Shown piece after piece: positions 1-61,361 of a stretch of DNA of 61,361 bases (positions are counted from its first letter, which is position 1; every line of letters starts with the position of its first letter). The position numbers and the translations under genes were made by a program. A model generated the notes under the pieces. It had not been told where the DNA came from and ran no database searches. It saw only the letters and a program-made list of their open reading frames with translations. Source of the DNA: Henriciella sp. (GTDB lineage: Bacteria; Pseudomonadota; Alphaproteobacteria; Caulobacterales; Hyphomonadaceae); NCBI GenBank assembly GCA_029238175.1, contig JAQWGO010000104.1:1-61361 (forward strand), written 5' to 3'.

Positions 1-9
1 CCCGTGATT

Positions 10-87
10 TCTGTCTCATCATCTTTCCCTTCCTAGGAAATGATGAGCGACAAACCCTCTCTTAGCAATTTAGCACGTCTGTCTCAT
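10..87. repeat. 10-bp direct repeat flanking a hairpin
   Basis: TCTGTCTCAT occurs at 10-19 and again at 78-87. Between the copies lies an imperfect hairpin: CTCATCA (15-21) pairs with TGATGAG (41-47) and TTTCC (24-28) with GGAAA (36-40). The right-hand copy sits exactly where the RND transporter reading frame loses family resemblance. This may mark a rearrangement or small-element junction, but too little sequence is visible to tell. Confidence 0.35.
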
Positions 88-894
88 AGTCGCTGACGGG
101 GAACACACCAGCATCATAACACCCGTCGCGCGGATCGAGCAGAGAAAGAGCGTCGACAGTACAATTATGATCAAGAACATAACCGGCAACAGCGTTCCCA
201 TCGCCTTTGGCGCCTCTGTTGCGAACGCATAGTTCAGTCCAGACATGCCTGAAAGGTGGACATCAAGCCCCGGATAATCTGCCTTAATTTGATCGCGAAG
301 CGCTTGCGCCGCATGATAGGACGTTGGCAACTCAGTTCTGTCTTCGCCGGGCAAATTGATCATGATATTGACGGCGGCGGCGTCGCCTTTTGACATAACC
401 GCGCGATTGACCAAAAGCGGGTCGATTAGTGCGATTTGTTTTCGTTCCAGAATACGCGCAGCGTCCCAGCTAGCGGCATTCTCAAACATATCTTCGACGA
501 TCAGATCATCGTCTTCGCCATATGTGTACTGATAGTTGGTGAGAGAATCGACGCGTTTAGCGAATGGGAGCAGCCAAGACTTTTCGGTTATCTCTTCAAT
601 GGCGCGCAGCGTTTCGGGTTGAAAAACATCACCCGACTGCGGCTTCACTAGTATAACATAGCCATCAGGTTTGGTGTACGTTTGCTGATGTGTCTCAAAC
701 GCCTGTAGTTCAGGATTTTGGGGCGAAAAGAATGCGCGATAATCCATCAAAGTGGTTAGCCGTGTCGCGCCAATTGACGCGGCAAACACGACGACTAGCG
801 TCATTAGGATGACGAGCCAACGATAGCGGATCATTAACTCCGGCCAGCCCCCTTCCCTAGTGTCATCTACGTTATTATCATTTTTTAAATTCAT
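70..894 (-). pseudogene. Truncated RND (MMPL/HAE3-type) transporter, N-terminal third
   Basis: The frame encodes 274 residues. It has an N-terminal membrane helix (about residues 26-45), a long periplasmic segment that includes the YRAFF stretch typical after TM1 of this family, and a second membrane helix near residues 233-255. Family members run to about 750-900 residues with 11-12 helices. Here family-like sequence stops after the SATM stretch and four unrelated residues lead to a stop at about position 70. The start is supported by AAAAGG just upstream. The gene is therefore cut by a rearrangement or frameshift and probably inactive; the rest may lie beyond the left edge. No partner lipoprotein is visible beside it. 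Confidence 0.6.
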
Positions 895-1514
895 ACCTTT
901 TGACCTTTAGGCTTTGTCGTTTTCGAGAGCGTGGCTTGGTTGAAGCGCCCATTCTTGCCGAACACATTCACTGAGTTCGAATTCAAGATTGAAGAGAGCG
1001 CGTGTCATGCATGGCGAAGCCTCACGATCGGCATGGCCGCAATGTTTCGAACAACTTTATCGGCTCGCTTCAGCATTCGATGCATGAGTAAACTCCATTA
1101 AGATTATAATCATAATCCTATTGGATGAAGGTCATCATCTATAAAGTCAACCAACAAAGCGAGGCTATTCACATCCGCATTCGATTTGAGGTTAACCATG
1201 AACGTCCAGAAGCAAACCGCAGCAGTCCTTCGTTCAGAAGCGAGCTGACCAAGATAATTGGTGCGGACTATTAAAACTGCCCGCACGAATACTTCACCCA
1301 CCCGATACAATCAGATTGGAAGGGAAGGAATCGGTATCTGGGTTGAGACTGATCCACTCAGTCGGGCCGCCGCCCAATGAAAACTAGGTCATCCAGTTCC
1401 GTTAACATTGCGCCTGTCCAGCGTTACAGAGGCCCAACTCGAACTTACTATTGGGTAAAATTGAGAGGGCGAAGAAACACCTACCTTTATTAGGAGGATC
1501 TATTCGCAAGGTTT
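895..1514. other. 620-bp region without a convincing gene
   Basis: No ORF here resembles a known protein. On the minus strand there is a 66-codon ORF (1110-1310) and a 26-codon ORF starting at 1085 behind a plausible ribosome site; neither is recognisable. A 10-bp palindrome, GATTATAATC, lies at 1102-1111. Next to a truncated transporter, the region looks like decayed coding sequence, but I cannot identify the ancestral gene. Confidence 0.4.
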
Positions 1515-2726
1515 CTAATCCTGAAGCTCTTCAATCGGAATATAATCAAAGTCAAAACCAAAGTGTCTTGGCCCGATCAACTCGATACCTTTTTCGCTTC
1601 GCCATGCGGGAGCGCCCGGCACGCCAACCATGGCGACTTTCTCACCGACAACATAGCCCCCATAACCAACACCTAGCGTCGATTCCCCAGTGTCTGGATC
1701 AAGGTTATATATATAGTCAGGCGCCATGGCATCTAGCTGGCCATCAATCCAAGTCACGATATTTTCGTTCTTAACATAGACCCGGTACGAGCGGCCTTCA
1801 TATTCATCTACACCCTCAAACTCGGCTTCGACCCAGTTGAACCCGCGGTCGCCGCGATCTTCCGCCTTTGTGACAACACCTTCAAAGAGTTTATACCCCC
1901 CAGAGACTTTGACGAGTTCAGAGATAGGATCTTCACCAGCCTCACGGGCTTCACGAACTGTACGCCCATAAAGCTCGGCCTCGGACAAGTTTCCATCCAA
2001 GATGCCTAGCTTTAGTTGATCACCGGACATCGGAGTCATTGTTATTGTGGCATCACCTGCGCTCGCAACCGCAATCGCCCGGGTGATGTCTTCAACACGG
2101 TATTCATCGATCGCATGTTTGATGATAATTTGATCTCCCCATGGCGTTATGATCGCCGTTGGGACCGATGAAATACCATTGATCCAAGGAATAGATTGCT
2201 GAACCTCCGGCACTGCGCGGCCCGTGATACCGCCATCCAGCGTTGGTATACCCATGTCTGCGCCCAGCAAAAGCGCAGTTGCGGTTGCACCAGCGGCTTC
2301 GGACCGAACAAGGGCTGCAACTTCTTTTCCGGTATATTCGCTGAACAATTCCACAGTGCTGCGCCTTGGGTCTTCAATGACTGGAAGCCCCTGCTCTGTA
2401 GTTCTATCAATCACATGCTGCCATGGACCGCCGCCTCCAATCCCTTGAACAGCGACCACCATCCCATCCTCTGGCACATTCTCAGTCGTGATTGTTTGGA
2501 ACACTTTTCCTTCTGCTAGAGCCGCTTTGACATCAGCTATAGACTGGCTGGGGTCACAATTCCGTGTCGATTGGATGCATGATCCGACCAGAATATCGAT
2601 CAGGTTTTGCTCACTCAAGGTGCGTAATTCAAGTTCTGGAGAGGCATCTTCGCAAGCTGCCAATATGGATGGCGACAATAAAAGCATTGTTGCGATTAGC
2701 TTAGTGGAATTCTTCAATCCTAGCAT
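1515..2726 (-). CDS. DUF917 (S-methylthiohydantoin desulfurase-like) lipoprotein
   Basis: The product has 403 residues. The body matches the DUF917/COG3535 family: a glycine-rich GIGGGGPW motif near residue 95, the LDGGITGRAVPE block (family form D-x-x-x-x-G-R-A-x-P-E), and a C-terminal RSEKGIELIGPRHFG block. Family members are linked to hydantoin or thiohydantoin metabolism and are normally cytoplasmic. Here an N-terminal signal sequence ends in the lipobox-like SILAAC (Cys24), so the protein is predicted to be exported and lipid-anchored. GGAAG precedes the ATG. It lies downstream of, and in the same direction as, the TonB receptor, separated from it by a terminator. The substrate is unknown; the family call is firm and the location is inferred. 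Confidence 0.8.
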   Translation of the reverse strand: MLGLKNSTKLIATMLLLSPSILAACEDASPELELRTLSEQNLIDILVGSCIQSTRNCDPSQSIADVKAALAEGKVFQTITTENVPEDGMVVAVQGIGGGGPWQHVIDRTTEQGLPVIEDPRRSTVELFSEYTGKEVAALVRSEAAGATATALLLGADMGIPTLDGGITGRAVPEVQQSIPWINGISSVPTAIITPWGDQIIIKHAIDEYRVEDITRAIAVASAGDATITMTPMSGDQLKLGILDGNLSEAELYGRTVREAREAGEDPISELVKVSGGYKLFEGVVTKAEDRGDRGFNWVEAEFEGVDEYEGRSYRVYVKNENIVTWIDGQLDAMAPDYIYNLDPDTGESTLGVGYGGYVVGEKVAMVGVPGAPAWRSEKGIELIGPRHFGFDFDYIPIEELQD

Positions 2727-2827
2727 GAAACTAACTTCCGAAGTTCTTGTTATCCAAAATGCAAATCAGCCTTATTCAGCCTGCACTCAATCGCGGCATG
2801 AGTAGATTTCGAAGATGCGTCTGTTCT

Positions 2828-2866
2828 TAAAAAATAGCAGGTCCGAGCCATTTACAAGCTCGGACC
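2828..2866 (-). terminator. Rho-independent terminator of the 2881-5418 TonB receptor
   Basis: A perfect 9-bp stem, GGTCCGAGC (2840-2848) with GCTCGGACC (2858-2866), has a 9-nt loop. Read on the minus strand it is followed within a few bases by a run of T (2828-2834). It lies 14 bp past the receptor stop codon. Confidence 0.85.
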
Positions 2867-2880
2867 GGGCCATCTTTCAT

Positions 2881-5418
2881 TTACTCAAAACGGTACTTTA
2901 GGCGTACGCCTATAGAGCGAGGCGGCAAAACATTTGTGCGGAAGGACCGCACGTTTGCACCACTAACATTCTGATTGAACAACTCATTTCCTGCAACGCT
3001 GGTTTCGGCAAGTTCATCGAACAAATTGTCGACATAACCTGTAACCGCCCATTTTGGAGTCTGGTAACCAACTGAAACGCTAGCGCGTCCAAAACTTGGT
3101 AGCGTAAAGCTGCTACCGCGCGCGCCTGCTTCGTCAAGGACATCTCCCTGCCATGCGTAACCGGCATCAAAGATCAGATCGTTGCCATTCGCCAGCGGCA
3201 TCGCATAGCTACCAAAGATTGAGAATTGAGTTTCTGGAGAACCTGGTAGGCGATCACCTGACTGACCCGTCTCAAACAGTGTCGCAAATGGTGTAAGTGA
3301 TGGATCCGCAGTAATCTGGGCCGCTGTCGGTATGGTCGTAACGAGGTCTGGCACATCCTGTGTCAGTTCAGCTTTCGTAAACGACAAAGAGCCGCGCAGG
3401 CTGAAATTATCAGTCACTTGCCAGCTACTGGCCAAATCGAGGCCCATCGTCTCGGCCGCACCCGCATTCACCGTAATTGACGTCCCAGCATTGACCGACG
3501 TTGCCGCCAATTGTGGGTCCGTCCACTCAATAAAGTAAGCTGAACCATTTATGATGAGAGCACCATCCAACCACGATGTTTTGAGGCCAATTTCATAGTT
3601 ATCAACAGTGTCAGATACGTATGCACGTTCGTCGAGCTGTCGAACATCGCTAACCGGATCGGGTCCAAACTGCTGCCCGGCTGCCAAAAGGCAAAGACCC
3701 TGCGGGCTGAGCGGGTCAAACGCTGGACAATCACCACCAGCATTACCTCCGCCCAAGCGATAACCCTGGCTGAATGTCGCGTACGCCAAGTTCCCATTAT
3801 CAAACGTATAGGACGTATTGAACTTGAACAGGCTGCCATCTTCATCCTGCACCGTTGTCGAATCAATCGGCACGTTCGCTTCCAGTTGATCCAGCGTAAA
3901 TGCCGCGGATAGCTGATCGGCCGGAAGCCCATCAAACACATATTCTACGATTGGGAAGAACGTTACATTGCCAGTCTGGAATGTGTAATCGTAGAATCTC
4001 GCGCCGACGGTCACATCCCACTTTTCCGTAATGTCGTAAGAAAACTCGCCAAATAGAGCGGTTTCCTCCAACTCCTGACGGTCAGCAGAGAAATACTCCA
4101 ACGAGCCAGTTGCCGGTAGCGATAATCCGAAATCTTCGATTACGCCTGGCGTGAACTCAGAGGAGATTCCGTTATAAGTATTCTCATTATAGAATGCACC
4201 GACGATCCAATTGTAGCGGTGGTCGCCCTTTGAAACCAAACGAAGCTCTTGGTTGAAGGTTTCTGTCTTATCGTCTTCAAACGTAAATGCGGTAAAGGTT
4301 GGAAAAGCTTCGTAGCTGTATTCTAAAGTAATCAACAAATCAGTTTGATCACGTTGACCATTCTCTGTCGTTTCAGAAAAACCCGTCGCGGATGTCAGCT
4401 CCGCAAATCCAAGATCGGCAATCACTTCCAGCGCGATAAGTTCGTTGTCCCGCTCATTAGGTTCAAGAACACGCTGAGCAGATTCATAATCACCGGTGTT
4501 CAAGATTCCACGACGGCCAGACGTGTTGCGACCTCCATTTTCCTGCTGTTGGAAATAATAAGTCAAAGTCGCATCAACAGCATCAATTGGCTGCCAGCGT
4601 GCCGCAATACGTCCGCCTAAAGTTTGTTCAGTATTCACGTCCGACTGCGGATTAAAGTTAGCAGCGATTTGTGCTGGATCAGTAAAGTCTGGATCAGGGT
4701 TTGAAACGCCCGGCTCCTGAACAACAAAAGGATAATCAATAAAGCCCTGATCATCTAGGTAATCCACAGAGCCGCGGATTGCGAAATTTTCAGAGACCGG
4801 AAAGTTAAACGTGAGGCCAGTGTCTGAACTAATCCCATCACCTTCAGCATAAGAATAAAGATCGGTACGAACTTCCGCAAATTGCTCATCGAAGCTCGGT
4901 TTGTTCGGGATGTAGCGAATTGCGCCGCCCATTGTGCCAGCGCCATAGAGCGTACCTTGAGGCCCAAGCAAGACTTCTACACGCTGCAGATCCTTAAGGC
5001 GCAAATCAACATAAACAGGAATTTCGCCAACATAAGTCGCGACAGTTCCGCCACCATCAGGTTGTCCGAACGCAGCTTGCACCGGTTCCGCATTCAAACC
5101 ACGCACAACGATACGATTGCCGTCTCGCCCACCTTGATCTGAAACGTTCAAACCGGGAACGTAGGATGCAAGTTCTGAAATATCGCCAAAGCCTTGCTGC
5201 TCAATCTGGTCACTGCCGACAGCGGCAATATTAATTGGGATATCCTGTATCGATTCAGAACGACGGGTAGCCGTCACATAGACAGTCTCTTGAACTGCTG
5301 CGGCTTCCTCAGCTTCGTCTTGCGCACTTGCCACGAGAGCTGACGCCGAGCCTAACGCGCAAAGTGCGGCTAAACTCACTGATGTTTTGAGGGCCTTCAT
5401 ATTCGTAGAACGACGCAT
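2881..5418 (-). CDS. TonB-dependent receptor
   Basis: This is an outer-membrane active transporter powered by TonB/ExbBD. The product is about 845 residues: a signal peptide ending near ALVASA, a TonB-box-like VQETVYVTATRR stretch, a plug domain with VEVLLGPQGTLYGAGTMGGAI, and a beta-barrel ending in the aromatic-rich KYRFE typical of outer-membrane proteins. I place the start at the ATG at 5418, eight bases after AAGGA; an in-frame ATG at 5427 has its SD too close. The barrel contains a CPAF...GLCLLAAG segment with two cysteines that could form a loop disulfide. It is divergent from a TPR-sulfotransferase and followed by a DUF917 lipoprotein. The substrate cannot be read from sequence. Confidence 0.93.
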   Translation of the reverse strand: MRRSTNMKALKTSVSLAALCALGSASALVASAQDEAEEAAAVQETVYVTATRRSESIQDIPINIAAVGSDQIEQQGFGDISELASYVPGLNVSDQGGRDGNRIVVRGLNAEPVQAAFGQPDGGGTVATYVGEIPVYVDLRLKDLQRVEVLLGPQGTLYGAGTMGGAIRYIPNKPSFDEQFAEVRTDLYSYAEGDGISSDTGLTFNFPVSENFAIRGSVDYLDDQGFIDYPFVVQEPGVSNPDPDFTDPAQIAANFNPQSDVNTEQTLGGRIAARWQPIDAVDATLTYYFQQQENGGRNTSGRRGILNTGDYESAQRVLEPNERDNELIALEVIADLGFAELTSATGFSETTENGQRDQTDLLITLEYSYEAFPTFTAFTFEDDKTETFNQELRLVSKGDHRYNWIVGAFYNENTYNGISSEFTPGVIEDFGLSLPATGSLEYFSADRQELEETALFGEFSYDITEKWDVTVGARFYDYTFQTGNVTFFPIVEYVFDGLPADQLSAAFTLDQLEANVPIDSTTVQDEDGSLFKFNTSYTFDNGNLAYATFSQGYRLGGGNAGGDCPAFDPLSPQGLCLLAAGQQFGPDPVSDVRQLDERAYVSDTVDNYEIGLKTSWLDGALIINGSAYFIEWTDPQLAATSVNAGTSITVNAGAAETMGLDLASSWQVTDNFSLRGSLSFTKAELTQDVPDLVTTIPTAAQITADPSLTPFATLFETGQSGDRLPGSPETQFSIFGSYAMPLANGNDLIFDAGYAWQGDVLDEAGARGSSFTLPSFGRASVSVGYQTPKWAVTGYVDNLFDELAETSVAGNELFNQNVSGANVRSFRTNVLPPRSIGVRLKYRFE

Positions 5419-5481
5419 ATTTCTCATCCTTAACTTCGGTCGGCTACCCGAAGATCGAGTCCGTCATCCGTTTCCTTTCTC

Positions 5482-5497
5482 TGGACCTAGAGGTCCA
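5482..5497. promoter_or_regulatory. Perfect 16-bp palindrome, candidate operator
   Basis: TGGACCT-AG-AGGTCCA lies in the 190-bp divergent region, about 65 bp upstream of the TonB receptor start and about 110 bp upstream of the sulfotransferase. There is no T-run, so it is not a terminator. The regulator is unknown and no regulator gene is adjacent. Confidence 0.45.
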
Positions 5498-5607
5498 ATC
5501 CTATGTGAACCGCTGATTGAAAATCCGTCACATAAACGCTACGCCAATGCGATGAGAGCCGAAAGTCAACATGAATTTTCGGTTGAACAGCTAGGCAACT
5601 GACTTTG

Positions 5608-7185
5608 ATGCAATACGGTCACATACTGAACGCTTCTTTGGCAGAAGGGTTAAAACTACTCTCAAGGGGCGAATTTCAGGATGTTCATACCTCTGCCATA
5701 GCGATGATCAAACAGGACGTGGAAGATTCTGTCCCTTACTTTTTACTGGGTCATATTGCTCTAGAGCATCGTAACGTCGAAAAATCAGTGTCGCTATTTA
5801 AACAAGCGGCGGCCTATGATTTGGGCAACGCACTATACCACGCACATTGGGCGCGCGCGCTCACTTTACTAAACCGTCAAACTGAAGCGCACGCCGTTGC
5901 AGAAGTCGCGGCCAGTTGCGAGATTACAGACGCGCATACCGCCGATACGATTGGAGTTGTATTCAGCCGTACGGGCTTTCATGATCTTGCGATCAATATG
6001 TTCGAGAAAGCGGTCGCGCTTAACCCGCAGCCTGCCAACTTTCATTTCAACCTTGGATCATCGCTTCAATTCTTGGGAGATTTTGAACGCGCGCGCATCG
6101 CTTATGAAGCTGCCATCGCTCGGGATACAGAACATGTCCGAGCTTGGTCTTCGCTGATTTCATTATCTAAACAAAGCGAACACGATAATCACTTGGTTGA
6201 ATTGGCCGCTTTGTTTGACCGTCACAAGAACGACAGCGATGCAAGACTGCACATAGGGCATGCGATTGCAAAATCGTATGAAGATTTAGGCGATTATCCT
6301 GCAAGCTTCGCATGGCTTGGAAAAGCGAAGAAGCTCAAACGCGAAGAAATCGAATTTGATCGTGATACCGAGTTGGCATTGTTTACGGGTGCGCGCAGCT
6401 CAATGCCAGCGATTCCGCAAAGAAACACGTCACCAGCCTCACCAATTTTCATTTTGGGTTTACCGCGAACGGGCACGACACTTGTCGACCGCATCATCTC
6501 TAGCCACAGGAGCGTATGCTCTGCGGGTGAATTGAACACATTCGCAGGCCTTATCAAGAAAGCCACGAAGACACCTTCAAATCTCGTTCTAGATGAAGAA
6601 ACAATACTGGCCGCGTCACATACGGATCTAGCCGCAATAGGCCGTGAATATATCACGGCGACAGCGCGATTAGCACGCGGCGCATCTCACTTCACAGATA
6701 AAATGCCCCTAAACTTCTTCTATGCCGGTCTAATCCATCGCGCCTTGCCCAATGCACGGATCATTGCGCTACGGCGTGGTTCAATGGACAGCTGCCTCTC
6801 AAATTATCGCCAGCTATTTTCCACCGGTTACTCTTACTACAACTACACTTTCGACTTGGAAGATACCGCAGCATATTTCCAAAGCTTCGATTCCTTGATG
6901 CGGCATTGGCGAGAAATTCTACCACCTTCGCGCTTCATGGAAGTCAGCTATGAGGACATTGTTTACAAGCAGGAGGAACAAACCAAACGATTATTGAACT
7001 TCTGTGATTTGGAGTGGGACGACGCATGCATGAGATTTCATGAGAATGCGGCCCCTGTTTCGACCGCTAGTTCCGTCCAAGTCAGACAACCGCTATATTC
7101 CGGCTCTATTGGTCGATGGAAAAAATACGGATCAGCTTTAGGCCCACTAAAATCAGCTCTCGGCGACCTCGCAACAAGCAACTAA
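5608..7185 (+). CDS. Tetratricopeptide-repeat sulfotransferase
   Basis: The product is about 525 residues. The first ~250 contain several degenerate TPR helices (for example the GFHDLAINMFEKAVALNPQP repeat). The C-terminal half is a sulfotransferase domain: the PAPS 5'-phosphosulfate loop FILGLPRTGTTLVDRI near residue 280, followed by RRGSMDSCLSNYRQLF as the 3'-phosphate-binding region. Such enzymes transfer sulfate from PAPS; the acceptor is unknown. The start is either ATG 5608 or the in-frame TTG at 5605, since AGG at 5593-5595 is better spaced for the TTG. TPR-sulfotransferases are frequent neighbours of TonB receptors in Caulobacterales and sphingomonads, which suggests a shared substrate or regulation. 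No sulfate-activation genes are visible nearby. Confidence 0.9.
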   Translation: MQYGHILNASLAEGLKLLSRGEFQDVHTSAIAMIKQDVEDSVPYFLLGHIALEHRNVEKSVSLFKQAAAYDLGNALYHAHWARALTLLNRQTEAHAVAEVAASCEITDAHTADTIGVVFSRTGFHDLAINMFEKAVALNPQPANFHFNLGSSLQFLGDFERARIAYEAAIARDTEHVRAWSSLISLSKQSEHDNHLVELAALFDRHKNDSDARLHIGHAIAKSYEDLGDYPASFAWLGKAKKLKREEIEFDRDTELALFTGARSSMPAIPQRNTSPASPIFILGLPRTGTTLVDRIISSHRSVCSAGELNTFAGLIKKATKTPSNLVLDEETILAASHTDLAAIGREYITATARLARGASHFTDKMPLNFFYAGLIHRALPNARIIALRRGSMDSCLSNYRQLFSTGYSYYNYTFDLEDTAAYFQSFDSLMRHWREILPPSRFMEVSYEDIVYKQEEQTKRLLNFCDLEWDDACMRFHENAAPVSTASSVQVRQPLYSGSIGRWKKYGSALGPLKSALGDLATSN

Positions 7186-7284
7186 ACGCGTTGGGTCCTA
7201 AAGCGGCTTGAGCGCACATGGATGTTACCATAGCGCACGAGAAAACCACAGAAAAACTGTTAAAAATCAACGTAACAAATCAAA

Positions 7285-7371
7285 TGGTGCGGCCGAGAAG
7301 ACTCGAACTTCCACGGGCTTGCGCCCACAACGACCTCAACGTTGCGCGTCTACCAATTCCGCCACGGCCGC
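7285..7371 (-). tRNA. tRNA-Leu (anticodon GAG)
   Basis: On the minus strand the acceptor arm GCGGCCG (7365-7371) pairs with CGGCCGC (7289-7295). There is a D-arm containing GAATTGGTAGA, an anticodon arm CAACG-TTGAGGT-CGTTG, a long class II variable arm (GGGCGCAAGCCC) and a T-loop TTCGAGT. The discriminator A is at 7288 and CCA is encoded (7285-7287). The long variable arm and GAG anticodon identify leucine, reading CUC/CUU. Confidence 0.96.
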
Positions 7372-7445
7372 ACGCCGGGTAGACGCGGGATATACGCGGC
7401 ACTTGAGCGATTGTGAAGAGGAAAGTCTACGCTATATGCATATGA

Positions 7446-8132
7446 ATGTCAGAACCGCGCAAAGTCCTCTGGGCAACGAGCCCTCACCCTGTCGATTATC
7501 AGGCTGCTGTCACCGCGATGGAAGCCTATGCAAGGTCAATTCGAGAGAACGGCGCACCCGAACTGGTTTGGCTTTTAGAGCACCCTTCCCTCTATACGTC
7601 CGGTACAAGTGCCAAGCGTGAAGATCTTCGCGATCCCAACCGATTCCCGGTATTCGACGCAGGGCGCGGCGGCCAATATACTTATCACGGCCCAGGCCAG
7701 CGCGTTGTATATGTTATGCTGGATGTTGCTGCGCGCGGACGCGATGTTCGGGCCTTTGTTGCAAATCTAGAACGCTGGATCATAGAGGCATTGAAGACGT
7801 TCAACTTGGACGCTGGCACCAGAGACGGACGCGTCGGCGTATGGATCGACCGCACACAGTCCGGCGGTCCACTACGCGAAGATAAGATCGCAGCCATCGG
7901 CGTTAGGTTAAAACGCTGGGTCAGCTTTCACGGCATTAGCTTGAACGTCGAGCCCGAGCTTGAGCACTTCACCGGGATCACACCATGCGGCATCGAAGAC
8001 CCACGCTTTGGCGTCACAAGCCTTGTCGACCTTGGCCTGCCTGTGGACATGTCCGACGCAGATGAAGCGCTCCGCCGATCCTTTGAAACTGTGTTTGAGA
8101 GCGCCACGAATGATGCTCCCGCACCAGCTTAA
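7446..8132 (+). CDS. lipB: Octanoyl-[ACP]:protein octanoyltransferase (lipoate pathway)
   Basis: LipB moves octanoyl from acyl carrier protein to lipoyl domains of 2-oxoacid dehydrogenases and GcvH, before LipA inserts sulfur. The 228-residue product has the usual length and the signature [13 protein letters not shown]. The catalytic lysine is in REDKIAAIG and the catalytic cysteine in GITPCGI. The start ATG 7446 gives MSEPRK; the purine-rich site is weak and an overlapping ATG at 7442 is out of frame. It begins 75 bp from the divergent tRNA-Leu, and its last 4 bp overlap the convergent gene at 8129. lipA is not in the window. Confidence 0.97.
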
Positions 8133-8983
8133 TCGAACGCACCAGAAGTTTGGCCGGCGCTATCAAACGCGCCATCCTTAGCTTTCTTACGGTTCGGAAA
8201 CGGTGTCCGTGCAACCCAGAGCAAACTCCAGAACATAACAAAGAAGTTCAAAACAACAATTGTTGAGTAAAAAGACACAAGGTTGGGTCTCACGATATAA
8301 GCTTCTTGGGTTGGTAGCGGTTTATCCGCTGACGGACCGGAATTCCAACCGCCGCCTCTACCACCGCGTTGCCCTTGTGGTGGACCACTGCGTTCACCAC
8401 TTTCTCTGCCGTCCTCACCTGCAGCTTCAGCAGCTTCAGCTTCTTCACGGGCTTTTATCTTCTTAGCTTGAGCTTCGCGTTGCTTGGCCAAATGCTCCTG
8501 CCGCCATCCTTCCGGATCTTCCAAAAATTCTGCTCTTGCCTCGTACATTTTATCGTACTTCGCTGCTGAACCTTGGACACTGGATAAGAAGGATAACGTA
8601 CCCAAAATAAGCGGAATTAGGACGATCAAAGACCAAACCGGTGATTTACCAGCGTGGTTGAGCCGGCGCGCATGAATGACGTAAGAAAGTACCGACGTCA
8701 CAGCAAACAAAGTGAATAGAAAGTACGAGTGAAATGCATTTAGCGACGATGCATCAACACCTGTCGCGCCGACAACACCAAACACAACAGTAAGACCAAG
8801 CCAGCTAATCACCCCAGCAAAGAACAGTACACTCCAAGCCCGCGTAAAGTGCAGCTTTGGAGACTTGCCTGTCGGGTTCAAGAATGTGGCGAACCAATCC
8901 ATTTTGGAAGGTAATTGCTCAGGATCCGTAATCCATGGTCGCTTAGGGTCTAGGGCGCCTTGATTGGCAGATGTATCGCTCAT
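8129..8983 (-). CDS. DUF805-like multi-pass membrane protein with charged insert
   Basis: The product has 284 residues. An N-terminal segment ([17 protein letters not shown]) resembles the start of DUF805 proteins, followed by hydrophobic helices at about residues 50-70, 84-104 and 118-138. A long hydrophilic insert (about 150-225) is first rich in E, K and A and likely coiled, then rich in G, R and Q. A last helix lies near residues 238-260. An AAGGA site precedes the ATG. It is co-directional with a true DUF805 gene upstream, so both may derive from one small-membrane-protein family. Function unknown. Confidence 0.75.
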
Positions 8984-9035
8984 AGGGGCTTAGTCCTTCA
9001 GGAATGTACGGTTTGGATACGCTTATACACACCAA

Positions 9036-9068
9036 AATAAATTTATCAATAAACGATAATAATTTATT
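9036..9068. repeat. AT-rich inverted repeat between two membrane-protein genes
   Basis: AATAAATT (9036-9043) and AATTTATT (9061-9068) form 8-bp perfect arms around a 17-nt AT-rich loop. It lies just past the stop of the DUF805 gene (9083) and about 55 bp before the start of the 8983 gene. It could be a weak transcript-end hairpin or an AT-rich promoter element. Confidence 0.3.
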
Positions 9069-9082
9069 GAAGCGCGAGAAAC

Positions 9083-9601
9083 TTAGCTAAAACTATCAGC
9101 AGCATCAGTCCCCGGAACAGGACCATGCTTATTCTCGGCCGGCTGCGTGGGAAGCATCCCTACGACGATCGCGGCAATTGCATTAACGATGACTGTACTG
9201 ATCAAAGTCACGGGTAACAATTTCGCTGCAAGAAGCTCAGCCCCTTCCATCATCCCGGCCATGTCACCCGCCAACATTCTCTCAGTCATTTCTTCCTGCA
9301 TGGCGATCTCTGCTGCCCCCATAAAGAAGGGGTTCAGCATCGATCCGACAATTCCGCTAAGGATGAAAGTCACAACGAAAACAACAAGCACCAACCAAGC
9401 TGAAAGCCCGGCATCGTGAAAACGCTTTCCGTAAACACAGATGTACGGATAGATTAGCGCATAGGCCAGCAGCCCAAAGAAGAAGCCTAGCTTCACGCTC
9501 CCGGCTGCAACCAGAACGCTCAAGACGGTCATGATGACCATGCCCTGCCAGAAACGGTTGCGCAAAATCCGGCCATTTGGATTGAACAATAGATTAGTCA
9601 T
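9083..9601 (-). CDS. DUF805 family membrane protein
   Basis: The 172-residue product carries DUF805 hallmarks: an N-terminal FNPNGRILRNRFW motif and the central CVYGKRFHDAGLSAW motif. There are about four to five hydrophobic helices. A middle segment of roughly 30 residues rich in E, M and A lies between helices. GGAGC lies six bases before the ATG. Function unknown; the family is widespread in bacterial inner membranes. Confidence 0.88.
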   Translation of the reverse strand: MTNLLFNPNGRILRNRFWQGMVIMTVLSVLVAAGSVKLGFFFGLLAYALIYPYICVYGKRFHDAGLSAWLVLVVFVVTFILSGIVGSMLNPFFMGAAEIAMQEEMTERMLAGDMAGMMEGAELLAAKLLPVTLISTVIVNAIAAIVVGMLPTQPAENKHGPVPGTDAADSFS

Positions 9602-9667
9602 GACAAAGCTCCATCGATAAGCCGCAACCTAATCGAATTCGATTTCAATTCAATAAACAGCCAGAGC

Positions 9668-11665
9668 TTATTCGAACTCAACCATAACCTCATCAGCGGC
9701 GACGCTATCTCCGCCGGCAACATTGATCGCCTTGACGGTGCCATTGGCTTCGGCGCGGATAATGTTCTGCATCTTCATCGCTTCAACGATACAGACCGCC
9801 TCGCCTTCCTGAACTTCTTGGCCAACTTCAACATCCACCGACACAACAAGCCCTGGCATAGGTGAAATGATTAGCTTTGAGAGATCTGGTTTTTCTTTCT
9901 CAGGCAGGCGTTCATGCATTTCAGCGGCTGCCGGAGTACAAACTAGCGCGCGCAAACGAACGCCGCGATGACGAACGACATAGCCTTCAGTTCGATCAGC
10001 AATTTTTACAGCAATTGCCTCACCATCAAGAACACCTTCAAGAAGCGGCATCCCAGGCACCCAATCAGTAACCAGCGTATGCGCCTTTTCGTTTATCGCA
10101 ATCTCTGCTTCGCCCTCATGCAGAACCATATGCACCGGGATATGCTCATCCCCTAAGATGACCACCCAATCGGCTCGCGGCGTTTCTACTGGCGACATGC
10201 GCCCGGTTATCTGCGACGCCCGCGCGGTATAGACGGCATGAACATAGGCTCCAGTCGCGGTTAGCATGACACGCTGCGCGTCTGTGGGCTCTGTCCCTTG
10301 GAAACCTTCCGGAAATTCGTCCTTGATATAAGCCGTTGTTATATCGCCAGAACGAAAGCGTTTTTCATCCATAACGGCCGCACAGAATGGGATATTGTCC
10401 TGAATCCCCTCGATGTGAAACCGGTCTAGAGCCTCAGCTTGCACCGTCAGCGCTTCATCGCGTGTCTTACCATGCGTGATCAGTTTCGCGATCATCGGGT
10501 CGTAAAACATTGAAATCTCATCGCCTTCGCGTACGCCGCTATCCATACGCACTGTTCCGCCAGCGAGCGGACCCTCCGCAGGCGGCAGGAAGCGTTTCAA
10601 ACGTCCGATTGAAGGCAAGAAGTTACGGTATGGGTCTTCCGCATAGACACGGCTTTCGATCGCCCAGCCATTGATCTTAAGCTTGTTTTGCGAAATCGAC
10701 AGCTTTTCACCATAGGCCGAACGCAGCATCTGTTCGACCAAGTCTACACCCGTGATTGCTTCGGTGACCGGATGCTCCACCTGAAGACGGGTGTTCATCT
10801 CTAGGAAATAGAAGCTCTTGTCCTTGCCAGACGCTACAAATTCGACGGTTCCGGCGCTGTCATAATCCACCGCTCTCGCAAGCGCGACGGCCTGTTCGCC
10901 CATCTTCTTACGTGTAGCTTCGTCCAAAAGCGGGCTTGGGGCTTCTTCTAGAACTTTTTGGTTCCGGCGCTGAATAGAGCATTCGCGTTCAAACAAATAG
11001 ACACATCCGCCGTGCTTATCGCCCATCACCTGAATTTCGATATGGCGTGGCTCAAGGATGAATTTCTCAATGAAAATACGGTCATCGCCGAAAGACGCTT
11101 GGGCTTCAGCTTTCACCGCAGGATAGCCCTCTTCCGCATCCTGATCGTTGTGAGCAATACGAATGCCCTTACCGCCGCCGCCAGCAGAGGCCTTAATCAT
11201 CACCGGATAACCGATTTCTCTGGAGATCTTGACGGCTTCTTCTGCGCTTTCGATTAAGCCCATATGCCCCGGGACAGTGGACACGCCAGCTTCCGCGGCA
11301 AGCTTTTTCGAACTGATTTTGTCCCCCATTGCCTCAATCGCGTGAGGGTTCGGGCCAATGAAAGCGATCTTCTCTTTTTCAAGCCGTTTTGCGAACTCAG
11401 CATTCTCAGACAAAAATCCGAATCCCGGATGCACGGCCTGCGCGCCCGTCTGCTTCACGGCATCGACGATTTTATCCATCACAAGATAAGATTCTGCGGC
11501 TGGCGATGGGCCGATATGTACAGCCTCATCGGCCATTTCGACGGCCATAGAGCCAGCATCTGCATCAGAGTATACAACGACCGTTTTCACACCTAGGCGG
11601 CGACAGGTTTTAATAACCCGAACAGCAATTTCACCCCGGTTAGCAATCAGGATTTTATCGAACAT
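9668..11665 (-). CDS. pccA: Propionyl-CoA carboxylase alpha subunit (biotin carboxylase + BCCP)
   Basis: The alpha subunit carboxylates its own biotin using ATP and bicarbonate and passes CO2 to the beta subunit, converting propionyl-CoA to methylmalonyl-CoA. The 665-residue product starts MFDKILIANRGEIA, has the ATP-grasp glycine loop ASAGGGGKGIR, the EMNTRLQVEHPVTE biotin carboxylase signature, a PccA-type BT linker, and a biotinyl domain with EAMKM near the C-terminus. I use the ATG at 11665 because the family begins there and GGGG lies upstream; an ATG 21 bp earlier is less likely. The beta subunit is not in the window. A methylcrotonyl- or acetyl-CoA carboxylase role is less likely given the BT region. 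Confidence 0.9.
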   Translation of the reverse strand: MFDKILIANRGEIAVRVIKTCRRLGVKTVVVYSDADAGSMAVEMADEAVHIGPSPAAESYLVMDKIVDAVKQTGAQAVHPGFGFLSENAEFAKRLEKEKIAFIGPNPHAIEAMGDKISSKKLAAEAGVSTVPGHMGLIESAEEAVKISREIGYPVMIKASAGGGGKGIRIAHNDQDAEEGYPAVKAEAQASFGDDRIFIEKFILEPRHIEIQVMGDKHGGCVYLFERECSIQRRNQKVLEEAPSPLLDEATRKKMGEQAVALARAVDYDSAGTVEFVASGKDKSFYFLEMNTRLQVEHPVTEAITGVDLVEQMLRSAYGEKLSISQNKLKINGWAIESRVYAEDPYRNFLPSIGRLKRFLPPAEGPLAGGTVRMDSGVREGDEISMFYDPMIAKLITHGKTRDEALTVQAEALDRFHIEGIQDNIPFCAAVMDEKRFRSGDITTAYIKDEFPEGFQGTEPTDAQRVMLTATGAYVHAVYTARASQITGRMSPVETPRADWVVILGDEHIPVHMVLHEGEAEIAINEKAHTLVTDWVPGMPLLEGVLDGEAIAVKIADRTEGYVVRHRGVRLRALVCTPAAAEMHERLPEKEKPDLSKLIISPMPGLVVSVDVEVGQEVQEGEAVCIVEAMKMQNIIRAEANGTVKAINVAGGDSVAADEVMVEFE

Positions 11666-11702
11666 CAAATGGCCCCGCATAAACACAAATAAAACATCTG
11701 TG

Positions 11703-11719
11703 CCGCACTTAGAGTGCGG
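11703..11719. promoter_or_regulatory. 17-bp palindrome between K+ channel gene and pccA
   Basis: CCGCACT-TAG-AGTGCGG lies 38-54 bp upstream of the pccA start and about 60 bp past the K+ channel stop. On the minus strand a T-rich stretch begins about 7 bases after it, so it may be an operator for pccA, a weak terminator for the channel operon, or both. Confidence 0.4.
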
Positions 11720-11778
11720 TTCAAGCCTTGTCGAGATTGCCCCTTGGTCAAAAACTGTTTGTCGCGCGCTGTCAGGTA

Positions 11779-12231
11779 CTATTCAGCGTCTAGGCGCTCA
11801 ATATCTGCCTCAAAAACACGCAAGCGACCGGTCACTGCAACCAAGAACGCCGTCGACCATCCGATCAGTAAGAATCCATTCGCCGACTCAGCTGCGGAAA
11901 GCATACGCCACTCATCCTGCAGGACGATGTCACCGAAACCAACTGTCGTAAAAGTACTGGTTGAAAAATAAAGCGCAGTCTCAACAGACGAAAACTCACC
12001 CAGCGCCAAATACACAAAAGCATAGACCCAGATTTGTGCCGAATGCAGCGCAAAAAGACCCAGTACGACAAACAGGATCGCAGCGCCCTGCCATGCGACA
12101 CTCGTTAATCTATGTGGATGCCCGCTAATTCGTTTGCGCATAAACCATGTTAGACCGACTAAACCTGCGAAATGCATCGCAAACGTGGTGACCACCAATA
12201 CGCCAGCAACAAAAAGGTTTAGCAGAAGCAT
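11779..12231 (-). CDS. Two-TM potassium channel family protein
   Basis: The 150-residue product carries the K+ selectivity filter TVGFGD (near residue 95), preceded by a pore helix and flanked by hydrophobic helices. Two additional N-terminal helices (about residues 5-28 and 45-70) come before the pore unit. No cyclic-nucleotide-binding, RCK or TrkA-N domain is present, so gating must come from elsewhere. The start is 11 bp after the stop of the upstream 12243-13190 gene, indicating co-transcription with it and probably with the BLUF gene. Confidence 0.85.
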   Translation of the reverse strand: MLLLNLFVAGVLVVTTFAMHFAGLVGLTWFMRKRISGHPHRLTSVAWQGAAILFVVLGLFALHSAQIWVYAFVYLALGEFSSVETALYFSTSTFTTVGFGDIVLQDEWRMLSAAESANGFLLIGWSTAFLVAVTGRLRVFEADIERLDAE

Positions 12232-12242
12232 ACGGTCAGCCC

Positions 12243-13190
12243 CTAAGAAGCTATCGCTAGACCTTGCGCAAATCCGGGCGCCTCGGCCTTCAGGAACTCA
12301 ATCAGCGCCCGCTCGGCCGGGCTTATTTTTTGATCCCATCCTAGACGTTTAAGAAACCACGCGTTCTCGTCCTCGGTCACCTTCTCGGCCTGCATCCGCG
12401 CAGCTTCATCCATCGCGGCGCGCGCCCGCGCAGCTTTCTTGCTGTCATACGTAACTTTTTCGAACCAGCCACCAGCCCCAATCGAGCCAACCATTCTGGA
12501 AAAGAAGCTACCTGCGCCGCCAGACGTATCCGAAAGCCACTTTTCTCGATTGAGTGCGTCTGCTTCAGACTGCGGGTTAGGATGCGCACGCGCCATAAGG
12601 TGATTACCGATCGCGCGTGCAAACAAATCATTCCAAGATGGACTATTGGCGGCCATCGCGATCTTATCATTGGTACGGAATAGCACCGTTGCCTCATGCT
12701 GACTGACCCAAATCCCCTGCTCTCCGCCTGCTGCGTAAAGTGCATAGCGCATGCGCTCGGTCATTTCGGCACTCGCGCTACCATCAGCGGCAATTCGGTT
12801 CGAAACCGCATCCAGCGTATAGCGAGATAGCTTTACAGGCGCACCTTCGGCCTTGCGCAATACAGCGAGCAAAAGATCGATCTCATCAAGACTTGGTGTC
12901 TCACCATGATGATCGACCTGCGCGATCAGCCAATCGGCCTCATCATCGGTAACCCAGCCTTGCGGCGGTTCTCGCGTTAGCAAATAATCCTTAAGTACTT
13001 CACCAAACCGACTATTCCACATCGGGTCAGCATCAGCGAGACTATCGTTCAATCGAAACAATGCCTCCGCTTCGCCGCGGCTCACAATCCCGTCTTGATA
13101 GACTTCATTTACAATACGGCGTGCTTCGGCCTCTGACATTTCGCCAAGGCGCGCCACGCGCGTCATCATGAGTTGTAGATCCTGGTTCAT
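12243..13190 (-). CDS. Conserved hypothetical with an internal duplication
   Basis: The 315-residue soluble protein is acidic and helical. Two segments repeat: one near residues 38-70 (VSRGEAEALFRLND) and one near 160-195 (VSQHEATVLFRTND). A shorter third copy (ISPAERALIEFL) lies near the C-terminus. The pattern of an acidic turn before a helix recalls TerB-like or EF-hand-like repeats, but no canonical calcium loop is visible. GAGG six bases before the ATG at 13190 decides the start over an earlier in-frame ATG. It lies between a BLUF photoreceptor gene and a K+ channel gene, all in one direction. Function unknown. Confidence 0.75.
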   Translation of the reverse strand: MNQDLQLMMTRVARLGEMSEAEARRIVNEVYQDGIVSRGEAEALFRLNDSLADADPMWNSRFGEVLKDYLLTREPPQGWVTDDEADWLIAQVDHHGETPSLDEIDLLLAVLRKAEGAPVKLSRYTLDAVSNRIAADGSASAEMTERMRYALYAAGGEQGIWVSQHEATVLFRTNDKIAMAANSPSWNDLFARAIGNHLMARAHPNPQSEADALNREKWLSDTSGGAGSFFSRMVGSIGAGGWFEKVTYDSKKAARARAAMDEAARMQAEKVTEDENAWFLKRLGWDQKISPAERALIEFLKAEAPGFAQGLAIAS

Positions 13191-13245
13191 AGAAGCCTCG
13201 TCACATACTATTCTCACAGTATTTCAGAGAGGCCTTGCTAATCTG

Positions 13246-13674
13246 TTACGAAACCAAACTTTCTATTCTCATGAAACGCGAGAACATGTGTAGCAACTCA
13301 CGCGGCATATCTTGAGGCAGTAGCCCATCTACTGGATCATCTCTGCGCGCTACCATAGCCCCTGAACCGGGCTCATCGACGCGGTAATAATTCATTGCCC
13401 ATTCGGGAAATGCGCGATCGGACGTGCGTTCGCCCAATATCTGTATAATGCCAGTATGCCTTTTATCATTCAGTATACATTGATAAATTCCACGAACTTC
13501 TGCTTCTTCACCCTCAAGGGCTTGCATGAACTGCTTGCCATTGTGAACAAGAAACCCAGTCAGATAACGTTCGTGATTGTTTGACTGCGATGTATCCAGA
13601 ATCGAAGCAATGTCTACGTCCGACAAGTCATCGCGGGCGGTGCTAACATATACAAGGCGATACAGGTTCGACAT
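13246..13674 (-). CDS. Short BLUF-domain blue-light sensor
   Basis: BLUF domains bind FAD and rearrange a Tyr/Gln hydrogen-bond network on blue-light absorption. From the start at 13674 the product has 142 residues. The expected Tyr is at Y9 (RLVYVS), the flavin-contacting Asn at N33 (SQSNN) and the key Gln at Q51 (FMQALEG). No output domain is fused, so it is a short BLUF that must act through a partner. GGGG lies just before tandem ATGs (13677/13674). It is first in a minus-strand run with a duplicated hypothetical and a K+ channel, and divergent from map. Confidence 0.92.
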   Translation of the reverse strand: MSNLYRLVYVSTARDDLSDVDIASILDTSQSNNHERYLTGFLVHNGKQFMQALEGEEAEVRGIYQCILNDKRHTGIIQILGERTSDRAFPEWAMNYYRVDEPGSGAMVARRDDPVDGLLPQDMPRELLHMFSRFMRIESLVS

Positions 13675-13804
13675 CATGCCCCAAATTAGACGAACGAGCC
13701 ACTGCGGCAATGCCTTGCAAGCCCTACGTGTTCTGCAGGTTTTTTGCTCGCCTGATGGGTCAGGAGTGGAAGTTTTCAGTCTTCACTGTCATATAGGCTT
13801 TTAC

Positions 13805-13817
13805 GCCTCGACGAGGC
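13805..13817. promoter_or_regulatory. Palindromes in the BLUF/map divergent region
   Basis: GCCTCG-A-CGAGGC (13805-13817) is a perfect palindrome about 65 bp upstream of the map start. A second, CCTGA-TGGG-TCAGG, lies at 13751-13764. Either could be an operator serving the divergent BLUF and map promoters. No regulator is assigned. Confidence 0.35.
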
Positions 13818-13880
13818 AGGTATGAATTAGGCTTGAAAAGGGACCAACGCACGCGGTTATCGGTCCTAGGGATAAACGAC

Positions 13881-14702
13881 ATGAATATTGCTGAAGCAGA
13901 CGTATTGATGCCCATGCGAACCGGCGAAATCCGCATCCATGATGAGGACGGTTTCGAAGGTATGCGCAAAGCGGGCCGCTTGGTTGCCGAATGTCTTGAT
14001 ATGCTTGTTGGTGAAGTAAAGCCTGGCGTAACAACCGGCGCAATTGATGATATGATCCGCGACTTCGTATTCGATCACGGCGCCCAATCGGCGACAATTG
14101 GCTATCGCGGATATCGCCACGCATCATGCATTTCTTTGAATCACGTGATTTGCCACGGCATTCCGGGTGATCGGATGTTCAAGGACGGCGATATTGCCAA
14201 TATCGATGTCACCGTCATCGTTGATGGCTGGCATGGCGACCATTCACGTATGTATTCAGCAGGCAGTCCTAAACGTATCGCAACGCGCCTAATGGATATT
14301 ACTTATGAGGCGCTGATGGCAGGCATCGCAGCCGTCAAACCGGGTAATCGTTTCGGCGATATTGGTGCCGCGATTTCGGAAGTTGCACGTGCCAACCGCT
14401 TCTCGGTTGTCGAAGACTTTTGCGGGCATGGTCTTGGCCGCCTCTTCCATGACGAACCAAACGTCGTTCACAGCGCCCGCGCAGGCACAGGTCCGGAGCT
14501 GAAAGAAGGCATGTTCTTTACGATTGAGCCCATGCTGAACGTCGGTCGTAAGGATGCGGCCATCCTCAACGACGGTTGGACGGCAGTTACACGCGACCGC
14601 AAACTATCGGCTCAATTCGAACATTCGATTGGTGTAACCAAGGACGGGTGCGAGATATTCTCTGCATCTCCAAAAGGCCTCCATACGCCGCACACGGCCT
14701 AA
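13881..14702 (+). CDS. map: Methionine aminopeptidase, type I
   Basis: It removes the initiator methionine from nascent proteins. From ATG 13881 the product has 273 residues. The five metal ligands of the family are present: two Asp in NIDVTV and WHGDHSR, His in GHGLGRLFH, Glu in TIEPML and Glu in QFEHSIG. The catalytic-site His is in GYRGYRHASC. The start is chosen because AGGGAT lies upstream and the earlier in-frame ATG gives an unusual extension. radC follows 3 bp after its stop, so the two are probably co-transcribed. Confidence 0.95.
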   Translation: MNIAEADVLMPMRTGEIRIHDEDGFEGMRKAGRLVAECLDMLVGEVKPGVTTGAIDDMIRDFVFDHGAQSATIGYRGYRHASCISLNHVICHGIPGDRMFKDGDIANIDVTVIVDGWHGDHSRMYSAGSPKRIATRLMDITYEALMAGIAAVKPGNRFGDIGAAISEVARANRFSVVEDFCGHGLGRLFHDEPNVVHSARAGTGPELKEGMFFTIEPMLNVGRKDAAILNDGWTAVTRDRKLSAQFEHSIGVTKDGCEIFSASPKGLHTPHTA

Positions 14703-14705
14703 TTC

Positions 14706-15395
14706 GTGAGCGACGAGAATAGCAAACCACATTGGCAGGGACACCGGGATCGGCTTCGCACGAAGCTGATCACACGCGGTGCAAATGCGCTGGAAGATTA
14801 CGAGCTTTTGGAAACCCTACTCTTTGCGTTCATCCCGCGCCGGGACGTAAAGCCAGTCGCCAAAGCGCTCTTAACCCGGTTTGGCTCCCTTTCGGGCGTT
14901 CTCGCGGCCGATCCGGAAAACCTCGTGAAAGTCACCGGGGTCGGTGCAACAGTCGCGGCATACCTGAAAGCCACGCAGGAGATAGGCGCGAGAGCGTCGC
15001 GCGAAACCCTCAGTAACTCGCCAATGATCTCCAGCTGGAGCGCCCTGCTCGCCTATGTCCGCAGCCAGTTGCAGCATGAAACCCGGGAACAATTTCGAGT
15101 GATGTTTTTGGACAAGAAAAACCAACTCATCGCCGATGAATTGATGGGTCAAGGCACTGTCGACCATGCCCCTGTCTATCCACGTGAAATCGCGCGCAGA
15201 GCCTTAGAACTGTCCGCCTCAGCCTTGATTCTTATACATAATCACTCGAGCGGCGACCCAACACCATCACGCGCCGACATCGACATGACACGTGAAGTTA
15301 TCGACGCTCTACAGCCCTTTGATATCGCGGTGCACGATCACTTAATCGCCTCCAAACAGGGCGTCACAAGCTTCAAAACACAAGGCCTGATCTAG
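14706..15395 (+). CDS. radC: RadC family JAB/MPN domain protein
   Basis: The 229-residue product has an N-terminal helix-hairpin-helix-like segment (LVKVTGVGATVAAYLKA) and a C-terminal MPN/JAMM metalloprotease-like domain with HNHSSGDPTPSRAD, the usual His-x-His...Asp zinc site. RadC was once linked to DNA repair but its role is not settled. The start codon is GTG at 14706, three bases past the map stop. Its stop and that of the convergent 15399 gene are 3 bp apart. Confidence 0.93.
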   Translation: MSDENSKPHWQGHRDRLRTKLITRGANALEDYELLETLLFAFIPRRDVKPVAKALLTRFGSLSGVLAADPENLVKVTGVGATVAAYLKATQEIGARASRETLSNSPMISSWSALLAYVRSQLQHETREQFRVMFLDKKNQLIADELMGQGTVDHAPVYPREIARRALELSASALILIHNHSSGDPTPSRADIDMTREVIDALQPFDIAVHDHLIASKQGVTSFKTQGLI

Positions 15396-15398
15396 AAA

Positions 15399-16310
15399 TT
15401 AGGCAGAGACTTCGACAAGCTGAAAATTGCTCTGCACAATCGGCATTTCATCGTCGCAGGTCACGCGCCCTTCGGCGATCAGCTTACCCATATGACCGAG
15501 TAGAGACAAACAAGCCGCCGGGAACAAACGCTCTTCCAGTCCGATATACATCACCTTGACCATCTCTTTGATATCGGTGTTGCCAGCTTGCATCTGGGCG
15601 ATCACGCCGTCTTCACGTTGCTGCCGGTGCTGGCGATAGGCTTGAATGAACTCTTTGACGAACGCCTTAGTTTCAATCGGAGAGCCATGGGTCGGCCAAA
15701 GCGTTTCAAAATTCCGATCTTCGATCTTATCGAGACTTTTGAAATAGTCAGCCATGTCACCATCAGGCGGTGCGACGATCGTCGTCGACCATCCCATAAT
15801 GTGGTCGCCGGACAGACAGGCATTCTCTTCTTTAAGATCGAAACAAATGTGGCTGCATGTGTGCCCAGGCGTCTCGATCACTTCCAGTGTCCACCCCGGA
15901 CCGGAGAACAAGTCGCCATCTTTCACCAATTCATCCGGTGAGAAGCCTACATCGTCCTCAGAGCCAAGCTCGCCCTTCGCGGTCGGTTTACCGCAATCCT
16001 TCGCATAGACTTTACAGCCAGCCCACTCAGCCAGCGGGCGCGCCAAAGGCGAATGATCAGAGTGACCGTGCGTGACCAGAACATATTTAACGGTCTCGCC
16101 TTTAAGGGCCTCTTTTAGCGCGTCAAAGTGGACCTCATCATAAGGACCAGGATCGATTACGGCGACTTCGCCCTTACCAACGATATAAACGCCTGTCCCA
16201 ACGAAAGTGAAAGGACCAGGATTGTTTGCAATCACGCGGCGCAGCAGCGGAGAAACCTGCTCAACCTTACCGTATTCAAAATCAATTTCGCGAACGAATG
16301 GAATTGCCAT
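15399..16310 (-). CDS. Metallo-beta-lactamase-fold hydrolase (LACTB2-like)
   Basis: The 303-residue protein has the metal-binding motif THGHSDHS (His81, His83, Asp85, His86). Further ligand motifs follow: TPGHTCSHICF, the LSGDHIMGWS aspartate loop and the PTHGSPI histidine. A C-terminal helical extension of about 80 residues (REDGVIAQMQAGN onward) matches the winged-helix tail of LACTB2/glyoxalase II-like hydrolases. The substrate is unknown: RNA or a thioester are both plausible for the family. The start lacks a good ribosome site. It is convergent with radC. Confidence 0.88.
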   Translation of the reverse strand: MAIPFVREIDFEYGKVEQVSPLLRRVIANNPGPFTFVGTGVYIVGKGEVAVIDPGPYDEVHFDALKEALKGETVKYVLVTHGHSDHSPLARPLAEWAGCKVYAKDCGKPTAKGELGSEDDVGFSPDELVKDGDLFSGPGWTLEVIETPGHTCSHICFDLKEENACLSGDHIMGWSTTIVAPPDGDMADYFKSLDKIEDRNFETLWPTHGSPIETKAFVKEFIQAYRQHRQQREDGVIAQMQAGNTDIKEMVKVMYIGLEERLFPAACLSLLGHMGKLIAEGRVTCDDEMPIVQSNFQLVEVSA

Positions 16311-16376
16311 GGGAGTTATGCCGTCTGTTCTTTTTGTCTTTGGGCCTTGGTTAGCCTGTATTGTATATCCGGCAAA

Positions 16377-17309
16377 TTACTTACGTTTCGGTGCAAACGC
16401 AGCGACAAAAGCTTTCGCCATCCGGCGCGTCGATTTCAGCTTGTCGCCAAGGTTCAACGCAATGGGTGGGCCCATGTCAGTTTTATTCGCATCGACAATG
16501 TAAATCTTGCCACTCGCATTATCGCGTAGCACGTCGACGCCGCCCCACTCCAGACCCATTTCATCAGCAAAACGTGATATCAGATCAATTTCTTCTGATG
16601 AGTAAGCATTCTGAGGCGTATCAAGGATCACTTCGGCATTCTCGTTCAGGAACCTGCGCGCAATCTCACGGCGCTTACGGAAAACAACCGCGGGCTTACC
16701 ACCGCAAATTGAACAGCGCAGGTCTTCGATAAGACCACCTTCAATCTCGTTATCGACCAAAACTTGATAAGTTTTGTCTTCAATCGGCTCCATCGGCCCT
16801 TCGATCACACGCCCATCATGGCACGCATTCTTCTCAGACTTTTCAACCATACGACCCTTGTAGGTGCGCGGATCAACAGCGAGGCTGTATCCAGCGGCGC
16901 GTTCGAATGCTTCACCGACTTTGGATTTCGAAATATCATTGCAATCGAAATTCACGAGCCTTGCGCCTGGCTTCGTTTGCGGCGGCGTATGATGGGATTC
17001 AGTCGAATCATCGAACTGAAACACGATGTCAGCGACGCTCGTATCGGAAATGAGTTTCGCACCCGAAGCATGCATCACAGGCCAAATGAAATACCAAGGG
17101 CGTGGTTTTTCCGGATAGAACGCGATTGTCGGGCGCTTATGCCCTGAAATCCGTCGCCATGTGCGCCAAGACTGGGCCAATGTGTAGAAACTGAGCCACG
17201 TGAAAATGTCATTCGCGAGAGATTTGTTCGCAGGAACGCGGTGCCCGGTTTTCTTCACCAGCCACGCACCGTCTTCATACTTAAAGTCTGTCAGCCAGTT
17301 TCGTGACAT
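16377..17309 (-). CDS. Hypothetical ATP-grasp-like protein
   Basis: The product has 310 residues. The C-terminal part resembles the end of an ATP-grasp fold: GGVDVLRDNASGKIYIVDANKTDMGPP, with Asp and Asn placed like the Mg-ATP ligands. A CSICGG pair of cysteines is followed by FRKRREIARRF near the middle. The N-terminal 60 residues are tryptophan-rich (WRTWRR). AAGGAG lies before the ATG. The next upstream gene on this strand is 117 bp away. Substrate unknown; the ATP-grasp assignment rests on the C-terminal motif only. Confidence 0.6.
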   Translation of the reverse strand: MSRNWLTDFKYEDGAWLVKKTGHRVPANKSLANDIFTWLSFYTLAQSWRTWRRISGHKRPTIAFYPEKPRPWYFIWPVMHASGAKLISDTSVADIVFQFDDSTESHHTPPQTKPGARLVNFDCNDISKSKVGEAFERAAGYSLAVDPRTYKGRMVEKSEKNACHDGRVIEGPMEPIEDKTYQVLVDNEIEGGLIEDLRCSICGGKPAVVFRKRREIARRFLNENAEVILDTPQNAYSSEEIDLISRFADEMGLEWGGVDVLRDNASGKIYIVDANKTDMGPPIALNLGDKLKSTRRMAKAFVAAFAPKRK

Positions 17310-17426
17310 ACTCTACTCCTTCGCCATTGTCGGCGCTGTCATTTTGAATCGCACGTGAAAGCTTGGCGATCAACCTATTTCAACCGCAACCATTGTGACT
17401 AATTGCTCACAAAACTAAGCGCTGCT

Positions 17427-17837
17427 TTATAAAAGTGACCGCAACGCAGATAGATCATACCCAGCGCCAGCCGCAGCATCGACGATATCATCGCCGCTAC
17501 CTTGCCCGGCATGCGTAAGCGCCCAAGCTGTGATAGACCGTGTCCCCGTGCGACAATACGCAAGGATCGGCGTCGGCGCTTCAGCCAGTGCAGAATTGAA
17601 CCGCTCAAGAATATCTGGTGTTGGCGCTCCAGAGAATGGGATCGCCACGAATGTCAGACCAAGTGATTCGGCCTTCGTGCGAATTGCGCCCATGCGCGGT
17701 TGCTCAATGCCACCTTCGCCATCTGGACGGTTAGCAATAATAGTCTTGAAACCCGCATCGGCAATGGCCTGTAGGTCAGACTCATCAATCTGCGGTGCTA
17801 CTGCAAAGCCGTCAGTGACGGAACGAATATCGGCCAT
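17427..17837 (-). CDS. TIGR01244 family phosphatase/sulfurtransferase-like protein
   Basis: The 136-residue protein matches the small domain also found in Blh-type proteins: a start of MADIRSVTDGFAVAPQI, the NRPDGE motif, and an active-site loop AYCRTGTRS with nucleophile Cys and loop Arg. The loop is one residue shorter than a classical CX5R phosphatase loop, as is usual in this family. GGAG upstream supports the ATG at 17837 over an in-frame start 78 bp earlier. It is divergent from the ABC permease genes. No fused metallo-beta-lactamase domain is present. Confidence 0.87.
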   Translation of the reverse strand: MADIRSVTDGFAVAPQIDESDLQAIADAGFKTIIANRPDGEGGIEQPRMGAIRTKAESLGLTFVAIPFSGAPTPDILERFNSALAEAPTPILAYCRTGTRSITAWALTHAGQGSGDDIVDAAAGAGYDLSALRSLL

Positions 17838-17961
17838 GGGAGGAACTCCAGTGTATGAGGGCGTTGACAATGCCTCTTTCGCCGTGAACCTAAGAAGTCG
17901 AAGGCGGGCTGCCAAGTCCGTTATGTTTATTTGTTACAGCTTTCTCAGGAGTTTGCGCCCG

Positions 17962-18933
17962 GTGTCTGCAATGCAACGTACCTTGTCGCGTATCCCATGG
18001 GCCTATGTTGCACGGCGATTGCTGATCGCAATCCCAACGCTTTTACTGATCATTACCGTTGCATTTTTCATGATGCGGCTCGCGCCCGGAGGGCCATTTG
18101 ATGGCGAGCGTAAGCTCAATGCAGCCACCGAAGCCGCCATCGCAGCAAAGTTTGGCCTCGATAAGCCTCTATGGCAGCAATATGTAGACTATTTGTGGAG
18201 CGTGGCGCAGCTTGATTTCGGGCCAAGCATGAAAACGCTTGGTAAGAGCGTGAACGACCTTATCGCCGATGGCTTACCGATCAGTTTGGCAATTGGCTTC
18301 CTATCCATTGGTGTCGCTATCGTGGTTGGCACCGCAATGGGTATTTACGCTGGCCTTCGTCAAAACACCGCTGGCGACTATTCGGTCATGGGCTTTGCAA
18401 TGGCTGGCATTTCAATTCCAACCTTTGTAACTGGCCCTCTGCTAATCTTACTGTTTGCTCTCACCTTCGGACTATTTGCCGTCGGTGGCTTGGGCACATA
18501 CCCCAGTATCGGCATGACATGGCATAATATGACCCTGCCAATCATAACCTTGGCCTTGCCCCAAATTGCTATCATTTCGCGCCTGATGCGCGCCAGTATG
18601 ATTGAAACCATGCGCTCCGGTCATATAAGGACGGCGCGCGCCAAAGGCCTTAGCGAACGCGAAGTCGTTTTGAAGCACGCGCTACCTTCAGCTATTCTGC
18701 CATTGGTCAGCTATGTTGGCCCCGCTATGGCCCGCGTAATGACCGGTTCTCTTGTCATCGAACGCATCTTCGGCCTTCCCGGCATGGGAAGCTACTTCGT
18801 CGATGGCGCAATCAACCGTGACTATACGCTCGTGATGGGCGCACTGATCATCTACGCCACACTGATCGTACTCTTCAATTTGATTGCTGACGTGCTCTAT
18901 GCCCTGCTTGATCCAAAGGTGAAGTATGACTGA
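17962..18933 (+). CDS. Peptide/oligopeptide ABC transporter permease (OppB type)
   Basis: The roughly 323-residue membrane permease has the OppB/DppB N-terminal pattern YVARRLLIAIPTLLLI and RLAPGGPFD. It also has the EAA loop contacting the ATPase (RTARAKGLSEREVVLKHALPSA) and FGLPGMGSYFVDGAINRDYT near the end. The reading frame stays open far upstream, but homology begins near 17962-17971. AGGAG at 17947-17951 fits a GTG start at 17962 better than ATG 17971. It overlaps the next permease gene by 8 bp. No ATPase or binding-protein gene adjoins the pair. Confidence 0.92.
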   Translation: MSAMQRTLSRIPWAYVARRLLIAIPTLLLIITVAFFMMRLAPGGPFDGERKLNAATEAAIAAKFGLDKPLWQQYVDYLWSVAQLDFGPSMKTLGKSVNDLIADGLPISLAIGFLSIGVAIVVGTAMGIYAGLRQNTAGDYSVMGFAMAGISIPTFVTGPLLILLFALTFGLFAVGGLGTYPSIGMTWHNMTLPIITLALPQIAIISRLMRASMIETMRSGHIRTARAKGLSEREVVLKHALPSAILPLVSYVGPAMARVMTGSLVIERIFGLPGMGSYFVDGAINRDYTLVMGALIIYATLIVLFNLIADVLYALLDPKVKYD

Positions 18934-19828
18934 TGCGCTAGACCTCACCGGACGCAAGGAACCGTTAGAGCAGGCCGTACAAGGCGGACGCTCTTTATGG
19001 GACGATGCTAAGGCTCGCCTGTTTCGAAACAAAGCTGCGGTTGTATCCATGTGGGTGCTTGGAATATTGATCCTGATTGCGATCATCGGCCCCTTCCTCT
19101 GGGTGCACAATTACAAAACTATTTCATCCCTAAACGAGTTGCCACCCACGCTGCAGAACTGGCATTTACTGGGCACGGATACGCAGGGCCGGGACTCGCT
19201 GGCGCGTTTGATGATCGGGCTTAGAATCTCGCTGGCTGTTGGCCTTGTCGCAACGATTGTATCGCTAATCATTGGCGTCACATGGGGCGCAATTGCTGGG
19301 TTTGTTGGCGGGCGCGTTGATAACATAATGATGCGCTTTGTAGACGTCCTCTACGCGATGCCATTCATCTTCTTCGTCATCCTGTTGCTCACCGTATTTG
19401 GTCGAAACATCATCCTGATCTTCGCGGCGATCGGTGCGGTTGAGTGGCTAACGATGAGCCGGATTGTACGCGGCCAAACCCTTGCCATAAAGAACATGGA
19501 ATTCATTGAAGCGGCCCGCGCGACAGGCGTTCCATTCTTCACGATCATCCGTCGCCACATCCTGCCCAACGTCGTTGGGCCCGTCGCTGTCTATGTGACG
19601 CTGACGATCCCCGTCGTTATTCTGGCTGAGAGTTTCCTCTCTTTCCTTGGCCTTGGCGTAAACGAACCCCTTACCTCACTCGGCGTACTGATTTCAGATG
19701 GCGCAAAAGAGATGCAAGACAAACCATGGATGCTCCTCTTCCCGGCGCTAACAATGATGATCACCTTGCTATGCTTGAACTTCATCGGCGACGGATTACG
19801 CGACGCACTCGATCCGAAAGAGCGTTAG
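18926..19828 (+). CDS. Peptide/oligopeptide ABC transporter permease (OppC type)
   Basis: The 300-residue partner of the upstream permease has an N-terminal soluble segment (SLWDDAKARLFRNKAAV). The OppC hallmark HLLGTDTQGRDSLARL is followed by the transmembrane core, an EAA loop (EAARATGVPFFTIIRRHILPN) and a terminal GDGLRDALDPKER. Its ATG overlaps the OppB stop. With OppB it forms a heterodimeric channel for peptides or similar solutes. The OppA-like lipoprotein at 30117 may serve it from a distance; OppD/F-type ATPases are absent from the window. Confidence 0.94.
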   Translation: MTDALDLTGRKEPLEQAVQGGRSLWDDAKARLFRNKAAVVSMWVLGILILIAIIGPFLWVHNYKTISSLNELPPTLQNWHLLGTDTQGRDSLARLMIGLRISLAVGLVATIVSLIIGVTWGAIAGFVGGRVDNIMMRFVDVLYAMPFIFFVILLLTVFGRNIILIFAAIGAVEWLTMSRIVRGQTLAIKNMEFIEAARATGVPFFTIIRRHILPNVVGPVAVYVTLTIPVVILAESFLSFLGLGVNEPLTSLGVLISDGAKEMQDKPWMLLFPALTMMITLLCLNFIGDGLRDALDPKER

Positions 19829-19859
19829 ATCCGACTTCAGACTAGACAACGTGAGACCA

Positions 19860-20366
19860 TTAAACAGGCTCGGGCAACCCGTATATATTCCGCGTTAATC
19901 CGTCTGGAAATGCTCCTCTACCAATAACTTTGCCGCCTAACGCTTCAACCAATCGGCGAGCTGGTTCGTTCTCATCATTCATATGCGTTTCAACCAGCGG
20001 CCAGCCTAGTGTTTCGTAGCCAAACTTGATCGCCGCAAGAGAAGCCTCTTTCGCATACCCTTTCTTTCGGGCCGATGGTATGATCCACCACGTCAACTCA
20101 GACCTCGGATAGGCTTCTGGCCACCACAGGCCACAGCCCCCAATCATTTCGCCTGATTGTTTAACCGTAACCGCCCAGCGTCCATATCCACGCAGGGCCC
20201 AATGCCCCAAATCCGTTGCTAAGACCCGCCACGCCTGCCCCGATGATAGCGGCCCTCCATATGCAGCGGATGCGACCGCATCATCAAAGAACGCCTCATA
20301 CACAGGAAAGTCCTCGCTGGGTGGCTCGCGCAGGATCAATCTATCGGTTTCTAAAGTTGGGATCAT
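19860..20366 (-). CDS. GNAT N-acetyltransferase (RimJ/RimL-like)
   Basis: The 168-residue GNAT-fold enzyme begins with the RimJ/RimL pattern TDRLILREP. It has the acetyl-CoA pyrophosphate loop at about residues 95-105 (ARKKGYAKEAS) and ends with a VEALGGKVIGRG strand, as in GNATs acting on protein N-termini or small amines. The substrate is unknown. It is convergent with the OppC gene, 31 bp apart, and 17 bp downstream of the TPR/oxygenase gene, so it may be last in the crcB operon. Confidence 0.88.
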   Translation of the reverse strand: MIPTLETDRLILREPPSEDFPVYEAFFDDAVASAAYGGPLSSGQAWRVLATDLGHWALRGYGRWAVTVKQSGEMIGGCGLWWPEAYPRSELTWWIIPSARKKGYAKEASLAAIKFGYETLGWPLVETHMNDENEPARRLVEALGGKVIGRGAFPDGLTRNIYGLPEPV

Positions 20367-20383
20367 AAGTCGCTCTACAAATG

Positions 20384-22054
20384 TTAAACAGGAACCACAT
20401 CAAACGGCGCCGTAATCCGCGTTGAACCTTCACTGATCGGCTCTGTCCCGTGCCACAGGTAGCTAGGGAATAAGACAAGCAATCCCGCTTCTGGTTGTAT
20501 CCATTTTTGCGGCGGCGCTTCTGGTGCGGTCACAAATGGCGGTTCACCAAACTTGATCCAACCCGCCTTGCCTTCACCTGACTGCGTTTCTGCTGGTACG
20601 GACGCATAGTATGCCGAGCTGATCCAACCTTCCGAGTGGATATGGTTCACGTGCCGCCCGCCCCCGGTCAACTTCACCGACCAACAGCCATTGAAGCGAT
20701 ATTCGCCCGAATTTCGTATCGTTAGCGGATGATCCACGCCCTTACCGATATCGGCCATATAGGCCCGGATCGGCCTATCCAGCGCCTTGATATAGGCCTG
20801 TATCACCGGATCAGGCGTCTTGGCCAAATCGCGCGATGTCTGCGCGCCAAGCCTTAGCGATTGGTCCAGCGGATGGGTGGTAAACCCGCGCACTGGCTCA
20901 AGCGCCTCAACAAACGCATCGTTAAAACTCTGAATGGAGCTAAAGCCTTCCGGAACCGGAAGCTCATAAGCCCGCACATGATTATCCATTTGCACAAGAT
21001 GATCATATCGTGGGTCGCCCATCACCCGCAGCGCAGTGGTTTCATAGGAAAGCCAATGCTGGCTGTTTGGCTTAGCGTCTCTCCATGGCTTAATCGCCGC
21101 AAGTGTTCCTGCGCCGTCGCCAACCATCAATCGCGCGCACGCAAGCGCATCGACGATGAAGGGATCACTCTGAGCAAGCGCATAAGCCGCTTCTGCTGCC
21201 TCAACGCTCTGATCCCCCTGACTTAAATCTCTGTGTAGGATCGCCTTAACCGCAAGTCCGTGGGCGCTGGCTCGGTGATGCGATGAAAGATGTTCCCACG
21301 CTTCCAACGCGCCCTGAAAATCTCCAGACTGCCCGATCAAATCAACCGCCATGATTGCCAAATCATCTGGTACCGACCGCAGCAATTTATCGAAGGCCAA
21401 TCTATCGCCCGCCATCCACAGAGAGTTCGCGAGGTTCTTAAGCACATGCGGTTCTGGCCGGGATGCCCACGCCGTCTGCAAGTCTTCGAGGCCTTGCTCA
21501 ATTTTAGAGGCTTCTAACCGCGCCCTGCCGCGCATGAAATAGACCGCCGCATCTCTGATACCGGCATCTAACAGCGCAGTGTAACCAGCTTCCGCAACAT
21601 CGAGCTTGCCAATTTCCAAGTCCGCCATCGCGGCGCCATAACGGGCACCGGGATCATCAGGGTTTTGTTTCAGCACTTCGCGCCAAACAGGCCCCGCCTC
21701 ATCCCATCGCTTCTGATCATTTAAACTACGGCCCAGCCCCGAAAGTGGCGGCTCCCAATTTGGACGTAAACTCAATGATCGGCGAAAGAAGCGTTCGGCC
21801 GCAAATGGGTCACCCGCATCCATCGCAACACGGCCTTGATTGTTCGGAATTTCGGGGTTCTGCCGGTCCGCGCTTTCAGCTTTTGCCAGCCATCTCAAGG
21901 CGTCTACAAACCGCCCCGCCTTGCGCTCAACCAATCCCAGCAAATGCCACGCTTGTGGATGTGATACAGGCGTTAAAGCTGCCCGTGCACCCTCAAGATC
22001 ACCGCGTTGATAGGCGGCATATCCTTTTGCAATAGCAGCTTCAGCACCGATCAA
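20384..22054 (-). CDS. TPR protein fused to a putative 2OG-Fe(II) oxygenase domain
   Basis: The 556-residue protein has TPR helices over residues 1-330 and a C-terminal PF13759-type dioxygenase domain. Candidate iron ligands are the histidines in RHVNHIHSEGW and the late His in YLWHGTEP; the Arg in STRITAPFD would bind 2-oxoglutarate. Such enzymes hydroxylate proteins or small molecules; the target is unknown. The start codon is TTG (22052-22054), overlapping the TGA of the upstream pseudouridine synthase gene, with GGAG seven bases upstream. It is therefore translationally coupled to that gene. Confidence 0.88.
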   Translation of the reverse strand: MIGAEAAIAKGYAAYQRGDLEGARAALTPVSHPQAWHLLGLVERKAGRFVDALRWLAKAESADRQNPEIPNNQGRVAMDAGDPFAAERFFRRSLSLRPNWEPPLSGLGRSLNDQKRWDEAGPVWREVLKQNPDDPGARYGAAMADLEIGKLDVAEAGYTALLDAGIRDAAVYFMRGRARLEASKIEQGLEDLQTAWASRPEPHVLKNLANSLWMAGDRLAFDKLLRSVPDDLAIMAVDLIGQSGDFQGALEAWEHLSSHHRASAHGLAVKAILHRDLSQGDQSVEAAEAAYALAQSDPFIVDALACARLMVGDGAGTLAAIKPWRDAKPNSQHWLSYETTALRVMGDPRYDHLVQMDNHVRAYELPVPEGFSSIQSFNDAFVEALEPVRGFTTHPLDQSLRLGAQTSRDLAKTPDPVIQAYIKALDRPIRAYMADIGKGVDHPLTIRNSGEYRFNGCWSVKLTGGGRHVNHIHSEGWISSAYYASVPAETQSGEGKAGWIKFGEPPFVTAPEAPPQKWIQPEAGLLVLFPSYLWHGTEPISEGSTRITAPFDVVPV

Positions 22055-23058
22055 ATGAACAGCTCCAATGGGTCGCGCCCTGCCTCACTTTCGATGAAGC
22101 CAAGCGTTTCAAATGTCTGTTTCATCGTGCCCGATAGCGGCGCTTGCAACATTAGGGGCTTTCCCCTCGGCCGCGGAATAACCAAAGCGCGCGCATGCAG
22201 ATGCAATCCGCGGGCAACCCCAACACCTTCGGGTACTTCGCGGGCCGTGACGTATTTGTCATCGCCCAAAATACTTGTTCCAAGCTCATGCATGTGGAAC
22301 CGTAACTGGTGCGTACGGCCCGTACTTGGCTTTAGGGCAACCCATGCTGCGCGTCGGGCGGCTGTTGAAACCACAACATAGTCCGTAATCGCGTGCTTAG
22401 AGGCTTTGTCGCCATGAAAGCCCATAACCATACGCTCGCGATCTTCAGGCTCAGTTCCCTTTTTCATCCAACTGCGAAGTTGGCCCGCTGCGGGGTGCGG
22501 AACACCAACGGTTACAGCCCAATAGATCTTTTCCATTTCACGTTCACGGAATAGCTCACCCAGCCTTGCGGCGGATGCAGGATGTTTCGCAATGACGAGC
22601 AGACCGGACGTCTCTTTATCAAGACGGTGCACCAAACGCGGCCGATGATCGCCTTCTTGCAGGGCATCCAACATACCATCAATGTGTCGGCCGCCCTGCT
22701 TCGTCCCGCCCTGAACGGCAATTCCAGAAGGCTTATTCAGGACAAACATGTCCTCATCTTCGTGCAGAATGAGGGGACGCAAAAAATCTAATGACCATTG
22801 ATCAATTTTATTAGAGCCGCCGCCCCAAGGGCCGCTACCATCACCTTGCGGCGCCATATATGGCGGCAATCGAACCATCATACCTGTCTCAAGCCGCGTG
22901 CTAGACTTGGCGCGCGCACCATCAACACGGATCTGCCCGGTTCTTAGCAATTTTTCCAGCTGGCCTTGCGTCATTGGCATACGGCGCTTCACCCACCGAT
23001 CAAGGCGAACGCCGCCCTCTTTGTCGGTCACGACTTCATTGATAACTTGCTTGCTCAT
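22051..23058 (-). CDS. RluC/RluD-type 23S rRNA pseudouridine synthase
   Basis: The 335-residue enzyme converts uridine to pseudouridine in RNA. An N-terminal S4 RNA-binding domain (RLDRWVKRRMPMTQGQLEKL) precedes the catalytic domain with the RluA-family signature RLVHRLDKETSGLLV, where Asp is the nucleophile. GRTHQLRFHM forms the second conserved block. It overlaps crcB by an ATGA junction upstream and the TPR/oxygenase gene downstream. RluC versus RluD cannot be settled by eye; a second, S4-less family member lies at 25154. Confidence 0.92.
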   Translation of the reverse strand: MSKQVINEVVTDKEGGVRLDRWVKRRMPMTQGQLEKLLRTGQIRVDGARAKSSTRLETGMMVRLPPYMAPQGDGSGPWGGGSNKIDQWSLDFLRPLILHEDEDMFVLNKPSGIAVQGGTKQGGRHIDGMLDALQEGDHRPRLVHRLDKETSGLLVIAKHPASAARLGELFREREMEKIYWAVTVGVPHPAAGQLRSWMKKGTEPEDRERMVMGFHGDKASKHAITDYVVVSTAARRAAWVALKPSTGRTHQLRFHMHELGTSILGDDKYVTAREVPEGVGVARGLHLHARALVIPRPRGKPLMLQAPLSGTMKQTFETLGFIESEAGRDPLELFI

Positions 23059-23438
23059 GATAGCAGCTTCCTAAGCGCAATAAGGGCGATCGCAAACGCG
23101 GTTATCGACCCGAAAAGATTCAGCGCCATATAGCCTATCGCTTTCAAATTATCGCCCGCCATGAACATATGAACTGTATCACGTGAAAAAGTCGAAAATG
23201 TCGTGAACGCGCCAAGCATGCCAACTCCAAATAAAAGCCAAAGCGCCTCTTCACCCGGCCAATTACGTTCAACACCCCACGCCGTTAGAAGCCCCAGCAA
23301 GAAACTACCAACCACGTTTACGGTCAGTGTTGACCAAGCGCCGGCGACACCGCCATGCTGTGCAAGGGCTAATCCCACGCCATATCGCGCGCTCGCCCCG
23401 ATGGCCCCACCAAGGGCAACAAGAAAAAATCCGTTCAT
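23055..23438 (-). CDS. crcB: Fluoride channel CrcB/Fluc
   Basis: The 127-residue, four-helix protein forms dual-topology dimers that export fluoride. The family signatures are visible: GGAIGASARYG near the start, TLTVNVVGSFLLG in helix 2 and GVGMLGAFTTFSTFSRDT in the helix 3 break. GAGGGCG precedes the ATG. I looked for a fluoride riboswitch upstream (23439-23558, minus strand) and found none. It is first in an operon with a pseudouridine synthase and the TPR/oxygenase gene. Confidence 0.95.
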   Translation of the reverse strand: MNGFFLVALGGAIGASARYGVGLALAQHGGVAGAWSTLTVNVVGSFLLGLLTAWGVERNWPGEEALWLLFGVGMLGAFTTFSTFSRDTVHMFMAGDNLKAIGYMALNLFGSITAFAIALIALRKLLS

Positions 23439-23558
23439 TCGCCCTCTTAAACCGGGTTTTATGCCGATGGTAGGGTTAGTTTTGACAATACAGGGCTTTG
23501 CCTTGAAGGCAGAGAACCTATAACGAAAGATATATTCATTATTCTGGGAGAGTTGCGC

Positions 23559-25157
23559 ATGGCGGAGGCCGTTACAGAGCAGAAAACCAAAGGTTTTCTC
23601 GGTTGGGTGGAGCGGACGGGGAATAGATTACCTGATCCGGTTTTCATATTCTTCTATCTGATCATCTTGTTGATCGGAATATCGGTCGTCGCGGACCTTG
23701 TGAACGTGTCGGCCCTTCACCCAACACAGCTGAATGCAGATGGGACACCTAAAGTTGAGGAAGCGGTTAGTCTGTTATCAGCGGCCAACATTCAACGCCT
23801 GTGGGTCGATATGCCGAAGACGTTCACGCACTTCCATCCACTTGGCTATGTGCTCGTCGTCATGCTCGGCGCAGGCGTTGCAGAACGCTCTGGCTTGTTT
23901 GCAAGCTCTATTCGCGGCGCTGTTCGCGGCGCGCCGAAAGTCTTGCTCACGCCGCTCGTTGCGCTTGTTGCGATGCTTTCGAACCACGCTGCAGACGCAG
24001 GCTATGTTGTTATGATCCCGCTTGCAGCGATCGTATTTGCCTCTGCAGGCCGTCACCCACTTGCGGGTATTGCCGCAGCATTTGCAGGTGTTTCAGGCGG
24101 ATTTTCTGCCAATATCGCACCCGGACAACTCGACGCCCTCCTCTTCGGCATCACCGAAACGGCCTACGCATCCAGCAGCATTGATGCAGGGTGGACGATG
24201 AACATTGCCGGTAACTGGTGGTTTATCGTTGCGCTGATGTTAATTTACTTGCCCGTCATCTGGTTCGTTACAGACAAAATCATCGAACCTCGCCTCGGCA
24301 AATGGGTACCTGACGCCGATAGCGACAATCAAAGCTATGGCGACGAAGACAAACCCCTTACACCAGAACAAAAGAAAGGTCTGCGCAATGCGGGGCTGGC
24401 TTTACTGGCTGTTTGCGCCGTTTGGGCCGCAATGACATTTGGCCCAGGGACACCGCTTTTAGCTGATGGTCCCGGTACAGAAGGCGACCCTTGGTATCAG
24501 AAGGCAGGACCATTCTTCAAGTCACTCGTTGGCGGCTTCATGGTTCTCTTCCTCGCAGCAGGTTGGGCTTATGGCTCGGCAGCTGGGACAATTAAGAACC
24601 AAAAAGACCTGGTTGCCATGATGGCTGAGGCGATGAAGGATCTTGGCTACTATCTGGTTCTCGCGTTCGCTGCGGCTCACTTTGTTGCAATGTTTGGCTG
24701 GTCAAACCTGGGTCTAATCAGTGCGGTACACGGCGCTGATGCGATCCAAAATAGCGGCCTTCCACTGCCGATCGTACTCGGACTGATCGTTCTATTCTCT
24801 GCCTTGCTGAACCTATTCGTCGGATCGGCCAGTGCAAAATGGGCCCTTATGGCACCGGTACTTGTGCCAATGCTGATCCTATTGGGGATTAGCCCAGATG
24901 GCGCGACCGCGGCCTATCGTGTTGGTGATGGCGCAACGAACATTATCACGCCTCTAATGGTCTACTTCCCGCTCATTCTGATCTTTGCTCAGCGCTGGAA
25001 GAAAGATTTTGGTTTGGGAAGCCTAACCGCCATGATGATCCCATACTCAATCTGGCTGCTTATCTCCGGTGTCGCACTGATGATGCTGTGGATCTTCCTA
25101 GGCCTACCATTAGGTCCGGGCGCCCCGGCCCAGATCGCAATCCCGGGCGCTGGCTAA
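23559..25157 (+). CDS. AbgT family transporter (p-aminobenzoyl-glutamate / antifolate)
   Basis: The 532-residue protein has about 11-13 membrane helices. AbgT features include the N-terminal LGWVERTGNRLPDPVFIFF block and, in the second half, SASAKWALMAPVLVPML and YRVGDGATNIITPLMVYFP. Family members import p-aminobenzoyl-glutamate or export sulfonamides. GGGAG eight bases upstream supports ATG 23559; an in-frame TTG lies six bases earlier. Its stop overlaps the end of the convergent pseudouridine synthase gene by 4 bp, and its terminator hairpin lies inside that gene. Confidence 0.93.
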   Translation: MAEAVTEQKTKGFLGWVERTGNRLPDPVFIFFYLIILLIGISVVADLVNVSALHPTQLNADGTPKVEEAVSLLSAANIQRLWVDMPKTFTHFHPLGYVLVVMLGAGVAERSGLFASSIRGAVRGAPKVLLTPLVALVAMLSNHAADAGYVVMIPLAAIVFASAGRHPLAGIAAAFAGVSGGFSANIAPGQLDALLFGITETAYASSSIDAGWTMNIAGNWWFIVALMLIYLPVIWFVTDKIIEPRLGKWVPDADSDNQSYGDEDKPLTPEQKKGLRNAGLALLAVCAVWAAMTFGPGTPLLADGPGTEGDPWYQKAGPFFKSLVGGFMVLFLAAGWAYGSAAGTIKNQKDLVAMMAEAMKDLGYYLVLAFAAAHFVAMFGWSNLGLISAVHGADAIQNSGLPLPIVLGLIVLFSALLNLFVGSASAKWALMAPVLVPMLILLGISPDGATAAYRVGDGATNIITPLMVYFPLILIFAQRWKKDFGLGSLTAMMIPYSIWLLISGVALMMLWIFLGLPLGPGAPAQIAIPGAG

Positions 25158-25897
25158 AGCCCGCACCTCGATAGCACTGACAAGAAATCAACCGGAACTG
25201 GCGCTTTTAGCGCCAGTTCTTTTTTGTCTGGATGCGGAAGCACAAGCCCTGCAGCATGAAGCATTAAGCGGGGGGCGCTGCGGTGCTCACCATAAATTTT
25301 GTCACCAAGTATCGGACAGCCCATCGCGGCAAGATGGGCGCGAATCTGGTGCATGCGCCCCGTCGCCGGACGCGCCTCTATCAAAGCTCTATTCTCTAAT
25401 CGATTGATGACTTTCCAGTCTGTCTTAGCGCTCAAGGTCGCGCCAATTGGCTGGGGTGACCGCGTATCCAGCGGATCGGCCAACGGCACGTGCATACCTT
25501 CAGCGAAGACACGGCGACCCGATTTGTGAAGCGCCAATTGGCAAGTACCTTCATCACTATCGGGCAGAACGCCTTCAACAAGGGCGAGGTAGGTTTTCCC
25601 CACGCTGCGCTCTGCGAACGCATTGTTGAAGAACGCTGCCGCAGGCTTCGTCTTCGCCGCAACGATCAATCCAGACGTTCCAGTATCGATACGATGCACC
25701 AATTCTGGGCGCTTTCCATTAGAGCGCGCGAATGTCCAAAGTAGAAAATCTAACGAAGTCCCGCGATTGCCGCGCGTTTGAACCGCAAGTCCAGATGGTT
25801 TGTTGAAAGCGATCAGGTGATCATCCTCATAAAGAACAAACGACTGCATCTTGGCTTTGTCGTGTTCGCTAATGTGAGGGATTGGCCGATTACGCAT
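25154..25897 (-). CDS. RluA-family pseudouridine synthase (no S4 domain)
   Basis: From ATG 25897 the product has 247 residues. It carries the RluA-family catalytic block RPELVHRIDTGTSGL with the Asp nucleophile, and GRMHQIRAHLAAMG as the second conserved block. It lacks the N-terminal S4 domain, like RluA, which modifies 23S rRNA U746 and tRNA U32 in E. coli. Its 3' end overlaps abgT by 4 bp and also contains the abgT terminator hairpin. An in-frame TTG at 25927 is a less likely start. Confidence 0.9.
   Translation of the reverse strand: MRNRPIPHISEHDKAKMQSFVLYEDDHLIAFNKPSGLAVQTRGNRGTSLDFLLWTFARSNGKRPELVHRIDTGTSGLIVAAKTKPAAAFFNNAFAERSVGKTYLALVEGVLPDSDEGTCQLALHKSGRRVFAEGMHVPLADPLDTRSPQPIGATLSAKTDWKVINRLENRALIEARPATGRMHQIRAHLAAMGCPILGDKIYGEHRSAPRLMLHAAGLVLPHPDKKELALKAPVPVDFLSVLSRCGL
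25196..25226 (+). terminator. Terminator of the AbgT gene, embedded in the convergent CDS
   Basis: A perfect 10-bp stem, AACTGGCGCT (25196-25205) with AGCGCCAGTT (25209-25218), has a 3-nt TTT loop and is followed by CTTTTTTG. It sits 39 bp past the abgT stop, inside the last codons of the convergent pseudouridine synthase gene. Confidence 0.9.
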
Positions 25898-25934
25898 AAC
25901 GCAAACCACATAGCCAGTTCGGGGCAATACTACA

Positions 25935-25965
25935 AAGAAAAATGGCGGCCCCGAAGGACCGCCAT
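25935..25965 (-). terminator. UUCG-tetraloop terminator of the 25990-28872 TonB receptor
   Basis: On the minus strand ATGGCGGTCC-TTCG-GGGCCGCCAT forms a 10-bp stem (one T-G pair) closed by a stable TTCG loop at 25942-25965, followed by TTTTTCTTT. It ends transcription from the receptor gene, about 25 bp past its stop. Confidence 0.93.
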
Positions 25966-25989
25966 CTTCATTCTTATATAACGAAAATC

Positions 25990-28872
25990 CTAGAAGCGGA
26001 TTTTCGCGTTTACGTATGCCGTACGACCGAAGAGGTCATATGTAGACGGGAACGTGTTAGCTTGCTCAGCGTTACCACCAAGCTGAACTGATGGCTCTTC
26101 ATCGAACAGGTTATCGATACCACCGCTCAAGCGGAGATTGTCGTTAATGTCCCAAGAACCGTTCAGGTTGAAGTAGTTAGCCGCGTCAAGTGATGGGCTT
26201 GTGCCATCATCCGCGTCAACCGCACCGATGTGCTCCCAACGCAGTTGCGCAGAGTATGGGCCGTCGCTCCAACCGAAAGTCGCCAAGTGCTTGTAGTCAG
26301 CAACTGGATCATCACAGAAGTTACCATACTGGCCTTTACAGCTACGAACGTCTGTCGCTGAAGAAGCTTGGAAATCCCACTTGTCGAGCACAAGACCTTG
26401 GTAGCCAACTGTAAATGCACCAGGAACGATGCTTGTTTCGAAACCGTAGTTTACGGCAATATCGATACCAGAAGTTTCAAGGAAACCAGAGTTAGCATTT
26501 GGAAGGATTGGGTTAGATTCGCCAGATGCGCCACGGTTGAGAGCTAAACAGAAAGAGTTGTTTGGATCTTGTGCTGCGTTGAACGTAGTACCGTAACACT
26601 GATCGAAGACACCTTGAGCACCACCACCGAGAACAGTGATATAGTCAGTGATTTCGATGTTGTAGTAGTCAACTGCAACAGTAAGGCCGTCAATCATGTT
26701 TGGTTCGAATACTGCACCAACTGTGAGTGTCTCTGCTTCTTCCTGTGCCAGGTTCGGGTTCACACCGTTGAACAGGCCTTCGACCTGATCGTTACGCTGC
26801 TGATAGAACGCTGGGTTGGCAGGTCCAGTTCCAGAGTCACCGATCTGAGCAGCAGGAACACCTGTCGCTGCACAAAGAGCCTGAATGCCAGAAGCAACTG
26901 GATTGTTCGTTGTTGAACAAGGGTCAGAAGCACCTGGGAAGCCATTACTTTGCGGTGTGAACAATTCACTGACGTTCGGCGCGCGAACAGCAGTGTTATA
27001 AAGTGCACGGAAGCGAAGACCATCAACAGGAGACCACTCACCACCTAGTTTGTAGGCTTCAGTCGTTCCAACTGTAGAATAATCAGAAATCCGGATCGCA
27101 CCTTCTACGGCGAGAAGCTCAGCACCTGCGACACCAGACAAAATTGGTGCATAGAATTCTGCAAAGACGTCATAAACATCGAAGCCACCAGATACTGGAG
27201 GTGCAGAGTTAAAGCCTAGGAGAGCACCTTGAGCAAGCGCATCCGATGGACGGAAGTCAAACTCTTCTTCACGGTACTCAGTACCAACAGCCCAACCAAT
27301 TGGTCCGCCAGGTAGTGAAACGAAGCCTTCAGTATCGCCAGTGATTGTCGCACCGAATACAGTCTGATTATACTCAGACTTGGCATTGATACCAAGCGTG
27401 ATGTAATCAGCAGCTGCATCGCTGATGTTACCCTGACCGAAGATGTTCAAAGGCACGCAAGACGCGTTACCAGAAACACAAACCGGGTTTCCGTTGCCAT
27501 CGTCAGTTACGTTCACAGCATCGAGGTAGCGAGTTAGAGAAACGTCACCGTTAAGATCGTTATTGTTCTGCGAACGACCCTTCTGGAAATAAACGTCATA
27601 GTCGAAACTATCAGCGATTGTGCCTGTTGCTCCAACTTGGAACTGGAACGCAAAACGGTCATCGTTAGAGATACGACCACCTGTTTCTTCCAAACGACGA
27701 CCGATGAATGTCGAGACCGATCCATCACCATCTGTATCCAACTGAGCAAGTGCAGCTTGTGCAGCAGCGCTCAAGAATGGGTTATCAGTTGCTGTCGTGA
27801 TCGACGTAAACGCAGGCGTTGGAGCAAGCTGCTGCGGCACTTGGTTGAATGAACCAGTAAACCGACCGTAGAGCTCCATGTCTTCCGTGATCTCATAACG
27901 CGCAAGAGTCGTTGTTGAGAACCGCTCTTGTGGGAGTTGGAGATAGTTTACAGGAGCGTAATTGTAACGGTCCGAGTTTGCACCACCATTGATCCACGGA
28001 CGAATGCCGTTTGGACCCGCGAAGATAGCCTGACCAACACAACCCGTGCCGGCTGTATTAAGCGCAGTGCCTTCTGGACAGTTTGCAAGATCAGTTGCTT
28101 GACCAAGAGCTGTGAAGTCAAACGTATTGAAGCTGTGACCATCCGGAACACCAGAAGAACCACCGCCGCCTGGGATCACGCGAGCAAAATCGCGATCAGA
28201 AGCAAACACATCTTTACGATCAGTGAATGAGAAGTTTGTTGTGACGTTACCGCGACCACCGTCGAAGTTTGCGCCCCAAGTAACGTCGGCTGTAAAGTAC
28301 TCTGCATCGCCGTACTCAACTGTCTGCTCATAACCAAGGTTAGCTTCAAAGCCCTCAAAGTCGTCTTTAAGGATGAAGTTAACAACACCGGCCATCGCGT
28401 CAGAACCGTAAACCGCAGAAGCACCACCAGTGATAACTTCAACGCGCTCGATCATCGCCGCTGGGATGTTGTTTAGATCGACAACACCATCAGAGCGAGA
28501 AGGAACCATACGACGACCGTCAACGAGAACGAGCGTACGAGCTGAACCTAGACCACGAAGGTTAGCTGTCGCTGTACCGTCGCCTGGGTTGTTTGAAGAA
28601 CGGTCAAAGCCTGGAATAGCTTGTGGGAGGGTGTTAAGAACATCCTCTGTGTTGACCGAACCAGTTAGCTCAAATGTCTCTGAATCGACAGTGGCAATTG
28701 GGCTGTTTGAAACGAAATCCTGTTTCGCAATACGCGAACCAGTAACAATAACGGTTTCTTGTACCGCTTCATCGTCTTCTTGCGCGACAGCTGGTGCTGC
28801 CACGACCGCAAATGCTGCACCCGCAATGACGGACGAAGCGAGAAGGCGGTTTCTAAAAGTATTCCCGTTCAC
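25990..28872 (-). CDS. TonB-dependent receptor (large, VTGSRI type)
   Basis: The 960-residue outer-membrane receptor has a signal peptide ending AAPAVAQ, a TonB-box region QETVIVTGSRI, and a plug with RGLGSARTLVLVDGRRM and VEVITGGASAVYGSDAMAGVVN. The long barrel ends in KIRF. The VTGSRI/GLGSARTLVLVDGRR combination is characteristic of the large receptors of Caulobacterales, Alteromonadales and sphingomonads. The start is GTG 28872 with GGAGG seven bases upstream. Several cysteine pairs lie in predicted extracellular loops (DPCSTTN...ALCAA; SCKGQYGNFCDD). Codon usage looks more A/T-ending than that of its neighbours, which may reflect strong expression. Substrate unknown. Confidence 0.94.
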   Translation of the reverse strand: MNGNTFRNRLLASSVIAGAAFAVVAAPAVAQEDDEAVQETVIVTGSRIAKQDFVSNSPIATVDSETFELTGSVNTEDVLNTLPQAIPGFDRSSNNPGDGTATANLRGLGSARTLVLVDGRRMVPSRSDGVVDLNNIPAAMIERVEVITGGASAVYGSDAMAGVVNFILKDDFEGFEANLGYEQTVEYGDAEYFTADVTWGANFDGGRGNVTTNFSFTDRKDVFASDRDFARVIPGGGGSSGVPDGHSFNTFDFTALGQATDLANCPEGTALNTAGTGCVGQAIFAGPNGIRPWINGGANSDRYNYAPVNYLQLPQERFSTTTLARYEITEDMELYGRFTGSFNQVPQQLAPTPAFTSITTATDNPFLSAAAQAALAQLDTDGDGSVSTFIGRRLEETGGRISNDDRFAFQFQVGATGTIADSFDYDVYFQKGRSQNNNDLNGDVSLTRYLDAVNVTDDGNGNPVCVSGNASCVPLNIFGQGNISDAAADYITLGINAKSEYNQTVFGATITGDTEGFVSLPGGPIGWAVGTEYREEEFDFRPSDALAQGALLGFNSAPPVSGGFDVYDVFAEFYAPILSGVAGAELLAVEGAIRISDYSTVGTTEAYKLGGEWSPVDGLRFRALYNTAVRAPNVSELFTPQSNGFPGASDPCSTTNNPVASGIQALCAATGVPAAQIGDSGTGPANPAFYQQRNDQVEGLFNGVNPNLAQEEAETLTVGAVFEPNMIDGLTVAVDYYNIEITDYITVLGGGAQGVFDQCYGTTFNAAQDPNNSFCLALNRGASGESNPILPNANSGFLETSGIDIAVNYGFETSIVPGAFTVGYQGLVLDKWDFQASSATDVRSCKGQYGNFCDDPVADYKHLATFGWSDGPYSAQLRWEHIGAVDADDGTSPSLDAANYFNLNGSWDINDNLRLSGGIDNLFDEEPSVQLGGNAEQANTFPSTYDLFGRTAYVNAKIRF

Positions 28873-28948
28873 TATGGAACCTCCGATTGGTTACTTAATC
28901 AGGCTGAAATATAGCCATACTCGGACCCCTACTTCCGAGATGACCGCA

Positions 28949-28977
28949 CGCTATGCGACGCGTGACATTTCCGTCAA
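28949..28977 (-). promoter_or_regulatory. Possible promoter of the 28872 TonB receptor
   Basis: On the minus strand TTGACG (28972-28977) is followed after 17 bp by ATAGCG, about 75-100 bp upstream of the GTG start. The -35 element is good and the -10 is poor, as is common in this class. It lies in a 236-bp gap with no ORF. Confidence 0.3.
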
Positions 28978-29108
28978 CAAAGGGCTTCATGACCAAGCTC
29001 TAATAACCAAAAAGTGTGGCCAATAGGTCTCACTTCAACCTAAGCGACAGATACAATCTCGCGAATAGCACAATGATTACAGCTATTTTCTTGCTCAATG
29101 AGCGACAA

Positions 29109-30098
29109 TCAAGCGGCAATCGCTCCCAAAATCACTGATGTGAGGGCAAGTACAAACCCCATAATGGCCCATGTGAATAGCAGATTTAAAAGACGCCAGA
29201 ACGACATAAAGAATCCAGTCTCTCCGACCACCGCTAAACTTCGCCAAACGTATAAAACTGCAAGGATTAGAAATGCCCAAGCTGTCCAAGCGCTAATGTA
29301 AAGTCCCGTCACCATGGCCACAGAGCCACCAAGATAAAGCCACGTATGAAGGTGAAGCGCGTGAATGGCGTGGTCGTAGACATAGATTTTCCGACGCCAG
29401 AAATGCAGTATCACCAAAGCTAGAATAGTGCTTGGCACTAGCAAAACGCTTAATCTTGGTGCCCACTTCTCTAGACCAAGCAGGAATATCTTTGGATTCT
29501 CAAATGCGTCAGCTGCGCGGTCGACAACGTCGGGATCAACCTGTTCTCCATCTTGATCATCAGTCAAAGCCTTTTTGATGAGCTCTCTGTCGACATTGCC
29601 GTCCGCATCAATAATTTGCGCGGCGTCGGGTGGCGCTGGCACATCAGGCCCACCTTCAGGCTGCAAAACCTCTTCCTGCTGAGATGCGGTCTCGAGCGCC
29701 CCCAGCTTCAGATCATCTAACCAAGTGGCATTTCCGATGATCGCAAATAGCACAAAGTAGAAGATGAGGCTGGCCAGCAAGAAAAGCCGAAACGGCGGAA
29801 CATATCTCGCGCGCTTGCCTGAGATGTAAGCCTTCGTCAGCGCCCCGGGACGCAAAAGCAGTTTAGGCATCGTGCGTGACAAGCGCCCATCAAGCGCCAA
29901 CGTGTCAGTTATAGTCTCACTGATTAGCGACCAGATAGGCCGATGGAAGCTTGCCGCAAGTTGCCCGCAATTGGTGCAGAAGCGTTGGTCAACAACAGTT
30001 CCACAGTTTAGGCACGGCCGCCCCGAAAGGTCTGCTTTTTGCTTCGTCGCGACCCCACCCAAAGAGGCGAGGCCTGCCATTTCAATCTCACTTGCCAT
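29109..30098 (-). CDS. DUF3667 membrane protein with zinc-ribbon-like N-terminus
   Basis: The 329-residue protein has an N-terminal CLNCG-x5-RFCTNCG zinc-ribbon-like pair. The DUF3667 core LISETITDTLALDGRLSRT and LLLRPGALTKAYISGKRARY leads into a membrane helix near residue 110. An acidic loop of about 80 residues and several C-terminal helices follow. Function unknown. It lies 18 bp downstream of the OppA-like gene and probably shares its transcript. Confidence 0.87.
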   Translation of the reverse strand: MASEIEMAGLASLGGVATKQKADLSGRPCLNCGTVVDQRFCTNCGQLAASFHRPIWSLISETITDTLALDGRLSRTMPKLLLRPGALTKAYISGKRARYVPPFRLFLLASLIFYFVLFAIIGNATWLDDLKLGALETASQQEEVLQPEGGPDVPAPPDAAQIIDADGNVDRELIKKALTDDQDGEQVDPDVVDRAADAFENPKIFLLGLEKWAPRLSVLLVPSTILALVILHFWRRKIYVYDHAIHALHLHTWLYLGGSVAMVTGLYISAWTAWAFLILAVLYVWRSLAVVGETGFFMSFWRLLNLLFTWAIMGFVLALTSVILGAIAA

Positions 30099-30116
30099 CC
30101 TAGCCCCCAGTCTGAC

Positions 30117-31748
30117 CTATTCTTCAGATGCAACGACCTCTGTTTCCGCACGGCAAAGCCAACGCGATCTGTGATTGTCCTGCGCATTCTCGGCCCAGCC
30201 CGTTAAGGTTGGGTCAACAAGGTTCTTGGTCACTTGATACCACATCGGCGTAATCGGTGCGTCCTCGAGCATCATTGCCTCAGCCTCAGCGAATATTTCA
30301 GCGCGCCTTATCAGGTCAAACTCTGCGCTCGCAGCTCGCAACAGCGCATCATATTCAGGATTGCTATAGCGGCCATAATTCTGCTGACCTGTTGTTGAGT
30401 CGAGCAAATAGAGAAAATTGATCGGATCATCAAAGTCCGCAACCCAAGCGCCATCCGCCACCTCAAAGTCACTCTGACGCAGGCGCGCATACAGCACCTT
30501 TGTGTCTTGCTTTAGAATTTGGGCGTTGACCCATGGGGCAATTTCATTCCAGTTGGACTGCGCAACCGGAGCGGCCTTTGGATTGTCGTCTGTAGACCTG
30601 TGAATGAACTCAAACTTGAATTCATTATCCGGACCAAAGCCCGCTTCTTCCAACAAAGTTCGCGCCATGACGAGACGTTCAGCGCGATCAAGTTTCGCCC
30701 AGCTAACTTGTGGACGCTCAACATCATAATTGGCCATCCCAGGTGGAACAAATCCATAAGCCGGGATAAAGCCAGGCGTTAGAACCTTCTCAACCAAATA
30801 TTCGCGATCAAGCGCCATCGACAGCGCCTTGCGAACTCTCACGTCGTTAAACGGCTCTTTATTGGAATTGATACTCCAATATGTCGTGTTCAACTGCGGC
30901 GTAGTGCGCGCCCAGCCCGGCAAACGACGATCTAGTTCCGCTTTACGTCCGCCATCAAACGCATTGTTGATATCCAGCTCACCCGCTTCAATACGGCGCT
31001 CTACCGCAGCAGCATCCTCAAGCTCGAAATAGCTTACGCGCTCAAAACAAACGCTGTCAGCTTCATCAAAAAGCGGGTTCTTCTCAGTCACGAGCTGATC
31101 ACCGGTCACCCAGTAAACAAGCTTATAGGGCCCGTTCACAACGATATTATCCGGTTGCACCCAGCTTTCACCATACTTCTCGACAGCATGCTTGGGCACC
31201 GGATAAGTTGTATAGTGCGTTAGCAGGCCAAGGAAGTATGGCGCAGGATTCTCAAGGGTAATTTCCAGCGTGTAATCATCAATGGCGCGCACGCCCAGCT
31301 CTTCCGGCTCTATCGTCCCATTATTCAACGGCTCAGCGTTTTTGATATTGTAGAGCAGTGACGAATATTGAGACGCAATGGCGGGGTCTTGAATGCGGCG
31401 CAGCGCGAACACGAAATCGTTGGCCGTCAGCGGCACACCGTCAGACCAGACTGTTTCTTTCAGGCTGAACGTCCAGACCAAACCGTCATCGCTAACCGTC
31501 CAGCTTTCAGCGACGCCCGGAATAACTTCGCCGTCCGCAGCGTGCTGCATAAGCCCGGTGAACATATCGCCGATAATAATGTTTTCCCACTGCGCTGAAG
31601 AGCGATGCGGATCCAGCGTATCAACTTTCGCGGAAATACCGCGGCGCAAGGTGAGAACATCGTCCCCACCGCTATTATTTCCGCCACAAGCAGTTACGGC
31701 GAGCGTAAGGGCAAGCGCTGCCCCCGTTAAAAGTCGATTCAAACGCAT
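30117..31748 (-). CDS. Peptide ABC transporter substrate-binding lipoprotein (OppA-like)
   Basis: The 543-residue SBP_bac_5 family protein has a signal peptide with lipobox TACGG (Cys21). The family signature lies near residues 80-110 (VIPGVAESWTVSDDGLVWTFSL), with KETVWSDGVPLTANDFVFALRR after it. A C-terminal DNHRSRWLCRAE segment follows. GGAG nine bases before the ATG supports the start. It binds peptides or similar ligands in the periplasm. Its natural partners would be OppB/C-type permeases; the only pair here is at 17962-19828, about 10 kb away. Confidence 0.92.
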   Translation of the reverse strand: MRLNRLLTGAALALTLAVTACGGNNSGGDDVLTLRRGISAKVDTLDPHRSSAQWENIIIGDMFTGLMQHAADGEVIPGVAESWTVSDDGLVWTFSLKETVWSDGVPLTANDFVFALRRIQDPAIASQYSSLLYNIKNAEPLNNGTIEPEELGVRAIDDYTLEITLENPAPYFLGLLTHYTTYPVPKHAVEKYGESWVQPDNIVVNGPYKLVYWVTGDQLVTEKNPLFDEADSVCFERVSYFELEDAAAVERRIEAGELDINNAFDGGRKAELDRRLPGWARTTPQLNTTYWSINSNKEPFNDVRVRKALSMALDREYLVEKVLTPGFIPAYGFVPPGMANYDVERPQVSWAKLDRAERLVMARTLLEEAGFGPDNEFKFEFIHRSTDDNPKAAPVAQSNWNEIAPWVNAQILKQDTKVLYARLRQSDFEVADGAWVADFDDPINFLYLLDSTTGQQNYGRYSNPEYDALLRAASAEFDLIRRAEIFAEAEAMMLEDAPITPMWYQVTKNLVDPTLTGWAENAQDNHRSRWLCRAETEVVASEE

Positions 31749-31854
31749 TTAATGTGTCTCCGGGCTTTCGTCTGGCCTGATGTTTTGCCACACTGTTCCA
31801 GACATTGGCGAGTTTGCATAGACCATGCTTGCCGCACATGAACGGAGACTGACC

Positions 31855-32382
31855 ATGACTCGCGCTACCCTATTGGCATCTGCCATGCTTTTGAGCAGCC
31901 TTCCCGCTCTCGCTCAGGCACCAGCCAGCACTGATGCCGTTTACGCTTGTGCCAGCATGGACGATGATATGGCACGGCTATCCTGCTATGATGATGCTGT
32001 AGGCCGCCTAAAGGCCGCAGAAGAAGCCGGTGAAGTCACAACTATTAGCAAAGCTGAAGTCGAAGAAGTTCAGCGAGACGCTTTCGGGTTCTCACTTCCC
32101 TCTCTTCCTAAACTTGCCATGCCAAAGTTTGGCGGCGACAAAGATGAAGATGGCACGCTTCGCTCCGTTACGACCGCCGTGACCAAGGTCAAAACATCGA
32201 AAATAAATGGCCTAACGATCACCCTCGAAAATGGTCAAGTTTGGCAACAGACTGACGGTCGCAGTGTTTCCTACTCAAAACGTGAAGGCGTGAAGGAAGC
32301 AGAAGTCAAAACAGCCTCATTCGGTAGCTTCATGATGAAACTGGATGGCGGCGTGGCTTTCAGAGTGAAACGCCTGAAATAG
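31855..32382 (+). CDS. Small secreted protein of unknown function
   Basis: The 175-residue protein has a clean signal peptide (cleavage after ALAQA) and a cysteine pair (VYACASMDDDMARLSCYD). The second half is a probable beta domain containing LTITLENGQVWQQTDGRSV. The SCYD motif following a secreted N-terminus recurs in many small alphaproteobacterial envelope proteins. GGAG before ATG 31855 supports the start over an in-frame ATG 30 bp earlier. It is divergent from the OppA-like gene. Function unknown. Confidence 0.8.
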   Translation: MTRATLLASAMLLSSLPALAQAPASTDAVYACASMDDDMARLSCYDDAVGRLKAAEEAGEVTTISKAEVEEVQRDAFGFSLPSLPKLAMPKFGGDKDEDGTLRSVTTAVTKVKTSKINGLTITLENGQVWQQTDGRSVSYSKREGVKEAEVKTASFGSFMMKLDGGVAFRVKRLK

Positions 32383-32389
32383 CCCCGCT

Positions 32390-33133
32390 CTAGCGCCCGC
32401 GAAAAAAGCGGGCGACGCCGAATAATCCGGCCAACAACGATCCAAATCCGCCTAACACCATTGCAACTGGACTAACCGAGTTTGCGATCGCGATGGCTTG
32501 TCCAACACGAGAGACTTGCACCTCGACACGGTCCCGGAAAGTCCGAACTGGCAATGCCTCTTGGCCGGCAAGCGCAAAGAGCTCGATCACGAGGTCCTGA
32601 GACCCCGTTTGCGTCGGCGTCACTTTCCAACGCCAAACATTCTCGGTCAGGGGAGATATCCGCTGCACCGTCGGCGTGATCGGTTCAATATCAAACATCT
32701 CACCAGATAGCGTCGCCTGAACACTGGCAGAAATTTGGGCAACGCCTTCAACAATATTACCGCGTCCCGGCAGGGCATCCGCCGCGGTGTCATCGCCTGT
32801 CCCGTCAACCGCAACGGTGACCTCAAACGGGCGACCAAACTTCGCTTTGGAAGGCGTCTCGTGCGCAATTGGAACCGACCTCAAGGTTTCCATAACATCG
32901 CCTGTCGCGGTCGCCACATCGACAGTCTCTTCAGCTTTATCAAATGAAGACGAAGGCGCCATCTCAACTTTTGACAAACTTGGCTGCGGTTCAGCAACCT
33001 CCAAGCTTGGCTCAACAACGGCCGCCTCAACTGGGGCAGCAACGACCGGATCGCTCTTTAAAAACTGCGAACCACCAAAAATGAGTGCGCCAAGCCCTGC
33101 AAGCAAAAGTATAATTGAAATCAACCGAAACAT
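32390..33133 (-). CDS. Membrane-anchored beta-sandwich protein, unknown function
   Basis: The 247-residue protein has an N-terminal helix (about residues 3-24), a low-complexity V/E/P-rich linker (about 30-70), a beta-rich domain (about 95-200) and a C-terminal membrane segment ending VARFFRGR. The domain carries an SASVQATLSG...FDIEPITPTVQ stretch and WRWKVTPTQTGSQDL. I recognise this W-x-W-x-V-x-P pattern from membrane-tethered domains at the end of several bacterial signalling proteins, but cannot name a family. GGAGGGG precedes the ATG. It is convergent with the 31855 gene, 8 bp apart. Confidence 0.7.
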   Translation of the reverse strand: MFRLISIILLLAGLGALIFGGSQFLKSDPVVAAPVEAAVVEPSLEVAEPQPSLSKVEMAPSSSFDKAEETVDVATATGDVMETLRSVPIAHETPSKAKFGRPFEVTVAVDGTGDDTAADALPGRGNIVEGVAQISASVQATLSGEMFDIEPITPTVQRISPLTENVWRWKVTPTQTGSQDLVIELFALAGQEALPVRTFRDRVEVQVSRVGQAIAIANSVSPVAMVLGGFGSLLAGLFGVARFFRGR

Positions 33134-33219
33134 ATCTACCCCTCCATCACGTGGTTCAACCTAGATCAGATTGAACGCAAACTGAACAAGTAATCCAGAC
33201 CGATTTAAGGCGGACATGT

Positions 33220-34422
33220 TCATTCTCCGTCGCTCTCACCGCGCGGCGCGAACCTTCCAAGCGGGTCTAGCGCCCGGCGAGCCTTTTCGACAGAGGTATC
33301 CCGCTCCGGCGGACTGATAATCTCCGGCGCATCTTGCTGCTGCATATATAGCGTACGGCTCGGGAAGGCGAAGCCCGTCCCGGCCTTCTCGATAATCTCA
33401 AAAACGGCAACCGCCATCTCTTCCTTAATCGCCAGCCACTCGCCCCAATTGGTCGTCTTAGTGAACGTGTAGATTAGAAAGTCGATTGAGCTTTCATTGA
33501 ACGAATCCACCCGCACAAACAACGCCGTTTCGGGCGGCTTTGCGAAACGCTCATCACGCCACAGCCACGCTTCAATTTCGTCTCTGATGTATTTTAGCTG
33601 CTCGACGGTCGTGCGATACTCGACGCCCACGACCCACTTAATCCGGCGGTGCGTCATACGCGAGAAGTTCGTGACTGCATTATCGGCAAGCTTAGCGTTC
33701 GGAACAAATACCGGGCTTTTATCGAAGCGCCGCACAAGCGTAGATCTGAAATTGATCTTCTCGACCGTTCCCTCAACAAGCCCATCAACCTTGATCCACT
33801 CCCCCGGAACGAAACGCTTCTCGGCTAGGATTAAAATACCTGCGATCAGGTTCTTAAACAGATCCTGCGCAGCAAGACCGATTGCGATGCCGAAAACACC
33901 TAAACTGGCGATAAGCGGCGCAACCGGAATACCCCAAATCTCTGCCACCGCACCAAACCCGAGTACGATCAGAACGAATTGAACGGCACGCACCATCCAA
34001 TCAACGATCGTGGCTGATAGGGTCCGCTTGAGCCCTTTGAACATAAACTCAAACGCGTTGACCGCACGCGACAGCGTCCAAAAGACAGCCAAAGCGATAA
34101 CCGATTGCAGGACTTTTTCAGCCACCAGCGCCGCATCGCCTTCAATGTGCACAACTCGCAAAGCGATAAACGCCCCAATAATAACCGGCACAATTTTCAG
34201 CGGGACCGCGACCGCCTCAACCAGCGCATCGTCAAACGAGTTGCTCGACTTATCAGCAAGCTTCGCCAAACCGCGCACAACAGTCCGCGCGAAAATTCCG
34301 CGCACAAAAATTGAGAAAAGCAAAATGACGAGAGCAAGCGTAATCTCACCATATGTCAGGCCAAATGCCCCGCGCGAAAACAAGTCGCGTAGATACTCAA
34401 AGACGTCGGTCACGATTTCCAT
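33220..34422 (-). CDS. MscS-family mechanosensitive ion channel
   Basis: The 400-residue protein has about five N-terminal helices. The MscS pore helix region (SLGVFGIAIGLAAQDLFKNLIAGI) and the beta domain RFVPGEWIKVDGLVEGTVEKINFRS lead into the cytoplasmic cage domain. Such channels release solutes on hypo-osmotic shock. Its ATG lies 9 bp after the stop of the release factor gene with GAGG across the junction, so the two are co-transcribed. Confidence 0.93.
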   Translation of the reverse strand: MEIVTDVFEYLRDLFSRGAFGLTYGEITLALVILLFSIFVRGIFARTVVRGLAKLADKSSNSFDDALVEAVAVPLKIVPVIIGAFIALRVVHIEGDAALVAEKVLQSVIALAVFWTLSRAVNAFEFMFKGLKRTLSATIVDWMVRAVQFVLIVLGFGAVAEIWGIPVAPLIASLGVFGIAIGLAAQDLFKNLIAGILILAEKRFVPGEWIKVDGLVEGTVEKINFRSTLVRRFDKSPVFVPNAKLADNAVTNFSRMTHRRIKWVVGVEYRTTVEQLKYIRDEIEAWLWRDERFAKPPETALFVRVDSFNESSIDFLIYTFTKTTNWGEWLAIKEEMAVAVFEIIEKAGTGFAFPSRTLYMQQQDAPEIISPPERDTSVEKARRALDPLGRFAPRGESDGE

Positions 34423-34431
34423 TTTGGCCTC

Positions 34432-36030
34432 TTAGACTGCACGTTCTTTGGTTGCTGTGAAACGTAGATCAGGGTTCTTTTCCTGCGCATAGCCTACATC
34501 CCAAGCATTCTTTGCGAGATAAACAGGGGCGCCGTCCAGATCAGTTCCAGACGCAGACTTATTCTTATCCAAAAACGCCGCTAGCTTTGCTTCATCACCC
34601 GCGATCCAGCGCGCAACATTGTATGGTGCAGCCTCGAAAACGACGTCAAGATTGTACTCAGTCACCATCCGCTCAGCCATAACTTCAATCTGCAGCGCAC
34701 CAACCGCGCCAACGATCATGTCCGACCCAATCGCCGGAATGAATAATTGCGTGACGCCCTCCTCTGACAAGCTCTCTAGCGCTTTGCGCAAATGCTTAGC
34801 TTTCATCGGATCTTTCGGTCTCGCCCGGCGCAGAATCTCCGGCGCAAAGTTCGGGATGCCAGCAAACTTGATATCGCCTGTTTCAGACAGGCTATCACCA
34901 ACGCGTAATTGCCCATGGTTCGGTACGCCGATCACGTCACCTGCATAGGCGGTTTCGGCAATCTCGCGGTCCTGGGCAAGGAACATCATTGGATTGTGAA
35001 TGTTCAACTGTTTACCAGCAACAGTTTTGAGCTTCATGCCACGCTTAAACTCACCAGAGCAAAGCCGCAGAAACGCAACACGGTCACGGTGATTGGGGTC
35101 CATGTTCGCTTGGATTTTAAACACAAAACCGGAAACGCCCTTATCGTCACGCGCAATCACATGCTCAGCGTCTTTCTTATGGCAAGACTGTGGGCGCGGC
35201 GGCGGCGCAAACTCTTCAAGCGTCGCCAGCAATTCGCCAACGCCGAAGTGGCGCAAAGCCGTACCAAAAACGATCGGCGTCATATGCCCCTCAAGGAACG
35301 ATTGCCTATCCATTTTGGGCAGCATCTCACGGGCCATCTCACTGCCCTCGTCCAATTCGTCCAATGCCCCGGGATCCACATCTGCGCGAACATCTTCAAG
35401 CGCGACACGCGCTGATGTTCCGGGCGTTAGCCCCTCTGTCGCCGTTCGCTTTGAATAGTGCAAAAACTCACCCGTGCGCATATCAATCATGCCGCCAAAG
35501 CGTTGCCCCGAACCTGCGGGCCAGTAGAGCGGCGCCGTATCAAGCTGAAGCTGCTCTTGAATCTGATCTAGCAATTCGAGTGGGTCCAGACCCTCACGGT
35601 CCAACTTGTTGATAAAGGTGACGATCGGAATGTCGCGCATTCGGCAAACTTCGAACAATTTCAAGGTCTGCGGCTCGATACCTTTCGCGGCATCTAAGAC
35701 CATAATCGCACAGTCAGCTGCGGTCAGCGTACGATACGTATCCTCAGAGAAATCCTCGTGACCAGGTGTATCCAGAAGGTTGTAGACATTACCATTATAC
35801 TCAAACGTCATCACCGACGCACTCACCGAAATACCGCGATCACGCTCGATCTTCATCCAGTCAGATGTCGTCCGGCGACGCTCACCACGCGCAGCAACCT
35901 CACCCGCAGCCCGAATAGCACCACCAGCAAGCAGCAGGTTCTCGGTCAGCGTAGTTTTACCAGCATCCGGGTGAGAAATAATCGCGAAAGTCCGGCGACG
36001 GCCAGCTTCCTCAGAAAGGGACAAGGACAT
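34432..36030 (-). CDS. prfC: Peptide chain release factor 3
   Basis: RF3 is a GTPase that recycles RF1/RF2 from the ribosome. The 532-residue product has all G motifs: SHPDAGKTTLTEN (P-loop), DWMKIERDRGISVSAS (switch I), DTPGHEDFSEDTYR (switch II) and NKLDREG (G4). RF3-specific C-terminal domains include YNVARWIAGDEAKLAAF. The length matches E. coli RF3. It is followed by MscS in one transcript. Confidence 0.97.
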   Translation of the reverse strand: MSLSLSEEAGRRRTFAIISHPDAGKTTLTENLLLAGGAIRAAGEVAARGERRRTTSDWMKIERDRGISVSASVMTFEYNGNVYNLLDTPGHEDFSEDTYRTLTAADCAIMVLDAAKGIEPQTLKLFEVCRMRDIPIVTFINKLDREGLDPLELLDQIQEQLQLDTAPLYWPAGSGQRFGGMIDMRTGEFLHYSKRTATEGLTPGTSARVALEDVRADVDPGALDELDEGSEMAREMLPKMDRQSFLEGHMTPIVFGTALRHFGVGELLATLEEFAPPPRPQSCHKKDAEHVIARDDKGVSGFVFKIQANMDPNHRDRVAFLRLCSGEFKRGMKLKTVAGKQLNIHNPMMFLAQDREIAETAYAGDVIGVPNHGQLRVGDSLSETGDIKFAGIPNFAPEILRRARPKDPMKAKHLRKALESLSEEGVTQLFIPAIGSDMIVGAVGALQIEVMAERMVTEYNLDVVFEAAPYNVARWIAGDEAKLAAFLDKNKSASGTDLDGAPVYLAKNAWDVGYAQEKNPDLRFTATKERAV

Positions 36031-36074
36031 GAAAAGTGCTCTTTGAAACTTGATCGCTGGCGTTAAACGAAATC

Positions 36075-36094
36075 GCCCCTGCCAGCAACGGGGC
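36075..36094 (-). terminator. Possible weak terminator after the 36103 gene
   Basis: GCCCC (36075-36079) pairs with GGGGC (36090-36094), and on the minus strand it is followed by GATTTCGTTT. The stem is short and the U-tract interrupted, so confidence is low. Confidence 0.35.
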
Positions 36095-36102
36095 AGAAGA
36101 CG

Positions 36103-36450
36103 CTAAGCTGTTTGCAACCTTCGTCCCGCTTCGTCATTGGCCGCGCCGCGCTGATACGTTTCCAGAACCATCGGTGGAAGGTCCCGCAAGCGTGGCTCAA
36201 GCTTCCCGCTCGCCGTTGGCTTCAAAGTCAGGTTGTTAGCGCCAGTTTTCGAAATGATGAGCGCCGCAACATCCAGCACAATATCCTGATCAATATTACG
36301 CAATGCGCCGACATATTCGGCCGTGAAATCGATCGCTTCTTGTGCTCGCAAAACTCTTGGGTCACCGCAGCCCATCGTACGCCACCTCTGCAGCAGGCGC
36401 GCCTCTGGCGAGGCAAGTTCTACAATATGGTCATTCAACAAAAACAGCAT
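36103..36450 (-). CDS. Hypothetical 115-residue protein
   Basis: From ATG 36450 (AAGGTG eight bases upstream) the product starts MLFLLNDHIVELASPEARL. It is a soluble, mainly helical protein with no signal peptide. I do not recognise a family. The first strand-like segment followed by SPEARLLQRW resembles short alphaproteobacterial conserved hypotheticals. A near-consensus CtrA-type site lies about 40-55 bp upstream, between this gene and DUF1491. Confidence 0.65.
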   Translation of the reverse strand: MLFLLNDHIVELASPEARLLQRWRTMGCGDPRVLRAQEAIDFTAEYVGALRNIDQDIVLDVAALIISKTGANNLTLKPTASGKLEPRLRDLPPMVLETYQRGAANDEAGRRLQTA

Positions 36451-36488
36451 GAGAGACACCTTTGACGGGTCCATGTCGATGATAACTA

Positions 36489-36504
36489 GTTAACGAAACA
36501 TTAC
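36489..36504 (-). promoter_or_regulatory. CtrA-box-like site upstream of the 36450 gene
   Basis: On the minus strand GTAA-N7-TTAAC matches 8 of 9 positions of the CtrA consensus TTAA-N7-TTAAC. It lies about 40-55 bp upstream of the 36450 start. One or two such matches are expected by chance in the intergenic DNA of this window, so the call is tentative. Confidence 0.35.
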
Positions 36505-36513
36505 CGAGCTAGA

Positions 36514-36888
36514 TTATGACACATATTCAACAGGTTCAGTCAGAAAGTGACGCTTCTCCCTGTCTTCTATTTCAACCACCCACAGGTCGCTGTCGCGTGA
36601 CCTAGCTTTGTTTACATATTCATCGATCTCAACTTCATCAGGACCAACCCCTTGCGCGGCTAGGTCCACGAATACACGCTGACCCTCCATGTTGGTGCGC
36701 GGCGCAAAGACCACGGCCTCACCCCGCAAATCGGAAACCTTGATCAACACATCCCCGCGAGACGCATCGCCTTTCTGCAGAATAAACGCAGCACTTCCTG
36801 CCACCTGCACGCGTCGCACAAGCGCATCAACCCATAGGGATGTTGGTAGTCGTTCTTCAAACAAGAGGGGTTGTTTCCTTTTCGGCAC
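36514..36888 (-). CDS. DUF1491 family protein
   Basis: The 124-residue protein has the DUF1491 pattern: LPTSLWVDALVRRVQVAGSAA near the start, ILQKGDASRGDVLIKV in the middle and the near-invariant DSDLWVVEIEDREKRHFL at the end. The family is almost confined to Alphaproteobacteria and its function is unknown. The start is GTG 36888 with AAGG close upstream. Confidence 0.87.
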   Translation of the reverse strand: MPKRKQPLLFEERLPTSLWVDALVRRVQVAGSAAFILQKGDASRGDVLIKVSDLRGEAVVFAPRTNMEGQRVFVDLAAQGVGPDEVEIDEYVNKARSRDSDLWVVEIEDREKRHFLTEPVEYVS

Positions 36889-36911
36889 GCACCTTGCAGC
36901 GCGAAGATAGA

Positions 36912-36927
36912 GTTAAGACCTTAATAA
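36912..36927 (-). promoter_or_regulatory. CtrA-box-like site upstream of DUF1491
   Basis: On the minus strand TTAT-N7-TTAAC matches the CtrA consensus at 8 of 9 positions, 24-39 bp upstream of the GTG start at 36888. The close placement is what makes it worth noting; the match alone is not significant. Confidence 0.3.
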
Positions 36928-36948
36928 CCATAACGGACCGCCTTCGCC

Positions 36949-37194
36949 ATGGATACGCCAGAAAGCCTAATCGCCGCCCCGCTTGCTGTAAGCATCTTCT
37001 TTGGCGCGCAAGCGATTTTAAGAGGCCGGCAAAGTGGTGAAACAATTTCCGTAAATGTCCCTGAACTCGCATCAGCAGTACCGGTCGAACCGTTATTCCT
37101 ATTGGCGACGCTTGCTACACTGCTTGTCACTGGCGGTATTCTTGTCGCGGTAGAGATGAGAGCGGAAGATAGAGACCGCAAGGGTACGGCCTGA
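36949..37194 (+). CDS. Possible small two-helix membrane protein
   Basis: An 81-codon ORF has two hydrophobic segments (about residues 9-25, and PLFLLATLATLLVTGGILVA near 48-68) separated by a polar loop, and a charged tail. It fills the gap between DUF1491 and the histidine kinase gene, and its stop abuts the kinase stop without a gap. There is no clear ribosome site before the ATG and no recognised family, so it may be non-coding. Confidence 0.4.
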   Translation: MDTPESLIAAPLAVSIFFGAQAILRGRQSGETISVNVPELASAVPVEPLFLLATLATLLVTGGILVAVEMRAEDRDRKGTA

Positions 37195-38391
37195 CTATTC
37201 CGCCGCGCGGTCAAGCTCAACGCTTGCGGCTGGCAAGCTGACTTTCACTAATGTGCCTTGGCCCGGCGCTGTCCTAATACGGACCGAGCCACCATGCATT
37301 TCAGCCAAAACTTTGACCATCGCCAACCCTAGGCCAGTGCCTGCTCGTCCGCGCGCATTCGCACCCTGCTCAAACGGCGTTGCGATGCGCGCTAGGTCGT
37401 CCGCGCTCATACCAGCGCCCTGATCCGCCACCTCAATAACGGCCGTTGTACCTTCCATATCGGACCGAAGCGTCACGACACCATCGCGCTTTGAGTACTT
37501 AATCGCGTTGGAAACAAGATTGTCCCAAATCCGCTGTATCGCACGTGAATCGGCCATTGCCAGCACTTCGCGATCACCGACAAAGCTCAGTGATACACCT
37601 TCTCGATCCGCGACCGCTTGTGATTGACGCATAACCGCCTCACCGCTTGCCGCAATATCCATAGGCGCAACATCGATGTCGTACGTTCCTGCCTCGGATT
37701 TGGCGAACCCCAACATATCTTCGACAAGCCGCAACAAGGTCTCAGCACTCTCACGGATAAGCCCGGGATAATCGCGATAAACCTCAGGCATTGGGCCGCG
37801 AATCTCCGCATCCATAATGTCTGAAAACCCAATCACCGCATTCAACGGGCTCTTTAGATCATGACCAAGCCCAGCGAAAAAATCAGTACGCGCCTTGAGC
37901 TTCTCTTCACCGGGCGACGCAAATTCTGCGTCAGGCGCGATAATATAGAGCGTTCCATCTTCCTGCGCGCCACAAAAGACGCGAACCGTCTGGCCGCCGG
38001 ATAGCGTGCGCAAACCATCCCGCATGATAGTGCCCTGCGCATCAATCAGCACCTCGTCAGCTAGCCGACCGGGCTTCAAACCCGCAAGAAGGTTTCTGTT
38101 CCCGTGCGCAGAACGAATACGTCCCAACGGGGTAACGACAATCGAAAGAACGGGTGCCTCGCCGATATCGCCAACCGGTGCCTCAACAATCGGCGTTTTG
38201 ACTGAGCGACTGAGCAACTTCCAAACCAGAATCAAAAGAGCGCACCCAATCAGCGCTAAGGCAATCATACCAACGCCGCGCCCAATTTCACCGCCGCTCC
38301 ACCACGCCACACCGCCGCCGAACGCAGCGAGCAACATGCCGACGCCGAGCATCAGGTATCTTACTGATTTATTTGCAGATGAATTCGACAT
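37195..38391 (-). CDS. Orphan membrane sensor histidine kinase
   Basis: The 398-residue protein has two N-terminal helices (about residues 11-32 and 40-60). A PAS-like region of about 75 residues with a cysteine (VRVFCGAQEDGTLYII) follows. The HisKA box GLGHDLKSPLNAVIGFS carries phospho-acceptor His177, and the ATPase domain has N (WDNLVSNAIKYSK), G1 (ADQGAGMS) and G2 (GRAGTGLGLAMVK) boxes. No response regulator is adjacent. The H-box is the PleC/DivJ-like HDLKSPLN variant common in alphaproteobacteria. Stimulus unknown. Confidence 0.9.
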   Translation of the reverse strand: MSNSSANKSVRYLMLGVGMLLAAFGGGVAWWSGGEIGRGVGMIALALIGCALLILVWKLLSRSVKTPIVEAPVGDIGEAPVLSIVVTPLGRIRSAHGNRNLLAGLKPGRLADEVLIDAQGTIMRDGLRTLSGGQTVRVFCGAQEDGTLYIIAPDAEFASPGEEKLKARTDFFAGLGHDLKSPLNAVIGFSDIMDAEIRGPMPEVYRDYPGLIRESAETLLRLVEDMLGFAKSEAGTYDIDVAPMDIAASGEAVMRQSQAVADREGVSLSFVGDREVLAMADSRAIQRIWDNLVSNAIKYSKRDGVVTLRSDMEGTTAVIEVADQGAGMSADDLARIATPFEQGANARGRAGTGLGLAMVKVLAEMHGGSVRIRTAPGQGTLVKVSLPAASVELDRAAE

Positions 38392-38539
38392 ATTAACGGA
38401 TCAGTGAGTTTTGTTAGGCATTTTGGGCCCATCGGAAATATTAAATTATCGGTTAGAAACCGTGTTTCAACAGATGCTAGCCTTTGCGTTAAGCAAAAGA
38501 TAGGCCAGTGTCGGGTCTGTAGAGTGAGGGAGCCACACC

Positions 38540-39547
38540 ATGACTATCAAGACTTTTACCACCGCTATCGCCGCGGTCGCAGGATTAACCCTGCAAGCCG
38601 CCGCGCAACTTGTTACGCCGGCCCCTCAACCTGTCGCGGCGACACCGCAGAATGACCCACTCGCTCGCGCCGCCGCCCTTTATGCGACGTATCATGGCGA
38701 AGTGACGGACGTGAAAACATCTGGCTTCTCAAGCGCTCGCGATATCGACAAATCTCTCACCAATCTTGGTGGACACAATCCTGAAAAGCTCACTCAAGGT
38801 TGGATGGCATACTCAGCTCTCGTTGCCGCTCAAAACCCTGAATTCCGCGCTGCGGTTCGTGACATCGAAGGCTATTATGGCCGCGAAGTCCTGATGACCG
38901 GACTAAAAAACGATGTCCGCTATGCCCGCTCTCTCAACGGTGGCAACAGCGCCGTCACACAATCTCTAACCGCCGTTAGCGCCGATAGCCGCCGCCTGAT
39001 TGGCGCTGCAGCTTATGTTAAAGAGCAAGCTTACAGCCTTCAGGGCGCAGGCTGGGCCAAAGGTAAAGTCGGCAACTCAAGCGCTAAAGCGTCTGGCCTA
39101 ACAGCCTCAACCCGGGCCGGCATTCCCGCTCGCGGTGAACTGGTAACGGCGCTTCATTCTCCTGAGATGAATAGCGTCTTCACGCAAGCAGGCCAAACTG
39201 GCGCGCCGTCCATCTGGGAAAGCGTATCAGGTGCGGCCAGCACAATTCGGATACCAACTTCGGTTTCACGCTTCGGTCAGGCTCGCCGCATTGCTTATGG
39301 CAAAGAGCCGATCGCTGACCGCATCACAACACTCGCAGCGTACCGCATCATCAATGCGGACCCAAGCGCAGCAGGCTCAATGCGCATGGCGATGAGCGAA
39401 CGCGAAACAACTGGCTGCCTCAACATGGCAAACCTCAACCTACAGCAGTGCGTCGCTGCGGCTCACAAACATTATGAAGTCCCATTCTGCATCGGTGAGC
39501 ATGCTCTCTCAGATGTCGGCAAGTGCATTGGCAAGGTCACCCAGTAA
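38540..39547 (+). CDS. Secreted conserved hypothetical protein
   Basis: The 335-residue protein has a signal peptide (cleavage near LQAAAQ). A helical body with alternating A/S-rich segments resembles uncharacterised secreted proteins of Caulobacter relatives. Four cysteines cluster at the C-terminus (TTGCLNM, QQCVAA, PFCIGE, GKCIGK), likely forming two disulfides. GAGGGAG before the ATG supports the start, and a strong terminator follows. No catalytic motif is visible and its function is unknown. Confidence 0.8.
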   Translation: MTIKTFTTAIAAVAGLTLQAAAQLVTPAPQPVAATPQNDPLARAAALYATYHGEVTDVKTSGFSSARDIDKSLTNLGGHNPEKLTQGWMAYSALVAAQNPEFRAAVRDIEGYYGREVLMTGLKNDVRYARSLNGGNSAVTQSLTAVSADSRRLIGAAAYVKEQAYSLQGAGWAKGKVGNSSAKASGLTASTRAGIPARGELVTALHSPEMNSVFTQAGQTGAPSIWESVSGAASTIRIPTSVSRFGQARRIAYGKEPIADRITTLAAYRIINADPSAAGSMRMAMSERETTGCLNMANLNLQQCVAAAHKHYEVPFCIGEHALSDVGKCIGKVTQ

Positions 39548-39572
39548 GACCTTTCCTTACAATCGAAACAGC

Positions 39573-39608
39573 AAAACCCTCGGCACTGATGCCGGGGGTT
39601 TTCTTTTT
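39573..39608 (+). terminator. Rho-independent terminator after the 38540 gene
   Basis: AAAACCC-T-CGGC (39573-39584), a short loop, then GCCGGGGGTTTT forms a stem of about 11 bp with one T-G pair, followed by CTTTTT. It ends about 25 bp before the sufE start. Confidence 0.88.
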
Positions 39609-39633
39609 GTGCAAGAACCACCAAATAGCAGGC

Positions 39634-40086
39634 ATGAACGTACAAGAACGCGCCACAGAAATTGAAGAAGAATTCGACTTCCTGGATGACTGGGAGGTGC
39701 GATATGCTCACATCATCGATTTGGGCAAATCAAACCCGCCTCTACTTCCTGAAGAACGGAACGAAATAACAAAAGTCAGAGGATGCGCCTCTCAGGTGTG
39801 GATGGTGATCTCGCCCGAGGATGGCGACCGATTGAACATTCGCGCCGAAAGTGATGCAATGATCGTTTCGGGCTTGGTCGTCCTTCTGACGCGCCTATTC
39901 TCTGGCGCAACTCGTGCAGACATCAAAGCCTTCGACACATCGGCATTCTTTGAACGCATTGGCGTTACGGGCACATTGAGCGCTCAACGCTCCAACGGCT
40001 TGGCATCGATGCTTATGCGCATCAAACAAACCGCCTCTGCGCCCGCTCCGGCCGCTCCGGCCGCTCCGGCCGCTCCGGCCGCTTAA
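39634..40086 (+). CDS. sufE: SufE family cysteine-desulfurase partner
   Basis: SufE accepts sulfur from SufS for iron-sulfur cluster assembly. From ATG 39634 the product has 150 residues. The family core is DDWEVRYAHIIDLGK and TKVRGCASQVWM, with active-site Cys51. The frame is open upstream through a terminator hairpin, so the earlier in-frame ATG at 39523 is rejected. The C-terminus carries a Pro-Ala repeat (PAPAAPAAPAAPAA) encoded by a 9-bp tandem repeat, and the last 65 bp overlap the convergent DUF6456 gene. No other suf genes are in the window. Confidence 0.92.
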   Translation: MNVQERATEIEEEFDFLDDWEVRYAHIIDLGKSNPPLLPEERNEITKVRGCASQVWMVISPEDGDRLNIRAESDAMIVSGLVVLLTRLFSGATRADIKAFDTSAFFERIGVTGTLSAQRSNGLASMLMRIKQTASAPAPAAPAAPAAPAA

Positions 40087-40762
40087 CGTCGCAATCGTAT
40101 AGATCTGCAAGTTCAACCAGAACAATTCGCGCAGTGGTCTCGGCATGCGCAATCGGCATGGAAAATAAACGTCCCGCAGCATGCCGCGTCACCCGATCAA
40201 CGACCAATACACGCAAAAATCTCTGCTTAAATGCGCCGAGGTTTTCGCTTACGCGTGCCAGCCTCTCTGATGCGCGTGCAGCATTCTGGGTTGCGCCATA
40301 GTGATCGCGGGGCTTACCCCCCTCAATCCGGACACCAGCAGATATCGCCGACCAGTTCATCCCTGAAGCGCCGCCAGTTAAACTGCGCTCGATATCTTCA
40401 GCATAATCAATCGCGGCTTGAGCTATCCGCCGTTGCTGTCTCTCATCCTCAATCTCAGCAACCAAACGATCTAGCAGCGCCGCACCGCTGTGCTTTTGTT
40501 CGCTAACAACCAGAATAGCTCCCGCTGAGGGCGAAACAGCCGCGACCACGTCAAACCCACCACTCCATATCAGTTTTTGGGGTTCACCACTTCCCAACTG
40601 TTTGAGCTTTCCACTAACCCGAAGAGCTTCGACCTCACTCAAATCAAGCACACCGATTGCCCTCCCGCGCAGGTCATGCTGTCGCCAAACGCCCCAATCA
40701 CGCCCCCTAATCTGAGCGATGTAGCCACCATTCTGCAATGCTCTGAGCAATCGTTGCTTCAT
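40022..40762 (-). CDS. DUF6456 domain protein, coupled to DnaA-IV-like gene
   Basis: From ATG 40762 the product has 246 residues. The C-terminal half fits DUF6456: GATQNAARASERLARVSE, then LGAFKQRFLRVLVVDRVTR and a long amphipathic helix (TARIVLVELADLYD). The N-terminal half starts MKQRLLRALQNGGYIA and may be a winged-helix-like fold. The start overlaps the TGA of the DnaA-IV-like gene (ATGA), so translation is coupled. The C-terminal tail is a run of Arg-Pro-Glu repeats made by the same 9-bp repeat that encodes the SufE Pro-Ala tail. Function unknown; a role in DNA transactions is inferred from the neighbour. Confidence 0.78.
   Translation of the reverse strand: MKQRLLRALQNGGYIAQIRGRDWGVWRQHDLRGRAIGVLDLSEVEALRVSGKLKQLGSGEPQKLIWSGGFDVVAAVSPSAGAILVVSEQKHSGAALLDRLVAEIEDERQQRRIAQAAIDYAEDIERSLTGGASGMNWSAISAGVRIEGGKPRDHYGATQNAARASERLARVSENLGAFKQRFLRVLVVDRVTRHAAGRLFSMPIAHAETTARIVLVELADLYDCDVKRPERPERPERPERAQRRFV
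40045..40083. repeat. 9-bp tandem repeat inside two overlapping genes
   Basis: GCTCCGGCC is repeated four times perfectly (40045-40080), plus a partial GCT. It encodes Pro-Ala-Ala units in sufE on the plus strand and Arg-Pro-Glu units in the DUF6456 gene on the minus strand. As the unit is 9 bp, copy-number change keeps both frames. Confidence 0.95.
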
Positions 40763-41097
40763 GCCGCTAGCTTGCTGAGCGGCGCTACAGTTACGAGCCC
40801 CTGCTCCAGCGTTTCCATCCAAGCATCGAATGCTGGATCATCTCGCTTATCTTCAACCTGACGGCATGCATGCGCGACTGTTGAGCGATCTCGCCCGAAC
40901 GCCGATGCGACACGGGCCAAACTCATGCCAAAACCAACATGCGCCAGATACATTGAGACATGTCTCGCTTTAGCGATATCATGAGCGCCTCGCCCGGTTT
41001 CCAAAATATGTTCCGGTCGAATATCTAGCGCATATCCGACGAGACCTGCTGCGAGGTGCGCACCATTCCGATCGTTTCTATGCTTCAAAGCCACCAT
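40759..41097 (-). CDS. Stand-alone DnaA domain IV-like DNA-binding protein
   Basis: The 112-residue protein consists almost entirely of a DnaA C-terminal (Bac_DnaA_C) helix-turn-helix domain: ARHVSMYLAHVGFGMSLARVASAFG and then GRDRSTVAHACRQVED. The recognition helix of true DnaA reads RDH(S/T)TV; here the His that contacts the DnaA box (H434 in E. coli) is Arg. AAA+ and domain I are absent, so it cannot itself initiate replication. GGAAGG precedes the ATG. It is coupled to the DUF6456 gene by ATGA. Similar pairs occur in many alphaproteobacteria; the role is unknown. Confidence 0.85.
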   Translation of the reverse strand: MVALKHRNDRNGAHLAAGLVGYALDIRPEHILETGRGAHDIAKARHVSMYLAHVGFGMSLARVASAFGRDRSTVAHACRQVEDKRDDPAFDAWMETLEQGLVTVAPLSKLAA

Positions 41098-41192
41098 GCG
41101 ATTATCCTTCCGCCCAAGATGAACCTAACGATATCATCACGGAGCAGAGTGTAGGATTATTTTCCTATCTCACAAGTTATACCTAAATGAAA

Positions 41193-41696
41193 TCAGGCCG
41201 CTATGTTGCGAACAATTGTGGAAAATGGGTTGTCTATTTTATTTTGAAACGTTTCAACGCCGCGACTCTTGGGGAGTATTGTGTCGTGGCACAATATTAA
41301 AACACCTGTTGCCGCACTCCGCAGCGGCAGTCGAAGCCAAGCGTGCTTATCTTTGTGTCGTTCAATTAGGCCGCCAACGGGACGTCCGCGCTCCAGCGCG
41401 CTTGAAAGCCCAAGAGACCACATATCGCTCAATGACTGATCAAGGTCAGACAGGAACCTGCCGCGCATTTCTTTGCCAAGGATGGATCTAAGGCCTGAGC
41501 CAGCCAACCGAAACTTCACCTGCCCCGTTTCCGCAACCTCTACGATAGACAGCGAAGCTAGGTGGCTGCGCAGCGCGCCTGGATCAATATCCTCGCGCCG
41601 CGGCAACGCAAAACCAGATTGGCTATCATACCAATGCTTGATGAGATCGGACTGAGCACTGGTCAGGCCAGAGAAAGAATTTGACTCGAGTAACAT
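41193..41696 (-). CDS. PAS_5 domain protein
   Basis: From ATG 41696 (GGGGGTGGC upstream) the product has 167 residues. It fits the PAS_5 (PF07310) family of alphaproteobacteria: W-Y-D plus LPRREDIDPGALRSHL, then VKFRLAGSGLRSILGKEMRGRFLSD, and a C-terminal VLILCHDTILPKS strand. No output domain is fused. Some family members respond to cell-cycle or density cues, but none of that is visible here. Its promoter region holds four GANTC sites within 48 bp, two inside a perfect palindrome. Confidence 0.82.
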   Translation of the reverse strand: MLLESNSFSGLTSAQSDLIKHWYDSQSGFALPRREDIDPGALRSHLASLSIVEVAETGQVKFRLAGSGLRSILGKEMRGRFLSDLDQSLSDMWSLGLSSALERGRPVGGLIERHKDKHAWLRLPLRSAATGVLILCHDTILPKSRGVETFQNKIDNPFSTIVRNIAA

Positions 41697-41709
41697 AGCC
41701 ACCCCCGTG

Positions 41710-41759
41710 GTGATTCGACGAATCACTACTGGCTCAGTTTGATTCGGGGATCAAGAGTC
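41710..41759 (-). promoter_or_regulatory. GANTC cluster and palindrome upstream of the PAS gene
   Basis: GTGATTCG-A-CGAATCAC (41710-41726) is a perfect 17-bp palindrome containing two GANTC sites (41712, 41720). Two more lie at 41741 and 41755. About 0.2 sites are expected by chance in this length. In Caulobacter-type bacteria, CcrM methylates GANTC and GcrA reads it, giving cell-cycle-timed transcription. The palindrome lies just before the ribosome site of the PAS gene. Confidence 0.6.
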
Positions 41760-41785
41760 AACGCAGTAAAAAATTAACCAAGACT

Positions 41786-41827
41786 AACAAATACCTTCAT
41801 TCCGCATTCGAAATGAAAGTATTTGTT
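41786..41827. repeat. Large hairpin downstream of mucR
   Basis: Arms of 16 bp with one mismatch (41786-41801 against 41812-41827; AACAAATAC and GTATTTGTT at the outer ends) enclose a 10-nt loop. It begins 11 bp past the mucR stop (minus strand). A T-run follows only about 15 bp later, so it is either an atypical terminator or a structured RNA or protein site. Confidence 0.6.
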
Positions 41828-41838
41828 TCGATATCGAT

Positions 41839-42264
41839 CTATTTAGCGCCTTTGCCAAGGCCCATTTCTTTAGCAAGCTGCGACCTACGCTTAGCATAGC
41901 TTGGTGCAACCATTGGATAGTCGCACGGCAAGCCCCATTTTTCGCGGTACTCTGCCGGGGTCATATTATACTTCGAACGCAAGTGACGCTTCAACGATTT
42001 GAACTTCTTACCGTCTTCAAGACAGATCAGAAACTCATCCGTGATTGACTTCTTAACAGGTACGGCAGGCTTCAGCGCTTCACCGCCCATACTTCCAGAA
42101 TCCAATGCGACAAGCGTACCGTGGATCTCGCGTATTAGCGAAGAAAGCTCCGCACTCTGGACTGGGTTCTTGCTTACATAAGCGGCAACAATCTCTGTCG
42201 CCAGCCCGATAGCTTCTACATTGCTTAGTGATTTACTTGCATCTTCATGCGTCAATTCATTCAT
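41839..42264 (-). CDS. Ros/MucR family transcriptional regulator with degenerate zinc finger
   Basis: The 141-residue protein has the MucR signature at its C-terminus: CLEDGKKFKSLKRHL and then MTPAEYREKWGLPCDYPMVAP, with a basic tail. MucR proteins are global repressors controlling motility, envelope and cell-cycle genes in alphaproteobacteria. In classic Ros the finger reads C-x2-C with two later His; here the second Cys is Asp and only one His is in place. Zinc-independent MucR relatives that still bind DNA are known in rhizobia. GGGGTAG lies before the ATG. It is followed by a large hairpin and the PAS_5 gene. Confidence 0.9.
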   Translation of the reverse strand: MNELTHEDASKSLSNVEAIGLATEIVAAYVSKNPVQSAELSSLIREIHGTLVALDSGSMGGEALKPAVPVKKSITDEFLICLEDGKKFKSLKRHLRSKYNMTPAEYREKWGLPCDYPMVAPSYAKRRSQLAKEMGLGKGAK

Positions 42265-42422
42265 TATTCTACCCCTTATTACAGGAGCACTAAATAATTT
42301 TCAAAAACAAGGTCGTAAATGATAAATAGCACATGAACTACAGTAGCGTCGCACTGCCAAACTACGTTGACAGGCGCAAACTGTAATAAGTGTTACACAA
42401 AGAAAGGCGTGTGGCTCTTGAA

Positions 42423-42436
42423 ACACTTTTTAGTGT
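42423..42436 (-). terminator. Short hairpin past the Mrp operon end
   Basis: ACACT (42423-42427) and AGTGT (42432-42436) form a 5-bp stem with a 4-nt loop, 12 bp beyond the last stop of the Mrp-like operon. The stem is short and lacks a proper U-tract. Confidence 0.25.
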
Positions 42437-42447
42437 ATTCGCAAGAC

Positions 42448-44238
42448 TTAGCGCGCAATCAACACAACCAACATTACGACCCCAAGAAGAACTGCCGACC
42501 ACATCGCCATACTGCTTGTGAGACCGCCTCTAGCAAGTCTACCTTGCGGACTGAACACGCCCTCAAGGCGGTCAAATGCTTTGCCACTGATACCTCCGGC
42601 AACGCCAGTCATTGTCGGACCAACTTTACCCCAAACTGTGCCGCACCATTTCGCTAAGCCGTAGCCAGGCTTGCGATACAGCCAGTCAGTATCGAGAATA
42701 GTTCCAGGCCTCTCTGGTGGATAAAGACCAAACCGCTTGAGCAACATGAAGGCGAGAACCGCCAGCATAAGTAGCTGCATCTGGGTCAGAATGTGATCGA
42801 ACGTATAAGGCTCGTAAACTTTGATCTCTTTGCCAGAAGCCAAACAGACATCGGCTGGCGCCGTCGCCGTACATGGCAACATGTCATATAGCCAGTTATA
42901 CCCGAACCCCGGAACGAAGGCCGGAAGCGCGATTGCGATACAGATAAACGAAGCAATCCCCATCGCGAGCAACATGTTAAACGGTGCTTCTTTGACCCGC
43001 TTACCGCTATCATGGCCGAAGAACGTGAAGTACGGGATCTTGATCCCTGAATGCTCTAGCACACCGGCAGACGCAAACAGCAACATTGCCCACACGATCA
43101 CATAACCCTCTGTCGCCACAGCGCTCATAGTCATCGACTTGGCAACAAAGCCTGAGAAGAGTGGGAAGGCCGAGATCGAAACAGCACCGATAATACAGAA
43201 CAAGGTCGTCCACGGCATAGACTTATACAAGCCGCCCAGCTCACTCGCCTTGGCCGTACCGACGCGGTACAGCACAGCACCGACGCTCATAAACAACAAG
43301 CCTTTATAGATAATGTGCGCGAACGCATGCGCCGCCGCGCCATTGATTGCCAACGGCGTTCCAATCCCGATCGCACAAATCATAAAGCCAAGCTGGTTGT
43401 TGAGCGAGTAGGATAAGACCTTCCGCAAATCGTTTTCGATAACAGCGAAAAAGACTGGGAACACGGTCATAAATGCACCGATCCAGATCAGAATCTCGAA
43501 GCCTGGGAACATGCGCGCAAACGCATAGACTGCAAGCTTGGTCGTAAAGGCTGACAATACAACAGCGCCCACAACAGTCGCTTTTGGATACGCGTCCTGC
43601 AACCAGTTATGCAGGAACGGGAATGCCGCTTTGATTGCGAACGCCGCAAAGATAAACTTGGCCCCCGGATCATCAAACGATGTGAACGACCCCAGCGTAT
43701 CGAGTGTGAGCGTGCCATTGGCCTTGTATACATACGCCAAGCCGTCGAGCAGCAATACACCCGACAGAACCTGAATGCCGAGATAGCGCATCGACGCCTG
43801 ATAGGCCGCCTTCGTCCCTGCTCTAAGAATAAGAAATACTGAGCTAACTGCCGTGATTTCCCAGAAGATAAACAAGGTCATCAAATCGCCGGCAAACGTC
43901 GCCGCAACTGCAGCGCCAGCATAGGCGAGCGCCATGCCATCCTGCAATCGATCATCGGTATGAAGCGCATAGATCGCGTTCAAAAACGACGCGATCAAAA
44001 ACGCCAAACCAAAGATAAAATTCAGACTGTCGACCTTATAAAGTATCAGGTCGATACCCATCACATTGGCCACTGCCAAGCTTGTACCGCGGTCGGCCAG
44101 CGCCAGCATGATCACGCCAATAACCGGTGTTGCCACCATCATGGCCTGACGCACGCGCTGAACCGGAACCAAGCATCCAATAAAGCCAACAACAATCAGC
44201 AATAGGCCCGGATTAATTTGAGAGAGAAGACTCGTCAT
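42448..44238 (-). CDS. Mrp-type antiporter subunit, NuoL/MrpD-like, third copy (596 aa)
   Basis: A large multi-pass membrane protein of the NuoL/M/N-MrpA/D family. The proton-channel residues are present: Glu in TM5 (FIFWEITAVSSV) and Lys in TM7 (AIKAAFPFLHNWLQDAYPKAT). The long C-terminal part includes DVCLASGKEIKVYEPYTFD, a helix, and a tail related to MrpA or HyfB-like proteins (LDTDWLYRKPGYGLAKW). It may play the MrpA role, but it lacks the fused MbhD/E domains, which are encoded separately at 48633. It ends the operon, and its start overlaps the small 126-residue gene by 4 bp. Confidence 0.88.
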   Translation of the reverse strand: MTSLLSQINPGLLLIVVGFIGCLVPVQRVRQAMMVATPVIGVIMLALADRGTSLAVANVMGIDLILYKVDSLNFIFGLAFLIASFLNAIYALHTDDRLQDGMALAYAGAAVAATFAGDLMTLFIFWEITAVSSVFLILRAGTKAAYQASMRYLGIQVLSGVLLLDGLAYVYKANGTLTLDTLGSFTSFDDPGAKFIFAAFAIKAAFPFLHNWLQDAYPKATVVGAVVLSAFTTKLAVYAFARMFPGFEILIWIGAFMTVFPVFFAVIENDLRKVLSYSLNNQLGFMICAIGIGTPLAINGAAAHAFAHIIYKGLLFMSVGAVLYRVGTAKASELGGLYKSMPWTTLFCIIGAVSISAFPLFSGFVAKSMTMSAVATEGYVIVWAMLLFASAGVLEHSGIKIPYFTFFGHDSGKRVKEAPFNMLLAMGIASFICIAIALPAFVPGFGYNWLYDMLPCTATAPADVCLASGKEIKVYEPYTFDHILTQMQLLMLAVLAFMLLKRFGLYPPERPGTILDTDWLYRKPGYGLAKWCGTVWGKVGPTMTGVAGGISGKAFDRLEGVFSPQGRLARGGLTSSMAMWSAVLLGVVMLVVLIAR

Positions 44239-44615
44239 TGCTTGTCCTCCACATCATTCGGCACTGTATCGGCTTCGCCATAATAATCTTCGCTTCGACG
44301 CAGGAGCTTACCGAGTGGCCAACCTGATAGAACGGCCAAAGCAAAAGCACCAAAACCCCAGAGTGCATAGAACCCTGTCGCTTCGGCAAAGTGCAGATAT
44401 TCATGGCGGTGATGGAAAACATCAACTGCAAACAAGCCGACACAAACGACAATGACCAGAACCAGCAAAGCCAGAGGCGTGCGTTTATTCTCAACCCAAC
44501 CGAATAGGATCTTGGACACAGGATGCATGTCATCCGCGCCATGGTTTATCTCGGTAGAGTCGGCTTCATTTTTGATGAAACGACCGTTAGCGTCACGTTC
44601 TGTAGGTGTGGTCAT
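44235..44615 (-). CDS. Small two-helix membrane protein inside the Mrp operon
   Basis: The 126-residue protein has a polar N-terminus, then two hydrophobic helices (about residues 48-66 and 82-100) joined by a His-rich loop (VDVFHHRHEYLHF), and an acidic tail. It overlaps both neighbours by 4 bp and so is translated with the antiporter subunits. It corresponds to no canonical Mrp subunit (A-G) and is best regarded as an accessory subunit; its function is unknown. Confidence 0.8.
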   Translation of the reverse strand: MTTPTERDANGRFIKNEADSTEINHGADDMHPVSKILFGWVENKRTPLALLVLVIVVCVGLFAVDVFHHRHEYLHFAEATGFYALWGFGAFALAVLSGWPLGKLLRRSEDYYGEADTVPNDVEDKQ

Positions 44616-46123
44616 GGATTGCCTCCAGCCATATAAATTTCTACTGGGCGCTCACCTGTTGCGGGCTCCAGAAACTTCGATATCGGGCCGACAGCGAAGA
44701 ACATGATGAAACAAAGGGCTGCCGTGAAACATGGCGCTGCGACCGTTAACATCGGGGCGCCGCCTGGTCGCTTGAATGGTACAGGCTCAGGCGAATCCGG
44801 CGGCGGCATCAATGCGAGAATTGAGATCGGCAATAGATATGCGATATTCAGGATCGACGAAACGATCAGAATGATCGGAACATATTCGATGTTCGCATCA
44901 ATCGCGCCCTGCATAAGCTCATATTTAGGCCAGTCACCGGCGAATGGCGGGATACCAATAATCGACAGCGAAGCAACAAAGAATGCGATGAATATGAACG
45001 GCATCTTCCGCCCCAAACCACGCATGTCAGAAATATTCTGCGCACCCGTTGCGACATAGATTGCACCAGCGCACATGAAGAGCGTAATCTTGCCCACCGC
45101 ATGGGCTGCGATCTGCATAGACCCACCCAGGAAACCAGCCGCGTCCGCAAGCATCGCGCCGCAAGTGATATAGGCAAGCTGAGCGACAGTGGAGTACGCC
45201 AACCTTGCCTTCAAATTATCCTTGGTCATCGCGACAAGTGACGCCACGATTATCGTGAAACACGCAACACCGAGAATGAATTCTCGCGACGGCGTTGCAT
45301 TCAATATCTCTTCGCCAAAGATATAGATAGACACCTTGAGGATCGTAAACACACCCGCTTTGACAACCGCCACGGCATGCAACAATGCCGAAACCGGCGT
45401 GGGGGCCACCATCGCGTTAGGTAACCAAAAATGGAATGGCATAAGCGCCGCTTTACCAACCCCAAAGACGAAAAGTAGCAGCAATGCGCTTGTAATAACC
45501 GGGGTTAAGCCCTCAGCCTGCTGAAGCAATCCACCCGGAACGAAGTCCAAACTACCCGCCAATTGGCCTGTCCAAATAATCGCGACAAGAAGAAAACCGA
45601 TAGAGGTGCCGAGCAGCGTCATCAGGTAAATGCGTGCACCGCGCTGAGCCTTCGCATCGCCCTTATGAGCGACCAGCGGATAGGTCGACAGCGTCAAAAT
45701 CTCGTAGAAGACAAATAGCGTGAACAGGTTACCCGCGAAAGCAACGCCTATGGCGCCGAATAGGGCCAGCGCAAAGCACATGTAGAAACGCGTCTGATTG
45801 CGCTCGCGATTGCCGCGCATATAGCCAATCGAATAGAAGCTATTGACGATCCAAAGCCCGCTCGCAACCAAAGCAAACAAAGCTCCAAGGGGCTCCACTT
45901 TGAACGCAAATTCCAGCCCCGGCATGGCTTGGCCCACACGGAGCTCAGGCGCATTGCCATTTGAAACCATGACGGCAACGATAATCACGACAATAAATAA
46001 TGCTGCCGACCCAACCAATGTTACGCCTTCGCGTAAGTCAGGTACACGGCCCGCCAGCCAGATGCCGAAACAAATGACCAGTGGCAGCACTAGGGCCGCA
46101 ATTATTGCAACTTCGCCGCTCAT
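44612..46123 (-). CDS. MrpD/NuoN-like antiporter subunit (503 aa)
   Basis: A 14-helix antiporter-like protein. The TM5 Glu lies in FVFYEILTLSTYPLV and the TM7 Lys in GVGKAALMPFHFWLPNAMVAPTPVSALLHAVAVVKAG. A second lysine is in AVGKITLFMCAG, where D-type subunits have a His/Lys pair. It is one of three such subunits in the operon, overlapping both neighbours by 4 bp. Confidence 0.92.
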   Translation of the reverse strand: MSGEVAIIAALVLPLVICFGIWLAGRVPDLREGVTLVGSAALFIVVIIVAVMVSNGNAPELRVGQAMPGLEFAFKVEPLGALFALVASGLWIVNSFYSIGYMRGNRERNQTRFYMCFALALFGAIGVAFAGNLFTLFVFYEILTLSTYPLVAHKGDAKAQRGARIYLMTLLGTSIGFLLVAIIWTGQLAGSLDFVPGGLLQQAEGLTPVITSALLLLFVFGVGKAALMPFHFWLPNAMVAPTPVSALLHAVAVVKAGVFTILKVSIYIFGEEILNATPSREFILGVACFTIIVASLVAMTKDNLKARLAYSTVAQLAYITCGAMLADAAGFLGGSMQIAAHAVGKITLFMCAGAIYVATGAQNISDMRGLGRKMPFIFIAFFVASLSIIGIPPFAGDWPKYELMQGAIDANIEYVPIILIVSSILNIAYLLPISILALMPPPDSPEPVPFKRPGGAPMLTVAAPCFTAALCFIMFFAVGPISKFLEPATGERPVEIYMAGGNP

Positions 46124-47652
46124 CGGGCACCTCCGATAAACAAGGACGCGGCAGCGTCATCTGCCAATCCAGCAACAAACCCGCCCTGTACACCAATCCA
46201 GATATTCGCAAGCGCGAGTATCCACAGCGGGATCAAGATCAGCAGAGGTGCTTCTTTACGCTTCTTATTGGGGTTTATCGGTGCGCGGAAGAACACCGCC
46301 TCCAATATCCGCCCCATATAGATAACTGCGAGCAGGCTAGAGAACATCACAACCGCAACGCCCCACCACCAACCATTTTCAAACAGAGCCGTCCCTAGCG
46401 CCACTTTAGACTGGAAACCTGCTGTGAGCGGAACACCAATCAGAGACACCGCCGCGATTGCAAACGCTGTCATCGTCCAAGGCGCAGAACGCCCTAGCCC
46501 ACGGAAATCGTTCAACGTTGTGCCTTTATAAGTCAGCACAACACCAGCAAGTGCCATGAAGAGCGCACCCTTGATCACCGCATGATTGACCAAGTGGAAA
46601 AGCCCGGCTGAGACGCCAGCTGCTGTTCCAATTGAAATACCAAGCAGCATGTACCCCACCTGAGCTACAGAGGAATATGCCAGCGTTCTGCGAACATCGG
46701 TTTGGAACACGGCTTGGAATGAACACGCAACCATGGCCGCGATACCCATCGGCATCAATATCCAGACCAAGGTTGAACCTTCAAACGAAAACTCAAGCCC
46801 GAATACAGTGAACAAGAACCGGACGAGTGCATATAGCGCAACCTTGGTTGCTGTCGCTGCAAGGAACATCGTCACAAAGCTAGGGCTATAGGCGTAAGCG
46901 TTCGGCAGCCATTGATGCAACGGGAACATTGCAGCTTTCAGGCCCAACCCAACAAGAATAAACGCATAACCCGCCAGAACGGCCTTGTTATTCTGGGCAT
47001 CTTGAAGCCGCTCGGCTAATTCAGCCATGTTTAGCGTACCCGTTGCGGCATAAAGAAACCCAACGCCAACAACAAAGAATGAGGCACCGATTGTGCCCAT
47101 CATCAGATAGTTTGCCGAAGCAGGCAGCGCGCGGCGATCTCTCGTCGCGCCCAAAGCGACAAGCACGTAGGTCGAGATTGAAGAAATCTCTAGGAAGACA
47201 AACAGGTTAAACGCGTCCCCGGTCGCCGCGACACCGCAAAGCCCCAAGAAACAGACCAAATAGGCCGACATAAACATCGCGCGTTTCGCTTCGCGAATTT
47301 CCGCTTTGATACTCGGCCAACCGAATATCGTCGCCAAAAACCCGATTGTCGTCACAAGCAGCAAAATCATGGAATTCAACGCATCAATACGGAACTCGAT
47401 GCCCGCATCAGGCAGCCAACCACCCATCGCGTATGAGATAACTGCCCCGCCCTCAACAGAGCGAACCTGCGCGAGCATGACAATTGCCATGACCAACGAG
47501 AACCCAGTCGCAAAAATGCTGATCAACCAAGCAAGGCGGCCATTCGGCATCATTGCAGCCAGCGGCGCAAGGATAAGTGGCACGCCAATCAGCAAAGCGG
47601 GCGCGTGTGCCGCAATATCTGCAGGCACGAGTGATGTAATAAACTCAATCAT
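46120..47652 (-). CDS. mrpD: MrpD-type Na+/H+ antiporter subunit (510 aa)
   Basis: A multi-pass protein of the same family. The TM5 Glu lies in FVFLEISSISTYVLVALG, and the TM7 Lys is in GLGLKAAMFPLHQWLPNAYAYSPS. HLVNHAVIKGALFMALAG forms the TM8 His/Lys region. The FVFLEISSISTY sequence is a good match to canonical MrpD. It follows the MrpC gene with a 4-bp overlap. Confidence 0.93.
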   Translation of the reverse strand: MIEFITSLVPADIAAHAPALLIGVPLILAPLAAMMPNGRLAWLISIFATGFSLVMAIVMLAQVRSVEGGAVISYAMGGWLPDAGIEFRIDALNSMILLLVTTIGFLATIFGWPSIKAEIREAKRAMFMSAYLVCFLGLCGVAATGDAFNLFVFLEISSISTYVLVALGATRDRRALPASANYLMMGTIGASFFVVGVGFLYAATGTLNMAELAERLQDAQNNKAVLAGYAFILVGLGLKAAMFPLHQWLPNAYAYSPSFVTMFLAATATKVALYALVRFLFTVFGLEFSFEGSTLVWILMPMGIAAMVACSFQAVFQTDVRRTLAYSSVAQVGYMLLGISIGTAAGVSAGLFHLVNHAVIKGALFMALAGVVLTYKGTTLNDFRGLGRSAPWTMTAFAIAAVSLIGVPLTAGFQSKVALGTALFENGWWWGVAVVMFSSLLAVIYMGRILEAVFFRAPINPNKKRKEAPLLILIPLWILALANIWIGVQGGFVAGLADDAAASLFIGGAR

Positions 47653-48176
47653 ACTGTACCATTCGCGGCTTGAGTTTCTTCTGCTTCGTCAGCGGCTTCG
47701 GCAATCGCAACATCAAGATCCATCTCGCGGATTTCGTCAGTTTCAACAGTGCCATACGCTTCACGAATTCGAACAATTGTTGCCAAGCCAACAGCCAGCG
47801 TCGCGACGCCAACCACAATTGCGGTGAGCATCAAAACGTGCGGCAATGGATTTGAATACACATTCTCAAGTCCGCCGCTGGTATAAGCATGCGCGCTATC
47901 ATAAGCGCTTGCAGAGGCATCTGCCGCGTGATCGCCGCCGTGGCTTTCTTCACCATAGCCTTTGGCTTTTTTCCAGTCCGCCCCAAACAGGATTGGCGCC
48001 GTACCACCATCAACGCGAGAAAGAGAGACATAAAACAAAACGATAGATGTTTGGAAAAGTCCCAATCCAATCAATCGCTTAATCAGGTTTGTTGCGGCAA
48101 AACAAATATATAGGCCAATCATCATCAACCCGATGATCGCCCAATAGTTTCCGCGCTCTAGAATGAACTCTAGCAT
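47649..48176 (-). CDS. mrpC: MrpC/NuoK-like subunit with His-rich insert
   Basis: The 175-residue protein has three NuoK-type helices: YWAIIGLMMIGLYICFAA, IGLGLFQTSIVLFYVSLS and PHVLMLTAIVVGVATLAVG. MrpC proteins are usually about 110-120 residues; here a polar, His- and Ala-rich loop (GEESHGGDHAADASASAYDS) is inserted before the third helix and an acidic tail is added. It lies 3 bp after the MrpB-type gene and overlaps mrpD. Confidence 0.92.
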   Translation of the reverse strand: MLEFILERGNYWAIIGLMMIGLYICFAATNLIKRLIGLGLFQTSIVLFYVSLSRVDGGTAPILFGADWKKAKGYGEESHGGDHAADASASAYDSAHAYTSGGLENVYSNPLPHVLMLTAIVVGVATLAVGLATIVRIREAYGTVETDEIREMDLDVAIAEAADEAEETQAANGTV

Positions 48177-48179
48177 CGT

Positions 48180-48632
48180 TTACCAGTCCTCATCCCGTAT
48201 TTCACTGACCCGGCCAGCGAAGGCGTAATAGATCGCAACCATGGACCCGGCCACTGCGGCCAGAACGCCAAGCTCGATAACAATGATACCGACATGCTGC
48301 CCCAAATGACCGCCCGGTGCTTCACGGAACAGGGCGTCATAATACAGGAAATTGCCGCCCATCGCCAACGCCCAGAACCCAACTGCTGCGTACAAGAACA
48401 GACCGAAGGCCGCGACTGTCCGCGCAAAGCCCGGTGTGATGGCGCGCATGCAAGGTGCAATTCCGAAAATCAAAGAATACAAAATAATCGCCACAGCCAG
48501 AATAACACCAGCTTGGAAACCGCCGCCCGGACTATACTCGCCGTGGAAGTGAACAAAAAAGCCAAAGACCGAGATGATCGGAATAAGTGCTTTCGCGACA
48601 ACGCGAAGGATGACGTGATGGTCGCCGTTCAT
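48180..48632 (-). CDS. mrpB: MrpB-type subunit (MnhB domain)
   Basis: The 150-residue, four-helix protein has the MnhB signature FGFFVHFHGEYSPGGGFQAGVILA. It directly abuts the upstream DUF4040 gene: its start is the base after the upstream stop. A C-terminal segment ends IRDEDW. Confidence 0.93.
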   Translation of the reverse strand: MNGDHHVILRVVAKALIPIISVFGFFVHFHGEYSPGGGFQAGVILAVAIILYSLIFGIAPCMRAITPGFARTVAAFGLFLYAAVGFWALAMGGNFLYYDALFREAPGGHLGQHVGIIVIELGVLAAVAGSMVAIYYAFAGRVSEIRDEDW

Positions 48633-49253
48633 CTACTCGCCCTCCCCTTCTTTCGTTTTCGGCTCAGCACGATCCTCGCGGCGCACAGTGGCGCCCAATG
48701 AACGCTCCCCGAAGCCCAGCAAAAGCACAACTGCCAAGCCCGCGCTGAAGACAACGGCAACCTCACCCAGCGTATCAAAACCACGATAGCTGCCCAAAAC
48801 CGATGTCACGACGTTTGGAATAGCAATTTCGGTTTTGCTGCGCTCAATATATTCCATACCAACGCCAGTATTTGCCGCGGACATGGCGTCGCCAAAGCCT
48901 GGCAAGTCAATTGTCGCGTAAATCAAGACAGCGCCCGTCGCGACAACAACCAATAAAGGCAAAATCTTCATCGCGCCTTTCTCTGCTTTCGCCGTACGAG
49001 ACGTTAGAACCATTGCCGCAAGAAACAGCGCGGTCGAAATGCCTGCGCCGACAGCCGCTTCGGTGAACGCAACATCGACAGCATCCAAAGCAACAAACCA
49101 TGTCGCAGAGATCAAGGAATAAATCCCCGAAAGCATAACAATCGCGAACAGACTACGCAGACGCGCGATCGCAATCGCCACAATGAACAATATTCCGAGC
49201 AGCGTGACGTTCAGCAACTCAATCGCAAAATTAGCGCCTTCAAATCCGGTCAT
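48633..49253 (-). CDS. MbhD/MbhE-type subunit (DUF4040, detached MrpA C-terminal region)
   Basis: The 206-residue protein's first half is a DUF4040/MbhD domain (FAIVMLSGIYSLISATWFVALDAVDVAFTEAAVG). The second half has the MbhE-like NVVTSVLGSYRGFDTLGEVAVVFSAG. In classic Mrp systems these domains form the C-terminus of MrpA and the start of MrpB; here they are a separate gene. A charged C-terminal tail follows (RREDRAEPKTKEGEGE). It overlaps the MrpG gene by 4 bp. Confidence 0.9.
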   Translation of the reverse strand: MTGFEGANFAIELLNVTLLGILFIVAIAIARLRSLFAIVMLSGIYSLISATWFVALDAVDVAFTEAAVGAGISTALFLAAMVLTSRTAKAEKGAMKILPLLVVVATGAVLIYATIDLPGFGDAMSAANTGVGMEYIERSKTEIAIPNVVTSVLGSYRGFDTLGEVAVVFSAGLAVVLLLGFGERSLGATVRREDRAEPKTKEGEGE

Positions 49254-49609
49254 GAGGCATCTCCCTCATCTTCACCGCGGCCTTGGCGACCAATCAAAGG
49301 CTCCAATCCGGCGGTGTGTGCAGCATTCGCAATCGCGTGCGATGCAGTCGGCCCGGTTAAAAAGATAAACAACCAGATCGCGACCAGTTTTGCCATCACA
49401 ACCCAGCTTGGCGCGAGCAATCCCATACCGATAACCGCAAGCGTAACCGCCGCGGTATCCGTAACACTGGCAGCATGCAGACGCGTATAAAAGTCTGGAA
49501 ACCTCAAAACGCCGACTGTACCGATAATTGCCAGCAAAGAGCCAACAAGCAGCAAAAACGCTCCAAGTCCCGGCCTTACGGCATCAATAAATGATAGCAA
49601 TTCAGTCAT
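49250..49609 (-). CDS. mrpG: MrpG-type subunit
   Basis: The 119-residue, three-helix protein has the MnhG pattern: LLVGSLLAIIGTVGVLRFPDFYTRLHAASVTDT. Helices with KLVAIWLFIFLTGPTASHAIANAAH follow. A polar acidic tail of about 15 residues ends it. It overlaps the mrpF and DUF4040 genes by 4 bp each. Confidence 0.94.
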   Translation of the reverse strand: MTELLSFIDAVRPGLGAFLLLVGSLLAIIGTVGVLRFPDFYTRLHAASVTDTAAVTLAVIGMGLLAPSWVVMAKLVAIWLFIFLTGPTASHAIANAAHTAGLEPLIGRQGRGEDEGDAS

Positions 49610-49896
49610 TTCGGGCCTCCACTCGGGCGGCGCGTCAGTGACACTTGGAAAGAGCGGTAACGGAAGAATTTCAAAATCGCGATCGTCGCAACAAAATTGA
49701 TCAACGCATACAAGACCGAGATATCAAGAAAGTCCGGACGTCCAGTCAAAAACCCAATCACGCCAAGCAACAGCACGATCTTGGTTCCGATAGAATTCAC
49801 CGCCAGAACACGGTCATAAAGAGTTGGGCCCTTCAAGGCGCGGATCAGCATCAAGCCAATCGCAACCACGAAAGCCAGCGCAGCTGCACCGATCAT
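49606..49896 (-). CDS. mrpF: MrpF-type subunit
   Basis: The 96-residue, three-helix protein has the MnhF pattern RALKGPTLYDRVLAVNSIGTKIVLLLG, and FLDISVLYALINFVATIAILKFFRYR as the last helix. It overlaps mrpE and mrpG by 4 bp each. Confidence 0.94.
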   Translation of the reverse strand: MIGAAALAFVVAIGLMLIRALKGPTLYDRVLAVNSIGTKIVLLLGVIGFLTGRPDFLDISVLYALINFVATIAILKFFRYRSFQVSLTRRPSGGPK

Positions 49897-50378
49897 GCTT
49901 TTGATCTCCCATCAGAGGCCAGTCGTGACCGGCGGTCCATCTCATCAAAAGCGCCCGGGCCAGCCTCCTCTTCGTACAAGGCATGTACAAGAATTTTGTC
50001 GCCCTCGACGGCTACGCTGACTGTACCCGGCGTGAGTGTGATGGAATTTGCGAACACTGTTTTCGCAAGATCGCTTTCACAAACCGTTTTCACTTTGACC
50101 AAAGCCGGATTGATATCCAAGTTTGAGCGAAGGCAGGCTTTAATAACAATCCAGTTGGCTTTGAATATCTCAACAACGAGCCACGCCCAGTATGCTGCCA
50201 ACTGAGGCAGGCGCGCATAAGGCGAGCTTTCACGATCAAGAATATCAAATCGATAGGCCAGTATCGCCGACAAAATCACGGATACTGCGCCAAACGCTAA
50301 GATCAAAGGTTTGGTCATGCCTGACAGCCCAAACCATATGGCCGCCAAACTACCTAACAGGAATACAAAATAGCCCAC
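49893..50378 (-). CDS. mrpE: MrpE-type subunit, first gene of the operon
   Basis: The 161-residue protein has N-terminal helices, a soluble domain starting VEIFKANWIVIKACLRSNLD, and the MrpE hallmark FANSITLTPGTVSVAVEGDKILVHAL. The start appears to be GTG 50378 with GGGCGA just upstream. No gene precedes it within 103 bp, so the operon promoter should lie in 50379-50481; I see no strong -35/-10 pair there. Confidence 0.93.
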   Translation of the reverse strand: MGYFVFLLGSLAAIWFGLSGMTKPLILAFGAVSVILSAILAYRFDILDRESSPYARLPQLAAYWAWLVVEIFKANWIVIKACLRSNLDINPALVKVKTVCESDLAKTVFANSITLTPGTVSVAVEGDKILVHALYEEEAGPGAFDEMDRRSRLASDGRSKA

Positions 50379-50481
50379 TCGCCCACGAACTCCGGTCTTA
50401 ACACCTTCACTAGAAGCGTCGAATTAGAGTTGGAATCGCGATTTGGCCAGTAAAATTCGGACGAAATGTGTGAATTTTGTC

Positions 50482-51480
50482 TTATTTGCCGAAGACAAGG
50501 TTCGCTGTACGGCGCGCGGCAGAGAATGCTTCCTCATCATTCGCCTCATCTTCTTCAACACCCGACTGCTTGAGGCGAGCTGGCGAGAAGGTCGATGACA
50601 GTGACCAATTCCAATACCTTAGTGTCGTTTGTGCTTTCGCGACACTGAGCAAATCATACGTGTCCATCACATAGGTAAACTGCGGATGGATCTTCCCGTC
50701 ACCCATATCGAGTGGGCGTTTCAGTGACAGCCATAGCTCTCGCAGAGATGGTCGCTTCAACCCGGTCGCCTTGCACAATACAGCAAGGCCCTCACCGCCT
50801 TTATCGCTCAACAGCTTGGCAATCGTGACAGGCTTAACGCCAGCTAGATAGCCAATCTCTTGCGCCACTTCTGGGTTCATACCCGTCGCTGCAGCAACGG
50901 TAATCGCATGCTCAAGACTGTCATAGACACTTTTCTCAATCGCCGCGCGGTTGCGCTGGCGGCGCTCAATCAGCTGCAAAGTCTTGCGCGCCACGGGGTC
51001 ATTCCACCCCTCCGCCGCAGCCATAGCAAAGACATCTGAACACATCTCAATCATCTCAAGACGGTCCGCGGCATGGCGCTGCAGGATAGTCCGCCGTGTT
51101 GGCCCATCAGACCACCAAAACATCGCCATCGCTTGCGCTGGCTTAAGCTCAAGGCGCTTGATCAAAAGCGCGCAAAATTCTTCTTCTTTGCGAGACCGCG
51201 CCACCAAGACGTCAACGGCGTGTTCGGATAAGGTCGCGCCCTTATTTTCAAACAGTTTACGAATGGCCGTCGGCTCGCCGACACTTGCCAGACGGTCCGC
51301 GATCACAGGGGATACGACCTTTCGGCCCGCAATAATCGTGCGGTGCTCGGCTGATACCTTTTCAACGATGTGGCTCAGATCAGAGGCATCAAATGCCTCA
51401 TTCTTTTCCAGGATCGGACCCGCAATTTCAATGCTACACTGGGCCAGGTAACGCAGAACGCGGCGCGGTGCATCTCTCAT
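50482..51480 (-). CDS. DUF2336 protein, C-terminal reading frame
   Basis: The 332-residue frame starts MRDAPRRVLRYLAQCSIEIAG. It continues with the DUF2336 pattern (HRTIIAGRKVVSPVIADRLASVGE and FENKGATLSEHAVDVLVARSR). DUF2336 proteins are alphaproteobacterial helical-repeat proteins of unknown function. The family normally has about 60-80 further N-terminal residues; these are encoded in another frame at 51434-51688. A change of one base, a ribosomal +1 shift near an AGG codon, or re-initiation at this ATG could make a whole product. Confidence 0.85.
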   Translation of the reverse strand: MRDAPRRVLRYLAQCSIEIAGPILEKNEAFDASDLSHIVEKVSAEHRTIIAGRKVVSPVIADRLASVGEPTAIRKLFENKGATLSEHAVDVLVARSRKEEEFCALLIKRLELKPAQAMAMFWWSDGPTRRTILQRHAADRLEMIEMCSDVFAMAAAEGWNDPVARKTLQLIERRQRNRAAIEKSVYDSLEHAITVAAATGMNPEVAQEIGYLAGVKPVTIAKLLSDKGGEGLAVLCKATGLKRPSLRELWLSLKRPLDMGDGKIHPQFTYVMDTYDLLSVAKAQTTLRYWNWSLSSTFSPARLKQSGVEEDEANDEEAFSAARRTANLVFGK

Positions 51481-51688
51481 GCCTGCTTAAACGGTGCGAG
51501 CATAACATGCGCTCTTCGTCAGAGGCATGAAACAACATGTCGAGTAGGATATCCCCCGCCATTGAACGGTCTTGGCGCGCAACTTGAGACGCTGGCATGG
51601 CGACATAATCGATCAGCCGGCGGAGCAGAACATCACGCGCCCGGCTGTTCACAGGTTTCCGTTCAAAAGGGATTGGGTTGCTCATCAC
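51434..51688 (-). pseudogene. N-terminal piece of the DUF2336 gene, frameshifted
   Basis: The 84-codon ORF reads LLRRLIDYVAMPASQVARQDRSMAGDILLDML. This is the usual N-terminus of DUF2336 proteins. From about residue 69 on its sequence is the out-of-frame version of the downstream ORF. The join falls near 51480-51490, where the coding strand reads AGG-C-ATG. The other frame has a TAA at 51487-51489, so any shift must occur in the few codons after it. ATG 51688 is preceded by GGGGCC. Confidence 0.65.
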
Positions 51689-51754
51689 AGGCCCCGATAA
51701 TTACTAGATCAGCAATAACCATAGGGCCTATAGGTTAATAATCAGATGAACGCT

Positions 51755-52216
51755 TTACGATCTCTGCTTGCCAGGATGTACGACAATCAACAGCATACTG
51801 GCTGCGAGCATTGCAATCGCGAGCGCGAACAACTGTCCACCATCCGTCGCGGTCTCGCCCACCGCTAGCGATAGCGGCACTTCACGCCCCAAAACACTCG
51901 GCAGCAAATGCGCTGTCACCGCGCCTGCTAGGACAAAGAATGACAGAATTCCTCCAAATCGCCGTGACCATGGCAAAAGCAAGCAAAGCGCCGCCAATAG
52001 TTCAGCAATTGCCACCACAAAACGACCCGTCGGCTCTACGATCGCATAGCCAGTATTCTTGGCGATCGTCGCGAAAACAATGTTATCGCCTGCCTGATCA
52101 AATAATTTCACCGAGCCCGATGGTGGGTTTGGAAGCGGGTGAATCGTTGCCTGCACAAACATAAAGATCAGAAAAAGAGCTAAGGCCCAACTGGCAACGT
52201 GCCGCATCATTCGCAT
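51755..52216 (-). CDS. DoxX-like membrane protein
   Basis: From ATG 52216 the product has 153 residues. A strong GGAGGAGGG site decides this start over an in-frame ATG 36 bp upstream. It is a four-helix protein with DoxX-like features: an early IHPLPNPPSGSVKLFD loop, EPTGRFVVAIAELLAALCLLLPWSRRFGG and a last helix MLAASMLLIVVHP. DoxX-like proteins are poorly characterised and sometimes linked to redox. It is divergent from the MFS gene, 141 bp apart. Confidence 0.85.
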   Translation of the reverse strand: MRMMRHVASWALALFLIFMFVQATIHPLPNPPSGSVKLFDQAGDNIVFATIAKNTGYAIVEPTGRFVVAIAELLAALCLLLPWSRRFGGILSFFVLAGAVTAHLLPSVLGREVPLSLAVGETATDGGQLFALAIAMLAASMLLIVVHPGKQRS

Positions 52217-52357
52217 GGCGATCCCTCCTCCTGAGATAGGCTTGCCTAACATGCTGTTTGCATCGAACCAAGGCGATCTGATGCATGACTGTAGATTTTT
52301 GCTTTTGTGTCATCTTTTCTATGGATACAGTCGATTCAGTAAGAGGGCGGACTGAGT

Positions 52358-53806
52358 ATGAGTGACATACCGCAAAATGCGGATCAGCTATCCAAAGACG
52401 AGATCATGGATGAAGCTGAACTAAAGGACGAAGCCCGCTCACCCGTTAGTGGCATGGGCACCGCGATGGGGGCTGGGGCAAACCTTTTAGAGACGGCCCA
52501 ATCATTGCTGGCGCGCAAAGCGCGGCGCGGCGTCAACATCGAACTCCCCGCTTACCTTTCGGTTCAAGCCACGTGGTTCATCGCCTTCGGCCTACAAATG
52601 GTGCTCTTTCCGTATCTTATCACGAACAAGCTTGGCCTTGGGGGAACAGAGCTCGGCTTAGCGAATCTCGCACTATCAGGCCCCTCAGTTGTCTTCCTAC
52701 TGATCGGCGGCGTGATCGCAGAGCGTATGTCTGGCAAGTCGCTCTTGATGGTCTTGCATCTCTTTGCAGCCGTGCCAGCTTTCTTTCTCGCCTACGCGAT
52801 CGCCACAGATAATCTCTCCTACCCACTTATGATCGCATATGGCTTGGCGCTTGGCACTGTCGGCGCGTTCATGATGCCTGCGAGGGACGCCATTTTAAAC
52901 GAAGTCGTTGAACGCCGTGGCCGCCTCGGTTCTGGCGTCACGCTTCAACAGGGTGTGGCGTTCGCAACACTGGCCCAGTTCGCAGCTCAGATTACAGGTC
53001 TCATCCTTGGTGGCTATGCCGATAAGATGACAAAGATGCCAGATTGGCTTGGCGGTTTTGGCATTGGCCCCATCGAGAGCTGGCAACTCCTGACCTTCCA
53101 AGGCGTCATCGTTGCTTTGGGGTCAGTCTTAGCCTTCTTTCTCGCCAAAGGTCGGCGCGTCAAAACCGGACGCACTGGCATGGGTGCCGCATTTGGTGAT
53201 ATTGCCGAAGGCTTCAAAGTCGTTGCTGGTGACCCGAAACTATGGGCGATGACCGTGCTTATGTTTGGCGTTGGTATCTTCGTCATCGGTGCCTTCCTCG
53301 TCGTTCTCCCGATCATCAACAGGGACGTTTACGGACTCTCCGGTGACGGTATCCGCGATATGTTCGTCACCTTCTGGCTCGGCGCTTTTGTTTCTTCAGT
53401 TGCGCTTTCGGCTTTCAAAAACATCAAACGCCAGGGCCGCCTCCTTTTGACTGCACAGCTTTTAGGCTCGCTGGCAATCTTGCCCATGATGACCAAGATC
53501 CCGCACTGGGGCTTCCTCACCATTGTCTTTGTCTGGGGCCTGTCAGCAGGCGTCTCAATCGCAATGAGCCGCTCCATTGTCCAAGACGCCGCGCCAAAGG
53601 ATCAGCTCGCCCGCGTGCTTTCCATCTACCAACTCGGCTTCATGGCCGGCGCGCCGTTCGGAGCAGCGATCATGGGCTGGCTGGTTGACGCGTTCGGTCC
53701 CTACAAAATTGCAATTGTCCCAGCCGCTGGCATGACGATTTTGATTATCTGGATGGTGATCAGAACACCAATTTGGAATCTAAAAAATATCGCCGCCCAG
53801 AAATGA
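52358..53806 (+). CDS. Major facilitator superfamily transporter
   Basis: The 482-residue protein has an N-terminal polar extension of about 65 residues, which is acidic then basic (LARKARRGVNIEL). It then has about 12 helices. MFS features include the loop 2-3 motif GGVIAERMSGKSLLM (family G-x3-D-R-x-G-R/K form). RDAILNEVVERRGRLGSGVTLQQG near TM5 is a feature shared with Enterobactin/TetA-like exporters (family MFS_3). GAGGGCGG precedes the ATG. The substrate is unknown. A bidirectional terminator follows. Confidence 0.9.
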   Translation: MSDIPQNADQLSKDEIMDEAELKDEARSPVSGMGTAMGAGANLLETAQSLLARKARRGVNIELPAYLSVQATWFIAFGLQMVLFPYLITNKLGLGGTELGLANLALSGPSVVFLLIGGVIAERMSGKSLLMVLHLFAAVPAFFLAYAIATDNLSYPLMIAYGLALGTVGAFMMPARDAILNEVVERRGRLGSGVTLQQGVAFATLAQFAAQITGLILGGYADKMTKMPDWLGGFGIGPIESWQLLTFQGVIVALGSVLAFFLAKGRRVKTGRTGMGAAFGDIAEGFKVVAGDPKLWAMTVLMFGVGIFVIGAFLVVLPIINRDVYGLSGDGIRDMFVTFWLGAFVSSVALSAFKNIKRQGRLLLTAQLLGSLAILPMMTKIPHWGFLTIVFVWGLSAGVSIAMSRSIVQDAAPKDQLARVLSIYQLGFMAGAPFGAAIMGWLVDAFGPYKIAIVPAAGMTILIIWMVIRTPIWNLKNIAAQK

Positions 53807-53807
53807 C

Positions 53808-53834
53808 AAAAGCCTCGGCGAAACCGAGGCTTTT
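53808..53834. terminator. Bidirectional terminator between the MFS and redoxin genes
   Basis: AAAAGCCTCGG (53808-53818), a CGAAA loop, and CCGAGGCTTTT (53824-53834) form an 11-bp perfect stem with A- and T-runs on both sides. It serves the converging transcripts of the MFS gene and the redoxin/DsbD pair. Confidence 0.93.
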
Positions 53835-53858
53835 CAAATCAGTGAATAAGGTGAAATT

Positions 53859-54512
53859 CTAGTACTTCACAGAGCAACCATATGGCTTGGCCTCTGTGAC
53901 CTCTGGCATGGTTCCTGCGGCGACCGCCGTCAGGGCTGCAGAAACATAGTTTTCAGCTTTCGCAATATCGCCGACACGCGCCGATTTGATCGAGTCGATA
54001 GCGCCTGAATAGGCAAGATTTCCATCGCCTTTAATCACAAACATATGCGGCGTTGTTTTCGCGTCATAGGCACGCCCAATTGCGCCCGAAGGATCGAGAA
54101 TTGTATAGCTCGCGCTTGCACCGCGCTCTTCATTCTTCGCAATCGCGCCCGCACCGTCAAGATGGCCCTGCTTACCCTCAGCCGAGGAAATCACCTGCAC
54201 CCAGACGACGTCGTTAGCGCCCGCATCGGCTTGCAAGGTCTGCATATTTTTAACCGGCTCAGCATAATGCTTCTTCACGAATGGACAGTCATGGTTTGTC
54301 CATTCCAGAACAACTGTCTTACCTTCAAAATCACCCAGCGAAATCGTTTCACCAGACGCCGTTGCCGCATCAACAAAGAGTGGCGCAGCGTTTCCAGCCG
54401 GCAAAGCTGGTGATGCTTCAGCCGAAAAACTGATCATCGCGCCAGCGGTCAGCGCAACGGCTGTCATCATACCCGCGGCCAGCCCGATATTGCGTCTCGT
54501 CATAACCGTCAT
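53859..54512 (-). CDS. Secreted thioredoxin-fold redoxin (PRX_like family)
   Basis: The 217-residue protein has an N-terminal hydrophobic export segment (residues 10-32, ending SAEASPA). The AhpC/TSA-like redoxin domain has its catalytic-type cysteine in NHDCPFVKKHYAEP and the cis-Pro in TTPHMFVIKG. The WTNHDCPF...HYAEPV pattern is that of the peroxiredoxin-like thioredoxin family. A second Cys sits three residues before the end (YGCSVKY). GGAG precedes the ATG. It lies 37 bp downstream of the DsbD gene, which probably keeps it reduced. Confidence 0.9.
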   Translation of the reverse strand: MTVMTRRNIGLAAGMMTAVALTAGAMISFSAEASPALPAGNAAPLFVDAATASGETISLGDFEGKTVVLEWTNHDCPFVKKHYAEPVKNMQTLQADAGANDVVWVQVISSAEGKQGHLDGAGAIAKNEERGASASYTILDPSGAIGRAYDAKTTPHMFVIKGDGNLAYSGAIDSIKSARVGDIAKAENYVSAALTAVAAGTMPEVTEAKPYGCSVKY

Positions 54513-54549
54513 CGAAATCTCCTAAACCTATATCACTAAACCTACCCCG

Positions 54550-56802
54550 CTAACCGGCTTCGACAAGGCCTGTCACAAGTTCGATCGATAACAATTCCGG
54601 GAGCACTTCTGGTTCATTTTGCCCAGGCGCATACCAAAGATACATGGGGACACCAGCACGCCCGCGCTTTTGTAACTCAAGCGCGATCTGTTTGTCAGCA
54701 TTGGTGAAATCAGCAACGAGAAATGCAACATTCCCCTTCTCAAACGCTTCGCCAACCGGCTTTGTTTTCAGCGTTTGAAGTTTGTTGGCCTGACAGGTCA
54801 CACACCACTCAGCCGTAAAGTCGACGAATATTGCGCGGCCTTCGGCGGTCAGCTCGGCGACACGCTCCGGTGACCATGCTTCTGTTTCATATTTTGCTTC
54901 ATAAGCCTGTGATCCACCTGCTTCAGCCTTCTCACCACTCGCCATTGTCATCGGCAATGCAAATCCTGCCATACCCACAATCAACGCAGCGCCTTTCGCA
55001 ACCAGCGCGGCTCGTTCTGACGATAGCCTGCCGACCACCCATATCGCCGTCACCATTCCGACCAGAATACCAAGAGACTTGAGAACTTCAACAATGTTCA
55101 CATTGCTTCCAGACAGCGCGCCCATAAGCCCAAAGACAGGTACGATTGTCAGCAAGCCAAGCGCCGCAATCAGAATAACGCGTCCGCCCTTGTCCGCTGA
55201 TTTTAAGGTCCATAACGCAAACCCGATCAACGCTGCACCCGCGACGACAGCCGCCGCGACGCGATAGCCAGACAAAGACCCAAGGACTGAAATAAGCCAC
55301 GCGGCGGTTAGGAACATTGGGAACGCGAAAACCTCTTTAAGTGACGCCATCCATGCGCCCGGCTTCGGCACCATACGTTGCAAACTCGGCATGAAGCTCA
55401 ACAGCAAGAATGGCAGCGCTAGCCCAACGCCAATTGCCAAGAGCACAAGCACAACGTTCAACGAAGGTTGCAGCATGACAGCGCCAAGCGCAGCGCCCAA
55501 GAACGGACCCGTGCACGGCGCACCTACCACAGCTGCGAGAACACCGGTGAAGAACGCCCCTGCGCTCCCCTGCTTCGCGGCTAGACCGCCGCCTACATTC
55601 TGTACCGAACTGCCAAGCTCGAACATACCAAGCAACCACAATCCAATCAGGAATATAATCAAGATAAGCGCGGTCACGATCAGCGGATTTTGTAACCAGA
55701 AGCCCCAGATAGCGACACCTGTCGCCACGCGCACAGACAGCACCGCTGCGGCCAGTGCCGCAAAACTTACCAACACGCCCGCTGCATAGAATAAGCCGTG
55801 CTTTCTCGCCTCTCCTGCATTGCCATTCGCAACCGACGAAACAACGCCCATCGCCTTAATCGAGAGTACAGGCAGCACGCATGGCATTAGGTTCAGAATT
55901 AGACCACCAATCAGGCCAAGCACGATAAGCATAGGCAGGCCCGGTCCCCCAGCAGGAGCACCAGCGGTCCCGGCAAGCACTGGGCCAGCAACTGCCGATA
56001 CCTCAACGGCTGTCTCACCAATCTTCACGACACCGCCCAAACTCCCGGGCAGATCAGCGTCTTCTTTGGCTGGCGAAAGCTGGAATTGGGCACCCTTCTC
56101 ACCAAAACTGACCACTTGATCAGCTGCGTGGGTGATATCATGCCCAAACGGGAAAAACCTCGCCTCACCACGCGCGCCGCTAATTTGATCGCCCGCAATT
56201 GAGAGCGTCCAACCGCTTCCGCGCTTCGTCAGGGCCGCCTCACCACTAAACTTCGGCGGAACCTGACTTAGGCTTTCCTGAATAAGCTTTGATCCACCCA
56301 TGTCCGGGATTTGAGCCGTACCAACCGATTGCAACAAGCTAATCGGCGCACTCTCAGGAATACAAATATCCTCACAGATAAGGTAATCCGCGATGCCCTC
56401 GAACATGATCGCCCCGTCTGCAGTCTCAGGAATCGTGACTTTAAACGGCAGCACCACGCGATCAGAGTAGCCATAGTCCATGATTTGACCCGGAACGACC
56501 GGAAGCAGTTCAGGTAACGGCCACTCAAACGCTTGAACTTGGTTTTGCGTGACGGTGGCAGCATTCGTCCAGAGTATTTCTGGCGGTATCCCAGCGTCGC
56601 CCGGGTTGGTCCAATAGATATGCCAATTCTCGTCGATCTCGAACGACAGTCCCAGCCACACCGTTTCGCCGGGCACCGCAACCGAGCGTTCTGAAACCAG
56701 CTCAACTTTTGCTCGGTTTTGAGGCTCCGTCTGGGCCTGCGGGCTGAACGCCGTGACAAGCGCTATACACGCGAAAGCCAGAATAGTTCGAATTGCTAAC
56801 AT
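54550..56802 (-). CDS. DsbD-family protein-disulfide reductase (ScsB/DsbD-like)
   Basis: A 750-residue protein that moves electrons from cytoplasmic thioredoxin across the membrane to periplasmic thiol proteins. It has a signal peptide, an N-terminal periplasmic domain with the ICEDICIP cysteine pair and an eight-helix DsbD core (NLMPCVLPVLSIKAMG and GAPCTGPFLGAALGA cysteines). The C-terminal thioredoxin domain has FTAEWCVTCQANK. GGAG six bases before the ATG supports the start. The N-terminal domain matches the ScsB-like COG4233 type rather than E. coli DsbD. Its likely client is the redoxin just downstream. Confidence 0.93.
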   Translation of the reverse strand: MLAIRTILAFACIALVTAFSPQAQTEPQNRAKVELVSERSVAVPGETVWLGLSFEIDENWHIYWTNPGDAGIPPEILWTNAATVTQNQVQAFEWPLPELLPVVPGQIMDYGYSDRVVLPFKVTIPETADGAIMFEGIADYLICEDICIPESAPISLLQSVGTAQIPDMGGSKLIQESLSQVPPKFSGEAALTKRGSGWTLSIAGDQISGARGEARFFPFGHDITHAADQVVSFGEKGAQFQLSPAKEDADLPGSLGGVVKIGETAVEVSAVAGPVLAGTAGAPAGGPGLPMLIVLGLIGGLILNLMPCVLPVLSIKAMGVVSSVANGNAGEARKHGLFYAAGVLVSFAALAAAVLSVRVATGVAIWGFWLQNPLIVTALILIIFLIGLWLLGMFELGSSVQNVGGGLAAKQGSAGAFFTGVLAAVVGAPCTGPFLGAALGAVMLQPSLNVVLVLLAIGVGLALPFLLLSFMPSLQRMVPKPGAWMASLKEVFAFPMFLTAAWLISVLGSLSGYRVAAAVVAGAALIGFALWTLKSADKGGRVILIAALGLLTIVPVFGLMGALSGSNVNIVEVLKSLGILVGMVTAIWVVGRLSSERAALVAKGAALIVGMAGFALPMTMASGEKAEAGGSQAYEAKYETEAWSPERVAELTAEGRAIFVDFTAEWCVTCQANKLQTLKTKPVGEAFEKGNVAFLVADFTNADKQIALELQKRGRAGVPMYLWYAPGQNEPEVLPELLSIELVTGLVEAG

Positions 56803-56883
56803 GGATATCTCCGAAACTTTCGGACTGTATATGGCATTCTGTATTAAATTGGTATGCGCGTAACGCGGATGTGACCCACAAAA

Positions 56884-56909
56884 AAAGACGGCCCCGAAGA
56901 GCCGTCTTT
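56884..56909 (-). terminator. Rho-independent terminator of sapC
   Basis: AAAGACGGC (56884-56892) and GCCGTCTTT (56901-56909) form a 9-bp stem with an 8-nt loop. On the minus strand the stem is followed by a run of T (from 56880). It lies about 20 bp past the SapC stop. Confidence 0.88.
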
Positions 56910-56929
56910 AATTCTGTCTACAAAAGCGC

Positions 56930-57724
56930 TTACGCAGTTGGCGCAGCTTCTGTCGGTTGAACAGCGACCGCACGCTGAATAACGCGCTGCCAGTTCAGAA
57001 GCGACAACATGTGCGCATAAATCGCGCCAAGAGCGCCGCTTTCGCGCAACTCAACAAACTGCTCGTTCGTCAGATTGTTCAGTTTTTCTTCGTCGACAGC
57101 CATGTAGTCAGCAATCTTCTGTTGCTCACCAACAGAGTTACCCTGCTGATCACGCGGTTGGAATGCGACAGTCTTCTGCTCCAACAGGTTGAACTTGTGA
57201 AGGACACCGACAAAATCCGCAGTCGCGCGGCGCTGACGTTCGAACTCTTTACAGAATTCAATCGCGTTATTCGTGAACTCAGTCGGTTGGCCGTTCTCGA
57301 AGAAGGCAACGTCTGGTTGGTTCGTCACCATCGGCGCTTCGCGGTCGACGCAAAGTAGAAGACGGTCGCTATCTTTATCGTTCGCGAACACGAACGGATA
57401 ACGGCGAACAAAAGCAGGAACATAGAAATCAGCTTCGGTCGTGCCGTCTTCTTTCACGAACAGGTTTTCGTTCTGGCGAACGCCCATAACTGCAACAGGC
57501 GTCAAATCGTTACCCACAAAAATGATTGGGTAAGCTGATGCTGTTGTACCGAATTCGGTTACAGTAACTGGGATTGCGTGTGCTGTGCGAAGGAAACCAA
57601 ACGGTTGATCGATCTGTTTCACACCTAGTGCAGCATGCTGCTCTGGGTTCAATGGTTGCGGGTTCTTATAGAAAAGAACGTTGCCTGTAAGCTCAGGCTG
57701 TTGAGCGTTAGTTGTGTTTTCCAC
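56930..57724 (-). CDS. SapC family protein
   Basis: The 264-residue protein has the SapC pattern: NVLFYKNPQPLNPEQHAALGV near the N-terminus, PIIFVGNDLTPVAVMGVRQNENLFV, YVPAFVRRYPFVFAND and LLCVDREAPMV. SapC is linked to S-layer biology by name (Campylobacter and Caulobacter relatives), but its biochemical role is unclear. The start is GTG 57724 with GGGGAG six bases upstream. Codons look highly biased, suggesting strong expression. No S-layer or type I secretion gene is visible in the window. Confidence 0.92.
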   Translation of the reverse strand: MENTTNAQQPELTGNVLFYKNPQPLNPEQHAALGVKQIDQPFGFLRTAHAIPVTVTEFGTTASAYPIIFVGNDLTPVAVMGVRQNENLFVKEDGTTEADFYVPAFVRRYPFVFANDKDSDRLLLCVDREAPMVTNQPDVAFFENGQPTEFTNNAIEFCKEFERQRRATADFVGVLHKFNLLEQKTVAFQPRDQQGNSVGEQQKIADYMAVDEEKLNNLTNEQFVELRESGALGAIYAHMLSLLNWQRVIQRAVAVQPTEAAPTA

Positions 57725-57805
57725 GGGATACTCCCCTTAATATGACTGGCGCGGTTTAACGGAAATGGCGTATGCCGACAACCGGAATACGTGCAGGAGG
57801 TGTAA

Positions 57806-59524
57806 GTGGCGCAGGACTTTCACATTTTGAGAGAAAAAACTAGGATGCATCGAGAGCCATTCGGCATGTTTTCAACCTTGAAAATTGCGCTCATTTCATC
57901 CCTCGCCTTTGGTCTGTCCGCCTGTGGTCCAAGCGATCCAGACAGCGCGATCTCACGGCAGGACCTACGCCTCTCACAGGAGATACTTGCCGACGTCGTT
58001 GAAACCGAAAGCACGTTATCACCGCAAGCGTCTGCAGAACTTGGCCTAACAAACACACGTTCGTCCTCCGAAAAGCAATTGCTAGATGATCACTCGCAAG
58101 CGGGTTTCGAACGAAAACGCCTCACACGGATTGAGCTGCTGCAGCGCGTACAATCACGCCCGCGCCTCCTTCAATCGCACCAGCTTGCGCGCAGGCTATC
58201 TATTGCTGAGAGCGCATTGCGAAACCTCGTTAGATTAGAACAAAGCGGACATGGGCGCTATTCGATGGCTGTGGCGTACCCCTATGCGATTGATCCTTTC
58301 AGCGGGGTTTGGTTGGAAGGCCCCGCCATACTCGCATACGATCATTCCATCGATTCAAGCAGCGACGCCGTAGCCTATCTGCGCCGTATGGAAGCGTTAG
58401 CAGACGGCATTGACGACACGAGGCGGCGCTTAATGGCTGACGAGGCCGTTGGGCATTCGCTTCCAAAGCCCATCGTCGATGCCACGGTGCGGAATATCCA
58501 GCTAATGCTTGTTGGTGCACCAAACAGCCTTGCCCAAGTCCCGGACACGCTTGCTAATTTAACATTAGGAATCCCGGCAATAACACCTGAAGAACGAGCC
58601 GCCTTCATCGATCAGGCATCAGAGATACAATCCGAGAGCATCCGTCCAAGCTTCAACGCCTTGCTAGATTTCCTCGAAGGTAGATCACAGTCAGCCCCGA
58701 ACAGCGTCGGCCTATGGGGCCAGCCCTCAGGCTATGAAACTTACCTGTCGCTTCTAACGTTTCACGCAACAGAGACCGTATCGCCAGAGCAGCTTCACAG
58801 CGCCAACCTAGAGGCGAACGTGGACGCGTTGGAGAAATTTACATCCCAGCTCGCTTTTGACGAAGGCATTGAAGAACCCGAAAGTTTCACCCAGAAGCTC
58901 GAACTATTCTATTTGCCCGCACCTCAAACAATAGAAGCGCCGCCCCAAGACACTTTAGGTCCAATGCCGCTTGAACGGCCCGCACGTCAGTTCCTCGCGC
59001 TCAACCACCCAGACTGGGCCTCATATTTCAATCCGCTGCGCGTTTCGTATTTAGATGATCTAAAGCAACGGGCCTCGCGCTATACCGGGCTCCAGCAATT
59101 TGCGTCTTACGATGCCGTCATGCAGGGCCTTCATCTCTATGTAACAAAACGCAAGCGCAGTGCGGATACCCTTACCGACTACCTCATTTTGATTGAAACA
59201 AGCTTGGCCGCAATCGATACAGGCATACACCATTCACGCTGGTCGTTTGAACAGTCTATCGGCTATATGAGCGAATTTACCGGCCTACCGGAAACACTCT
59301 CACGACAAGCGGTCATATGGGTCAGCACGAAACCTGGCCTTGAATCAGCCAAAATGGTCGCCTATCGCCGAATTCTGTCTTTGTCGGATAGAGCCCAAGC
59401 GGTACTCGGCAACGCCTATGATGAAAACGAATTCCAAGCCGTGATCACCAATGGCGGGCCGCGCCCACTATCGATGATCGAAGCCGACATTGAACAGTGG
59501 TACGCTGGAAAACTAGATCAGTAG
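57806..59524 (+). CDS. DUF885 family lipoprotein
   Basis: The 572-residue protein is likely exported and lipid-anchored, with GLSACG as the lipobox (Cys40 from this start). The C-terminal half fits DUF885: the IDTGIHHSRWSFEQSIGYMSEFTGL block and the W-x-S/T-x-P-G-x-x-x-A-K-M pattern (VSTKPGLESAKMVAYR). The usual HEXXH-like zinc motif expected before it is not evident here, so activity may be altered. GTG 57806 is chosen because AGGAGG lies five bases upstream, even though this lengthens the signal n-region; ATGs at 57845 and 57866 are alternatives. Confidence 0.82.
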   Translation: MAQDFHILREKTRMHREPFGMFSTLKIALISSLAFGLSACGPSDPDSAISRQDLRLSQEILADVVETESTLSPQASAELGLTNTRSSSEKQLLDDHSQAGFERKRLTRIELLQRVQSRPRLLQSHQLARRLSIAESALRNLVRLEQSGHGRYSMAVAYPYAIDPFSGVWLEGPAILAYDHSIDSSSDAVAYLRRMEALADGIDDTRRRLMADEAVGHSLPKPIVDATVRNIQLMLVGAPNSLAQVPDTLANLTLGIPAITPEERAAFIDQASEIQSESIRPSFNALLDFLEGRSQSAPNSVGLWGQPSGYETYLSLLTFHATETVSPEQLHSANLEANVDALEKFTSQLAFDEGIEEPESFTQKLELFYLPAPQTIEAPPQDTLGPMPLERPARQFLALNHPDWASYFNPLRVSYLDDLKQRASRYTGLQQFASYDAVMQGLHLYVTKRKRSADTLTDYLILIETSLAAIDTGIHHSRWSFEQSIGYMSEFTGLPETLSRQAVIWVSTKPGLESAKMVAYRRILSLSDRAQAVLGNAYDENEFQAVITNGGPRPLSMIEADIEQWYAGKLDQ

Positions 59525-59525
59525 C

Positions 59526-59861
59526 TTATGCGGCAAGCGCCAGCTCAGCTGCCTCAGCTTCGAGAACGGGGTTAAGTCCGGAGTTCAGGTCAGACAAAAC
59601 CAATGACCGAAGCTGTGCATCACTCTCACGTAGAACGAATACCACTTTCGCGCCGTACCGTTCCGCATCTGCAAATGCCCAGATGGGTTGAACATCATGC
59701 AAACGTCCACGCAGTGTGGTCAGCTTCACAACACGCCAGCCAAAAGGCCCCTGCGCTGCAAACATAGCGATCCCAGCTTCTCTTGCCCAAGGAGCATTAG
59801 GCGCCATGCGTACGAATGAATAAGCTTTACCTGACTGGCCTCTAAATTTGACTTCACGCAT
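59526..59861 (-). CDS. Hypothetical 111-residue protein
   Basis: A small soluble protein starting MREVKFRGQSGKAYSFVRMAP, with two strand-helix units (IAMFAAQGPFGWRVVKL and AERYGAKVVFVLRESDA) and an acidic C-terminal helix. It looks like one of the short GIY-YIG-neighbour or nucleotide-binding-like hypotheticals of alphaproteobacteria, but I cannot name a family. GGGAG seven bases upstream supports the start. It ends 1 bp from the DUF885 stop. A CtrA-like site lies 64-79 bp upstream. Confidence 0.75.
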   Translation of the reverse strand: MREVKFRGQSGKAYSFVRMAPNAPWAREAGIAMFAAQGPFGWRVVKLTTLRGRLHDVQPIWAFADAERYGAKVVFVLRESDAQLRSLVLSDLNSGLNPVLEAEAAELALAA

Positions 59862-59924
59862 AATGTTCTCCCTGTGTTCTCATTTGTTATATTCTTCTTT
59901 TGTTCCTGTGCAAGAAGTTTATCG

Positions 59925-59940
59925 TAAACAAAACCTTAAC
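59925..59940 (-). promoter_or_regulatory. CtrA-box-like site upstream of the 59861 gene
   Basis: On the plus strand TAAA-N7-TTAAC matches the CtrA consensus TTAA-N7-TTAAC at 8 of 9 positions. It lies 64-79 bp upstream of the 59861 start and about 200 bp upstream of nadA. Chance matches of this quality are expected, so it is tentative. Confidence 0.3.
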
Positions 59941-60112
59941 GATGCCCCGCAGTGGTAAACGGGCCTAATCACGTTACAGGTTGCTTGGTATTGCCAGACT
60001 GAATTCTTTTCTTTAAAGGCCTTTTGCTCACCCTTAGCATAAGGGTAAACTGGCGTTCTGTTCCCAAAATTCTGGGCTAAGACTTGAATAGTTTCGCAGA
60101 CGCACCCATCTA

Positions 60113-60129
60113 ATGCTCATAGTGAGCAT
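60113..60129 (+). promoter_or_regulatory. Palindromic operator candidate upstream of nadA
   Basis: ATGCTCA-TAG-TGAGCAT is a perfect 17-bp palindrome ending 14 bp before the nadA ATG, next to the AGGAGG site. A TTGAAT (60084-60089) could be the -35 element, with the -10 overlapping the palindrome. Its position suits a repressor of NAD synthesis, such as the NadQ-type regulators described for alphaproteobacterial nadABC operons; I have not checked the motif against theirs. Confidence 0.6.
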
Positions 60130-60143
60130 AATAGGAGGCTAAC

Positions 60144-61292
60144 ATGGCTAGACTAATTGATGCAGGCCCAGGCTGCCCCACCCCAACCCCTTTGCGCGCA
60201 AAATCCGCAGCAGAGGCACGTGGGCTAGAGTATGATGACGCAGTGAAAGCCGCGACCGATGTGCTCTACCCCCTCGTTTCATATTTCATTACCCCAATGG
60301 AGTGGCCAGCGGTCGCGCCGCTCGTCGCTGAGATCAACAAGATCAAGAAAGCGAAGAACGCCGTCATTCTCGCGCACAACTATATGACCCCGGATATCTT
60401 CCGTTTGGTCGGTGACTTTAGAGGTGACAGCCTCCAACTCGCCCGCGAAGCTGCAGAGGTTGATGCCGACATCATTATTCAGGCCGGCGTCCACTTCATG
60501 GCGGAGACGTCAAAAATCCTCGCTCCAAGCAAGACTGTTCTGATCTCCAGCATGGAAGCAGGCTGCTCTCTAGCAAGCTCTATTACCGGCGAAGATGTAC
60601 GTCTAATCAAAGAGCGCTACCCAGACTATCCAGTCGTAACCTACGTCAACACAACCGCAGACGTGAAAGCAGAGTGCCATATTACCTGCACTAGCTCGAA
60701 CGCGGCGCAAGTCGTGGAAGCTGTCGCGGTTGAGTGGAACACCGATACCGTAATCTTGGTGCCTGATCAGTATCTTGCCAAAAATGTTGCCGCCCAAACC
60801 GGGATCCGCATCATAACTTGGCCTGGCGCATGTGAGGTCCACGAGCTGTTCAGCAAAGACGATGTCCAAGCGCTGCGTGAAGCTCACCCCGGCGTCATGA
60901 TCCTCGCTCACCCTGAATGTCCACCTGATGTTCTTGAAGCCGCTGATTTTGCTGGCTCGACCGCCGCGCTGGCAAACTATGTCCGCGATGAGCAACCTGC
61001 CAAGGTCGTCCTGCTGACCGAGTGTTCAATGTCAGACAATGTCGCGACAGATAATCCGGGGGTCGATTTCGTGCGCCCGTGTAATCTCTGCCCGCACATG
61101 AAACAAATTACACTTGAGAACATTCTCGATTGCCTGATCAATATGGAATACGAGGTCACAATTGACGAGGATGTCCGCGTCCGCGCCAAGGCAGCGATTG
61201 ATGCGATGCTTGATCTTCCAAAGATGGAAACACCTCTGTCTTTCAATGTTGGTGTTAAGCCGATGGAGATTGAGGTAATTTCACGTCACTGA
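60144..61292 (+). CDS. nadA: Quinolinate synthase
   Basis: NadA condenses iminoaspartate with dihydroxyacetone phosphate to quinolinate in NAD synthesis, using a 4Fe-4S cluster. The 382-residue product has the expected cysteines in SMEAGCSLASS, WPGACEVHELF and VRPCNLCPHMK. Other conserved blocks are LAHNYMTPDIFRLVGDFRGDSLQLAREA and GVHFMAETSKILAP. AGGAGG lies six bases before the ATG. A perfect palindrome sits upstream. The next gene begins 59 bp after its stop; nadB would be typical there. Confidence 0.97.
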   Translation: MARLIDAGPGCPTPTPLRAKSAAEARGLEYDDAVKAATDVLYPLVSYFITPMEWPAVAPLVAEINKIKKAKNAVILAHNYMTPDIFRLVGDFRGDSLQLAREAAEVDADIIIQAGVHFMAETSKILAPSKTVLISSMEAGCSLASSITGEDVRLIKERYPDYPVVTYVNTTADVKAECHITCTSSNAAQVVEAVAVEWNTDTVILVPDQYLAKNVAAQTGIRIITWPGACEVHELFSKDDVQALREAHPGVMILAHPECPPDVLEAADFAGSTAALANYVRDEQPAKVVLLTECSMSDNVATDNPGVDFVRPCNLCPHMKQITLENILDCLINMEYEVTIDEDVRVRAKAAIDAMLDLPKMETPLSFNVGVKPMEIEVISRH

Positions 61293-61351
61293 TGCCTTGC
61301 GATTGCCATATCGCCATGACTAGAGTGAGCAAAGCAAACAGGAGTAACGAT

Positions 61352-61361
61352 ATGATCCGTT
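61352..61361 (+). CDS. Start of a downstream gene (partial, cut by window edge)
   Basis: ATGATCCG begins at 61352, eight bases after AGGAG (61340-61344), a well-spaced ribosome site. Only three codons are visible (Met-Ile-Arg). Its place after nadA suggests nadB (L-aspartate oxidase), but the sequence is too short to test this. Confidence 0.5.

Follow-up and report, generated by a model that had tools for sequence, protein, structure and literature searches.

Known activators of gene transfer agents and the locus analysed

Gene transfer agents (GTAs) of the RcGTA type are activated directly by GafA, which in Rhodobacter capsulatus is one fused protein with a DnaA-like N-terminal and a sigma-like C-terminal DNA-binding part. 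In Caulobacter crescentus two genes, gafY and gafZ (CCNA_01111/01112), correspond to the N- and C-terminal halves of GafA; GafY is of the DnaA domain IV type, GafZ carries a sigma-like helix-turn-helix, and inverted repeats lie upstream. gafA is also split in Hyphomicrobiales, where a small DnaA-like gene is followed by a DUF6456 gene (Sherlock and Fogg 2022), and the passages on split gafA in PMC9638019 place mucR upstream and sufE downstream.

We analysed a window (the whole 61,361-nucleotide stretch of DNA) in which an initial annotation had placed four adjacent minus-strand genes, among them a gene for a MucR-family regulator; all four are present. The two that encode a DnaA domain IV protein and a DUF6456 protein are very probably gafY and gafZ, the two-gene form of GafA, and these names are used below.

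40022..40762, minus strand: probable gafZ; divergent DUF6456 protein of 246 aa, intact, ATGA-coupled to gafY
40759..41097, minus strand: probable gafY; stand-alone DnaA domain IV protein of 112 aa (Bac_DnaA_C, 52 bits)
41193..41726 (ORF), minus strand: PAS_5 (MopJ-like) gene (PAS_5, 58.8 bits); likely start ATG at 41696
41839..42264, minus strand: mucR-family regulator (ROS_MUCR, 163.7 bits)
39628..40086, plus strand: sufE (SufE, 132.7 bits); convergent with gafZ, its 3' end overlapping gafZ
41150..41167, minus strand: palindrome TAGGAAAATAATCCTACA (TAGGA-N6-TCCTA) upstream of gafY, a candidate operator
41683..41759, minus strand: five GANTC sites around the PAS_5 start

sufE and the palindrome had been absent from the initial annotation.

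The pair was assigned to gafYZ on its homologies, its ATGA overlap and its agreement with the published synteny. By profile matches, mucR lies upstream and sufE downstream of the pair, as in the split gafA loci, and the window differs from the Hyphomicrobiales arrangement (a neighbourhood compared only in part) in having the PAS_5 gene between mucR and gafY and, on the far side of mucR, a gene for an mrp antiporter. In contrast to R. capsulatus, the window encodes two proteins, and in contrast to C. crescentus, this genome has a truncated GTA cluster and a strongly diverged GafZ. The role of the pair had been taken as undescribed, but passages of three papers present GafY and GafZ as activators of GTAs (PMC9632790, PMC11150451, PMC9638019).

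GafY and conservation of the gene pair

The gafY product is a DnaA domain IV without the AAA+ part, as had been proposed: its Bac_DnaA_C score exceeds the cut-off of 31.5, and the AAA+ domain of the DnaA replication initiator was not found in ORF 40759-41097 by profile search. The only other Bac_DnaA_C-type match in the genome was DnaA itself (contig C18), whose recognition helix reads KKDHTTV, compared with the RDRSTV correctly read in GafY. RDR-S/T-T was kept in 14/14 aligned GafY proteins, including that of the window. Among named genomes, with records of this or near genomes possibly left out, the best GafY E-values belonged to a LacPavin metagenome alphaproteobacterium, Glycocaulis, Asticcacaulis, Maricaulis and Hyphomonadaceae.

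Conservation of the order DnaA-IV + DUF6456 had been suggested as a check, and this order was kept outside the genome. In 14 other loci of the genus we found gafY in all 14, mucR, a PAS gene and sufE in 13 each, and gafZ in 10. Among 27 named alphaproteobacterial loci, gafZ lay immediately 3' of gafY in 22, mucR was upstream in 20, and sufE was in the locus in 23. (Of 80 loci retained, the 28 numbered L082-L109 were analysed and L109 was dropped for a frame of >440 aa, probably DnaA; the remaining 52, non-alphaproteobacterial by title, stand outside these counts.)

In a sample of the class (n = 114), the adjacent pair occurred in 6/14 genomes with GTA_TIM versus 5/100 without it (Fisher P = 4e-4, relatedness ignored), and DUF6456 matches of >100 bits occurred in 9/14 versus 7/100 (Fisher P = 3e-6, relatedness ignored). 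Among the 14 GTA_TIM-positive genomes, two had a weak or incomplete match (33 bits in G095; just the last third in G138). In G025 the DnaA-IV match stayed under the Pfam cut-off, and G067 (93.5 bits, a DnaA-like fragment) and frames of >200 aa were dropped from the class count.

Within the genus, GafZ was undetected in thirteen genomes that have GTA_TIM, and the published need for both proteins is therefore not simply transferable. A search for a relocated GafZ in G002, G008 and G017, over three 100-kb stretches that take in gafY and the GTA cluster, gave no credible match; the best (13.9 bits, E = 0.0005, in a 47-aa frame) was taken as chance.

GafZ and its relation to DUF6456

The initial annotation had described a DUF6456 protein translationally coupled to the DnaA-like gene. 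The coupling is there as a 4-nt overlap at 40759-40762, but the DUF6456 match itself reached only 18.5 bits (E = 0.0022), below the Pfam cut-off of 26.3. The window GafZ was linked to DUF6456 through related proteins that bridge this sub-cut-off score: in alignment A3, which includes it, 23/23 proteins matched DUF6456 at E ≤ 0.01. Only 5/11 members of alignment A1 did so, indicating that the GafZ branch of the genus is divergent; the intact homologues found in the same place in the genus were 31–42% identical.

Structure comparison of a model of the window GafZ matched its C-terminus with sigma region 4 (e.g. 6dv9_F, Z 7.8, 74 residues aligned, rmsd 2.7, a middling match), and sigma region 4 accounted for most rows for two GafZ models (window and Maricaulis) at Z 6–9, which is middling according to the tool. 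A Foldseek search of the GafZ model returned nothing at E ≤ 0.001.

Kinship with the Q antiterminator was also considered. 6p18_Q (phage Q21) was the top match for the window GafZ (Z 8.3 over 125 aligned residues, rmsd 7.1); a second Q complex, 6jnx_P, ranked 50th (Z 5.6). We did not use this kinship because both were missing among the best 50 rows for the Maricaulis model and because the passages of Tran and Le report no similarity between GafZ and Q.

Palindrome upstream of gafY and a proposed mechanism

The palindrome TAGGAAAATAATCCTACA has a single exact match within the whole window, and it was exact in 12/14 extended gaf loci of the genus (window not counted). In the 26 named loci compared (L107, with too little upstream sequence, was also dropped here), the region upstream of gafY held AGGA-N6-TCCT in 10, versus 0.3% of 750 background windows, and the RogA pattern known from the literature, GGAA-N4-TTCC, in none. 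The window's GGAAAATAATCC is one base off the RogA pattern; GGA-N6-TCC here and the RogA repeats of Caulobacter are similar but not equal. Passages of PMC10688885 report that other XRE repressors bind the Caulobacter gafYZ promoter too.

By analogy with Caulobacter, where this has been shown, a repressor would keep the gafYZ operon silent, in this genome probably from the palindrome. Once repression was relieved, GafY would bind DNA through its DnaA-IV-type domain and, together with IHF, help the sigma-70 polymerase at the GTA promoter, at accessory promoters and at its own promoter. GafZ, with a putatively sigma-4-like C-terminus, would load at the GTA promoter and act as an antiterminator across the cluster; for Caulobacter GafZ, passages of PMC11150451 describe antitermination with NusA/G/E. 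In this genome gafYZ would be either a recent relic or kept for accessory targets.

Probable retention of gafYZ after loss of the GTA cluster

In this genome (G000) the GTA terminase is intact and the cluster truncated, and neither GTA capsid nor GTA_TIM had a match anywhere in the genome, so particles should not be made. Three relatives in the genus carry apparently complete clusters. GTA_TIM was missing in 7/25 genus genomes and the capsid was found in none of these seven (the capsid search covered the seven and two controls; the terminase search covered 16/25 genomes, with G016-G024 left out). A gafY frame was kept in all seven, in five of them at normal length; gafZ was intact in four (G000, G001, G003 and G024) and broken in two (G006 and G014). 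A putative promoter element, TCCGACCG, immediately precedes the terminase genes of G000, G003, G012, G015 and G022, and no copy adjoins what is left of the terminase in G001 and G006.

We lean slightly towards the explanation that particle production was lost recently, leaving a relic or cheater lineage whose regulators have not decayed yet. The remnants of the cluster differ between relatives: G003 has an intact terminase, the portal and a GTA_TIM fragment; G001 has terminase fragments with stops; G014 has a terminase with one stop, the portal and a protease fragment; and in G006 the N-part of the terminase adjoins the C-part of GTA_TIM, with gafZ and the palindrome broken too. These differences and the decay in G006 are consistent with recent loss, as are passages of PMC10883770, in which pseudogenised clusters are seen as a possible sign of recent cheater lineages. 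The persistence of gafY frames in all seven genomes and of intact gafZ in four fits this explanation less well.

It is possible, if doubtful, that GafY (with or without GafZ) was instead retained after GTA loss to drive accessory promoters that are useful alone, for example in stationary phase or in DNA receipt. GafY regulates ~18 GTA-related promoters in Caulobacter (passages of PMC11150451), and in G000, G001, G003 and G024 gafYZ is intact and the GTA cluster broken or missing. In addition, the adjacent pair was present in four class genomes without GTA_TIM (G051, G117, G130 and G136), although GTA loss in these was judged by GTA_TIM alone. The silent:replacing changes on the gafZ branch were 26:15 in G024 versus 28:18 in its GTA_TIM-bearing sister G010, a comparison unable to date the GTA loss and the only usable one; silent sites of this genome's gafYZ are saturated against every relative compared. 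On the other hand, G000 and G003 still have an intact terminase, so the loss may be recent, and two of the seven genomes carry a broken gafZ, as decay predicts. In the paper listings and text passages covered, we found no statement that GafYZ is kept after GTA loss; PMC9632790 refers to a co-occurrence figure (S2C). We consider it unlikely that gafYZ and the operator are selected for a particle-independent role, an accessory regulon run after repeated loss of head-tail genes. If this were true, part of the GTA programme would go on running in GTA-less lineages, which might act as recipients or use it to respond to stationary phase.

An assembly artefact, in which the cluster is complete in the organism and was missed in a draft assembly of 181 contigs, is improbable. 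The remnant does sit right at one end of contig C6 (terminase at 723-2039, neighbouring gene at 2-436), but 286 bp past the terminase this contig carries a gene sited some 7–9 kb further on in complete clusters, so that a deletion junction is read through. Moreover, capsid and GTA_TIM were not found elsewhere in a genome of 95% stated completeness, and the better assembly G003 (8 contigs, 99%) has the same kind of loss.

Very improbable is a protein that acts on replication, stimulating initiation via RIDA or competing at DnaA boxes, and has GafZ as a partner: CCNA_01111 was first named hdaB because its overexpression can affect replication (passages of PMC9632790), and gafY frames persist in all seven genus genomes without GTA_TIM and capsid, but the pair is associated with GTA genes across the class, the order genomes G032 and G037 are without GTA_TIM and also without any stand-alone DnaA-IV match, and Gozzi et al. 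attribute the replication phenotypes to GTA production (passages of PMC9632790). Of the cell-cycle or DNA-linked module proposed initially, a DNA-linked regulatory pair of conserved order stands, while a replication or DnaA-box role was set aside as the main function on the class-wide association with GTA genes and the published data. The pair would be the switch of a domesticated prophage rather than a replication module still to be described, and the presence of this switch without the machine in several relatives is worth following. GTA-less genomes with gafYZ could separate the hdaB role from the gafY role because a replication effect there could not stem from particle production.

PAS_5 gene and GANTC sites

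The PAS_5 protein, whose translation likely starts at the ATG at 41696, is MopJ-like by sequence. It shares with MopJ a single PAS domain and GANTC sites in the promoter, but differs in scoring 67.5 bits on the NCBIfam MopJ equivalog model, below the curated cut-off of 200. In Caulobacter, the mopJ promoter is under GcrA/CcrM control according to passages of PMC4432633. The GANTC-rich promoter reported initially was borne out: of the 72 GANTC sites in the window, the five at 41683-41759 are the most closely packed, and an equally tight cluster arose in a fraction of 0.0001 of 20,000 uniform-placement trials. At least three GANTC sites were present at the PAS_5 start in 11/14 genus loci, window included (fewer in G008, G022 and G023).

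The DnaA domain IV/DUF6456 pair corresponds to GafYZ

The four adjacent minus-strand genes described in the initial annotation were confirmed, as was the ATGA overlap that joins the stand-alone DnaA domain IV gene to the DUF6456 gene. Together with sufE, the locus contains:

41839-42264, minus strand, mucR-family gene (Pfam match above cut-off)
41193-41726, minus strand, PAS_5 gene (Pfam match above cut-off)
40759-41097, minus strand, gafY, stand-alone DnaA domain IV protein of 112 aa (Pfam match above cut-off)
40022-40762, minus strand, gafZ, DUF6456-like protein of 246 aa (weak DUF6456 match, 18.5 bits vs a cut-off of 26.3)
39628-40086, convergent with the DUF6456 gene and overlapping its end, sufE

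A profile search of the genome (G000) returned two DnaA domain IV matches, DnaA itself on another contig and gafY of the window. The DnaA (contig C18, locus L001) reads KKDHTTV where the usual DnaA motif is RDHTTV, and its DnaA box preference might therefore differ.

A full-text literature search for DUF6456 led to papers on gene transfer agents (GTAs). The GTA activator GafA of Rhodobacter capsulatus is described as DnaA-like at its N-terminus and sigma-like at its C-terminus, and Hyphomicrobiales mostly encode it as two separate genes, preceded by mucR or another helix-turn-helix gene and followed by sufE (PMC9638019). The two halves in Caulobacter are GafY and GafZ (PMC9632790); GafY acts together with IHF to activate the promoters of the GTA as well as accessory ones, and evidence was presented for an antiterminator role of GafZ (PMC11150451). 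Of 208 genomes, 196 were reported to carry gafA homologues, with every GTA-containing order of that study represented (PMC9765227). The window pair matches this arrangement in both its parts and their order; it is GafYZ, and the earlier view that the pair is undescribed does not hold.

In the structure model of the window GafZ (mean pLDDT 79, pTM 0.54), a mixed N-terminal domain is joined by a low-confidence linker (residues ~69-92) to a helical C-terminus, and this last part aligns with sigma region 4. A model of Maricaulis GafZ (pLDDT 83) likewise gave mostly sigma-4 rows in the structure comparison, with middling Z values in both cases. Foldseek with the GafZ model gave no match at E 0.001 or better.

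Two repeats were also observed. A perfect 9-bp tandem repeat (4.6 copies, 40043-40083) lies inside the convergent 3' overlap of gafZ and sufE; it is translated as repeated RPE in GafZ and as repeated alanine-proline in SufE. The intergenic region of mucR and the PAS_5 gene has an inverted repeat (41786-41827; 19-nt arms, 89% complementary, 4-nt loop), and relatives carry similar sequence as judged by eye.

Conservation of the locus

The order of the DnaA domain IV and DUF6456 genes is conserved beyond this genome. In loci from named genomes (28 examined, 27 counted), gafZ lies directly 3' of gafY in 22/27, mucR upstream in 20/27, sufE within the locus in 23/27 (including L108, where it is distant and in opposite orientation) and PAS_5 in 8/27. 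The exact 4-nt gafY/gafZ overlap occurs in 11 of the 22 gafZ genes when the start closest to the gafY stop is chosen. Among 14 genus loci besides the window, mucR (absent in G012), PAS (absent in G006) and sufE (the G023 contig stops before reaching it) are each found in 13, and gafZ in 10 (absent in G002, G008 and G017, not covered in G023). The window GafZ shares 31-42% identity with intact homologues in the genus, and 19-20% with two homologues from another family of the order.

GafZ was undetectable in 13 genus genomes that have gafY and the GTA cluster gene GTA_TIM (G002, G004, G005, G008, G009, G011, G013, G016-G021); it is lost, moved or diverged past detection. In the three that were read (G002, G008 and G017; L070-L072), sufE overlaps the 3' end of gafY, leaving gafZ no room.

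The GTA cluster is truncated in this genome

Neither GTA_TIM nor the GTA capsid gave a match in the G000 genome. G000 has an intact large terminase, 68% identical to its G022 counterpart, on contig C6, adjoining genes that flank the GTA cluster in relatives. At 286 bp past it stands a gene that in complete clusters is found 7-9 kb further, beside GTA_TIM, and then the contig ends. Thus, the G000 cluster is truncated. Apparently complete clusters are present in G012, G015 and G022. In some genus clusters, terminase and portal are separated by an oppositely oriented gene for a ParA-like ATPase, with copies 85-86% identical to that of L057; three broken clusters keep it (loci with the gene: L057, L058, L077, L078, L080), and it was not found in L056.

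Across the 25 genus genomes, GTA_TIM is present in 18 and absent in seven (G000, G001, G003, G006, G014, G023, G024); the capsid is absent in all seven and present in both controls, G012 and G022. A stand-alone DnaA domain IV frame was found in 25/25. In the seven, gafY has normal length in five and altered ends in G006 and G023, while gafZ is intact in G000, G001, G003 and G024, and broken in G006 and G014; in G023 the contig ends and no gafZ was seen. In the 18 with GTA_TIM, gafZ is detectable in only five, intact in each. GTA_TIM is absent in three of 16 order genomes, two of which also have no stand-alone DnaA domain IV match. The class sample comprised 114 genomes, 14 with GTA_TIM and 100 without.

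Class sample, genomes with each feature; P values ignore relatedness
Stand-alone DnaA domain IV (<=200 aa): 6/14 with GTA_TIM, 7/100 without, P 0.0012
DUF6456 >100 bits: 9/14 with, 7/100 without, P 3e-6
Adjacent pair: 6/14 with, 5/100 without (G000 among the five), P 4e-4

The pair is associated with GTAs, but not strictly so.

Most likely, gafYZ of G000 is a relic of recent GTA loss, since the terminase is still intact. Recurrent GTA loss has been recorded, and cheaters were suggested (PMC10883770); the portions of the literature covered by our search yielded no statement on activators outliving GTA clusters. A second role for gafYZ beyond the GTA is kept alive by G001, where gafYZ is intact while the terminase is in pieces, and by G024 and its sister G010, which has GTA_TIM: the two show similar ratios of silent to replacing changes in gafZ.

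Candidate regulatory elements

Upstream of gafY lies the palindrome TAGGAAAATAATCCTACA (41150-41167, minus strand), a candidate operator. Of 14 extended gaf loci from the genus, not counting the window, 12 match the pattern TAGGAAAANNNTCCTACA exactly; G023 comes close to it, and G006 lacks the left half. AGGA-N6-TCCT occurs upstream of gafY in 10/26 named loci vs 0.3% of 750 background windows. RogA is our first guess for the protein that may bind the palindrome. In Caulobacter, two GGAA-N4-TTCC inverted repeats lie within the RogA-bound region of the gafYZ promoter (PMC9632790). This strict pattern was found upstream of gafY in 0/26 named loci, and further XRE repressors bind the Caulobacter gafYZ promoter, namely RtrA, RtrB, CdxA, CdxB and phage TgrL (PMC10688885; for CdxB also PMC13236601), so the binding protein may be a different one.

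A second, putative promoter element, TCCGACCG, sits just ahead of terminase in G000, G003, G012, G015 and G022 and was not found beside the terminase remnants of G001 and G006. It may be tied to GafZ loading.

The start region of the PAS_5 gene in the window has five GANTC sites in 77 bp, and 11 of the 14 genus loci, window included, have at least three at this position. Because the similar Caulobacter gene mopJ is activated by GcrA and its GANTC sites are methylated (PMC4432633), the cell-cycle function proposed in the initial annotation is reasonable for the PAS gene but not for the gafYZ pair. GANTC is scarce in the window as a whole (72 sites vs a shuffle mean of 253, two counts that may treat palindromes differently). 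Such scarcity is a feature of genomes with CcrM.
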